From NCBI GenBank assembly GCA_021789815.1, contig JAJYIZ010000007.1, positions 1 to 36,355 on the forward strand: 36,355 bases of DNA, in the 5' to 3' direction. The DNA comes from Microcaldota archaeon. GTDB lineage: Archaea > Micrarchaeota > Micrarchaeia > Micrarchaeales > Micrarchaeaceae. The position numbers were made by a program, and so were the translations under genes. Below are positions 1 through 36,355 of the stretch, piece by piece (positions within the stretch are counted from its first letter, which is position 1; every line of letters begins with the position of its first letter). The notes under the pieces were generated by a model that was not told the origin of the DNA, searched no databases, and saw only the letters and a list, made by a program, of their open reading frames with translations.

Positions 1-1429
1 CGCGTTCGTAATAGAGCTCGAATCATCTACAGTGATAAGCGTAGACAAGGGCCTGGAGAAGGATTTCGCAGCGATAGCGGAGAAGTACAAGACAAACCTC
101 GAGGTAGTGCCAGAGATGAAGGGCAGGCCAGAGGCAATAACGGAGCACCTTCACAAGCAGCTCTCCGGTCTTAAGTCCCGCAGGAAGGCCCACGAAGATG
201 AACTCCGCACCATATCCGATAGGTGGTATACGCTTGTGAGCGCTATAAGGGAGCAGCTCGACATAGAGGTAGAGAAGCTCGAGATAACGAACAAGATAGG
301 GGTTGGCAAGTCGATAATGGTCCTTGAGGGCTGGGTATCAGATTCGGACTTCCACAACGTAGAGAAGACCGTGAGCAAGATATCAAGCGGCCACTTTGTG
401 CTTGACAAGATAAAGACAAAGGAGCTTGCCCCGACAAAGCTCGAGAACCCAACAAAGACAAGGTTCTTCGAGTTCTTCATACGTTTCTATTCACTGCCAA
501 GGAGCGACGAGATCGATCCAACGATGATATTCACGATTGTCTTCCCCATCTTCTTCGGATTTATGGTTGGCGATGTAGGTTATGGTGTTGTGATGCTTCT
601 TGGATCCTTGTGGCTGATACACAGGCTCAACCATCCTGTAAAGAGGAGCAGGCTCCCGAAACCGCTTACGCGTTTCGTAACAATGATTGTCGGCCCTAGC
701 GGGCTGATCACTATAGCGAAGGCCATAATACCAGGCGCGATAATCGCGATAGTTCTTGGCATACTGTTCAACGAGTGGATGGGCTTCCAGTTGCCGTATA
801 CAGCACCGTTCGATGTGCTTGTAGGACTGCCAAAGCTTCTGGTCATTGCGGGGTATATAGGCGTAGCAATGGTGGAATTCGGATTCATATTAGGTTTCCT
901 GAACAACATGGCGCACCACAACAAGAAGCATGCGATTGCAAAACTGGGCTGGTTCGCAGCGGCCCTTGGAATAGTAATATTCGGGCTTGCGATAATTCAT
1001 AGAGCCCCAATAGGCACCTCAAACCCAATTTCGTTGGTCTCTATCGGCATGCTGATAGGGGGTGTGCTAGCTGCGCTCTACGGCGAAGGGGTCAACGCGC
1101 TTATGGAAGTGCCATCGTTGGTCAGCCACATACTCTCATATGTAAGGCTTGTGGGCATCCTTCTGACATCCGTAATACTTGCGAGCATAATCGACCTGAT
1201 ATTCCTGCATGGAATACACCATTCGTTGCTGCTTGCAATAGTCGGTGTGGTGATACTTGTGGTAGGGCAGCTCTTCAACATGATAATCGCGCTCTTTGAA
1301 TCCGGCATACAAGGGGCACGACTTATCTATGTTGAATTCTTCTCGAAGTTCTTCATGGGCAACGGCGTACCCTTCAGGCCATTCAGGAGCAGCAGGAAAA
1401 GGACACTGAGCAAGTTCAACCTGCAGTAA
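1..1429 (+). CDS. atpI: V-type/A-type ATP synthase subunit I, C-terminal part (5' end outside the window)
   Basis: The frame is open to the window edge, so the N-terminus is missing; the GTG at 32 is internal. The first ~150 visible residues are charged and coiled-coil-like (peripheral stalk arm). They are followed by about seven hydrophobic segments, including FPIFFGFMVGDVGYG and the segment SHILSYVRLVGILL. These match the membrane half of the a/I subunit, which carries the essential Arg next to the proteolipid ring. The subunit forms the stator and proton or sodium half-channels of the A1Ao ATP synthase. No other ATPase genes are visible; they may lie upstream. It converges with the pilin-like gene, with only 4 nt between the stops. 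Confidence 0.93.
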   Translation, partial: AFVIELESSTVISVDKGLEKDFAAIAEKYKTNLEVVPEMKGRPEAITEHLHKQLSGLKSRRKAHEDELRTISDRWYTLVSAIREQLDIEVEKLEITNKIGVGKSIMVLEGWVSDSDFHNVEKTVSKISSGHFVLDKIKTKELAPTKLENPTKTRFFEFFIRFYSLPRSDEIDPTMIFTIVFPIFFGFMVGDVGYGVVMLLGSLWLIHRLNHPVKRSRLPKPLTRFVTMIVGPSGLITIAKAIIPGAIIAIVLGILFNEWMGFQLPYTAPFDVLVGLPKLLVIAGYIGVAMVEFGFILGFLNNMAHHNKKHAIAKLGWFAAALGIVIFGLAIIHRAPIGTSNPISLVSIGMLIGGVLAALYGEGVNALMEVPSLVSHILSYVRLVGILLTSVILASIIDLIFLHGIHHSLLLAIVGVVILVVGQLFNMIIALFESGIQGARLIYVEFFSKFFMGNGVPFRPFRSSRKRTLSKFNLQ

Positions 1430-1433
1430 TGAA

Positions 1434-1916
1434 TCAGGTCTTCTTCACTTTAAGCAACAGCGATCCTATCATCGTGTGCTGCAGGCCGCTCATCTGGTTT
1501 GTATAATTTATGATAAGAAAGCCTTTGTACACGCTGCCTATAGGTCCGCTGAACTTTGAGCCGCTTGAGTAGCACTGTATGCTCAGCGACACGTTTCCTC
1601 CTGAGGGCAGTGCGCTTGTTGTAACAGTATTCGCATACTGGAGCGACTGGTTCGTGTCGCAGCCTGCCGTCTTTATGAGTATTATGGACTGCGTATTCTG
1701 CTGAAGATTCAGAGAAAGTACGCCGCTGCTGTTCAGAACAGTAGAAAGACAGACAAAACCGTCTGTCAAGCTGCATGTGTCGCTGACAAATATGCCAGGA
1801 TTGAATACATAGAGCGCTACCAGCACTCCTATTACAGCAGCTACAATAAGGAACATGAGGGCGTTTGTGCTAAGATACTCGATCGCGGCCTGTGCTCTAA
1901 TTCCGATGTCATTCAA
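1434..1916 (-). CDS. Pilin-like secreted protein with class III signal peptide
   Basis: The N-terminus contains RAQAAIEYLS followed by a ~22-residue hydrophobic helix. This is the archaeal class III (type IV pilin/archaellin) signal: cleavage is expected after RA, leaving Q1 and E5. The rest (about 120 aa) is a Ser/Thr/Asn-rich extracellular domain with four Cys. The start is taken as TTG at 1916; a nearby ATG at 1912 is out of frame. It lies 8 nt downstream of moxR on the same strand, so they probably share a transcript. The Cys pattern (CSxT near the membrane, then an SGG...QC segment) recurs in the larger pilin-like protein at 18183-19145, so the two look paralogous. Exact appendage type is unknown. 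Confidence 0.75.
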   Translation of the reverse strand: MNDIGIRAQAAIEYLSTNALMFLIVAAVIGVLVALYVFNPGIFVSDTCSLTDGFVCLSTVLNSSGVLSLNLQQNTQSIILIKTAGCDTNQSLQYANTVTTSALPSGGNVSLSIQCYSSGSKFSGPIGSVYKGFLIINYTNQMSGLQHTMIGSLLLKVKKT

Positions 1917-1924
1917 AGGCTCGC

Positions 1925-2833
1925 CTAGTGGAGCAGTGCCACTATACCATCGATTATTCCGTTAACGCCAACTCCGCCGCTAGCCCTCGCGACTATCCTG
2001 TGGCTAAGTACAGGCCTTGCAAGCGTCCTTATGTCGTCTATTGTTATGCTATCACGGCCCTCGAGCAGTGCCTTTGCCTTTGCGCATCTCATGAACGCTA
2101 TCTCTGCGCGCGGGCTGCCACCCATTACAACGTGTATGTCGGATCTTGTAGAGCCCACAAGCCTTGTTATGTACTCAGCCACGTCATCAGGCATCTTCAC
2201 ATCGTTGAGCATGGACTGGAGCTGTATAACGTCATCTTTGCTCAATACCTTGTTGACTGGGGCTTCCTCCTTCTGCTCTTTTATGCGCAGCATCACGGCT
2301 TCTTCATCTGCTGTCGGGTATGTTACCTCTATTCTCATTAGAAATCTGTCGGAAAGTACCTTTGGTAATGGTGTTGTGCCCTCGATGTTGAGCGGGTTCT
2401 GCGTTGCTATTGTTATGAAGGGTTTCTCTAGCTGCATCACCGCGTTTGAGATGGACACCTGACGCTCCTCTAGTGCTTCTAGCAAAGCCGTTGCCGTCTT
2501 AGGTGGAGCCCTGTTAAGCTCGTCTATTAGGAGTATGTTATTGAAAATTGGACCCTTCTTCAGCTGAACGTTGTGCTGGTCATCAAGGTACGTGTACCCT
2601 ATAACATCACGAATGTCAAGATCCGGCATTCCTTGTATTCTGCCAAACGAACCGTCTATTGTCTGGGCTATCGCCTTTGTTATTGTGGTTTTTGCCACTC
2701 CGGGTACTCCTTCAAGTAGGATGTGGCCGTTTGCTACTAGTGCAACCATTATCAGCTTTATGGTGTCTTCCTTGCCTGCTACGCGCTTCTTTACCTCTGT
2801 AAGTATCGCAGAATAGACCGCCTTTGGATCCAT
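1925..2833 (-). CDS. moxR: MoxR-family AAA+ ATPase
   Basis: 302 aa, close to the usual family length. Walker A is GVPGVAKTT (residues 42-50) and Walker B is ILLIDELNRAPP. A sensor-1 segment (TIATQNPLNIEGTTPLPKVL) and the C-terminal lid (GGSPRAEIAFMRCAKA) follow. MoxR proteins are chaperone-like ATPases that usually act with a von Willebrand A partner to mature extracytoplasmic or metal-containing proteins. Here the co-directional neighbour is a pilin-like protein, and no vWA or DUF58 gene is present. ATG at 2833 is the only reasonable start; a TATATAAA element sits only about 10-17 nt upstream, unusually close for an archaeal TATA box. Confidence 0.92.
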   Translation of the reverse strand: MDPKAVYSAILTEVKKRVAGKEDTIKLIMVALVANGHILLEGVPGVAKTTITKAIAQTIDGSFGRIQGMPDLDIRDVIGYTYLDDQHNVQLKKGPIFNNILLIDELNRAPPKTATALLEALEERQVSISNAVMQLEKPFITIATQNPLNIEGTTPLPKVLSDRFLMRIEVTYPTADEEAVMLRIKEQKEEAPVNKVLSKDDVIQLQSMLNDVKMPDDVAEYITRLVGSTRSDIHVVMGGSPRAEIAFMRCAKAKALLEGRDSITIDDIRTLARPVLSHRIVARASGGVGVNGIIDGIVALLH

Positions 2834-2923
2834 GTCAAAACCTTTATATACCCAATTAACAGAATATTACTCGTAAGCTATTGCTGTGAAATACTAAATA
2901 CTTAAGCATAGGTTGTGGTAGGG

Positions 2924-3256
2924 ATGATCGGAAAGAACTCAAAGCATAATGGACACGCTTCTCTGAATGAAGTACTGGGCATTCTGGAGAGCAGGAAGAA
3001 GGAGCGCGAGCTCACTTACGAGCAGCAGATCGCCCTGGAGCACGCTACAAAGTTCGCCTCAGGCAAGGGCTCGGAGCAGGGCACAAAGAAGGCGCTGGAG
3101 GCCCTTGGAACCCTATCGCAGCAGACCATAATGATGATACTGAACATAATGCCCAAGAGCGAGATGCTTCTAAAGCAGATATTGGCCGTAGAGAAGAGGT
3201 CGTTCACAGAAGAGGAAGTGAAGAAGGTACTTGCCATAGTAAAAGAAGCGAAGTAG
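2924..3256 (+). CDS. rpoF: DNA-directed RNA polymerase subunit F (Rpb4 family)
   Basis: About 110 aa with the Rpb4/RpoF layout. It has an N-terminal segment with LNEVLGILESRKKE and YEQQIALEHATKFA, then the C-terminal HRDC-like helices (TLSQQTIMMILNIMPKSEMLLKQIL ... EEEVKKVLAIV) where splitting of the helices is normal for the family. RpoF pairs with RpoE to form the RNAP stalk, which helps open complex formation and RNA binding. A GTG nine bases upstream is in frame, but ATG at 2924 is preferred. An AT-rich element (taaatact, about 2893-2900) lies 25-30 nt upstream, consistent with a leaderless transcript. DUF655 follows closely, the usual archaeal arrangement (eL21, rpoF, DUF655). Confidence 0.9.
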   Translation: MIGKNSKHNGHASLNEVLGILESRKKERELTYEQQIALEHATKFASGKGSEQGTKKALEALGTLSQQTIMMILNIMPKSEMLLKQILAVEKRSFTEEEVKKVLAIVKEAK

Positions 3257-3282
3257 GTTTGAATGCCTATACGTGTATTGAC

Positions 3283-3861
3283 ATGCAACAACCAGAAGAG
3301 AGACGTGAGGAGTATGCATACGTGCTCGACTTCATGTCTACTGGGAAGTCTTTTTCTACAAAATCCGAGCCTGTAGCGCAGCTTGTAGGTGAGGAGTGGT
3401 TCACGCTTCTAGAAGTGACACCAAAGCCCGGGGTCACCATGGCTCTTGGTGAGAGGGTATACATAGGAAAGGCAGAACGTGAGAAGGTCTCGTTGATAAA
3501 GTCAAGGGTAGCATACGACGATTTGACACAGACGGCGAAGAACGAGCTTCAGAAGACCGTAATGAAGATCATAAAGGATAACGAGAAGAGGTTCGTCGAC
3601 GTGTTCAACAATGCTGGGCCTCTTAACATACGCCAGCATTCCCTGGAGCTGCTTCCTGGGGTTGGCAAGAAGCACCTGGAGGCGATACTGAAGGCACGAC
3701 AAGAGAAGAGCTTTGAGAGCTTCGAGGACATCAACAAGCGGGTGTCGCTCCTCCAGGAACCCACGAAGCTGATAACGGAGCGCATAATGAGAGAGTTGCA
3801 GGGCACCGAACGCTTCTACATGTTCACAAAGCCTTACGTAAAGCGCGAAGGAAGATACTGA
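3283..3861 (+). CDS. DUF655 family protein (OB-fold plus helix-hairpin-helix, putative RNA/DNA binding)
   Basis: The N-terminus EEYAYVLDFMSTGKS followed by a beta-rich region and the HhH-like segment LELLPGVGKKHLEAILKAR, then a C-terminal basic stretch, match the archaeal DUF655 family. Family members are predicted nucleic-acid binding proteins; no biochemical role is established that I can name. ATG at 3283 (MQQPEERREEY) is preferred to the in-frame TTG at 3259 because family members start just before the REEYAYVLD motif. It lies downstream of rpoF, and the next gene starts four bases after its TGA stop. Confidence 0.85.
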   Translation: MQQPEERREEYAYVLDFMSTGKSFSTKSEPVAQLVGEEWFTLLEVTPKPGVTMALGERVYIGKAEREKVSLIKSRVAYDDLTQTAKNELQKTVMKIIKDNEKRFVDVFNNAGPLNIRQHSLELLPGVGKKHLEAILKARQEKSFESFEDINKRVSLLQEPTKLITERIMRELQGTERFYMFTKPYVKREGRY

Positions 3862-3865
3862 TTCG

Positions 3866-4303
3866 ATGAGCAGGAAGGTGCAGCTGACGGTCTGCGCTGT
3901 GATGGTGCACAAGAAAAGAGTACTTCTAGTTCTCCACACAAAGCTGAACAAATGGCTCTTCCCAGGCGGCCATATAGACGAAAACGAGACACCAGACCAG
4001 GCAGTCGTCCGCGAGGTCAAGGAGGAGACAGGGCTCGACTTCAAACCAAGCGATTATGGGCCTATAGATTACACTTCTGACATAATTGAGAGGAATGCCG
4101 TTCCGTTCCACGCGAATGTGCACAGTGTTGGGGACCACGACCACTACGTTAGCCTTTACATGGGCACCGTTGATTCAGAAAAGCTGGAAATAAGCCCAGA
4201 AAGCAAGGATGCGCGTTGGTTCACAATAGAGGAAATAGACCGGCTTGACACAAATGAGAACATAAAGAATGTTGCGAAGTATGCGCTCTCGCGCAAACTC
4301 TGA
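3866..4303 (+). CDS. Nudix hydrolase
   Basis: 145 aa. The Nudix box is complete at residues 35-57: G35, E41 and the R49-E50...E53-E54-x-G56 core that binds the catalytic metal. Family members hydrolyse nucleoside diphosphates linked to another group; the substrate cannot be read from sequence. It is co-transcribed with the DUF655 gene: the stop TGA (3859-3861) is four bases before the ATG and forms part of the TGAT ribosome-binding signal. It converges with eL21 with zero bases between stop codons. Confidence 0.9.
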   Translation: MSRKVQLTVCAVMVHKKRVLLVLHTKLNKWLFPGGHIDENETPDQAVVREVKEETGLDFKPSDYGPIDYTSDIIERNAVPFHANVHSVGDHDHYVSLYMGTVDSEKLEISPESKDARWFTIEEIDRLDTNENIKNVAKYALSRKL

Positions 4304-4591
4304 TTATCTTACCTTCTCTAGGTGTATTGAAGGTACTATTAGGGTTCTTTCCGCACTCATTATCCTTACCTTAACAGCATAGGCAGATCCCCTTCTCTCT
4401 GTGACGGTTCCTACCCTGCCCCTGTACCTTGGGTGCGGTATGTTGTGCATGCCACCCTTTGGCACTATGGCTACCTTTTCGCCTACCGCGAACTGCTTTA
4501 TTATGGTGTTAGTGTTCAGGGTTGAAGGCTTGTGGTGCCTTGCTAGGTGCCTTGTCTTGCCTACAAGCAGACCCTGTGATCGCTTTGACAT
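4304..4591 (-). CDS. rpl21e: Large ribosomal subunit protein eL21
   Basis: 95 aa, typical archaeal length. It starts with MSKRSQGLLVGKTRHLARHH and has the KOW-like core (FAVGEKVAIVP ... PHPRYRGRVGTVTERRG). It is a structural protein of the 50S subunit. It is divergent from tbp over a 68-bp spacer that contains a single ATATATATA element equidistant from both start codons. In many archaea eL21 lies on the same strand just upstream of rpoF/DUF655; here it is on the opposite strand but still in the same neighbourhood. Confidence 0.95.
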   Translation of the reverse strand: MSKRSQGLLVGKTRHLARHHKPSTLNTNTIIKQFAVGEKVAIVPKGGMHNIPHPRYRGRVGTVTERRGSAYAVKVRIMSAERTLIVPSIHLEKVR

Positions 4592-4621
4592 ATTATCAAT
4601 GCAGAGAATTTGACGGTGAAC

Positions 4622-4630
4622 ATATATATA
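4622..4630. promoter_or_regulatory. Single central TATA element shared by eL21 and tbp
   Basis: ATATATATA lies at the midpoint of the 68-bp spacer. Its centre (4626) is 34 bases from the tbp ATG (4660) and 35 bases from the eL21 ATG (4591). Archaeal TATA boxes are normally centred ~26 bp before the start of transcription, so each direction would give a leader of about 8-9 nt. No second TATA-like element is visible in the spacer. The reading as a bidirectional promoter is inference. Confidence 0.6.
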
Positions 4631-4659
4631 CTTTTAGCTTGAATTGCTTCTGTGTTTAG

Positions 4660-4977
4660 ATGGCTACAAGTAGTTCACCAAAGAAGAACGTTATACTGAA
4701 ACCTACGTATACAATAGTAAATATAGTGGCGAATACAGCGCTGAATACAGACCTTGACCTGTACGGGCTGGCAAAGCTGTCAAGGGACGTAGACTACGAG
4801 CCGGAGCAGTTCCCTGGGGCAATCCTCAAGGTGCACGACCCCAAGGCAGCCTTACTTCTCTTCAAAAACGGCAAGATAATCTGCACAGGCGCTAGGACCA
4901 CTGCCGACGTCAGAAAGGCAATAAACCACGCGATAGACCTGATAAAGAGGTACAAGAGCGGCGCGCGGGGTAGATAA
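4660..4977 (+). CDS. tbp: Single-repeat (half-length) TATA-binding protein
   Basis: 105 aa, whereas archaeal TBP is ~180-190 aa built from two ~90-aa direct repeats. Residues 16-98 form one complete repeat: YTIVNIVANTALNTDLDL, DVDYEPEQFPG, LLLFKNGKIICTGA and a C-terminal helix. The two DNA-kinking Phe of a repeat are present (F51 in EQFPG, F68 in LLFKNGK). The frame ends in TAG followed by 300 bases of AT-rich noncoding DNA, and no second repeat is found in any frame, so this is not a simple frameshift. To build the usual saddle it would have to homodimerise or pair with another half encoded elsewhere. A basic 15-residue N-terminal tail and a KRYKSGARGR tail flank the domain. Confidence 0.9.
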   Translation: MATSSSPKKNVILKPTYTIVNIVANTALNTDLDLYGLAKLSRDVDYEPEQFPGAILKVHDPKAALLLFKNGKIICTGARTTADVRKAINHAIDLIKRYKSGARGR

Positions 4978-5018
4978 AAGCTTAAGTTGGCTTTAGACTT
5001 TTGACGTATACAGTGATA

Positions 5019-5040
5019 AAAGGCTCTAGAAGAAGCCTTT
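5019..5040 (+). terminator. Hairpin downstream of tbp, possible terminator
   Basis: The arms AAAGGCT and AGCCTTT form a perfect 7-bp stem with an 8-nt loop, followed by AAATATTTTTC. It lies 42 bases after the tbp stop. Archaeal termination mainly needs the T-run rather than the stem, so the TTTTT at about 5045-5049 may be the active part. TTTAAATA here could equally be a TATA box. Confidence 0.35.
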
Positions 5041-5123
5041 AAATATTTTTCTAAACGAATATTTGCATTTGCGTTATGCACTATTATGCGTATTCTGCAA
5101 CAACCCTATTCTCATCCACCCGT

Positions 5124-5144
5124 GGCGTATGCATTGCATACGCC
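5124..5144. repeat. Perfect 21-bp palindrome
   Basis: The arms GGCGTATGCA and TGCATACGCC are exact reverse complements separated by one T. A one-base loop is too small for an RNA hairpin, and there is no T-run after it, so a dimeric regulator's binding site is more likely than a terminator. It lies ~95 bp before the TATA element of the next gene. Confidence 0.5.
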
Positions 5145-5235
5145 CGACTTTTAGACCCCTGAGCGCGAGCTATGTGTAGAGAAGGAGACTTTCCAAAATG
5201 GCAAATTTTCTCTGCATTTTTGTCATAAATAAGCT

Positions 5236-5246
5236 TGTATAAATAT
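5236..5246 (+). promoter_or_regulatory. TATA box of the 5287 gene
   Basis: TGTATAAATAT is centred near 5242, 45 bases upstream of the ATG at 5287. With the usual ~26-bp spacing, transcription would start near 5268 and give a leader of about 19 nt ending aaaaggtagacaat. Confidence 0.5.
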
Positions 5247-5286
5247 CTGGGAATGCATTTATTACATCAACGAAAAGGTAGACAAT

Positions 5287-5976
5287 ATGTTGGATACTAG
5301 ACCACCTTCAGAATCTTTAATGAGGCAGGATCCGCTCCAGAAGAAGCTCGGAGAGGCCTATCCTGGCGCTGGCATAGAGATATACACGATTTACAATAAA
5401 AGCTTCTTTGGCAGATTTGGGGATATGGCCGGACCAGAGTTTGCAGACTATCTGCTTGCCCCTACAACTGTAAGAATTCTTGGCGATTACAACCGCAGGC
5501 TTAATTTTGAGGGCGTAAGCCCAGAGTACAGCCATTGGATGCGTGCCCAGCTAATAACTATGCTAGGTGCAATAGGCTACCTTGGAGGAGATTCAAGAAT
5601 GGCTGCTGCTGCAGATGTAGCATCTTCAAAGACGATCGGAATGCCAGAGATGTGGGCCATAGTTAGGAGCGAAAGCCCAACAATACACCCTGTTGAGCAC
5701 CTTGGTGATATCGCAATGAAGATATCGCACCTGACAGGATCGCCGAATTCGAGCCTCTGGACAGATGTATTCGACAAAATTGTAGAGGCCATGAAAGCGG
5801 CAAGTGATCAGGGCAAATTGGACGTAGTCCTTCGAATAAACTCTGTATTGGACAACACCCTGTTGGCTGTCACAGACCCGAATATGACATACAACGAAAA
5901 GACTGTTACGCTTAAGAGCATGGCAAACGACATACACGATGTTGTCAGCGACCTTGGGCTTCTGCAAAGGAGATAG
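5287..5976 (+). CDS. Hypothetical protein, mainly alpha-helical
   Basis: 229 aa; I do not recognise the family. The reading frame is long, has its own TATA-type promoter and codon use like its neighbours, so it is probably real. There is no signal peptide or convincing membrane segment. Predicted helices dominate after residue ~60, with an Ala-rich stretch (RMAAAADVASSK) and a C-terminal helical part. The gene stands alone, converging with the methyltransferase gene with 4 nt between stops. No function is assigned. Confidence 0.7.
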   Translation: MLDTRPPSESLMRQDPLQKKLGEAYPGAGIEIYTIYNKSFFGRFGDMAGPEFADYLLAPTTVRILGDYNRRLNFEGVSPEYSHWMRAQLITMLGAIGYLGGDSRMAAAADVASSKTIGMPEMWAIVRSESPTIHPVEHLGDIAMKISHLTGSPNSSLWTDVFDKIVEAMKAASDQGKLDVVLRINSVLDNTLLAVTDPNMTYNEKTVTLKSMANDIHDVVSDLGLLQRR

Positions 5977-5980
5977 CCAG

Positions 5981-6559
5981 CTACTTTTGGGCAAAGACAA
6001 GATATCCGGTGTGCCAGACACCCTTTGTTGATGGCCTTACACCTTGCTCCCTTACAAGAATATCTCTTACTATCGTCTCGACCGTAAGTGCGTTCCTGAA
6101 CTTCAGCTTGTTCAACGTATCGACGAATTTTTTGACCTGCTCTGTGTGAGGCAAATACCCCACAACATAGCCGTCTTTCTTCAGTGCTTTATGGGCATTC
6201 TTGAGGGCTTTGTCCGAATCTGGCATATCGAGAGTCACTATATCTACATCACTTTCATCGATCTTCTTTGTGACGTCTCCCTTTTTGAGTATAAGATTCT
6301 GCAGTCCTTCAATCTCGCGGTTCCTCTCCGCTATCTTGAGGAACTCTTCCCTGTTGTCGTAACTTGTAACCTCTTTAGCTAGTCTTGCAAGTGACACAGC
6401 AAGCCAGCCACTGCCAGTGCCTGCATCAACGCATACACTGTTTCTGCTGACCCCAGTATAAGCGAGTATGATGCCTATGTCCTTCGGCAGGATGACCTGT
6501 GGGCCGCGCTTAAGCCTCTTGTAATGCTGTGGAACCAGAACATCATTCGAATCCTTCAT
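5981..6559 (-). CDS. trmI: tRNA (adenine-N1)-methyltransferase, TrmI-like
   Basis: 192 aa. The SAM-binding motif VDAGTGSGWLAVSLA is preceded by RGPQVILPKDIGIILAYTG, the segment typical of TrmI, which makes m1A57/m1A58 in the tRNA T-loop. Motif IV appears as LDMPD and a C-terminal ETIVRDILVREQGVRPS helps match TrmI over generic methyltransferases. Usual archaeal TrmI is ~250 aa; about 60 residues of the N-terminal domain are absent. It starts inside the end of topA (17-nt overlap), so it is translated from the same transcript. A different RNA methyltransferase role is possible. Confidence 0.8.
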   Translation of the reverse strand: MKDSNDVLVPQHYKRLKRGPQVILPKDIGIILAYTGVSRNSVCVDAGTGSGWLAVSLARLAKEVTSYDNREEFLKIAERNREIEGLQNLILKKGDVTKKIDESDVDIVTLDMPDSDKALKNAHKALKKDGYVVGYLPHTEQVKKFVDTLNKLKFRNALTVETIVRDILVREQGVRPSTKGVWHTGYLVFAQK

Positions 6560-8750
6560 CCTTTTGCACCCTCTTTTTCATCTTTCTCTTTGTTACCTTC
6601 TTGACCTCCTCCTTTACTTTAGTCTTCTTTGCCTTGGCCTTAACCGGCCCTGCGGTAGGTGGAGGTGCTTGCTGCATTGGCTCTTTCTTTGGCTCTGCAA
6701 CCTTCTTCGGTTCACCGAAGGGCGCCCAGTCCTTCTTCGTTATGCAGTTTGGATCGAGGTCCATCTCGAACGGTCTTCTTGCACGTCTTATGACCTTTAT
6801 TATCGGAGTATGGCAGTGTTCGCACGTCCTTCCTGTAGGCTGAATCAGCGCCTTCTGAGGCAATGAATATGTGTTCATGCACTTAGGATAGTTTGCGCAT
6901 GCTGCAAAGGTCTTGCCTACCCTCGATCTCCTTATCACAAGGTTACCGCCATCCTTGGGACACTTGCCAAGTATTTCGCTCTCGTATTGCGCCTTCTTCA
7001 TCTCTGCAGCGATCTGCTCCTTGTGCTCATCAAACATCTTTAGTGCCTGGAGCAGCATCTCCTTGCCTTCTTCCAGGACCTCGGACTCTTGCTTTGATCC
7101 CTGCGATATCTTCTCCATGTCCTCTTCAAGCTGACGTGTTGTAGCCTCATCGACTATCATCTTGCAGTTCTTCTCCAGCGCTTCGTAGACGCTCATGCCG
7201 AACTTCGTGACAGAGATGCTAGTGCCCTCTACATAGCTTCTTTTGAAGAGCGTGTCTATTATCGAGGCCCTTGTTGCTTTTGTGCCAAGCTCCCTCTTCT
7301 CGAGCTCCGATATGAGGCCAGCCTTGGAGTATCTCTTTGGCGGCTGTGTCTTCATCTCTGCGGTCTCGACCCTTGTCGCTATGGCTTTTGTACCTTTCTC
7401 GAACCTTGGCAGCTCTTTTTCCTCCAGTTGCGTGTAATCATAGAATTCCAGCCAACCCTTTTCTGTTATCTTTGCCCCGTTTGCAACGTATTTCTCTCCA
7501 GCGAAGTCAGCTACTATGCGCAACCTGGCAACAGTTGCTGCGTCTGCAAACACGGAGAGGAACCTCTTTGTTATCATATCGTAGAGCCTTGCCTCTTCCT
7601 CGGTCATACCAGATGGAGTAACACCTGTTGGAAAGATTGAAGGATGAGCTTCGTCGGTCTTTGCCCCCTCTTTTGGAGCAAACTTTTTCTGCTTGATCAG
7701 CATTCCTGCAAGCCTTGAATAGTTGGGGTTCTTCGCTATGTCCGATATTATCCTTGGAAGGCCAAGCGTGTGCGGCAGTTTCTGCGATGATGTTCTTGGA
7801 TACGATATGTATGAACGTTCGTAGAGCGACTGCGCGATCGCTAGAGTTTTTGATGGATCTATATGCAGGGCCCTGCTAGCCTCCATCTGCAGCGAAGTCA
7901 AATCAAACGGAGGATATGGATTGACCTTGCGCTCTGTAGCTTCAACACTTTCTATAATGCCATTTGTTGCATTCTGCTTTGTCTTTTCGTGTGCCGCCAG
8001 GGCAACCTTCTTATCAAAGATGTCGCCACGCGCGTTAGAAAATTCCGTGCCTTGTATTGTTGCGGTTATTCTCCAGAAAGGCTTTGGAACGAACTTTGTT
8101 ATGCTGATCTCATGCTTGGCGAGCAGGGCAAGCGTTGGCCCTTGCACCCTTCCTATGCTGAGCGACTTTCCACCGAAGCTTCTTCCCGCCAGCGCGTGCG
8201 TCAGCGCCCTGCTGAGGTTGATTCCCCATAGCCAATCCAGCATGTGGCGCACTTCACCAGCGTAATAGTTGTTAAGGTCGAGCGGTGTAAGGTGCGAGTA
8301 CGCCTCTTGCAGGTCTGCTGTTGTGGTGGTGGAGAACTTCATCCTCTTTGCCCTGTCACCAAGATGGCTCTTGCTCAAGAACTTGATTATGTTTGTGCCT
8401 ATCACAGTGCCTTCTGTGTCGTAGTCGCATGCGTTGATGAACTTGTCGCACTTCTTTGACAGCACTGCAAGTGCATCAAGGTACTTCTTTGTATATTCTG
8501 AGAATGAGCTGACGGAGTGCGAGGGCGCCCACTCTATCTCAAGAACGGGATACCCTCTTGTCTTGTCCTTCTGTGTTATTGTGAAGAGGTGGCCTACAGC
8601 TGCAGCGACATAAAGCGTATCCTTTCCGTTCTTTATCTCATAATAGCTGACGCGTTCGTTCGTGTGCTTCTGCTCCTGCTTGCCGTTCCCAAGGGCCATG
8701 GCAAGGCGAAGCGCAACGCTGGGTTTCTCTGCTATCACAAGAGTGTCCAT
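6543..8750 (-). CDS. topA: DNA topoisomerase I (type IA)
   Basis: About 735 aa. The TOPRIM domain shows E8 in VIAEKPS and the DYDTEG metal motif (residues 109-114). The catalytic Tyr is Y317 in YISYPRTSS. Two C-terminal zinc-ribbon-like pieces follow: CPKDGG...CANYPKC and CEHCH...C. The protein ends in a ~50-residue Lys/Pro-rich tail. It relaxes negative supercoils by single-strand passage. ATG at 8750 is chosen over the in-frame ATG-like extension because MDTLVIAEKPS is the normal family start and GTGGTC lies just before it. The gene sits between a small membrane protein and trmI in one operon. Confidence 0.96.
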   Translation of the reverse strand: MDTLVIAEKPSVALRLAMALGNGKQEQKHTNERVSYYEIKNGKDTLYVAAAVGHLFTITQKDKTRGYPVLEIEWAPSHSVSSFSEYTKKYLDALAVLSKKCDKFINACDYDTEGTVIGTNIIKFLSKSHLGDRAKRMKFSTTTTADLQEAYSHLTPLDLNNYYAGEVRHMLDWLWGINLSRALTHALAGRSFGGKSLSIGRVQGPTLALLAKHEISITKFVPKPFWRITATIQGTEFSNARGDIFDKKVALAAHEKTKQNATNGIIESVEATERKVNPYPPFDLTSLQMEASRALHIDPSKTLAIAQSLYERSYISYPRTSSQKLPHTLGLPRIISDIAKNPNYSRLAGMLIKQKKFAPKEGAKTDEAHPSIFPTGVTPSGMTEEEARLYDMITKRFLSVFADAATVARLRIVADFAGEKYVANGAKITEKGWLEFYDYTQLEEKELPRFEKGTKAIATRVETAEMKTQPPKRYSKAGLISELEKRELGTKATRASIIDTLFKRSYVEGTSISVTKFGMSVYEALEKNCKMIVDEATTRQLEEDMEKISQGSKQESEVLEEGKEMLLQALKMFDEHKEQIAAEMKKAQYESEILGKCPKDGGNLVIRRSRVGKTFAACANYPKCMNTYSLPQKALIQPTGRTCEHCHTPIIKVIRRARRPFEMDLDPNCITKKDWAPFGEPKKVAEPKKEPMQQAPPPTAGPVKAKAKKTKVKEEVKKVTKRKMKKRVQKDEGFE

Positions 8751-8759
8751 TCCGACCAC

Positions 8760-9002
8760 TTATCTTCTTCTCTTTCTGCCAGATGGTCTGCGCGTTTGGG
8801 TATTAGTATAACGCACTGCTGGTCTCGGTATCTTTGATATCACTCTGACGTTCAGGATTCCTATTATAAAAGTGATGACCACAACTATGTAGAAGCCAAT
8901 GCGCGCCCCATAATTTATAAATACAATTATTGCAATTATAAAGAATAGGAGCGTCAGGCCAGATAGAAGAAAGCCTAGCGACTCCCGTCTGTATGCAGGC
9001 AT
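8760..9002 (-). CDS. Small membrane protein, two TM segments
   Basis: 80 aa. Two hydrophobic stretches (residues ~10-30 and ~34-52) are followed by a very basic tail ending RRPSGRKRRR, predicted cytoplasmic. The family is not recognised. It is the first gene of the topA-trmI operon (its TAA is 9 bases before the topA ATG) and is divergent from the SMR-like pair over only 21 bp, so at least one promoter must lie inside a coding region. It could anchor nucleic acid or a complex to the membrane, but nothing in the sequence shows this. Confidence 0.7.
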   Translation of the reverse strand: MPAYRRESLGFLLSGLTLLFFIIAIIVFINYGARIGFYIVVVITFIIGILNVRVISKIPRPAVRYTNTQTRRPSGRKRRR

Positions 9003-9023
9003 ACTACACCATCCGGTATTTCG

Positions 9024-9380
9024 ATGAATATCTACCTAGTCATATTTATAACACTTATTGCGGCTCTGATAGCCTCTTTTTCGCAAACCCTTTACAAGAA
9101 GAACATGACCAAGCGCCTCAATAACCTGAAAGATATATTCAAGGTATTTCTCAAAATACCGATACTTGCTGGTGCGTTGGGTTATGTATTGAGCCTTGGC
9201 GTGTACCTCTTTGCTCTATCAAAAGCACCCCTGTCGGTTGTCTATCCAACATTTGCAAGCACGTTCATCTTCGTGACCATACTCTCATCTTTTGTGCTCA
9301 AGGAAAAAATGGGGAAGATGAGGATAGCCGGCATGCTGGTAATATTCTTCGGGATAGTTGTCGTTGCACTGACCTTGTGA
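9024..9380 (+). CDS. SMR/DMT-like small membrane transporter subunit, first of a pair
   Basis: 118 aa with four predicted TM helices and the C-terminal signature of the EamA/SMR superfamily (APLSVVYPTFASTFIFVTILSSFVLKEKM, then GMLVIFFGIVVVAL). Four-TM members work as dimers. The next gene encodes a related 4-TM protein, four bases after this stop, so a heterodimer is likely, as in EmrE-type pairs or ArnE/ArnF lipid-linked sugar flippases. The substrate is unknown. The first helix contains an unusual Phe/Ser-rich SFSQTLYKK end where SMR proteins carry their substrate Glu; no TM1 Glu is present. Confidence 0.8.
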   Translation: MNIYLVIFITLIAALIASFSQTLYKKNMTKRLNNLKDIFKVFLKIPILAGALGYVLSLGVYLFALSKAPLSVVYPTFASTFIFVTILSSFVLKEKMGKMRIAGMLVIFFGIVVVALTL

Positions 9381-9384
9381 TACT

Positions 9385-9714
9385 ATGAAAGAGAAGAGAA
9401 ATAGCGCGTTAATCCTTGTTGGGACCACTCTGCTCGGTGCCTTGGGGCAGCTTCTATTCAAATATGCATTTGTGCACAATTCCATGTTCATAGAGTGGTT
9501 CGCGCTTGCGGTTATTGCTTATGGTTTCTCCACGATAGGTTACTTCTATGTTCTTAGCCGAGTACATCTATCGTGGGCCTATGGGATAGGTGGCCTTGCT
9601 TACATATTTGCGACCTTCTTGGCTTACTTTGTGCTTGCGGAGAGCATACCCCCGCTTAGATGGATAGGTGTGATAATAATAACAGTTGGAGTGGTCCTGA
9701 TAGGGTTTAGCTGA
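9385..9714 (+). CDS. SMR/DMT-like small membrane transporter subunit, second of a pair
   Basis: 109 aa, four TM helices: LILVGTTLLGALGQLLFKYAF, a second helix FALAVIAYGFSTIGYFYVLS, then HLSWAYGIGGLAYIFATFLAYFVLAE and a final helix WIGVIIITVGVVLIGF. This order, with GQLLFKYA in TM1, resembles ArnE/ArnF-type flippases more than EmrE drug pumps. It is translationally coupled to the previous gene (TGA-tact-ATG). It probably forms a heterodimer with it. A role in moving a polyprenyl-linked sugar is inference, supported weakly by glycan genes at 25953-28252. Confidence 0.8.
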   Translation: MKEKRNSALILVGTTLLGALGQLLFKYAFVHNSMFIEWFALAVIAYGFSTIGYFYVLSRVHLSWAYGIGGLAYIFATFLAYFVLAESIPPLRWIGVIIITVGVVLIGFS

Positions 9715-9720
9715 TAAAAA

Positions 9721-10287
9721 TCAGTGCACTTCAAGCTTCTTTACTTCAACCTTGCCTATAGGGGTTATGTTTGAGGCTTTTGCTGCCATCTCTGCCTGCA
9801 GCCTTCCCTCTATTACTGCGCCGGTTATTGCGTCTGCAGAGTTTTCTTTAGAATAAGCGTTAACAAAATCAATTATCTCCTTTCTTATCGCCTTCAGCCT
9901 TGCGTGCGTAACTCTAGATCTTGTAATCGCTATTATCTTTAGCACCATCTTTGTGTTGTCCTTTGTTGTAATTGGCACAACGGCGGTTGCCACTCCTCTA
10001 TATCTCCTCACCAGCGAGCGTATGTAGCTGTAAGGCTGCTCTATAGTGACAAGCTTCGTATGGGCCGAGTCACCATTGACTTCCGTAACCCTTACAACGA
10101 CATTGCTGAACGAATTCTGCGGATTGTGCGTCAGCTGTTCCAGGCTTACCCTGAGCTTCCTGTTAGTAACGTGCTTCTCGTCATCAGCAGGCATCTCGCA
10201 TATCTTCTCCTCGTTGAAGAGCTTCGGAGCATGCACTACGAACCAGCGCTTCATTTTCCATTTGTCAACGGTTCTTTGTAGTGCCAT
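9721..10287 (-). CDS. rps3ae: Small ribosomal subunit protein eS1 (S3Ae)
   Basis: About 188 aa. Starts MALQRTVDKWKMKRWFVVHAPKLF and contains the family core NRKLRVSLEQLTHNPQNSFSNVVVRVTEV and RSRVTHARLKAIRKEI. It sits near the mRNA exit on the 30S subunit. Start: a GTG two codons upstream is in frame, but ATG at 10287 fits the family and lies just after the TGATC formed by the uS15 stop. It is the last gene of the valS-uS15-eS1 run and converges with the SMR pair (6 nt). Confidence 0.95.
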   Translation of the reverse strand: MALQRTVDKWKMKRWFVVHAPKLFNEEKICEMPADDEKHVTNRKLRVSLEQLTHNPQNSFSNVVVRVTEVNGDSAHTKLVTIEQPYSYIRSLVRRYRGVATAVVPITTKDNTKMVLKIIAITRSRVTHARLKAIRKEIIDFVNAYSKENSADAITGAVIEGRLQAEMAAKASNITPIGKVEVKKLEVH

Positions 10288-10289
10288 GA

Positions 10290-10754
10290 TCACGCCTTGC
10301 CCCTGATTAATAGTTCAGCAGTCTGTGGGTCGTACCTCCAGCCCCTTGGAAGTCTCCCTTGATTCAAATAATACTTTGTCAATCTCCATATCTTCGATTC
10401 GACTCTTCCCAATCGTATTCTTGCATGGACGTCCTTTTTGTTCGAATTCAGGTGAGCGCGTATTCCCACAGCTTTCTTCATGAGCTGCAGCATATCTGAA
10501 GGAATCTGCCCCACGAGTCCCTTTTCCTTTAGTATCTGGAGCATGCGCTTTCCAGTAACCTGCTTTATGTACATTACCTTGTGCTCCCTCTTGAGCTTTT
10601 CTCCTATAAGCGCAGGGTCCATGCCCTGCTTTGCATACGAAACAATGAGCTCCTCTACCTGCTCCTTTGGTATGCCGCTTTCGTCCTTTGCGTTCTCCAT
10701 TAGCGGCTTCCTTGAGGCGGATTTGCCCTTCTTCTTCGTGTGCATTCTTGCCAT
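10290..10754 (-). CDS. rps15: Small ribosomal subunit protein uS15
   Basis: 154 aa, usual archaeal/eukaryotic length with the N-terminal extension (MARMHTKKKGKSASRKP) and the conserved C-terminal fold (AHLNSNKKDVHARIRLGRVESKIWRLTKYY). It binds the central domain of 16S rRNA. Upstream is TGAA three bases before the ATG, close to the local start signal. Its own stop TGA overlaps the signal for eS1 (TGATCATG). Confidence 0.96.
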   Translation of the reverse strand: MARMHTKKKGKSASRKPLMENAKDESGIPKEQVEELIVSYAKQGMDPALIGEKLKREHKVMYIKQVTGKRMLQILKEKGLVGQIPSDMLQLMKKAVGIRAHLNSNKKDVHARIRLGRVESKIWRLTKYYLNQGRLPRGWRYDPQTAELLIRGKA

Positions 10755-10770
10755 TGCTTCACTAGTTTGT

Positions 10771-13215
10771 TTATACCGTTATAGAGACAGAGAATTCCTT
10801 TGCCTTGTTTATCTCTATGCCGCGCGCCTTGAGTATAAGCTTCAGCTCGTCCTTCGATGCAACGACGGCACTGTAGTATTCTTCTGGAATGTTTATATTC
10901 ATTGCGGTGATCTCTTTGTTGAGGGCTATCCTGTGGGTGGCCTTCTCCTTCCTTACGCTGCTTATTACCACGTTCAGGAAGGCCCCTACGTCCTCATAGT
11001 CTATCTGGACAGCGCTTTTCTGTATGAGCCCGTTTATCGCGTAGTCGCTGCCCTTCTCCCTCTCTGCGTACTTCGGGAAGCTGCTTTCGAATATGCTTGC
11101 TTTGCTATAGCTTGAGTTCATCTCTTCGCAGATGAAAGGCACTATAGGCGCAAGCAGTTGCAGAGTTGTCTGGAGAACATGCTTGAGTGTGAAGAGCGCT
11201 GCTCCCTTGCTCTTCTCCATCCTCTTTTCTTCCGAGTAAACCCTGTGCTTCACATTCTCTATGTAAAAGTCAGCGAATTCGTGCCAGTAGAAATCTATTA
11301 TGGAGTTTGCGGCCTCGTAGAAGTTCATCTCCTCATAAGAATCGGTTGCCTTCTTTATTGTGGAATTGAGTCTATTGAGTATCCATATGTCAAACGCGTT
11401 GAGATCCTTGTGCGGTTCCTCTTTTGGAATCTTGCCCTTCGAAAGCGCGACGTTGACAAAGTTGGCCGTGTTGTACAACTTTATCAGGAAGCTCTTTGCG
11501 TAATCTATGTCCTTGTAGGAGAACTGCTTGTCCTTGCCTACTGCCCCGGTCATCGCCGCCCACAAGCGTATCGAATCTGCTGAATAACCTTTTGCAAAGA
11601 GCTCATCTGGAGCGAAGCCGTTGCCAGCGCTCTTGTGCATTATTTTTCCATCGAATCCGAGTATCATTCCGTTGATGAGTGCTTCCTCCCATGGCTTTTC
11701 TCCAGTAAGAGCCCAGACCCTGAAGAGCGTGTAAAATGCCCATGTTCGTATTATCTCAGTGCCCTGCTCCCTCAGTGCGTTTGGAAGTCCCCGTTCTACA
11801 AGCTTCTTGTTCTCGGGCCATCCCAGTATTATGAGAGGCGTGATAGAGGAGTCGACCCAGACGTCGCATGTGGCACTCTCGCCCACAAGGCTTCCTCCGC
11901 ATTTTGGGCACTTATCAATTGGTGCCTTGTCGGTTGCCGGGTCGACTGGCAGTTTCTCCCTCTTTGCAGGAACTATCGTATCGCATTTCTCGCAAAACCA
12001 GAAAGGTATTGGCGTCCCGTATACCCTGTTTCTCGAGATTGTCCAGTCCCAGTCTATGAAGTTTGCCCAGTCATAGAGCCTCTGCCTTCCAGACTCTGGA
12101 TGCCACTTGACTTCGTTGGCAAGCTGTTTTATCCTGTCTGAGTGCTCCTTTATCTTGATGAACCACTGCTTTGAGTTTATGAATTCCACTCTTGTTCCGC
12201 ATCTATCGTGCGTCTTTACAGTGTGCTTTATCTTCTCTTGCTTTACCAGGAAGCCAGCCTCCTTCAATTTCAGGAGTATGGCCTCACGCGCTTCGTCAAG
12301 GGGTGTACCTGTGAGGTCACCCGCGTTGAGCAGGTTGCCCTTCTCGTCTATAGCCTCTATCAATCCCAGATCGTGCTTGTGGAACAGTTCTATGTCTGCT
12401 TTGTCGCCGAAGGTGCAGATCATCTCCGCGCCAGTTCCAAAGGCAGAGTCTACCTTTTCGTCTGCCACTACGGTTACAGCTCCCTTGTAGATCGGAACTT
12501 CAAAGCTCTTGCCCACAAACTTACTGTACTTCTCATCATTGGAATTGACAGCTATCGAAACGCACGCATGCAGCAACTCTGGCCTCGTTGTTGCTACGAT
12601 TATTTCTGCTTTGCCCTTCTTTGCCTTGAACGTTATATAGTTGAGATTTGTTTCTTCCTCCCTTTCCTCTGTCTCTGCATTGGCTATCGCGCTGGTGCAG
12701 CTTGTGCACCACATCACCGGGTGTGTGTCCCTATATACGTACCCTTTCTCATGCATCATAACTAGAGACAGCTGCACCTTTTTCCTGTACTCCGGGTCTA
12801 TAGTTGAGTACTCCAGCTTTGGATCGAATACAAAACCCAGCCTATCTATCTGCTCCTTCATCCTCGAGATGTTTGCCTTGGCTACTTCGAGGCATTTGCT
12901 GTAGAAGTCTGCCCTGCCCAGGCCCTTGCCGTATTTCTTCTCCACAGCCCTCTCTGTCGGGAATCCTTGTGCATCCCACCCGTTCGGGAGCAATATGTTG
13001 AATCCCTTCATCTTCTTGTATCTCCCGACCATCTCCAGCAGGGCGAAGCTGAGCACGTTTCCCATGTGCAGCTCTCCGCTAGTAAATGGCGGCGGTGCGT
13101 CTATCGCATAGATCTGCTTCTTTGTGTCTTTGTCATCAAAGTAGAATGTCTTGTGCTCCTTCCAGTACCCCATCCATTTCTGGTGCAGTTCTTGTGTATA
13201 TATTTCACTGGGCAT
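10771..13215 (-). CDS. valS: Valyl-tRNA synthetase
   Basis: 814 aa class Ia synthetase. The HIGH motif is HMGN (residues 50-53), followed by NILLPNGWDAQGFPTE. The editing domain has VATTRPELL. The Val-type segment WVDSSITPLIILGW and RTWAFYTLFRVWALTGE distinguishes it from IleRS. The KMSKS loop is degenerate: residues 525-529 read IMHKS, in GKIMHKSAGN, so the first Lys is Ile and the Ser is His while the key second Lys is kept. Two Zn-type pairs (CEKC, CPKC) are present. It charges tRNA-Val with valine. uS15 follows 16 bases later on the same strand. Confidence 0.95.
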   Translation of the reverse strand: MPSEIYTQELHQKWMGYWKEHKTFYFDDKDTKKQIYAIDAPPPFTSGELHMGNVLSFALLEMVGRYKKMKGFNILLPNGWDAQGFPTERAVEKKYGKGLGRADFYSKCLEVAKANISRMKEQIDRLGFVFDPKLEYSTIDPEYRKKVQLSLVMMHEKGYVYRDTHPVMWCTSCTSAIANAETEEREEETNLNYITFKAKKGKAEIIVATTRPELLHACVSIAVNSNDEKYSKFVGKSFEVPIYKGAVTVVADEKVDSAFGTGAEMICTFGDKADIELFHKHDLGLIEAIDEKGNLLNAGDLTGTPLDEAREAILLKLKEAGFLVKQEKIKHTVKTHDRCGTRVEFINSKQWFIKIKEHSDRIKQLANEVKWHPESGRQRLYDWANFIDWDWTISRNRVYGTPIPFWFCEKCDTIVPAKREKLPVDPATDKAPIDKCPKCGGSLVGESATCDVWVDSSITPLIILGWPENKKLVERGLPNALREQGTEIIRTWAFYTLFRVWALTGEKPWEEALINGMILGFDGKIMHKSAGNGFAPDELFAKGYSADSIRLWAAMTGAVGKDKQFSYKDIDYAKSFLIKLYNTANFVNVALSKGKIPKEEPHKDLNAFDIWILNRLNSTIKKATDSYEEMNFYEAANSIIDFYWHEFADFYIENVKHRVYSEEKRMEKSKGAALFTLKHVLQTTLQLLAPIVPFICEEMNSSYSKASIFESSFPKYAEREKGSDYAINGLIQKSAVQIDYEDVGAFLNVVISSVRKEKATHRIALNKEITAMNINIPEEYYSAVVASKDELKLILKARGIEINKAKEFSVSITV

Positions 13216-13238
13216 GAAACTCGATGCTCTCGCTCACA

Positions 13239-13267
13239 GAAAAAGTTGACCAGACAAAAACTAAAAG
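13239..13267 (-). terminator. T-rich tract between TRAM gene and valS
   Basis: Read on the minus strand this interval has TTTTAG, TTTTTG and TTTTTC runs in 29 bases, starting 10 nt after the TRAM stop. Clustered T-runs are the archaeal intrinsic termination signal. No good TATA box is seen between here and the valS ATG, so partial read-through into valS is likely. Confidence 0.4.
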
Positions 13268-13276
13268 CCTGGTAGG

Positions 13277-13561
13277 TTATGACACAACTTCTCCGATCGC
13301 GAACCTTGCCTTCACGTCCGTGATTCTTACCTTCACCTTGTCGCCCTCCTTGGCGCCCTTGATGAAGATGACAAACCCGTCCTTCTTCGCGATTCCGTCA
13401 CCCTTCGACGCGACCGCTTCGACGGTCACTTCGACCTCGTCGCCCACTTTTACAGGCTTTGGCAGGAAATAGTTGGACTTTATGTTCATTCCGCCTTCTC
13501 TCCTCCCTCCTCTTCTTTCTCCCCGGCTTTCGCCGCCTTCATCTCCGAATTCGTCTTCCAT
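13277..13561 (-). CDS. TRAM domain protein (putative RNA chaperone)
   Basis: 94 aa. The first ~25 residues are acidic then Gly/Arg-rich (GESRGERRGGRREGG). Residues ~34-94 form a TRAM beta-barrel: VKVGDEVEVTVEAVASKGDG, IAKKDGFVIFIKGAKEGDKV, KVRITDVKARFAIGEVV. Small stand-alone TRAM proteins are common in archaea, bind RNA and have been proposed as cold-shock-like chaperones. The start could also be the internal ATG at 13489, but the Gly/Arg tail is normal in such proteins. Confidence 0.88.
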   Translation of the reverse strand: MEDEFGDEGGESRGERRGGRREGGMNIKSNYFLPKPVKVGDEVEVTVEAVASKGDGIAKKDGFVIFIKGAKEGDKVKVRITDVKARFAIGEVVS

Positions 13562-13714
13562 TACATCTGTCTCATACGTAGAATTAGCGCTTTACGCCTT
13601 ACTCCGTATATGTGAAGAACAATAGGGATCCTGGTTTTAAAAGCTTTTCTGAATGTTACATGAGCGCCTATGGATGGAAAAGTTTTCTGATTTTTCGCTC
13701 GGATTTTTAATAAT

Positions 13715-14395
13715 CTACAGAGCTTTGAAGAATGCTTCCATGCTTCTGAATAGGTAGTCTGGCTTCGCACCCGCGAGCTTTTCGAAGCTGGAGAATCCAT
13801 CCGCTATGGCGCAGGAGTGCACCCCTGCATACTTCGCTGCCTCTATATCGTTAACCATGTCGCCCACGTACAGTGTCTTCTCTTTTCTGGCGTGAAGCGC
13901 TTTTAGTATAATTTCAAGGCCGAGAGGATTGGGCTTTAATGTATTGAGGCTCTGCGCACTGACCATAACTGTGAAGTAATCCTGCAACCCCAGATAGGAA
14001 AGTTCCCGGGATATCCTAAAGTTGGCGCCGTTGGTAAAGAGCGCTATGTCTGCTCCATTTTTCTTTATCTTGTTGAGTGCCTCCCTTGAGTAATTCTGCA
14101 GGCTCGGCTTCAGAAAGTAGAGGGAGAGATCTGCTAGCACTGCAGGTATTCCGGACTCTGCTTCTTTGATACGTATGTGGCGCCTGATTTCCTTGCCCTT
14201 CAGGCTGTTTACGTCCCGAGGTTGTTTTGTGGAATACTTGTCTATAAGCTCCATGCTTCTCTTCTTTCGGTACGCCCAGCCGGGATTCAGCATCTCGTTC
14301 AGCTTCATCAGCAGCTTAACCCTTGCAAGCGTGCCGTCCCAGTCGAATACGAATGTATCGTACTTCCTAAGAAGCCCCTGGCCCTTCATTCCCAT
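13715..14395 (-). CDS. HAD-superfamily hydrolase (phosphatase)
   Basis: 226 aa. Motif I is VFDWDGT with nucleophile D18 and acid D20. Motif II is ALFTNGA, motif III the Lys in LKPNP, and motif IV GDMVNDIEAA. The helical cap between motifs I and II is of the phosphoglycolate phosphatase/beta-phosphoglucomutase type. The substrate is not known. It overlaps the end of leuS; either ATG at 14395 or ATG at 14389 (ATGA overlap with the leuS stop) may be the start, so it is co-transcribed with leuS. Confidence 0.88.
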   Translation of the reverse strand: MGMKGQGLLRKYDTFVFDWDGTLARVKLLMKLNEMLNPGWAYRKKRSMELIDKYSTKQPRDVNSLKGKEIRRHIRIKEAESGIPAVLADLSLYFLKPSLQNYSREALNKIKKNGADIALFTNGANFRISRELSYLGLQDYFTVMVSAQSLNTLKPNPLGLEIILKALHARKEKTLYVGDMVNDIEAAKYAGVHSCAIADGFSSFEKLAGAKPDYLFRSMEAFFKAL

Positions 14396-17217
14396 GCGAC
14401 CTCTATGCTCGGCCTCATGGGCAACGCCCTTGATGCACGCTGCGATTTTGATGCTGATTCTAGCTCTGCAGATACCTTTGCATCGAACTTCTTTGATATG
14501 TAATCCTTTGCCTGGTTGAACGCAGCAAGCATGGAATCCGCCTTTATCACCTTTGCCTCTTCAAGAGTCATAAGCTTGCTCGCGAACTGCGACAGGAACT
14601 TCGAAACCTTCTCCTTCTCGTCGCCGCCCTTCCATTGCGAGATTACGTTTGATATGCTCTTCTGCTTTGCCAAAGCGTTGTACGCCTCTGTTTTCCAGTC
14701 ATCGGCTACGATTATCTTTATGGAACCCAATCTCTTTCCCTTGTTAGCAGGCATCTTTGCTGTCAGTTCTACAATGTTTGTTATGTCATCTATGGTATTC
14801 ATTATCGCCTGCTCTGTGGATTCAGCCTCTTCGCTTATCATGCTCTCGTCGCAGGTCGGCCACTTCTCCTTTGCCACAAGTGTGCTCTTCCCCAGCATCT
14901 GCCATAGCTCTTCGGCAACGTGCGGCATAACAGGAGCAAGCATCAGTGTCACCTTCTCTATAGTGTCGCGCACGACTATCTCATTGTTTCCTCCTCTTTC
15001 AAAGTACCACTTTAGCTCTGCGATTGTATCGTAGTATACCTTGTTGTAAGCGCTCCTGAATGATATCTGATCCATTGCTGCGGTCGCATTCTTTATCTTT
15101 GAATTTAGTTTTGAGTACAGCCAGTAATCTATGTGGGCAAGCTCGGCTGCGCTCATCTCGTCTAATCTCGCTATTGTATCGACAAGGAACTCATTCTTCT
15201 GCTTGACGCTGCTTATTGTTGATTCCTCGAAGTTCGTCTCTGTGTCGAGGTCGGCAGTAGCGATGCTCGAAAACCTTACTGGGTCGGCTCCGTATTTTGT
15301 AATGAGCCCCCTGACAGGCATGGTATTCCCTATGCTCTTGCTCATCTTCTGCCCTTCGTAAAGAAGCAGTCCGTTTGGCACTATCTGCTTTGGATGATAT
15401 TTGCCATCTAGAATAGCCACGTGGTTGAATATGTACATTATGAAGTGGTTGTTTATCAGGTCAGAGCCGGAATGGTTCGATGTGTTCTTGTACCAGTACT
15501 CAAAGGACTCCTTGCATTTCTGTATCACGGTCTGGTCTATCCCTGTGAGGCTTGCCGCCTTTGCAGGATCGCCTTTGGCGCATACCACATAATCGAAGAA
15601 CTCTGGTTTCAGTTGCTCTGCATTGACCTTGTTGTCATTGAGTATGTTGACAAATGTGTAGAATACCATGTATATTGTGGAGTCGGAGAGCGATTCTATT
15701 ATGTGCGATGGATTCAAAGGAAACGGCGTTCCGAGTCCGTGGGCCCGTTCAGCAGCCCGTAGGTCAAGCCACTCTACCAGGTATTCGAATGTCGGTCTTA
15801 GCTTATCTGGGAGTATCTTGATATTCGGGAGTGCACTCCTGACCTGCTCCTTCCACTTCTTATCACCGTAGTTTATGAACCATTGATCTGAAACGACCTT
15901 CACAACAACGCGCGTGCCGTCTCTGCAGTAAACCGGCTCTTCGTTAGCCAGTATGTATATCTCAATCGCATCATTGCTCCCTATCAGGTCATTTTTTATC
16001 AGGTCTCTTGCTTCGGATTCCGGCCTTCCTGAGTATTTTCCGGTTATCATAACTCCGTAGTGCGATTCATCCTTGTATATTTCCTTTGTTGCCCGTTCAA
16101 GTTCATCATCCATAATGCTTAAACCGGCATTAATCAATTTCAAGTATCCGAGAGCTGGCACTTCTGGGTGCTTTATTGTGCCTCCTTTTATCTCTATTAC
16201 CTTCTTGTATTCCAACTGTGGAAGGGGATAGCCACTTTCCTTCAACCTTTCAAGAGCAACATAGTCGAATGGCGCGTGTGCTGGCACGCTCATCACTACG
16301 CCTGTGCCCACATCAAGCTTGATGAAGAATCCTGGAAGAACCGGTACCTCCTCTTTTGTAAGAGGGTTTATCGCCTTCTTCTTTAGAAGTTCCTTTCCTT
16401 CTATCTCTCCTTTTACGTTTATCTTGAATTGGTTGCTTAGGACGGCTACAGCCTCTTTTGAGATGTAGTATTGTATACCAGATATCTCTGCTATAGAATA
16501 GGTAGCGTTATCGTTTACGAAAATGTTTGTCACGCCATATATTGTTTCGGGCCTGTAGGTCCCGCACGGGAAGTATATGTCTGCGCTTGGATCTTTGAAT
16601 TTTATTACGGTCATCTCTTCTATCTTTGGCTGGATTCCGCCCTTTGTGTCGTGGCCGCCCACAGCGCTGTTGTCAGATGTGCACCATCCCACAGGGTGGG
16701 TTCCCTGGGTTAGGAAACCTAGCTGCTTCAGTTTTGAGAATTGCCATTCTATGAACTTGCTGAAGTTGGGGTCTATTGTAGTGAATTTCCTGCGCCAGTC
16801 TATTCCTAGGCCTGCTTCGATCATTCCCGCTTCTGTGTCTGCAGCAAAGTAGTTTGCCAGGTATAGAGGATCAGCCATTTTTGATATTTCTGCGTCGGGC
16901 ACCATGTACACATTCTTGAAATCGTCAATCAACTCTGGGTCTTTGGCGGCAAGCCGCTTCGCCATGGCCAATATTGGTATGCCTGAGTAGTGGAACCCGT
17001 TTGGGAGAAGCACATTGTAGCCCCTCATGCGCATGTATCTCGCGTACGAGTCTGTCAGGCTGTATGTCTTCATATGGCCAGCATGCATGGGCGAATTGAC
17101 ATACGCAAACGCGTAGGTTATGAGCATTCCTTCCTTGTCGTTCGGCTCCGCTTCGAATACCCTAGCTTCACGCCAGGCCTTCTGCCATTTCTTCTCTATT
17201 GCTGTGTAATCCAACAT
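14386..17217 (-). CDS. leuS: Leucyl-tRNA synthetase (archaeal/eukaryal type)
   Basis: 943 aa, the expected length. The HIGH motif reads HAGH (residues 45-48) in NSPMHAGHMKTYSLTDSYARY, and KMSKS is intact in GQKMSKSIGN. The editing domain contains CGTYRPETIYGVTN, the archaeal form of the TRPET segment. A long C-terminal anticodon/tRNA-binding extension is present. It charges tRNA-Leu; a tRNA-Leu(GAG) gene is 5 kb downstream. The gene is divergent from the prepilin peptidase across a 77-bp spacer with a palindromic TATA element, and leads a minus-strand run continuing through HAD, TRAM, valS, uS15 and eS1. Confidence 0.96.
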   Translation of the reverse strand: MLDYTAIEKKWQKAWREARVFEAEPNDKEGMLITYAFAYVNSPMHAGHMKTYSLTDSYARYMRMRGYNVLLPNGFHYSGIPILAMAKRLAAKDPELIDDFKNVYMVPDAEISKMADPLYLANYFAADTEAGMIEAGLGIDWRRKFTTIDPNFSKFIEWQFSKLKQLGFLTQGTHPVGWCTSDNSAVGGHDTKGGIQPKIEEMTVIKFKDPSADIYFPCGTYRPETIYGVTNIFVNDNATYSIAEISGIQYYISKEAVAVLSNQFKINVKGEIEGKELLKKKAINPLTKEEVPVLPGFFIKLDVGTGVVMSVPAHAPFDYVALERLKESGYPLPQLEYKKVIEIKGGTIKHPEVPALGYLKLINAGLSIMDDELERATKEIYKDESHYGVMITGKYSGRPESEARDLIKNDLIGSNDAIEIYILANEEPVYCRDGTRVVVKVVSDQWFINYGDKKWKEQVRSALPNIKILPDKLRPTFEYLVEWLDLRAAERAHGLGTPFPLNPSHIIESLSDSTIYMVFYTFVNILNDNKVNAEQLKPEFFDYVVCAKGDPAKAASLTGIDQTVIQKCKESFEYWYKNTSNHSGSDLINNHFIMYIFNHVAILDGKYHPKQIVPNGLLLYEGQKMSKSIGNTMPVRGLITKYGADPVRFSSIATADLDTETNFEESTISSVKQKNEFLVDTIARLDEMSAAELAHIDYWLYSKLNSKIKNATAAMDQISFRSAYNKVYYDTIAELKWYFERGGNNEIVVRDTIEKVTLMLAPVMPHVAEELWQMLGKSTLVAKEKWPTCDESMISEEAESTEQAIMNTIDDITNIVELTAKMPANKGKRLGSIKIIVADDWKTEAYNALAKQKSISNVISQWKGGDEKEKVSKFLSQFASKLMTLEEAKVIKADSMLAAFNQAKDYISKKFDAKVSAELESASKSQRASRALPMRPSIEVAWE

Positions 17218-17260
17218 GTCCCTACCGGTAATCAGCGCAGATACTCAATTAATGACACAA

Positions 17261-17272
17261 AGATATATATCT
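17261..17272. promoter_or_regulatory. Palindromic TATA element between leuS and prepilin peptidase
   Basis: AGATATATATCT is a perfect 12-bp palindrome. Its centre is ~29 bases from the prepilin peptidase ATG (nearly leaderless transcript) and ~50 bases from the leuS ATG. It is the only strong TATA-like sequence in the spacer, so it may serve both directions. Confidence 0.55.
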
Positions 17273-17294
17273 TGTTTCTGGCATTGTTGACTTC

Positions 17295-18173
17295 ATGGAG
17301 CTCTTATTTGTCAGGATAGCCAGCCTTATAGCGATATCACTTTTGTACATGCTATTTGACCTGTTCAACAAAAGAAACATACCGAGCATTTTGGCTTATG
17401 GCGGTTTGGCATATGGGCTGCTGCTCACTCTGCTCTATCTGAATGCTACTTCGATAATAATGAGTTTCGGCATAGCCGCGGCGGTGCTTGCGATAGGCTA
17501 TGGAATCTACAGGGCAGGAATGCTGGGTGCCGGTGACGTGTTCGAGTTCGCAACTCTTTCCCTTGTGCTTCCATTTCAAAGTGTGCCTCTGATAATCCAC
17601 AATTTCCAGTTCGGGCTGCCTTTCATAATCTCCCTGTTTTTGGGAAGCGGGATAGCTGCACTAATCATGGTGCCGTTATACTACATACCGCGCGCGCGCA
17701 GTGCCATGAAAAAACCAATAGGCAGGGCTATAGGCAGGCCGCAACTATTTAAGGCTGCACTGGTCGGTACGGTGTATATTCTCTTCCTTGGCTTTTTGAT
17801 TATAGTATTGGGGACAAAATTGGGCGGAGTAATTCTAATGGCGATAGTCGCGGTTGGTTCTTTCTCGGTTATACTATTCGAGGTTCCGATAACAAATTCG
17901 ATGGCGAAGCGTATCTCTTACAAAGGTTTTGAAGAAGGTGATATGGTGGCGCTGAATCTGATGGAGAAAAGCGAGATAAATAGGATTAAAAGGCATGTGC
18001 ACTCCTTCAATAGGCTTATAACAAAAAGAATGATCAAGGAGATGAAGGATAAAGGCGCGAGATACAGGATACCGGTATACAAGAACGCCATTCCGCTGGC
18101 TGCTCCGATTTTTATCGGTACATTATTGTCGATTCTTTTCGGGAATCTGATACTGCTGCTTCTGCCTTTCTAG
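17295..18173 (+). CDS. Type IV prepilin/preflagellin peptidase (GxGD family, PibD/FlaK-like)
   Basis: 292 aa polytopic membrane aspartyl protease. The two catalytic Asp are D22 in MLFDLFNKRNIP and D81 in LGAGDVFEFATL (the GxGD motif). Several TM helices follow, a basic cytoplasmic region (residues ~200-255, including SYKGFEEGDMVALNL) and a final C-terminal TM. Such enzymes cut class III signal peptides just before the hydrophobic helix of pilins and archaellins. Its convergent neighbour is a class III pilin-like protein, and a second lies at 1434-1916, so these are likely substrates. Confidence 0.9.
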   Translation: MELLFVRIASLIAISLLYMLFDLFNKRNIPSILAYGGLAYGLLLTLLYLNATSIIMSFGIAAAVLAIGYGIYRAGMLGAGDVFEFATLSLVLPFQSVPLIIHNFQFGLPFIISLFLGSGIAALIMVPLYYIPRARSAMKKPIGRAIGRPQLFKAALVGTVYILFLGFLIIVLGTKLGGVILMAIVAVGSFSVILFEVPITNSMAKRISYKGFEEGDMVALNLMEKSEINRIKRHVHSFNRLITKRMIKEMKDKGARYRIPVYKNAIPLAAPIFIGTLLSILFGNLILLLLPF

Positions 18174-18182
18174 CCATACGTC

Positions 18183-19145
18183 CTAAGTAGTACACCCATA
18201 TTTTAATGTGCCACAACTTAGTTCATTTGGACAGCTGGGTGGACAAACGCAAAAGTAGTGAAGGTTGTAACACACACCACAACTACAGGCAGGTAGAGAG
18301 GTTGTGCTCGTCGTTGTTGTAGTGGTTGTAGATGTAGGTGGCGGGGTGTAAGTGAAGGTTATGGTATTTGATGCAGATACACCAAATGAGCTAGCAGTGA
18401 CCGTTACAGTTATGGGCGCATTGCTCTTTATTGTTGAATAGGCTATGCCGCTTGGGTTTGTGGTAGCGTACTGTGGATAGAGTAATGGTGTGGAAGAGCT
18501 CTCGGTGAAATTTACTGGGGCGCCTGCTATGTTTGTGCTAAGAAACGTGACTGCCGCGCTCAAGGTCACTGGCACATTTGTTGCAGCACTGGATGCGACG
18601 CTGAGTGCTACAACGACGTTTGAGGAGCTTGCTGCTTTCTGCGCGTGCGCTCCGAATGTCCCTACAAAGGTCTGTGTTATTGGTGATGAACACGATGTTA
18701 TTGAGGTAAGATTTGCACCAAGCCCGCAGTATGAGGCATTGAGATAGATTTTGCCCGATATGTACTGGTTCAGGCTTATGCTGTTGGCCACTGTAAGCTG
18801 GCAGAACAGGCTACCTCCGGAAGGAACAAAACCAGGAGAGCACGCCACCTTTGACGTATTTGTACCGTTAACGTTTGCAAAGAGGTACGGGGCCTGAATT
18901 GGATACTGCTGTGAATTTGTTAACAGAAGCGTGAGTATTCCCGCATGCGTAATCGAGTTCGGACCAAGAGTTATGTCTTGGCAGGTTACAAAGAATGTAA
19001 ACGAGCATGAGTTTCCTGCTATCAGTGTTGGCTGTATTACATAGAAATAGAGGAGTGCTATAGCGAGGGCTAAGATTAGTATGGCCCACCCATAGACTGT
19101 CAGATACTCTAATGCTGCTTGAGCCCTAGCTTGCTGCAATTGCAT
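18183..19145 (-). CDS. Large pilin-like surface protein with Ig-like domain and Cys-rich tail
   Basis: 320 aa. Class III signal: ARAQAALEYL followed by a hydrophobic helix, expected cut after RA. Residues ~40-165 are a Ser/Thr/Asn-rich domain with six Cys and an arrangement like the smaller pilin (CSxT, then PSGG...CQL). Residues ~175-270 look like a bacterial Ig-like (Big) repeat: VALSVASSAATNVPVTLSAAV, NPSGIAYSTIKS, then TVTASSFGVSASNTITFTYT. A Thr-rich linker (~275-288) leads to a ~35-residue tail with eight Cys. Several NxS/T sequons are present. Likely a membrane-anchored or fibre-forming extracellular protein; the Cys-rich tail could be a disulfide knot. Confidence 0.8.
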   Translation of the reverse strand: MQLQQARAQAALEYLTVYGWAILILALAIALLYFYVIQPTLIAGNSCSFTFFVTCQDITLGPNSITHAGILTLLLTNSQQYPIQAPYLFANVNGTNTSKVACSPGFVPSGGSLFCQLTVANSISLNQYISGKIYLNASYCGLGANLTSITSCSSPITQTFVGTFGAHAQKAASSSNVVVALSVASSAATNVPVTLSAAVTFLSTNIAGAPVNFTESSSTPLLYPQYATTNPSGIAYSTIKSNAPITVTVTASSFGVSASNTITFTYTPPPTSTTTTTTTSTTSLPACSCGVCYNLHYFCVCPPSCPNELSCGTLKYGCTT

Positions 19146-19193
19146 TAAACCAACTATATTAAAGGATGAATGCCCGTTTATTTAAAGCTTGAC

Positions 19194-19197
19194 GTGA
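19194..19197 (+). promoter_or_regulatory. Ribosome-binding signal that decides the UbiA start
   Basis: GTGA lies five bases upstream of ATG 19203 and resembles the GTGAT signal used throughout the window. This supports ATG 19203 over the ATG at 19170, which would place a TTTATTTAAA TATA-like element inside the coding region. Confidence 0.5.
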
Positions 19198-19202
19198 GTC
19201 GG

Positions 19203-20072
19203 ATGAGCAAGATCGGAGCATTCTTCAGGCTGACAAGGGTAGAGCATAACCTGTTGCTAATCGTCGCTGTGCTGGTCGGAGAGCTGATAGCTGGAGGCCT
19301 TCCTGTTTTGCCCGTTTTGATCCTCAGCCTTGCAGCACCTGTCTTCATAAGCATGTCATCCTTCGCCATAAACGATTATTTTGATGTTGAATCCGACAGG
19401 GCAAACAAGAGAAGGGACAGGCCGATAGTCAGCGGTGAGATCAGCAAGAATGGCGCACTCGGGATATCTGTTGCATGCATGATAATAGGGATCGGGGCTG
19501 CACTATTCATCAACGTTTATGCTCTGGCCATTGCACTCATCTTTGGGGCCTTAGCAATTCTATACAGCTACAGGCTCAAGGATGTGCTGCTGCTCGGAAA
19601 TGTCTACATAGCCTTCACCTATGGTATAGCTTTCGTCTTCGGCAACCTCGTTGTTACGAAAGTCCTGCTTCCTGGGATAATAGCGATATTCTTCATGACC
19701 TTCCTTGCGGGCCTTGCAAGGGAGATACACGGAATGATAAGGGACTATCGCGGCGACGTTAGGGGGCGCAGGACAAGAAATCTTGTTCATTACACAGGCA
19801 AAAAAAGATCCGCACAGATCGCTTTCATCCTTTATCTGGAATCTGTGCTTATAACCATCTTCATGTTCTTCTTCATTCAGCCCTTCAGATTCAATGCGTA
19901 TTTTGCATTGCCAGTTGCGGTAGGCGACATCCTGGCTATCTACGTTGCTGTTGTATGCGTATTGAGGAGCGATACTGGAACATTCAATTTTACAAGAAAC
20001 CTTACGCTCCTGGGCATGGGAATAACAACTGTGGGCTACCTTCTTGCTCCGCTTCTCTTTCTTGCTGTATAA
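19203..20072 (+). CDS. UbiA-family prenyltransferase, probably digeranylgeranylglyceryl phosphate synthase
   Basis: About 289 aa, polytopic. The first Asp-rich motif is NDYFDVESD (residues 57-65) followed by KRRDRPIVSGEIS; the second is the region REIHGMIRDYRGD. These bind the prenyl diphosphate through Mg2+. In archaea this group transfers the second geranylgeranyl group to geranylgeranylglyceryl phosphate in ether lipid synthesis; heme O or quinone roles are less likely in such a genome. The start at 19203 gives MSKIGAFFRLTRVEH, typical of the family; 19170 is an in-frame alternative. It converges with uS2 with zero bases between. Confidence 0.88.
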   Translation: MSKIGAFFRLTRVEHNLLLIVAVLVGELIAGGLPVLPVLILSLAAPVFISMSSFAINDYFDVESDRANKRRDRPIVSGEISKNGALGISVACMIIGIGAALFINVYALAIALIFGALAILYSYRLKDVLLLGNVYIAFTYGIAFVFGNLVVTKVLLPGIIAIFFMTFLAGLAREIHGMIRDYRGDVRGRRTRNLVHYTGKKRSAQIAFILYLESVLITIFMFFFIQPFRFNAYFALPVAVGDILAIYVAVVCVLRSDTGTFNFTRNLTLLGMGITTVGYLLAPLLFLAV

Positions 20073-20708
20073 TCAGTTTACTGCCTCTTGCTTGAGCTGC
20101 TTTGCCTCTATCTTTGCTTCAAACTCATCCATCTTGTGGGTGAACTCCTGGTCGCTCTTTATGTCGCCGCGTGCCTTGAGCACTTCCCGTGCAAGAAGGT
20201 AATACAGGAATGCCAAGGATTTCCTGCCCCTGTTGTTGCACGGTATTACTACGTCTATGAACTTCGTTGAATTGTCGGTGTCGCTCAGTGCAACAATCGG
20301 CATGTTGACCTTGCTCGCCTCGTTGACAGCCTGCTTTTCGTTCCTCGAATCACTTATCACTATCAACTTTGGTTCCATATAGTCGTTCCTGTTCGGGTTT
20401 GTGAAGACGCCCGGTGTGACCCTTCCCTTCATGAACTTTGCCCCGATGAGCTCTGCGAATTTCTCTGCAGCGACTATTGCGTATATTCTGGAAGCTGTCA
20501 CAACGACATCCTTGGCGTTGTATGACGCGATCAGCTTTGCAGCGGTGCGTATTCTAGTGTCTATGGTCTTGAGATCCAATAGATATAACCCATCTTCTCT
20601 TACTCTATAGACGAACTTCTTCATCCCAGGGCTACGCATCTTTGTAGCGATGTGTATTCCTGCCTCTAGATAATCGTTCTGGTTTGCCAAGAGTTGTTCT
20701 TCTTCCAT
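20073..20708 (-). CDS. rps2: Small ribosomal subunit protein uS2
   Basis: 211 aa. Contains YLEAGIHIATKM near the start, the core VVTASRIYAIVAAEKFAE, KGRVTPGVFTNP, EPKLIVISDSRNEKQAVNEA and IPCNNRGRKSLAFLYYLLARE. It is a 30S protein at the platform. It is the last gene of the rpoD operon. The ATG is separated from the 3' end of tRNA-Pro by only 10 nt (ctgtgattca), so cutting out the tRNA gives an mRNA with a 10-nt leader bearing TGAT. Confidence 0.95.
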   Translation of the reverse strand: MEEEQLLANQNDYLEAGIHIATKMRSPGMKKFVYRVREDGLYLLDLKTIDTRIRTAAKLIASYNAKDVVVTASRIYAIVAAEKFAELIGAKFMKGRVTPGVFTNPNRNDYMEPKLIVISDSRNEKQAVNEASKVNMPIVALSDTDNSTKFIDVVIPCNNRGRKSLAFLYYLLAREVLKARGDIKSDQEFTHKMDEFEAKIEAKQLKQEAVN

Positions 20709-20718
20709 TGAATCACAG
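20709..20718 (-). promoter_or_regulatory. 10-nt leader and ribosome-binding site of uS2 after tRNA-Pro
   Basis: The ten bases between the tRNA discriminator A and the uS2 ATG are CTGTGATTCA, with TGAT three bases before the ATG. Nearly the same leader follows tRNA-Leu before eL18. Confidence 0.65.
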
Positions 20719-20807
20719 TGGGGCCGCCGAGATTTTCAGATATTATCTTTTGAACTCGGGTCGCCACCACCCCAAGGTGGAAGCCTACCAAGCTAGCAGA
20801 CGGCCCC
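20719..20807 (-). tRNA. tRNA-Pro (GGG) with a 16-nt insertion (intron) in the T-loop
   Basis: The 7-bp acceptor stem GGGGCCG/CGGCCCC pairs fully, with discriminator A. The anticodon stem is CCACC/GGTGG around the loop TTGGGGT, giving anticodon GGG (Pro). The T-stem CCGAG/CTCGG is intact, but the loop is 23 nt instead of 7. Removing 16 nt restores TTCAAAT. The inserted sequence contains AGAT-AAT-ATCT, able to form a small hairpin, at about 20733-20751. AAA on both sides makes the exact cut ambiguous by 3 nt. No CCA is encoded. Length is 89 nt, or 73 nt after removal. It is cotranscribed between rpoN and uS2. Confidence 0.88.
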
Positions 20808-20844
20808 CAAACTTCTTTGTATCATTCGCTTATATTCCTTATCA

Positions 20845-21045
20845 TTATTTCTTTCCTATCTTTATGAACTCATCTATGAGTTCTACGTTGCTTATGAACA
20901 TGCGCCTGCAGCAATATCTCTTGACACCGAGGTCATCGAGCACGGCTCCCGCATCCTCGTGCTCCTTATTAACACGTCTATCGTACTCCTCCCATTTGTC
21001 CGCGACCACTGCGCCGCAACTGAAGCATCTTACAGGCATCATCAT
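20845..21045 (-). CDS. rpoN: DNA-directed RNA polymerase subunit N (Rpb10)
   Basis: About 66 aa. The zinc-binding pattern CFSCG near the N-terminus and the paired CC in RYCCRRM is the RpoN signature. It stabilises the RpoD-RpoL platform of RNAP. Three consecutive ATG codons (21045, 21042, 21039) precede PVRCFSCG; any could initiate. The uS9 stop TGA is four bases before the first (TGATaacATG). The longer frame starting at 21129 would overlap uS9 and is not used. Confidence 0.95.
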
Positions 21046-21049
21046 GTTA

Positions 21050-21586
21050 TCATCTATACGAGGTCTGGAACCTTGCCCTTGCCTTAGGTCCCCTGAACTT
21101 CTTTGGTTCAACCCTTCTGTAATCATCAACCAGCAATGATCTGTCGTATCTCATGTATTCCTTTCTTATTGTATCTGTATCAGCGAATTTTGAAATAGCT
21201 TTTGCTATGGCGCTCCTGAGCGCCTGGGCCTGCCCGCTCGATCCACCGCCATGGAGCCCTATCTTCATCTCCATCCTGCCGGCGAGTTCCTTCGTTATGC
21301 TCGACAGGTTTATCGGCTCTTCAGCAACGCTCTTGTAGATCTCGTTCTCCATTGCGTTTATGTCATGCCCATTGATGAATATCCGGCCATTGCCTTGCTT
21401 CGCGGATGCCCTGGCGACCGCCTCTTTTCGCTTGCTCTTCACGTTTATTATCTTCTCTGCTTTCTTCGCGCTCCTCCTTCTAGGGGTGGCCTTCTTTACC
21501 TTTGTGGCTTTTTGCGCTTCCTGGGGCTGCATCTGCGCTGCGTTCTCCGGCGCAACCATCTGCATCATCTCCTGTTGTTCTGCCAT
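21050..21586 (-). CDS. rps9: Small ribosomal subunit protein uS9
   Basis: 178 aa. The conserved part begins near residue 48 ([28 protein letters not shown]) and ends with the [19 protein letters not shown] and [17 protein letters not shown] tail, whose basic end reaches the P-site tRNA. There is an unusual ~45-residue N-terminal extension, first Met/Gln-rich then basic ([15 protein letters not shown]), not found in most archaeal uS9. Expression is coupled to uL13 (TGA-acga-ATG). Confidence 0.95.
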
Positions 21587-21590
21587 TCGT

Positions 21591-22037
21591 TCACTTGCTT
21601 CTCTCGTATCCTAACAATCTTGATAGTTCTGCTATTGTTACGTATCCCACATATAAATCCTTTGGGCTCTTTGATTCTATCTCAATGGGCTTTGCCTTTG
21701 AGAACTCTTCTGGGACGCCCATATAGACCTTTAATCGTCTGTAAGCGTCCTTGCCCCTTGGCATCCTGTAAGGGAGCATTCCTCTTACTATCCTCTTTAC
21801 AAGGAAGTCTGGCCTTCTAGACCAATATGGAGAATGTTCTGGGTTGGCCTTCTCCTTTAGGTCAACCCTAGTCTTGTACCTTTGCAGTATCATCTTCTTG
21901 TCCCCGCTTATTATCGCCTTTTCCGAGTTGACTATAACTGCCGTGCTTCCAGATAGAAGGCTCTTCGCTACAACGCTGGCGAGCCTACCAAGGACTTTGC
22001 CGTTAGCGTCGTAAACTATTGTCTTCTCTGCCTGCAT
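21591..22037 (-). CDS. rpl13: Large ribosomal subunit protein uL13
   Basis: 148 aa. Contains YDANGKVLGRLASVVAKSLL, the NSEKAIISGDK segment and KRIVRGMLPYRMPRGKDAYRRLKVYMG, all conserved in uL13. A 50S protein that assembles early. ATG follows the eL18 stop by four bases, with TGAT formed by the stop (TGATagaATG). Confidence 0.96.
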   Translation of the reverse strand: MQAEKTIVYDANGKVLGRLASVVAKSLLSGSTAVIVNSEKAIISGDKKMILQRYKTRVDLKEKANPEHSPYWSRRPDFLVKRIVRGMLPYRMPRGKDAYRRLKVYMGVPEEFSKAKPIEIESKSPKDLYVGYVTIAELSRLLGYERSK

Positions 22038-22041
22038 TCTA

Positions 22042-22392
22042 TCACTTTATTATGCTGATTCTTTTCTGCCCGATCATCTCCCTTATGTCAAGCATTCTGC
22101 AACCCGCGCTTGCCAGCAGGTCCGCTGCCTTCTTTGAATATTCCAGAGCGGCAATGTTGATCTTGTGATCCATCATGCCAACCGATAGCACCTTGCCAGG
22201 CACGACTATGTTGTCGCCTTCTTTTGAATATTTGTTTATTTTATAGAGGTTTACGCTCGTCCTTCTTCGTGCAGGAACAGCGAGCAGTGTATGGACTCTC
22301 TTCCAGAGCTTTGGTGATTTGTCTGAAGTAGAAGCACTGCTAAGCAGGTCGAGCCATTCCTTTACATCGTTTCTTTCTACGTTTATCTTCAT
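22042..22392 (-). CDS. rpl18e: Large ribosomal subunit protein eL18
   Basis: 116 aa from ATG 22392 (MKINVERNDVKEWLDLL). The core SPKLWKRVHTLLAVPARRRTSVNLYKINKY and NIVVPGKVLSVGMMDHKINIAALEYS is typical. The longer frame from 22431 would run into the tRNA gene and is rejected. The ATG is 10 nt from the tRNA-Leu 3' end; the leader carries TGAT three bases before the ATG. Confidence 0.95.
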   Translation of the reverse strand: MKINVERNDVKEWLDLLSSASTSDKSPKLWKRVHTLLAVPARRRTSVNLYKINKYSKEGDNIVVPGKVLSVGMMDHKINIAALEYSKKAADLLASAGCRMLDIREMIGQKRISIIK

Positions 22393-22402
22393 GCAATCAC
22401 AT
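22393..22402 (-). promoter_or_regulatory. 10-nt leader and ribosome-binding site of eL18 after tRNA-Leu
   Basis: The ten bases between the tRNA discriminator A and the eL18 ATG are ATGTGATTGC, with TGAT three bases before the ATG. Length and core match the leader between tRNA-Pro and uS2. Confidence 0.65.
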
Positions 22403-22487
22403 TGCGGAGGTAGGGATTTGAACCCTAGCACTCCTAAGAGACTGACACCTCAAGCCAGCGCGTTTGACCAAGCTCTGCCACCTCCGC
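22403..22487 (-). tRNA. tRNA-Leu (GAG)
   Basis: Acceptor GCGGAGG/CCTCCGC with discriminator A. The anticodon stem CTGGC/GTCAG encloses TTGAGGT, giving anticodon GAG (Leu). A long class II variable arm (TCTCTTAGGAGT) and T-arm TAGGGTTCAAATCCCTA follow. 85 nt, no intron, no encoded CCA. The 5' end directly abuts the rpoD TAG stop with no spacer, and the 3' end is 10 nt before the eL18 start. The tRNA is therefore cut from a polycistronic mRNA. tRNA-Leu next to eL18 is a known archaeal arrangement. Confidence 0.95.
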
Positions 22488-23063
22488 CTAAAGCTTCTTG
22501 ACCTTTGAGGATAGTTCCTGCAGCTGCTCTTCTATCACATCAAAAGCCTTATTAATAATTTGCCTGGGCGGCATCTGGCCGAATGATTCAACGTAAAATT
22601 CGAAGGTGTCGTCGTCCTTCTGCTCGTAAGTCACAAGGCCTGGGCGGAACTTTGCATGCTTGAGCCCTATGCCCATGCGCGCTTTGGCCTCTACCCTTAT
22701 GCGCTGCTCCTCCGCGAGCTTTATTATTGGTATGTCTGGATTTGCGACCTTGACCTCCTTGTCTGAAGATTCGAGGCTCTTTGAGTATACCGTCTTGGGG
22801 CCGGTTGCTTCAAGCGTAAATAGTATCTCGTCTGTATCTGTGTAACCCTTCAGTGGTGTTGTCAATGGGACAAGCCCTATTCTATGAGAGATATACTCAT
22901 CGAATATTGCGCTGGAGTTCTCGTAGAACGTTATTGAATCAATTGCGAAGGTCGGAACAAGCCCGCCCGCGGCTCTCCTTATCGCGTTTGCGTACATGTT
23001 CGTGGATTCCTTAAGAGTGAACCTAAGAACGTTGCCTCTGTCTTCTAGTATGTCGATTTTCAT
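22488..23063 (-). CDS. rpoD: DNA-directed RNA polymerase subunit D (Rpb3)
   Basis: About 191 aa from ATG 23063 (MKIDILEDRGNVLRFTLKES). Contains ANAIRRAAGGLVPTFAIDSITFYENSS, the segment FDEYISHRIGLVPL and a C-terminal dimerisation helix. Together with RpoL it forms the alpha-like platform. Canonical archaeal RpoD is ~260 aa and often has a 4Fe-4S insert; here there are no Cys at all and that domain is missing. The extra nine residues to 23090 are not needed. The stop TAG directly touches the tRNA-Leu gene. Confidence 0.95.
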   Translation of the reverse strand: MKIDILEDRGNVLRFTLKESTNMYANAIRRAAGGLVPTFAIDSITFYENSSAIFDEYISHRIGLVPLTTPLKGYTDTDEILFTLEATGPKTVYSKSLESSDKEVKVANPDIPIIKLAEEQRIRVEAKARMGIGLKHAKFRPGLVTYEQKDDDTFEFYVESFGQMPPRQIINKAFDVIEEQLQELSSKVKKL

Positions 23064-23108
23064 TTCGCTCACTACGGCGTCAAAGAGCATGACAATTAGT
23101 TAAAAGAA

Positions 23109-23131
23109 TTATATACGAGAATATTTATAAA
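23109..23131. promoter_or_regulatory. Divergent promoter region of rpoD and the 23164 gene
   Basis: Two AT elements are seen: TTATATA (about 23109-23115), ~49 bases from the rpoD ATG on the minus strand, and TTTATAAA (23124-23131), centred ~36 bases before the plus-strand TTG at 23164. Both spacings fit archaeal promoters with short leaders. Confidence 0.5.
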
Positions 23132-23156
23132 GGTATTCAAAAGCTCTATTGTTGCG

Positions 23157-23160
23157 TGAT
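23157..23160 (+). promoter_or_regulatory. Ribosome-binding signal that decides a TTG start
   Basis: TGAT lies three bases before TTG 23164, the same layout as at many genes here. It favours TTG 23164 over the two TTG codons at 23149 and 23152. Confidence 0.5.
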
Positions 23161-23163
23161 CGA

Positions 23164-23751
23164 TTGACGTTTGAGAGCATCTTCTTCAGCGAACTTCATA
23201 CATCGGGTTTCGGTTCGCAACCGTATCTCAAAACGTTCAAGAAACGGCCGCACGTATCGAAATCAAAGATAGATGCGTATTCCAATTGCGTGTATCTGAA
23301 GGTAGGGGATTTTTTCTCAAAAGCAGGCTACAGCGATACAGACAGCAGGTACATCTCAGCGACTTCTATGACGTACGACATCTTCATGAGCATCTATGAT
23401 GTTAACACACAGAGCGTCGCTGCAGCCAGGTTCCTTGAGCTGACCAGCGACCTCAACACAAAGTTTGGAAAGTTCATAAAATCCCTAAGGAGACCGAACC
23501 TGGAGGTGCGCTTAATAGGCATGCAGGATGCAGAGTCTGCGCTGCCGCTTTACGGCGTAGCAGATATGATTGCACAGAACAGGCTTTCCGTGTATGAGAT
23601 AGACCTTTTTGGAAAGAACATACGCCACATAGCATTTGACATTAGTTCTGGCATGAGCTACAACGTGCTTATGGAGGACAAAATATACAAGCCTGGAGAG
23701 CTAGCCAGCAAAATGACCTACGAGCAGTTCGAAAAGAGTCTCAGGGGCTGA
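23164..23751 (+). CDS. Hypothetical protein, alpha/beta
   Basis: About 195 aa; not recognised. No signal peptide or TM helix. The sequence mixes strands and helices (VRLIGMQDAESALPLYGVADM, VYEIDLFGKNIRHIAFDIS). A TTG start at 23164 with TGAT upstream and a TATA box ~36 bases before it indicate a real gene. It is divergent from rpoD and its last 11 bases overlap the end of the convergent phosphodiesterase gene. No function is assigned. Confidence 0.7.
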   Translation: MTFESIFFSELHTSGFGSQPYLKTFKKRPHVSKSKIDAYSNCVYLKVGDFFSKAGYSDTDSRYISATSMTYDIFMSIYDVNTQSVAAARFLELTSDLNTKFGKFIKSLRRPNLEVRLIGMQDAESALPLYGVADMIAQNRLSVYEIDLFGKNIRHIAFDISSGMSYNVLMEDKIYKPGELASKMTYEQFEKSLRG

Positions 23752-24307
23752 GCGCTTTTGTGTAAAGATCGGAGTGCGTGGGACCGTGCTCGCCCAGCAC
23801 GCTACTCTTCAACTTTATCTCCTTGCACGTGAAACTGCCGAAACTGTCCTCGGAATGGCTTGCAATGAATCCTTTGAGGTAGAGAACGTCCTCTTTGCTC
23901 GGGTCCTTTATCCTCGCTATCGTGGCGTGCGCTGCAAAGTCCCTGTCCTCTAGTTTTATCTTCAGTTTTTCGGCGCTCTCCCTTAGCACCGAATATATCC
24001 TTCTAAGCTCGACTTCGCCTTCGAGAACATTAGCGAATATTACCCTAGGAACTCTACCGAAAGTTCCAATGCCACCGAATGACAGGTTGAACTGCGGCAC
24101 ATCTATCTGCGAAATCGCCTCTGTCATTCCTTTTATTTGGGCATCGTTTATCGAGCCTAGAAATAGCAAAGTCATGTGGATCTGCTCCTCTTTGACCGGT
24201 CTTGCAGAATTGCACTCCATTTCTGAGGTTATTGCTGTTATCTTTTTCCTTACGTTTGGAGCAATCTCTATTGCTATGAAGGCCCTTGTGCTTTCCATGC
24301 GATCCAT
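23741..24307 (-). CDS. thpR: RNA 2',3'-cyclic phosphodiesterase (LigT/ThpR family)
   Basis: 188 aa with both HxT catalytic motifs: H44-M-T46 in IHMTLLFLG and H127-A-T129 in AAHATIARIK. Members open 2',3'-cyclic phosphates and show 2'-5' RNA ligase activity in vitro; a link to tRNA splicing is often proposed. ATG 24307 (MDRMESTRAF) or 24298 (MESTRAF) may be the start. It is divergent from pyrG over 53 bp with one shared TATA-like element. Confidence 0.92.
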   Translation of the reverse strand: MDRMESTRAFIAIEIAPNVRKKITAITSEMECNSARPVKEEQIHMTLLFLGSINDAQIKGMTEAISQIDVPQFNLSFGGIGTFGRVPRVIFANVLEGEVELRRIYSVLRESAEKLKIKLEDRDFAAHATIARIKDPSKEDVLYLKGFIASHSEDSFGSFTCKEIKLKSSVLGEHGPTHSDLYTKALSP

Positions 24308-24330
24308 TATTACAAATCACCCAGCATAAG

Positions 24331-24344
24331 GTATTTTAATATGC
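24331..24344. promoter_or_regulatory. Shared TATA element between thpR and pyrG
   Basis: GTATTTTAATATGC reads TTTTAATA on the plus strand and TATTAAAA on the minus strand. Its centre (~24337) is ~24 bases from the pyrG GTG and ~30 bases from the thpR ATG. Only this AT element is present in the 53-bp spacer, and both transcripts would be nearly leaderless. Confidence 0.55.
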
Positions 24345-24360
24345 TGGAACTAAATGTTGT

Positions 24361-25956
24361 GTGCAGACTAAGTATATTGTTATCCTAGGGTCACTGCTGA
24401 GCGGTCTTGGCAAGGGAGGAGTGACAGGCTCCATCTGCAAGATCCTCGGTTTCTACAACTACAAAGCTCTTCCTGTAAAGTTCGACGGCTATCTCAACTA
24501 TGACTGCGGGACCATGAACCCATACAGGCACGGCGAGGTCTTCGTTCTCGATGACAAGAGCGAGGTCGACATGGACTTCGGCATGTACGAGCGTTTCATA
24601 AACATAGACCTTAAGGGCAACCTATCGATAACTGGCGGCAAGCTATTCAGCAAGGTCATAGCGAAGGAGCGCAGGGGCGATTATCTTGGCGAAGACGTCC
24701 AGATAATACCGCATCTTACTAACGAGATACTGAACATGATAAAGAATATCTCGAATTCCGAAAAACCGGATGTTCTCGTGATAGAGGTCGGCGGCACAGT
24801 TGGCGATATAGAGAACAGCTATTTCATAGAGGCGATGAGGCAGCTTGCGCTTACAGAGAAGGTCGTGTTCGTTGATCTCACATACGTGCCGAAGCTTGAT
24901 GTTGTTGGCGAGCAGAAGACGAAACCCGCGCAGATAGGGGTGAGATCGCTCATGCAGCTGGGCATACAACCGGACTTTGTGATATGCAGGAGCAACGAGG
25001 TTATTGGAAAGAAAGCAAAGGAGAAGATCGCGCTCTTCAGCAGCATAAGCAAGGATCGCGTGATTGACGATTCTGACAAGGGAACGGTCTACAACCTTCC
25101 GCTCCACTTCATGGGGCAGCGTTTTGACAAACTTTTGATGGAGGACCTTCAGCTCCGAACCCGAAAGATCAACAGGAAGAAGCTAAACGAATGGAGCAGG
25201 ATGGTCGATAGGGTATCATCGCCAAGGAAGCGCATCAATATAGCGATAGTCGGCAAGTATACGGATCTAAAGGACTCTTATGTAAGCGTGAAGGAGGCGC
25301 TGATCCATGCCGGTGCGCAGAACAACGTCATGGTAGACTTCAACTGGATAGAATCTACAGCGCTTGAGGGCCACGACCTCCATGCTCTAGAAAACGCAGA
25401 TGGCATACTTGTACCGGGGGGTTTTGGAGTTAGGGGCACAGAAGGAATGATAAATGCGATAAGATATGCGCGCGAGAACAAGGTTCCGTACCTGGGGCTC
25501 TGCTTTGGAATGCAGCTAATGGTAGTGGAATATGCAAGGAATGCCTGCATGCTCAAGAACGCCACCTCATCGGAATTCGACAAGAAGGCGCGTTACAAGG
25601 TGATTGAGATTATGGAATCACAAAGAGACCTCAAGGAGAAAGGGGGAAACATGCGGCTCGGCGCATGGACTGCACGGCTGAGGAAGGGCACACATGCATA
25701 TGAAGCTTACAAAAGCACAACGATAAGCGAGAGACACAGGCACAGGTACGAAGTTAACAACCGTTACAGGAGTATTCTTGAGAAGAATGGCCTGGTTGTC
25801 AGCGGGACCACACCGAATAATCACATAGTAGAGATAACTGAATGGAAGGACTCTTTTGGGATTGGAACGCAGGCGCACCCGGAACTCAAGTCCAGGCTTG
25901 AAAGACCTGCTCCGCTCTTTTTGGAATTCATCAAGCATGCAGCGGCAAGAGCCTAG
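24361..25956 (+). CDS. pyrG: CTP synthase
   Basis: 531 aa, normal length. The N-terminal synthetase domain has the P-loop region ILGSLLSGLGKGG (residues 8-20), GTMNPYRHGEVFVLDD and KERRGDYLGEDVQIIPH. The C-terminal glutamine amidotransferase domain has nucleophile Cys in PYLGLCFGMQ and the His-Glu pair in AHPELKSR. It converts UTP to CTP with glutamine and ATP. The N-terminal domain diverges from the usual wording at several invariant stretches (for example KFDGYLNYD where KLDPYINVD is usual), typical of a fast-evolving lineage. Start codon GTG, preceded by a TATA element ~24 bases upstream, so probably leaderless. Confidence 0.96.
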   Translation: MQTKYIVILGSLLSGLGKGGVTGSICKILGFYNYKALPVKFDGYLNYDCGTMNPYRHGEVFVLDDKSEVDMDFGMYERFINIDLKGNLSITGGKLFSKVIAKERRGDYLGEDVQIIPHLTNEILNMIKNISNSEKPDVLVIEVGGTVGDIENSYFIEAMRQLALTEKVVFVDLTYVPKLDVVGEQKTKPAQIGVRSLMQLGIQPDFVICRSNEVIGKKAKEKIALFSSISKDRVIDDSDKGTVYNLPLHFMGQRFDKLLMEDLQLRTRKINRKKLNEWSRMVDRVSSPRKRINIAIVGKYTDLKDSYVSVKEALIHAGAQNNVMVDFNWIESTALEGHDLHALENADGILVPGGFGVRGTEGMINAIRYARENKVPYLGLCFGMQLMVVEYARNACMLKNATSSEFDKKARYKVIEIMESQRDLKEKGGNMRLGAWTARLRKGTHAYEAYKSTTISERHRHRYEVNNRYRSILEKNGLVVSGTTPNNHIVEITEWKDSFGIGTQAHPELKSRLERPAPLFLEFIKHAAARA

Positions 25957-27542
25957 CGTACGAATATCGCTGTGTACCTCAGAACAGCACCGAACGCTGC
26001 CCCCAACACAGGTATCTTATTGGTCATGCTGCCGAGTATTCTCGTGTCGTTTCTGTCGACACCCCTTACAAGACCCAGTATTATCGGGTATATTATAACA
26101 AGCTCTATCGCAGCAGTTATCAGCAGTGGTATGTAGTTGGACTGCCATATGATTATGAGTGGTACGATTAGGAGCATCGAGATCCCGTTGGCCGCCATTA
26201 TCCTGAGCAGTTTCATTATGTCAAATCCCAACCTGAAGAGCTTGTCGCTGCTCCTTATGTACAGTATATTCGTCAGTATCGGCACTATTATGAACAGGAT
26301 GAGGACAAGCCCTATCCCTTTGAAAAGAGGTATCAGTATGAAAATCAGGACAAGCTGGGCTGCGCTTATTATCATGTTGTACTTGAAGACCTTCTTCACC
26401 TTGTTCGCGCTCATCAGGAGCGTGTTTGCGTATTGGCCTGCCAGCGCTATAAGCGCGCCTATGCCCATAATCGCTATGAAGAGCGGCGCGATTCTGTAGA
26501 CGCTGCTGAACGCAACGTAAGAGAAGGGCTGCGCGAGCACCACTATGAAGAGCAGTATCGGAGCCAGCAGGATGAACGAGTAGTACACGGTATGATTGTA
26601 GAACTGGCTTATCTTGGCGCGCACCCTCTTACTCGCCAGAGTTGTAGAATACATAGAAAGAAGAGAAACGCTTATCGAGCCTGCTACTATGTCTATGAAG
26701 GAGTTAACCTTAGAGGCTACTCCAAGGTTTCCTATCACAACGGTCGTGGCATACGCGCCGACAACTATGAAAGCAAGATTGTATACCAGAGACATAGAAG
26801 TAAGCGATACAGATATCGGGACCGAGAAACGGAATATTTTCTTTATCGAGTCTATGGAGGGCATGACCAGCATCCTGAGACCGTTCTTGCTGTATATAAG
26901 ATAGAGCGAATAGAGGAACCCTGCAGAATATCCTATTATCATTCCGATTATGGGAGCTGCTGCGCCGAATCCCATGAACACGAAGAGAACGCTGAGTGCC
27001 GACTGAAGCACGGCCTGGACCGTGTTGGCGAGCGCGAGGTGCAGACCCTTGTTGAATCCCAGAAGGGCGGAATATGATGCACTGAAAAGCATCGATGATA
27101 TTATAGACACGGCAGCTATGTCTATCACAAGGGTGTACGATGCGTTGTGGAAAATGTTTGTTGATATCATGCCGCTGAGCGCGATTGTAGCGACAGCGAT
27201 GGCTAACGACATCACTATTGTCACAAAGAACGAATTTGCAAGTATGTCTTCTATGCTGCGCTTGTCGCCCTTGTAGAGATACTCAGGAATGAATCTGTTC
27301 ATGGCTATGCCAACGCCAAAGTTTCCTATGGCTGCGCCGAACCCGGCCACAGCGAGCGCAAGGGTGTATATTCCATACAGGCTGGGCCCCAAGAGCCTTG
27401 CAACAACTATGAACGATAGCCCGAGGAAGATTATCGAGATCGCTTTGCCAACCATAACGCCGGTCGCGGTAGCTGCCGCTGCAGATCCTATCTTGTGGGT
27501 CTCCGGATCCACATGCGCAGGTTTTCCGCTTCTTCTTGCCAT
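25953..27542 (-). CDS. Polysaccharide/lipid-linked oligosaccharide flippase (MATE-like, Wzx/RfbX family)
   Basis: About 529 aa, roughly 14 TM helices. The N-terminus IFLGLSFIVVARLLGPSLYGIYTLALAVAGFGAAIGNFGVG is typical of this superfamily. Likely moves lipid-linked glycans outward for surface glycan or glycoprotein assembly. Directly downstream of the GT2 gene with overlapping stop/start (TGGTAGGTATGGC), so the pair is coupled. ATG 27542 (MARRSGKP) is preferred over the in-frame ATG 27551. Convergent overlap of 4 nt with pyrG. Confidence 0.88.
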   Translation of the reverse strand: MARRSGKPAHVDPETHKIGSAAAATATGVMVGKAISIIFLGLSFIVVARLLGPSLYGIYTLALAVAGFGAAIGNFGVGIAMNRFIPEYLYKGDKRSIEDILANSFFVTIVMSLAIAVATIALSGMISTNIFHNASYTLVIDIAAVSIISSMLFSASYSALLGFNKGLHLALANTVQAVLQSALSVLFVFMGFGAAAPIIGMIIGYSAGFLYSLYLIYSKNGLRMLVMPSIDSIKKIFRFSVPISVSLTSMSLVYNLAFIVVGAYATTVVIGNLGVASKVNSFIDIVAGSISVSLLSMYSTTLASKRVRAKISQFYNHTVYYSFILLAPILLFIVVLAQPFSYVAFSSVYRIAPLFIAIMGIGALIALAGQYANTLLMSANKVKKVFKYNMIISAAQLVLIFILIPLFKGIGLVLILFIIVPILTNILYIRSSDKLFRLGFDIMKLLRIMAANGISMLLIVPLIIIWQSNYIPLLITAAIELVIIYPIILGLVRGVDRNDTRILGSMTNKIPVLGAAFGAVLRYTAIFVR

Positions 27543-27544
27543 AC

Positions 27545-28252
27545 CTACCATTTCATTATTGATCGAAAAGCCAGGGTGACTATCCTTGGCTTGAATTTGG
27601 ACTTACCGCGCTTTCTTTCCGGGAAGTTCGGGTATCCGACCTCGCCGATCCTTGTCTTGTTACCTATTATTCTTAAAATATCGAGCAGTGTCTTGTTCCC
27701 CTCGTACACGAACGCTCTTTCATTATTCCTTATCAACCCTTTAAATATTTCTGTCCTAATCGCAAAGTAACCCGATGCCATATCGCTGCACGTTGGGAGC
27801 CCTCTTATTTTGTAGACTACAAGAGCAAGTAGTATCATCGCTTTTGAGAGGGCCCTCCTTGTAAAGCTGCGCTTGCCGTGCCCGTGGCGCACCCCTATTA
27901 CAAGATCGTACATGTCTAGACCCATTGAAAGTTTCTTTATCCTGTTTAAGGGGTGCTGGAAATCCGCATCCATGGATATTGTCTTTGGGGTCCGCACCTG
28001 CAACGCTGCGTCGAGTATGCTTGCTGTTGTGCCGTGGACCCCTTTTCTGGACCTGTCGAGGAGCCTTATCCTTCGGTTTTTCTTCGACATCCTTTTTACT
28101 ATTCGGTCTGTAGAATCTTTTGATCCGTCGTCAGGCACTATTATCGAAATGCCAGGATACATTCTTGTGACTGTGTTGAGAAACTGTGCTATGTTCTCTT
28201 TCTCGTTCAAAGTAGGCGCTATTATCGTAGTGTCTGAGTAGTCCTTGCGCAT
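27545..28252 (-). CDS. Family 2 glycosyltransferase, dolichyl-phosphate mannose synthase-like
   Basis: 235 aa, no C-terminal TM domain. VPDDGSKDST (residues 39-48) and SMDADFQHP with D95/D97 are the nucleotide-sugar and metal motifs of the DPM1 type. Basic C-terminal segment (NFPERKRGKSKFKPR) is also typical. It likely transfers a sugar from a nucleotide donor to a polyprenyl phosphate. Paired with the downstream flippase, which points to N-glycan or surface polysaccharide assembly; the pilin-like proteins in this window with NxS/T sites are possible acceptors (inference). Confidence 0.9.
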   Translation of the reverse strand: MRKDYSDTTIIAPTLNEKENIAQFLNTVTRMYPGISIIVPDDGSKDSTDRIVKRMSKKNRRIRLLDRSRKGVHGTTASILDAALQVRTPKTISMDADFQHPLNRIKKLSMGLDMYDLVIGVRHGHGKRSFTRRALSKAMILLALVVYKIRGLPTCSDMASGYFAIRTEIFKGLIRNNERAFVYEGNKTLLDILRIIGNKTRIGEVGYPNFPERKRGKSKFKPRIVTLAFRSIMKW

Positions 28253-28355
28253 GGTCGTACCACGGCCTTACAGGAAATGTAATTCCGCATACCGAAAAGG
28301 ATATAAAGATTTTTATGCTGTTCGACCACAACTTACTATATAATAGGGTGTCCGT

Positions 28356-29576
28356 TTGGCCGAAAGACTGCTCGTTCTCGCTGTTGACATTGACAACGAT
28401 CTTTACAGGAAGGCTAGGATAGCCGGGCCTGTTCTCGGCAAGGATGCCAACCTAAAGGCTGCTGCAAAACTGGCACTTGCAGACCCGCAGGATCCAGATT
28501 CAAATACCATATTTGAGGCTGTAAAGAAGTACGATGAGCTGAAGAAGAAGGGCCATTCTGTTGCTATAGCAACAGTGACCGGCGCAGAGAAGGAGGGCTT
28601 TGTTGCCGACTCCGCTGTCGCAAGGCAGCTAGACATAGTTATAGACAGGTTCAAGCCAGACTCCTGCGTTCTTGTAACAGACGGAATGAGCGACATGCGC
28701 GTCCTCCCTATCCTTAAATCGAGGATAAACGTCAACAGTGTAGACCTAGTTCGCATGAAGCAGGCCGAAGACCTAGAAGGTGCGTACTTCACTGTATTTG
28801 AAAAACTTAAGGAACCCCACTACGCAAGAATAGTCTTCGGCATACCGGCTGTGCTTATACTGCTCTTTGCCATCAGTTACTACTTCAACTACGGATGGCA
28901 GCTGCCGGCCGCGCTCATAGGCGCATACCTATTGGCAAAGGGCTTCGGAGTAGAGGAATCTCTTGTGAGCTCTTTCAGGGGATTGGGCTTCAGCATAGAG
29001 AGGCTTAGCTTCGTCTTCTACGCCAGCTCGATAATATTCTTTGTGCTTAGTCTGATTATAGGCTATGGAACATACACAAGCACGCTGACCAGCACCACAG
29101 ATCCTATAACGCTTGTAGCATCTGCTGTTGAAGGGTTCCTTATACTATTCCCAGTGTCGTTGGTTCTCTACCTTGTCGGCAGGGTTCTCGACTTCGAGAA
29201 CAGGAGGCAGCGCTATCGCGCGATTACCCAGGGCACATACACAGGTTATGGGATAATAACGATCGCGATAGTTTACCTGACGGCAGCGTGGCTCATAGGC
29301 CAGGTCTACTTCTGGCAGTTCCTGTTATTCAGCGGGATTGCGATTGTCTTTGGTTATCTCGTATCGTGGCTCAGCACAGCCTTGAGGAGCCGCGCGATAA
29401 AGAGGGCGCGCATGAAGGACAAGCAAGTGATTAATGACATAGGCGCTTACATAGGCAAGGTCGCCGCAGTAGATGCAAAAAGAGGCATAATGCTTGTCAA
29501 GACCGAGTACGGTAACACGATCCGCTACGAGATAGACAGGATAACGAGCGTTTCAGAGAGAATAATAGTGAAGTAG
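28356..29576 (+). CDS. DUF373 family membrane protein
   Basis: 406 aa. Residues 1-145 are soluble: LLVLAVDIDNDLYRKA, GHSVAIATVTGAEKEGFVADS and VLVTDGMSDMRVLPILKSR. Then about six TM helices (~155-350) and a C-terminal ~55-residue soluble part (GKVAAVDAKRGIMLVKTEYGNTIRYEIDRI). This matches archaeal DUF373; its biochemical function is unknown. TTG start at 28356. It precedes the ribosomal operon by 58 bases and has tandem stop codons (TAGTAG). Confidence 0.85.
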   Translation: MAERLLVLAVDIDNDLYRKARIAGPVLGKDANLKAAAKLALADPQDPDSNTIFEAVKKYDELKKKGHSVAIATVTGAEKEGFVADSAVARQLDIVIDRFKPDSCVLVTDGMSDMRVLPILKSRINVNSVDLVRMKQAEDLEGAYFTVFEKLKEPHYARIVFGIPAVLILLFAISYYFNYGWQLPAALIGAYLLAKGFGVEESLVSSFRGLGFSIERLSFVFYASSIIFFVLSLIIGYGTYTSTLTSTTDPITLVASAVEGFLILFPVSLVLYLVGRVLDFENRRQRYRAITQGTYTGYGIITIAIVYLTAAWLIGQVYFWQFLLFSGIAIVFGYLVSWLSTALRSRAIKRARMKDKQVINDIGAYIGKVAAVDAKRGIMLVKTEYGNTIRYEIDRITSVSERIIVK

Positions 29577-29634
29577 TAGCCCCCCCTTCCCCTCTTCGGA
29601 AAATGCGTCGTAAAAACAAAAGAAAGGTTTAAAT

Positions 29635-29931
29635 ATGCCGAATTATAATAATAAAACAATCGTCCTTCATGAGCTTATTGGCCTGAAGGTCGATGTAGTA
29701 AAAAGCCATGACAGATCCAGACAAGGACTGAGAGGATTCGTAGTCGACGAGACGAAGAACACCCTCTTGATCGAGACTCCTTCTGGCAGGAAGGTAATCC
29801 CAAAGTTGGATTCGGCCTTCAAATTTGCCTATGGCAGAAGCAGGTTCGTGGTAGACGGCAAGGAGATAAACTTCAGGCCGTATGAACGCCTCGAGAAGAG
29901 CTTCAAGTTCTACAAGAAGCGTCGCCTTTGA
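29635..29931 (+). CDS. rnp1: RNase P protein component Rpp29 (Pop4)
   Basis: 98 aa. HELIGLKVDVVKSHDRSRQGLRG and FVVDETKNTLLIETPSGRKVIPK form the Sm-like barrel of Rpp29, and the C-terminal helix RPYERLEKSFKF matches. It partners RNA in tRNA 5' processing. Placement just before uS17 is the conserved archaeal order. ATG 29635 is preceded directly by TTTAAAT, which overlaps the start and so cannot be a TATA box at normal spacing; the transcript may come from further upstream. Confidence 0.93.
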   Translation: MPNYNNKTIVLHELIGLKVDVVKSHDRSRQGLRGFVVDETKNTLLIETPSGRKVIPKLDSAFKFAYGRSRFVVDGKEINFRPYERLEKSFKFYKKRRL

Positions 29932-29950
29932 TGGCGTAATTCAGAGTAAG

Positions 29951-29954
29951 TGAT
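29951..29954 (+). promoter_or_regulatory. Ribosome-binding signal of uS17 at a TTG start
   Basis: TGAT lies three bases before TTG 29958, in the pattern used across this window, and supports TTG as the true start since no ATG fits the N-terminus. Confidence 0.55.
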
Positions 29955-29957
29955 CGT

Positions 29958-30254
29958 TTGGAATGCAAAGACCCAAAGTGCCCAATCCATGGGAATCTTA
30001 AGACGCACGGCTACCAGATAGAAGGAGTGGTGGTCAGCGACCGCGCCAAGAAGACCGTCATAATAGAGAAGGAATACAGCACATTCCTCAAGAAGTATGA
30101 GAGATCGCTTAGAAACACATCAAGGATAGCAGCGTACAACCCGGAGTGCATAGACGCTAAGACCGGCGACACTGTCCAGATAGCGGGAACCAGGAGGCTT
30201 AGCAAGACAAAGTCATTTGTCGTCACAAAAATAATCAACCGTGCATCCAAATGA
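29958..30254 (+). CDS. rps17: Small ribosomal subunit protein uS17
   Basis: 98 aa. Contains CPIHGNLKTHGYQIEGVVVSDRAKKTVIIEKEY and KTGDTVQIAGTRRLSKTKSFVV. A primary 16S-binding protein. The N-terminus CKDPKCPIH is typical of the archaeal form. TTG start with TGAT three bases upstream. Its stop overlaps the uL14 ATG (ATGA). Confidence 0.94.
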   Translation: MECKDPKCPIHGNLKTHGYQIEGVVVSDRAKKTVIIEKEYSTFLKKYERSLRNTSRIAAYNPECIDAKTGDTVQIAGTRRLSKTKSFVVTKIINRASK

Positions 30255-30649
30255 AGAGCATATCAACAAAGATATCGAAGTCGCTCATTCCTAGCTCTGT
30301 GCTAACCTGCGCAGACAACAGCGGAGCGAAGACGCTCATGATAATAAACAAGATCGGCAAGGCTGGCAGGAAGGGCAGGCTCGCAGCCTGCGGCATAGGT
30401 GACATCGTAATGGTCAGCGTGAAGAGCGGCAACCCACAGTACCTGAAGAAGAAGGTGCGCGCTGTGATAATACGCCAGAAGCAGCCGATAAGGCGCGCGA
30501 ACGGCATGAGAGTACGATTCGAAGACAACGCCGGCATACTGATAACGGAATCAAACCTGCCGGTAGGCACAGAGGTCAAAGGAGCAATGGCCAGAGAGGT
30601 CGTAGAGCGCTACATAAAACTTGCAGGCATAGCGTCGAGGGTGGTCTGA
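30251..30649 (+). CDS. rpl14: Large ribosomal subunit protein uL14
   Basis: 132 aa. Core segments VLTCADNSGAKTLMIINKIG, KVRAVIIRQKQPIRRANGMRVRFEDNAG and EVKGAMAREVVERY are diagnostic. Forms bridge B8 with 16S rRNA. Starts inside the end of uS17 (4-nt overlap) and ends GTG GTC TGA, where the GTGGTC also precedes the uL24 ATG. Confidence 0.96.
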   Translation: MKSISTKISKSLIPSSVLTCADNSGAKTLMIINKIGKAGRKGRLAACGIGDIVMVSVKSGNPQYLKKKVRAVIIRQKQPIRRANGMRVRFEDNAGILITESNLPVGTEVKGAMAREVVERYIKLAGIASRVV

Positions 30650-31149
30650 TGAGCAGCAAGCCAAGAATACAGAGGTTCGAGAGGTACAATGCGCCTATGC
30701 ACATCAGGCAGCACTTCCTTCATGTACACGTGGACAAATCACTAAGGGAGAAGATGCCGGTCAAGAGGCGAGCAATACAGATTGCAAAGGGTGACACCGT
30801 AAAGATAATGAGCGGAGCGAAGAGGGGAACTACAGGAAAGGTTCTGCGCGTGAGCCTGCGCACAGGCAGGGTCTTCCTGGATTCGCTAAAGAAGAAGAAT
30901 GCCAGGGGCAAGGAGTTCAACATAGGGATAAGCAGCTCCAACGTTTACATTACAGAATTAAACCTGTCGGACAAGAGGAGGGCGGACAAGCTCAAGCTGA
31001 AGCAGACGCCAAAGCAGAAAGAGCAACAGGAAGAAAAGCCCGCACCTGAGAAGAAAACCGATAAGGCAGCAGAATCTATAGTTAAGGCATCCGCAGGCGC
31101 GATGGAAAAAATACAGCACGATGCACAGACGCAGAAGGGTGTGGTCTAA
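30649..31149 (+). CDS. rpl24: Large ribosomal subunit protein uL24
   Basis: 166 aa. KOW motif in AKGDTVKIMSGAKRGTTGKVLRVS, with the archaeal start SSKPRIQRFERYNAPMHIRQHFLHVHV. A C-terminal extension of ~45 residues is Lys/Glu/Ala-rich (QKEQQEEKPAPEKKTDKAAE). 1-nt overlap with uL14 (TGATG). Ends GTG GTC TAA, again giving GTGGTC ahead of the next ATG. Confidence 0.95.
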   Translation: MSSKPRIQRFERYNAPMHIRQHFLHVHVDKSLREKMPVKRRAIQIAKGDTVKIMSGAKRGTTGKVLRVSLRTGRVFLDSLKKKNARGKEFNIGISSSNVYITELNLSDKRRADKLKLKQTPKQKEQQEEKPAPEKKTDKAAESIVKASAGAMEKIQHDAQTQKGVV

Positions 31150-31829
31150 TGGCTAGAAAAGGAAACAGCAGGCATCTGAAGAGCAGAGTGGCTCCAAAGT
31201 ACTACTTCGTGCACAAGAAGGAGCGCGTCTTTGTGACAAAGCCAACCGCTGGAAGGCACACTCTGAACAAGAGCATATCGCTTGTTGTGTTTGCAAGAAG
31301 GGTAGGCCTTGCGCAGACGAGCTCGGAAGCCTCAAAGATGATAAAGAGAAAGGAACTTCTGGTGAACAACACCCCGGTTAGGGATCCGAGCTATCCGATA
31401 GGGCTAAACGATACAATCAACATAGTGCCGGCTAAGCAGACCTACAGAATAGGAATAAACGAGCGCGGACAGGTCTCTATAGAAAAGGCGGACGTGGCAG
31501 GCGAGAGGCTTTGCAGGATAGTGCAGAAGTACAGGACAAAGAAGGGAGCATTGATGATAAGGCTGCATGACGGCACAGTCATGGCAGCAAACAAGGATAC
31601 CAACACAAACGACTCTGTTGTACTGGATAACGAGCATGGAATCAAGAAGGTGTTGAAGCTTGACAAAGGAAGCAGGTGCGTTGTGATCGACGGCGTGCAC
31701 GTAGGCAGCACCGGAACCGTAAAGGATATAAGGCCAGGAACGGCAACGTCACAGCCAACGGTAAAGGTTGAACAGAAGAGCGGCGGCGAATTCGACACTC
31801 TTCTCAAGAACATAATGGTAGTTGAATAG
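31149..31829 (+). CDS. rps4e: Small ribosomal subunit protein eS4
   Basis: 226 aa. Starts MARKGNSRHLKSRVAPKYYFVHKKE; the S4 domain and central RKELLVNNTPVRDPSYPIGLNDTI are followed by a KOW segment (VVIDGVHVGSTGTVKDI). 30S protein, archaea/eukaryote-specific. 1-nt overlap with uL24 (TAATG). Confidence 0.96.
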   Translation: MARKGNSRHLKSRVAPKYYFVHKKERVFVTKPTAGRHTLNKSISLVVFARRVGLAQTSSEASKMIKRKELLVNNTPVRDPSYPIGLNDTINIVPAKQTYRIGINERGQVSIEKADVAGERLCRIVQKYRTKKGALMIRLHDGTVMAANKDTNTNDSVVLDNEHGIKKVLKLDKGSRCVVIDGVHVGSTGTVKDIRPGTATSQPTVKVEQKSGGEFDTLLKNIMVVE

Positions 31830-31830
31830 T

Positions 31831-32346
31831 ATGGAAGGAGAAAACCCTATGAAAGAGATAAGGATTGAGAAGCTCGTGCTCAACATAGGTACAGGCAGCG
31901 AGGAGAAGCACTCAGAGGCAGCTAAGCGCCTGCTAGAGCTTATGACAGGAAGAAAACCCGCAGAAGAGATATCAAAGAGAAGGGCGCCGGCCTTCAAGAT
32001 AACGAAGGGCCAGATAATCGGGGCTTTCGTAACTGTAAGGGGGCGTGAGAAGGAGGACCTTCTGAAGAGATTGCTCGACGCTGTAGACAACAAGATAAAA
32101 GAATCCGGAATAACTCCGAATTCGTTGAGCTTTGGGATAAAGGAGTACATAGACATACGCGGCATAAAGTACGATCCAGCTATAGGAATGCTGGGCATGA
32201 ACGTTAATGTTACATTCAAACGAAAGGGAATGCGTGTACGCGAAAGAAAGAGACTGTCATCGAGCATACCGGAAAGGCATGCGATAGTTGGCAGAGATTT
32301 GATAAAGAATTACATACAGAAATCGTTCAATGTAGAGGTAGTGTGA
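31831..32346 (+). CDS. rpl5: Large ribosomal subunit protein uL5
   Basis: About 171 aa. [19 protein letters not shown] and [40 protein letters not shown] are diagnostic. Contacts 5S rRNA and P-site tRNA. ATG 31831 keeps the NPM segment found in archaeal uL5; TTG 31822 overlaps eS4 and ATG 31849 is an alternative with GGAG upstream. Confidence 0.95.
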
Positions 32347-32351
32347 TACTT

Positions 32352-32510
32352 ATGCAGGTAAGACTCGAGGAAAAATACAAGGGCAAGGGAATGCGGAAGT
32401 GCAGGATCTGCGGCACGGCGAGAGCTCTGATCAGGTCCCACAACCTGTACATATGCAGGCGCTGCTTCCGCGAGGCAGCCCCAAGCCTGGGCTTCAAGAA
32501 GTACGGATGA
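32352..32510 (+). CDS. rps14: Small ribosomal subunit protein uS14 (zinc form)
   Basis: 52 aa, too short for a typical ORF listing. The four zinc-binding Cys are C17, C20 (CRIC) and C35, C38 (CRRC), and the C-terminus GFKKYG is conserved. 30S head protein. It begins five bases after the uL5 stop (TGATacttATG), and its own TGA is four bases before uS8. Confidence 0.95.
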
Positions 32511-32514
32511 TTTC

Positions 32515-32895
32515 ATGGACAAGTTTTCAGAAGCGATAAACACCATAAAAGCGAACGAAAGGATAGGCAGGGCAGAGTGCACGCTCTATTCTACAAAGCT
32601 CATAAAGGCTGTTCTTGAAGTAATGAAGAAAGAGTCATACATTAAGGACTACGAAGAGTACAAAGAAAGGCACGTAAGCAAGCTGAAGGTAACACTATCG
32701 AACAAGATAAACAACATAGGAGTTGTCAAGCCCAGATACGCGATAGGAAAGAACGACATACAGAGATACGAATCGAGGTACATACCGAGCAGGGATTTCG
32801 GAGTACTGATACTCACGACCCCGAAAGGCGTGATGACAAACAGGCAGGCCAAGGAGAGCAACACCGGGGGCCGATTGCTGGCATACTTGTATTAG
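32515..32895 (+). CDS. rps8: Small ribosomal subunit protein uS8
   Basis: 126 aa. Contains FSEAINTIKANERIGRAECTLY and, at the C-terminus, FGVLILTTPKGVMTNRQAKES followed by TGGRLLAYLY, the usual uS8 ending. Binds helix 21 of 16S rRNA. TGATttcATG start signal from the uS14 stop. Confidence 0.96.
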   Translation: MDKFSEAINTIKANERIGRAECTLYSTKLIKAVLEVMKKESYIKDYEEYKERHVSKLKVTLSNKINNIGVVKPRYAIGKNDIQRYESRYIPSRDFGVLILTTPKGVMTNRQAKESNTGGRLLAYLY

Positions 32896-32902
32896 TGAAA
32901 AG

Positions 32903-33427
32903 ATGATAACACTGCAGATTCCGGAAGGCATAAGCGCAAGGGTCGAGGGAGACTTTGTCATAGTCAAGGGCGGCCTCGGGGAAAACAGAAGGCGCTTCAA
33001 CGACGCGCTACTGAACGTGAGCGTGGAATCCGGAAACATAACGATAAAGGGCACCGATGCAAAAATTCTGAAGAAGAAGGCGCTCGTTTCGGAGGGGTCG
33101 CTTGCAAAGGAGCTGAAGAACGACATGGCAGGGGTAACGAAATATTTTGAGATAAAGATGCAGACGCTCCACGCGCACTTCCCGCTCACTACAGAGGTGA
33201 AGGGCAACGTCATGCTGATAAAGAACATGATCGGGGAGAGGGCGGCCCGACAGGCCAAGATAGCAGGCTCGGCAAAGGTAGAAGCAAAAGGCCAGAACAT
33301 ACGCATCTATGGGACCATGCTTGACGATGTGACACAGACTGCAGCAAACATAAGAAAGGCCAGCAAGATCAGGATGCGCGACGAGCGCGTCTTCCAAGAC
33401 GGAATTTACTACGCTATGGAGGAATGA
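32903..33427 (+). CDS. rpl6: Large ribosomal subunit protein uL6
   Basis: 174 aa. Begins MITLQIPEGISARVEGDFVIVKGGLGENRRRF and keeps HAHFPLTTEVKGNVMLIKNMIGER. Sits near the factor-binding site of 50S. TGAA lies three bases before ATG 32903. Confidence 0.96.
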   Translation: MITLQIPEGISARVEGDFVIVKGGLGENRRRFNDALLNVSVESGNITIKGTDAKILKKKALVSEGSLAKELKNDMAGVTKYFEIKMQTLHAHFPLTTEVKGNVMLIKNMIGERAARQAKIAGSAKVEAKGQNIRIYGTMLDDVTQTAANIRKASKIRMRDERVFQDGIYYAMEE

Positions 33428-33429
33428 TC

Positions 33430-33786
33430 ATGATTAAGAAAACTCACCCAAAGTTCAATGTGCCAAATTTCGGGGCTAAGAGCCGAAAGCGCGTAAAGGA
33501 ACGCTGGAGGAAGCAGCGTGGAATAGACAACAAGAAGCGCACCAAGAAGAGCTTCATGGGGGCAGAGCCAACGATAGGCTATGGAAACCCAGAGGGCCTC
33601 AGGGGAGTGAGAGCCTCTGGAAGAAGACTGGTACTAGTGCACAACGTCGAACAGATGAAGGGCATAAATGATAAGGAAACATACGAAGTGGCGATAGCCC
33701 ACGATGTCTCAAAAAGGAAGAGGAAGGAAATTGTAGAGGCAGCCAAGGGCACGGGAATAAGGATAGTGAACAGTGGTAAGCTATGA
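33430..33786 (+). CDS. rpl32e: Large ribosomal subunit protein eL32
   Basis: About 118 aa. KKTHPKFNVPNFGAKSRKRVKERWRKQRGIDNK and PTIGYGNPEGLRG are diagnostic. ATG 33430 is preferred to ATG 33424, which overlaps the uL6 stop; the stop gives TGATC just before it. The stop overlaps the eL19 ATG. Confidence 0.95.
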   Translation: MIKKTHPKFNVPNFGAKSRKRVKERWRKQRGIDNKKRTKKSFMGAEPTIGYGNPEGLRGVRASGRRLVLVHNVEQMKGINDKETYEVAIAHDVSKRKRKEIVEAAKGTGIRIVNSGKL

Positions 33787-34256
33787 GCATCGAACTTACT
33801 AGGAGGATAGCAGCACGCGAACTCGGCAGGGGCGAGAGCAAGGTCAGGATAAAGAAGGACGGCCTGGAAGACGCCGTGAAAGCGATAACAGCGGACGACG
33901 TAAGGGCTATGATAAAATCCGGAAAGATCTACGCTGTGCCAGAAAAGCATAATGTCAGCTTCAGGTCGAAGGCCATCAGGGTAAAGAAGATGAAGGGAAG
34001 AAAGCGCGGACCGGGCAGCAGAAGGGGCACGACAAAGGCAAGGATGAGCGTAGATTACAAGAAAAGGATACGGGGCCAAAGGAGGGTGCTGAAGATTCTA
34101 AAGCGCGACAAGACAATAGATAACGAGACGTTCAAGAGGTTCTATCTGCTTGTCAAGGGAGGCACGTTCGCAAACAAGGGATCGTTGATAAACCACATCA
34201 AGAGCACTGGGATCAACCTGACGGATGAAAGGGCAAAGGAATTGAGGCACGTGTGA
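33783..34256 (+). CDS. rpl19e: Large ribosomal subunit protein eL19
   Basis: 157 aa. LTRRIAARELGRGESKVRI, KSGKIYAVPEKHNVSFRSKAIRVKKMKGRKRGPGSRRGTTKAR are diagnostic. ATGA overlap with eL32, and TGA-tatc-ATG junction to uL18. Confidence 0.96.
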   Translation: MSIELTRRIAARELGRGESKVRIKKDGLEDAVKAITADDVRAMIKSGKIYAVPEKHNVSFRSKAIRVKKMKGRKRGPGSRRGTTKARMSVDYKKRIRGQRRVLKILKRDKTIDNETFKRFYLLVKGGTFANKGSLINHIKSTGINLTDERAKELRHV

Positions 34257-34260
34257 TATC

Positions 34261-34806
34261 ATGTTCAGACACATAAAGGCGAGAAGAAGAACATCGGTAA
34301 CAAATTACAAGAGGAGGATAGCCCTGCTCAAGGGCGGGCTGCCAAGGATAGTGGTAAGAAAGAGCAACCGCAATGTTATAGTGCAGGCAATAACATACGG
34401 ACCGAAAGGCGATTCCGTGATAGCATCTGCAGAATCGAGAGAGCTTAGGAGCCTTGGGTGGCCATCAAGGGTCAACGCGCCGACGGCCTATCTGACAGGG
34501 CTATTGCTAGCAAAGAAGGGCAAGGGAAAGATAAAGGAGAATGCGGTGCTCGACATCGGGTTGTACAAGCCTGTAAAGTCGTCTGTCGCGTTCGCAGGAG
34601 CGAAGGGTGCAGCCGACGGTGGCATAAAGCTGATAAACAGCATAGAAATAGATGAAAAGAGGCTCTCTGGAGCGCACATAGCGGAATATGCTAAGGCCGG
34701 GGCCGGAAACAAAACACAGTTCACAAAATACTCAAAAGAGAACGTTGATGTAGCGAACATGAATGCACTTTTTGAGAGCGTGAAAAAGAAGATATTGAGT
34801 GATTGA
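34261..34806 (+). CDS. rpl18: Large ribosomal subunit protein uL18
   Basis: 181 aa. Begins MFRHIKARRRTSVTNYKRRIALLKGG; LPRIVVRKSNRNVIVQAITYGPKGD and PTAYLTGLLLAKK are conserved. Binds 5S rRNA. Ends AGT GAT TGA; the TGAT within it serves the TTG start of uS5. Confidence 0.96.
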   Translation: MFRHIKARRRTSVTNYKRRIALLKGGLPRIVVRKSNRNVIVQAITYGPKGDSVIASAESRELRSLGWPSRVNAPTAYLTGLLLAKKGKGKIKENAVLDIGLYKPVKSSVAFAGAKGAADGGIKLINSIEIDEKRLSGAHIAEYAKAGAGNKTQFTKYSKENVDVANMNALFESVKKKILSD

Positions 34807-35469
34807 TTGGAAAGAAGAAGGTACGAACCTGAAGAGACAAGATTCGACATAAATGCGTGGGAGCCACGGACAGACGTAGGCAAACGCGTGAAGAATCACG
34901 AGATAACTTCGATAGAGCAGATCTTCCATGAGGGCAAGCACATTGAGGAGACAGAGATCGTAGACGCTTTGATACCCGATCTCAAGAACGAAGTGATCGA
35001 GATAGCGAGCGTACAGCGTATGACCAAGAACAATAGAAAGATGAAATTTAGGGTTACAGCTATAGTCGGCGATGGAAGGGGCCACGTTGGGGTAGGCAGC
35101 GGAAAAGAAGCAGAGGTAAAGGCCGCGATAGACAGGGCCGTAAAGAACGCCAAAGCAAATATGATACCGATAATATTCGGATGCGGATCATGGCAGTGCG
35201 CGTGCGGTACAGGACACAGCATACCGATGATAGTCAAGGGCAAGTGCGGAAGCGTAGAAGTAATACTCAAACCAGCGCCTAGAGGTCTCGGCGTAGTCGC
35301 AAGCGAACCCGTAAAGAAGATGCTGGAACTTGCAGGAGTGAAGGACCTGTGGAGCTTCTCCAGGGGAAGGACGCGTGCCAAGTACAACACCCTTCTTGCT
35401 GTTTACAGGGCCCTCAAGAGCGAGAGTTCCATGAAGAACTCAGCGTTGATAGAGGCGAAGAGCAAGTGA
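34807..35469 (+). CDS. rps5: Small ribosomal subunit protein uS5
   Basis: 220 aa. Contains MTKNNRKMKFRVTAIVGDGRGHVGVGSGKEAEVKAAIDRAVKNAK (double-stranded RNA-binding fold) and the archaeal Cys segment FGCGSWQCACGTGHSIP. TTG start immediately after the uL18 stop. In most archaea uL30, uL15 and secY follow; here csl4 follows instead. Confidence 0.96.
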   Translation: MERRRYEPEETRFDINAWEPRTDVGKRVKNHEITSIEQIFHEGKHIEETEIVDALIPDLKNEVIEIASVQRMTKNNRKMKFRVTAIVGDGRGHVGVGSGKEAEVKAAIDRAVKNAKANMIPIIFGCGSWQCACGTGHSIPMIVKGKCGSVEVILKPAPRGLGVVASEPVKKMLELAGVKDLWSFSRGRTRAKYNTLLAVYRALKSESSMKNSALIEAKSK

Positions 35470-35473
35470 TTCT

Positions 35474-36115
35474 ATGGAAGAAAGATTCGTTAACCCCGGT
35501 GAGAAGCTTTCTATGGAGGAGGAGTACGCAGCTTCCGAGAACACGTATGTGGAGGACGGGACCGTGTACGCGGCATCTACCGGAATGCTCGTAGTTAAGG
35601 ATGGTGCGATAAGCGTAATGCCATTGAGAGATGTGAGGAAGATAGAGAGGGGCATGATGGTAGTCGGCAGGGTTACAGATGCTATGAAGAGCGTGATATT
35701 CGTAGCGATAGACAGGGTATCATCCAGCAACAAGGAGTACTTTGCTCTCAAGGATGGGAAGATAATACTAAGGCAGCAGAGGCAGTTTGATAGGGGAGGT
35801 CGCGGAAGGCCGCCGTTTGGAGACAGGGGGGTCAGAAGGGAACCACGAGAAAGTGAAGAAAAACCATGCAGGACCGGAGATACCGTGGTCGCAAGGGTGC
35901 TCGCTGAAGAGAACGACACCTATGTATTGAGCCTGAACACTCCAGAGGCCGGTGTTGTATACTCGATGTGCAGCATGTGCGGTAACCCTATGGAGCTTGG
36001 TGATTCGCCAAACGTACTTTACTGCCATTCGTGTAGGCGCGGCGAACACAAGAAGGTCAGCTCCTACTACGGCAAGCCGGAAGAGATAAAGAAGTATTTC
36101 GATAATGGTAAGTGA
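35474..36115 (+). CDS. csl4: Exosome RNA-binding protein Csl4
   Basis: 213 aa. N-terminal domain (VNPGEKLSMEEEYAASENTYVEDGTVYAAS), a central S1-type barrel interrupted by an Arg/Gly-rich loop, and a C-terminal zinc ribbon (CSMCG and CHSC pairs). Csl4 caps the archaeal exosome and selects RNA substrates. The ~30-residue Arg/Gly/Pro loop (QFDRGGRGRPPFGDRGV) is an unusual insert. TGA-ttct-ATG junction from uS5. Confidence 0.93.
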   Translation: MEERFVNPGEKLSMEEEYAASENTYVEDGTVYAASTGMLVVKDGAISVMPLRDVRKIERGMMVVGRVTDAMKSVIFVAIDRVSSSNKEYFALKDGKIILRQQRQFDRGGRGRPPFGDRGVRREPRESEEKPCRTGDTVVARVLAEENDTYVLSLNTPEAGVVYSMCSMCGNPMELGDSPNVLYCHSCRRGEHKKVSSYYGKPEEIKKYFDNGK

Positions 36116-36119
36116 TATA

Positions 36120-36355
36120 ATGGATGTTAAGATACTGAAGGATGAAAGCAAGGAGCTCATGATAGAGTTCGAATCTGGAGACCTTACGCTTCCGGATCTT
36201 TTGGCTCATGAGCTCATGAACGATTCTGATGTCTCTTTTGCAGGAGTATCAAAGGAGCACCCAGAGGTTGGAAAACCCATACTCGTAATAAAGACCTCGA
36301 AGAAGAGCGCGTCTGCCGCTTTGACAGGAGCGATAGGGAGGGTAAAGGATAGATC
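36120..36355 (+). CDS. rpoL: DNA-directed RNA polymerase subunit L (Rpb11), 3' end cut by window
   Basis: First ~78 residues: MDVKILKDESKELMIEFESG, TLPDLLAHELMNDSDVSFAGVS and KEHPEVGKPILVIKTSKK match RpoL, the partner of RpoD in the RNAP platform. The stop lies beyond the window. csl4-rpoL adjacency is seen in other archaea. Starts four bases after the csl4 TGA (TGATataATG). Confidence 0.92.
   Translation, partial: MDVKILKDESKELMIEFESGDLTLPDLLAHELMNDSDVSFAGVSKEHPEVGKPILVIKTSKKSASAALTGAIGRVKDR

Follow-up and report, generated by a model that had tools for sequence, protein, structure and literature searches.

The TATA-binding protein (TBP) is regarded as a universal two-lobe protein, and its symmetry as the record of an ancient homodimer duplication. 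In 2013 Brindefalk et al. reportedly described single-domain (monopartite) TBP proteins in some Archaea, none of which is known to have been shown to be the only TBP of its cell. Canonical archaeal TBPs, such as those from P. woesei (1PCZ/1AIS/1D3U), M. jannaschii (2Z8U) and S. acidocaldarius (1MP9), carry two fused lobes per chain, have a single TFB partner and serve BRE+TATA promoters. A single TBP-type lobe is also present in the N-domain of RNase HIII and in the TBP-like domains of DNA glycosylases, but these lobes are fused to enzymes, lack the pair of DNA-kinking phenylalanines and the TFB contact, and are not transcription factors. The poxvirus proteins VITF-3/VETF-l do place a TBP fold with a changed number of lobes in a transcription factor, but in bipartite or tripartite form within one chain that is asymmetric and depends on the viral polymerase (PMC12917281). 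That TBP descends from a protein with a single lobe is an existing hypothesis (PMC7221094, PMC12917281). TBP itself and single-domain archaeal TBP proteins are thus known, but in a literature search of incomplete coverage we found no half-TBP for Micrarchaeota/DPANN, and no description of one as the sole TBP of any cell.

The gene described here, tbpA, lies in a window of 36,355 nucleotides (contig JAJYIZ010000007.1, C8 of the source genome) from a member of the Micrarchaeaceae (Candidatus Micrarchaeota). It occupies positions 4660..4977 of the forward strand, with its ATG at 4660 and its stop codon at 4975–4977, and encodes a protein of 105 residues that we call half A. Pfam TBP (PF00352) matches this protein with one domain, which extends from residue 17 to residue 98 and accounts for profile positions 2–85 of 85 (E 6.4e-26). 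The NCBIfam TBP models (~185 positions) cover only a single repeat of half A, with scores far under their cut-offs. There is no second TBP repeat in the window, and the DNA 3' of tbpA is non-coding until an unrelated ORF begins at 5287. The proposal of the initial annotation, that tbpA encodes a single TBP repeat with a clean stop followed by non-coding DNA, is thereby upheld. The ORF at 5287–5976 (+) codes for 229 residues without a Pfam match and is located between tbpA and a gene for a GCD14-type tRNA methyltransferase. Elsewhere in the window, 1434–1916 (−) and 18183–19145 (−) encode two small proteins, each with a membrane anchor and a pilin-like N-terminus (AQAAxEYL), for which no confident family match was obtained.

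An AlphaFold2 model of half A, computed from 43 aligned halves, reproduces the strand-helix-strands-helix order of one TBP lobe with a mean pLDDT of 85. The part modeled with the lowest confidence comprises residues 1–30, including S1, which in canonical TBP is the strand at the junction between the lobes. Superposition of this prediction on one TBP lobe gives an rmsd of 1.0–1.4, and all 44 PDB matches returned by Foldseek at E ≤ 0.001 are TBPs. The best of these is the S. acidocaldarius protein (1MP9), with 42% identity to half A across one lobe.

Half A shares with canonical TBP not only the fold, but also the kinking Phe pair, the DNA-facing Asn and the TFB-contact Glu residues. To compare these positions we used 94 sequences of half A, 30 of the second half described below (half B), 47 A-type halves from sister family f2, 10 lone halves from families f22–f27, 16 from f14–f21, and 19 of each fused lobe. 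N21, V23, Y46, P48, Q50, F51, P52, G53, F68 and G71 are at or near 100% in all of these groups. Asn21 (codon 4720..4722, +), which by homology is the DNA-facing Asn of S1, is found in 100% of half and fused lobes. Phe51 (4810..4812, +) and Phe68 (4861..4863, +; L5.1), the first and second kinking Phe, are invariant in every group, and the initial annotation was right to assign both to this protein. Codons 4798..4806 (+) specify Glu47-Pro48-Glu49, the TFB-contact signature (C.L3.2/C.L3.4), in which the two acidic residues are the equivalents of human E284/E286, known to contact TFIIB (PMC7221094). Glu47 is present in 100% and Glu49 in 97–100% of A, B, lone and fused lobes, whereas canonical archaeal N lobes vary at the Glu47–Glu49 positions (E/D/N, E/D/E). 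Both residues are retained in essentially every Micrarchaeota half, and the lobes of this phylum thus bear the TFB signature of a C lobe.

The source genome is a draft of 678,604 bp in 29 contigs with an estimated completeness of 89.96%. A Pfam TBP search of this draft returned just two matches. One is half A, the other is half B, encoded on contig C29 (G000:C29:11649-11894, −) by an ORF of at most 117 residues, or 107 if counted from the first ATG, again with one TBP domain (E 1.4e-25 or 2.8e-25). The same search of this ~90% complete draft revealed no two-repeat (fused) TBP; the claim of a half-TBP stands against the full-length protein that could have overturned it. The initial annotation had predicted that a half-TBP must either homodimerize or pair with a second half encoded elsewhere. 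Such a second half does exist in this genome in the form of half B, so that an A-B pair is possible and the two halves need not be identical. The genome also contains one TFB gene, which codes for a zinc ribbon, two cyclin repeats and a C-terminal HTH, and whose product is similar in kind to the P. woesei TFB of 1D3U/1AIS (41–47%, aligned over 181–375). A two-repeat TFB with a zinc ribbon is encoded by the source genome and by 19 of the 20 relatives tested. In the lone-half genome G256 (f2, 94% complete) we found no TFB match, probably because of an assembly gap.

We surveyed 85 Micrarchaeaceae genomes and, more widely, 292 genomes of the phylum. Of the 85, 80 contain a TBP match and 69 contain two or more half-TBP matches, as a rule A together with B (69/85 is a hand count from the match tables). 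These halves are encoded by ORFs of ~100–140 residues at separate loci. Each of the single-contig genomes G004, G058, G070 and G075 contains exactly two half-TBP matches, the last of these being the closed genome of Candidatus Micrarchaeum sp. A_DKE (NZ_CP060530, 989,838 bp). Single-lobe size and a clean stop recur in dozens of independent assemblies and in several genera, and this conservation rules out an assembly or frameshift error, including a frameshift in tbpA that hides a second repeat. In a broader form, the artefact explanation would also allow for an assembly break or for a full TBP in the missing 10% of a draft that is, after all, split into 29 contigs. However, several of the genomes that share the size and stop consist of a single contig, and the same pipeline detects both domains of the fused TBPs in families f3–f13 and in viral contigs. 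We consider an artefact of any kind to be extremely improbable.

The only two-domain ORF in the Micrarchaeaceae (L003, G067:C43:2733-3251) is located on a small contig and is nearer in sequence to canonical TBP. The same genome also carries halves A and B, and this two-repeat TBP probably represents contaminating DNA of a different archaeon, which may be the host. Long readings of half B in G034, G036 and G077 (212–481 residues) were examined as fusions and rejected, as they are open frames that run antisense into the neighboring gene.

Outside the Micrarchaeaceae, many genomes do with one half. Sister family f2 has one TBP match in 41 genomes and two in 32, and this split follows genus, with g38, g44 and g51 lone and g43 and g46 paired. 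Families f14 and f18–f27 and part of f15 (~39 genomes) have one half only. In total, ~80 genomes from f2 and about a dozen other families contain exactly one half and no fused TBP. By hand count from the match tables, 25 of them are at least 90% complete, so that it is not credible that every one of them lacks a second gene by chance. The homodimer branch of the initial prediction therefore applies to these relatives, where a homodimer would be the simplest reading. Families f3–f13, on the other hand, encode a fused TBP with two domains in one ORF of ~185–225 residues.

A few loci depart from these patterns. In an f2 genome, a single reading frame at a contig end (L145; JAGWHJ010000032.1, REEA76; G203:C39) contains the final 30 residues of a half-TBP. 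They are followed by a linker of ~17 residues and then by a whole half-TBP in which the identical 30 residues recur. The arrangement is either a recent re-fusion in tandem or a loop in the assembly. Genomes of genus g93 (f15) each contain three half-TBPs, of which two are nearly identical to each other. These two are recent extra copies, either adjacent (L205, G177:C62:704-943 and 1973-2215) or far apart (L203/L204, G173:C1:448260 and 893905). L165 (G179:C12:19300-19539) is a divergent stand-alone TBP-domain ORF (E 7e-11) without EPEQFPG, found beside a normal half; to judge from its sequence, it is a further single-lobe paralogue. In viral contigs we found ordinary two-repeat TBPs only, for example L345 and L346 (IMG/VR 3300005590_000035 and 3300027845_000169) with 186 residues and the TFB-contact motif in both lobes.

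The position of tbpA among its neighbors identifies the gene. It adjoins a divergent gene for ribosomal protein L21e (4304..4591, −; assigned by Pfam L21e and adjacency), which marks the tbp locus across the phylum. The conserved neighborhood also includes genes for a DUF655 protein (3259..3861, +; Pfam DUF655, E 1.8e-63) and for Rpb4 (RpoF; 2915..3256, +; Pfam RNA_pol_Rpb4). Half A or the lone half occupies this place in f1, f2 and most of f14–f27, and the fused TBP of f3–f12 is found beside the same L21e-Rpb4-DUF655 genes. Because lone half and fused TBP share this locus, the lone half, or half A, is the tbp orthologue in place and not an extra paralogue. The fused TBPs of f3–f13 also have the lobe sequences closest to half A. 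Half B has another conserved locus in f1 and f2, beside genes named by inspection as a glycosyltransferase and an oxidoreductase-like gene.

The presence of two halves per genome could suggest that an ordinary tbp gene simply broke in two, leaving A as the N-terminal and B as the C-terminal lobe. Half A is indeed slightly nearer to N lobes (40.2% identity, vs 38.9% to C lobes) and half B to canonical C lobes (41.1%, vs 37.7% to N lobes). When the halves are scored with N-lobe and C-lobe HMMs, the differences mostly stay within a few bits, with B and f22–f27 leaning slightly toward C. The phylogeny argues against fission. In a tree of 98 lobes, B forms one clade (100/99; 100/100 in a reduced set), A-type halves and B together form one clade (97/90) apart from all N and C lobes, and the N and C lobes of canonical TBPs cluster together (98/90). 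AU tests on the reduced set reject both groupings that fission requires, namely A with N lobes (p-AU 0.002) and B with canonical C lobes (p-AU 0.005). Furthermore, the lone halves of sister taxa are complete without a partner gene. Although gene conversion between lobes may blur the tree signal, we regard fission as very unlikely. Instead, the tree indicates that A and B are sister duplicates of an already single half.

The lobes of fused Micrarchaeota TBPs do not separate cleanly into an N and a C clade. The AU test rejects a clade that unites their N lobes with the canonical ones (p-AU 0.007), but not a single origin of these N lobes by themselves (p-AU 0.066). The two lobes within one fused protein are on average 63% identical, compared to 57–58% for the same lobe between proteins. 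This likeness points either to gene conversion within the fused protein or to a single half that was repeatedly duplicated and fused.

Taken together, we assign a probability of about 0.83 to the reading that tbpA is the true tbp gene at its ancestral locus, that it encodes one lobe, and that the working TBP is a saddle of two separate single-lobe chains. Canonical TBP contains two lobes per polypeptide, but A, B and the lone halves contain one domain per ORF, so that the chains of this saddle would come from two genes or from one. In the source genome the saddle would be an A-B heterodimer and/or an A-A homodimer, and in the lone-half relatives it would be a homodimer. The near-palindromic 8-bp TATA box would be entered, and thereby bent, by the two phenylalanines of one lobe in each of its halves, and the two TFB-binding glutamates could be presented by either lobe.

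The role of half B is less certain. The A-A homodimer may be the general TBP, and B a second, specialised TBP that acts as B-B or A-B at only some promoters, much like the TBP paralogues found in some archaea. B forms a clade of its own that evolves faster and has its own conserved locus, and in the sister family entire genera (g34, g38, g44, g51) lack it but retain A. On the other hand, B occurs in nearly all well-assembled Micrarchaeaceae genomes and has the same DNA- and TFB-contacting residues, as in an obligate partner. Residue 20, which directly precedes Asn21 in S1, is Glu in 43 of 43 lone halves, whereas A, B and the fused lobes usually have V, Q or T there, as would be expected if the dimer interface had moved. 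This pattern is phylogenetically clumped, and we consider residue 20 a candidate dimer-interface position. B could thus be an alternative or regulatory TBP and not the partner of A, a serious contender that we rate at somewhat under even odds.

The probable promoter of tbpA (4619..4630, +) consists of a BRE-like AA at 4619–4620 followed by TATATATA at 4623–4630, 30–37 bases before the ATG. This site fits the motif AAgcTaTAAATATCTt, which we discovered de novo upstream of genes in the source genome (LLR 131 vs 49–53 for shuffled sequences). The same approach returned AAgcTTTATATA for the lone-half genome G206 (LLR 161 vs 56–63) and a weaker AAAGctTTttAaa for the lone-half genome G282 (LLR 93 vs 45–50). 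No clear TATA motif emerged de novo from the fused-TBP genome G087, a weaker sample with 89 upstream regions. In the source genome and in G206 alike, the motif includes a BRE-like AA and carries information in both halves of the TATA box. The motif core TWTWWAWA is nearly its own reverse complement and the AA upstream fits the BRE position. For comparison, Pyrococcus promoters contain the BRE RRAAA and the TATA box WTTTAAAW (PMC6640164).

These motifs also bear on the possibility that a half works as a monomer, binding half a TATA box together with TFB. None of our observations requires the sequence to show a second lobe, which leaves room for a monomer. Yet the two halves of the 8-bp TATA core in G206 carry similar information (~3.1 and 2.8 bits), and conservation extends to S1, through which two lobes would pair at their junction. 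A functional monomer is in our view highly improbable, and two chains per TATA box remain the preferred reading. The initial annotation had argued that with identical halves polarity must come from TFB and BRE. This is correct, but ordinary archaea already obey the same rule, in that TBP binds symmetrically and TFB sets the orientation (PMC6640164). A homodimer consequently needs no new polarity rule. Direction would be fixed by the single asymmetric TFB that reads the BRE upstream of the TATA box.

As to the origin of the single lobe, a rooted RpoB tree places the lone-half clade f22–f27 as the first branch in the phylum (rest 96/95), and with fused outgroups this tree implies at least four changes between half and fused TBP. 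Given the 86 columns of the lobe alignment and possible conversion between lobes, the lone half, in the view of the initial annotation a living model of the supposed ancestral state, may be either primitive or a reversion from a fused ancestor. Tentatively, and with somewhat more doubt than confidence, we suggest that the single lobe is the ancestral state of Micrarchaeota. According to this scenario, lone-half species would run all transcription on a homodimeric TBP, the order studied here would have added a second half (A+B), and other families would have independently re-fused two copies. If this is true, the steps from half to homodimer, heterodimer and fusion are visible side by side at one locus.

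The finding also concerns annotation, as each "TBP" counted in these genomes is half a TBP and the counts have concealed this. It raises the questions as to whether a homodimeric TBP bends TATA DNA, whether TFB alone sets direction, and what is gained from fusion or heterodimerization. With half, paired and fused TBPs at one locus in one phylum, the inference of an ancestral TBP becomes measurable.
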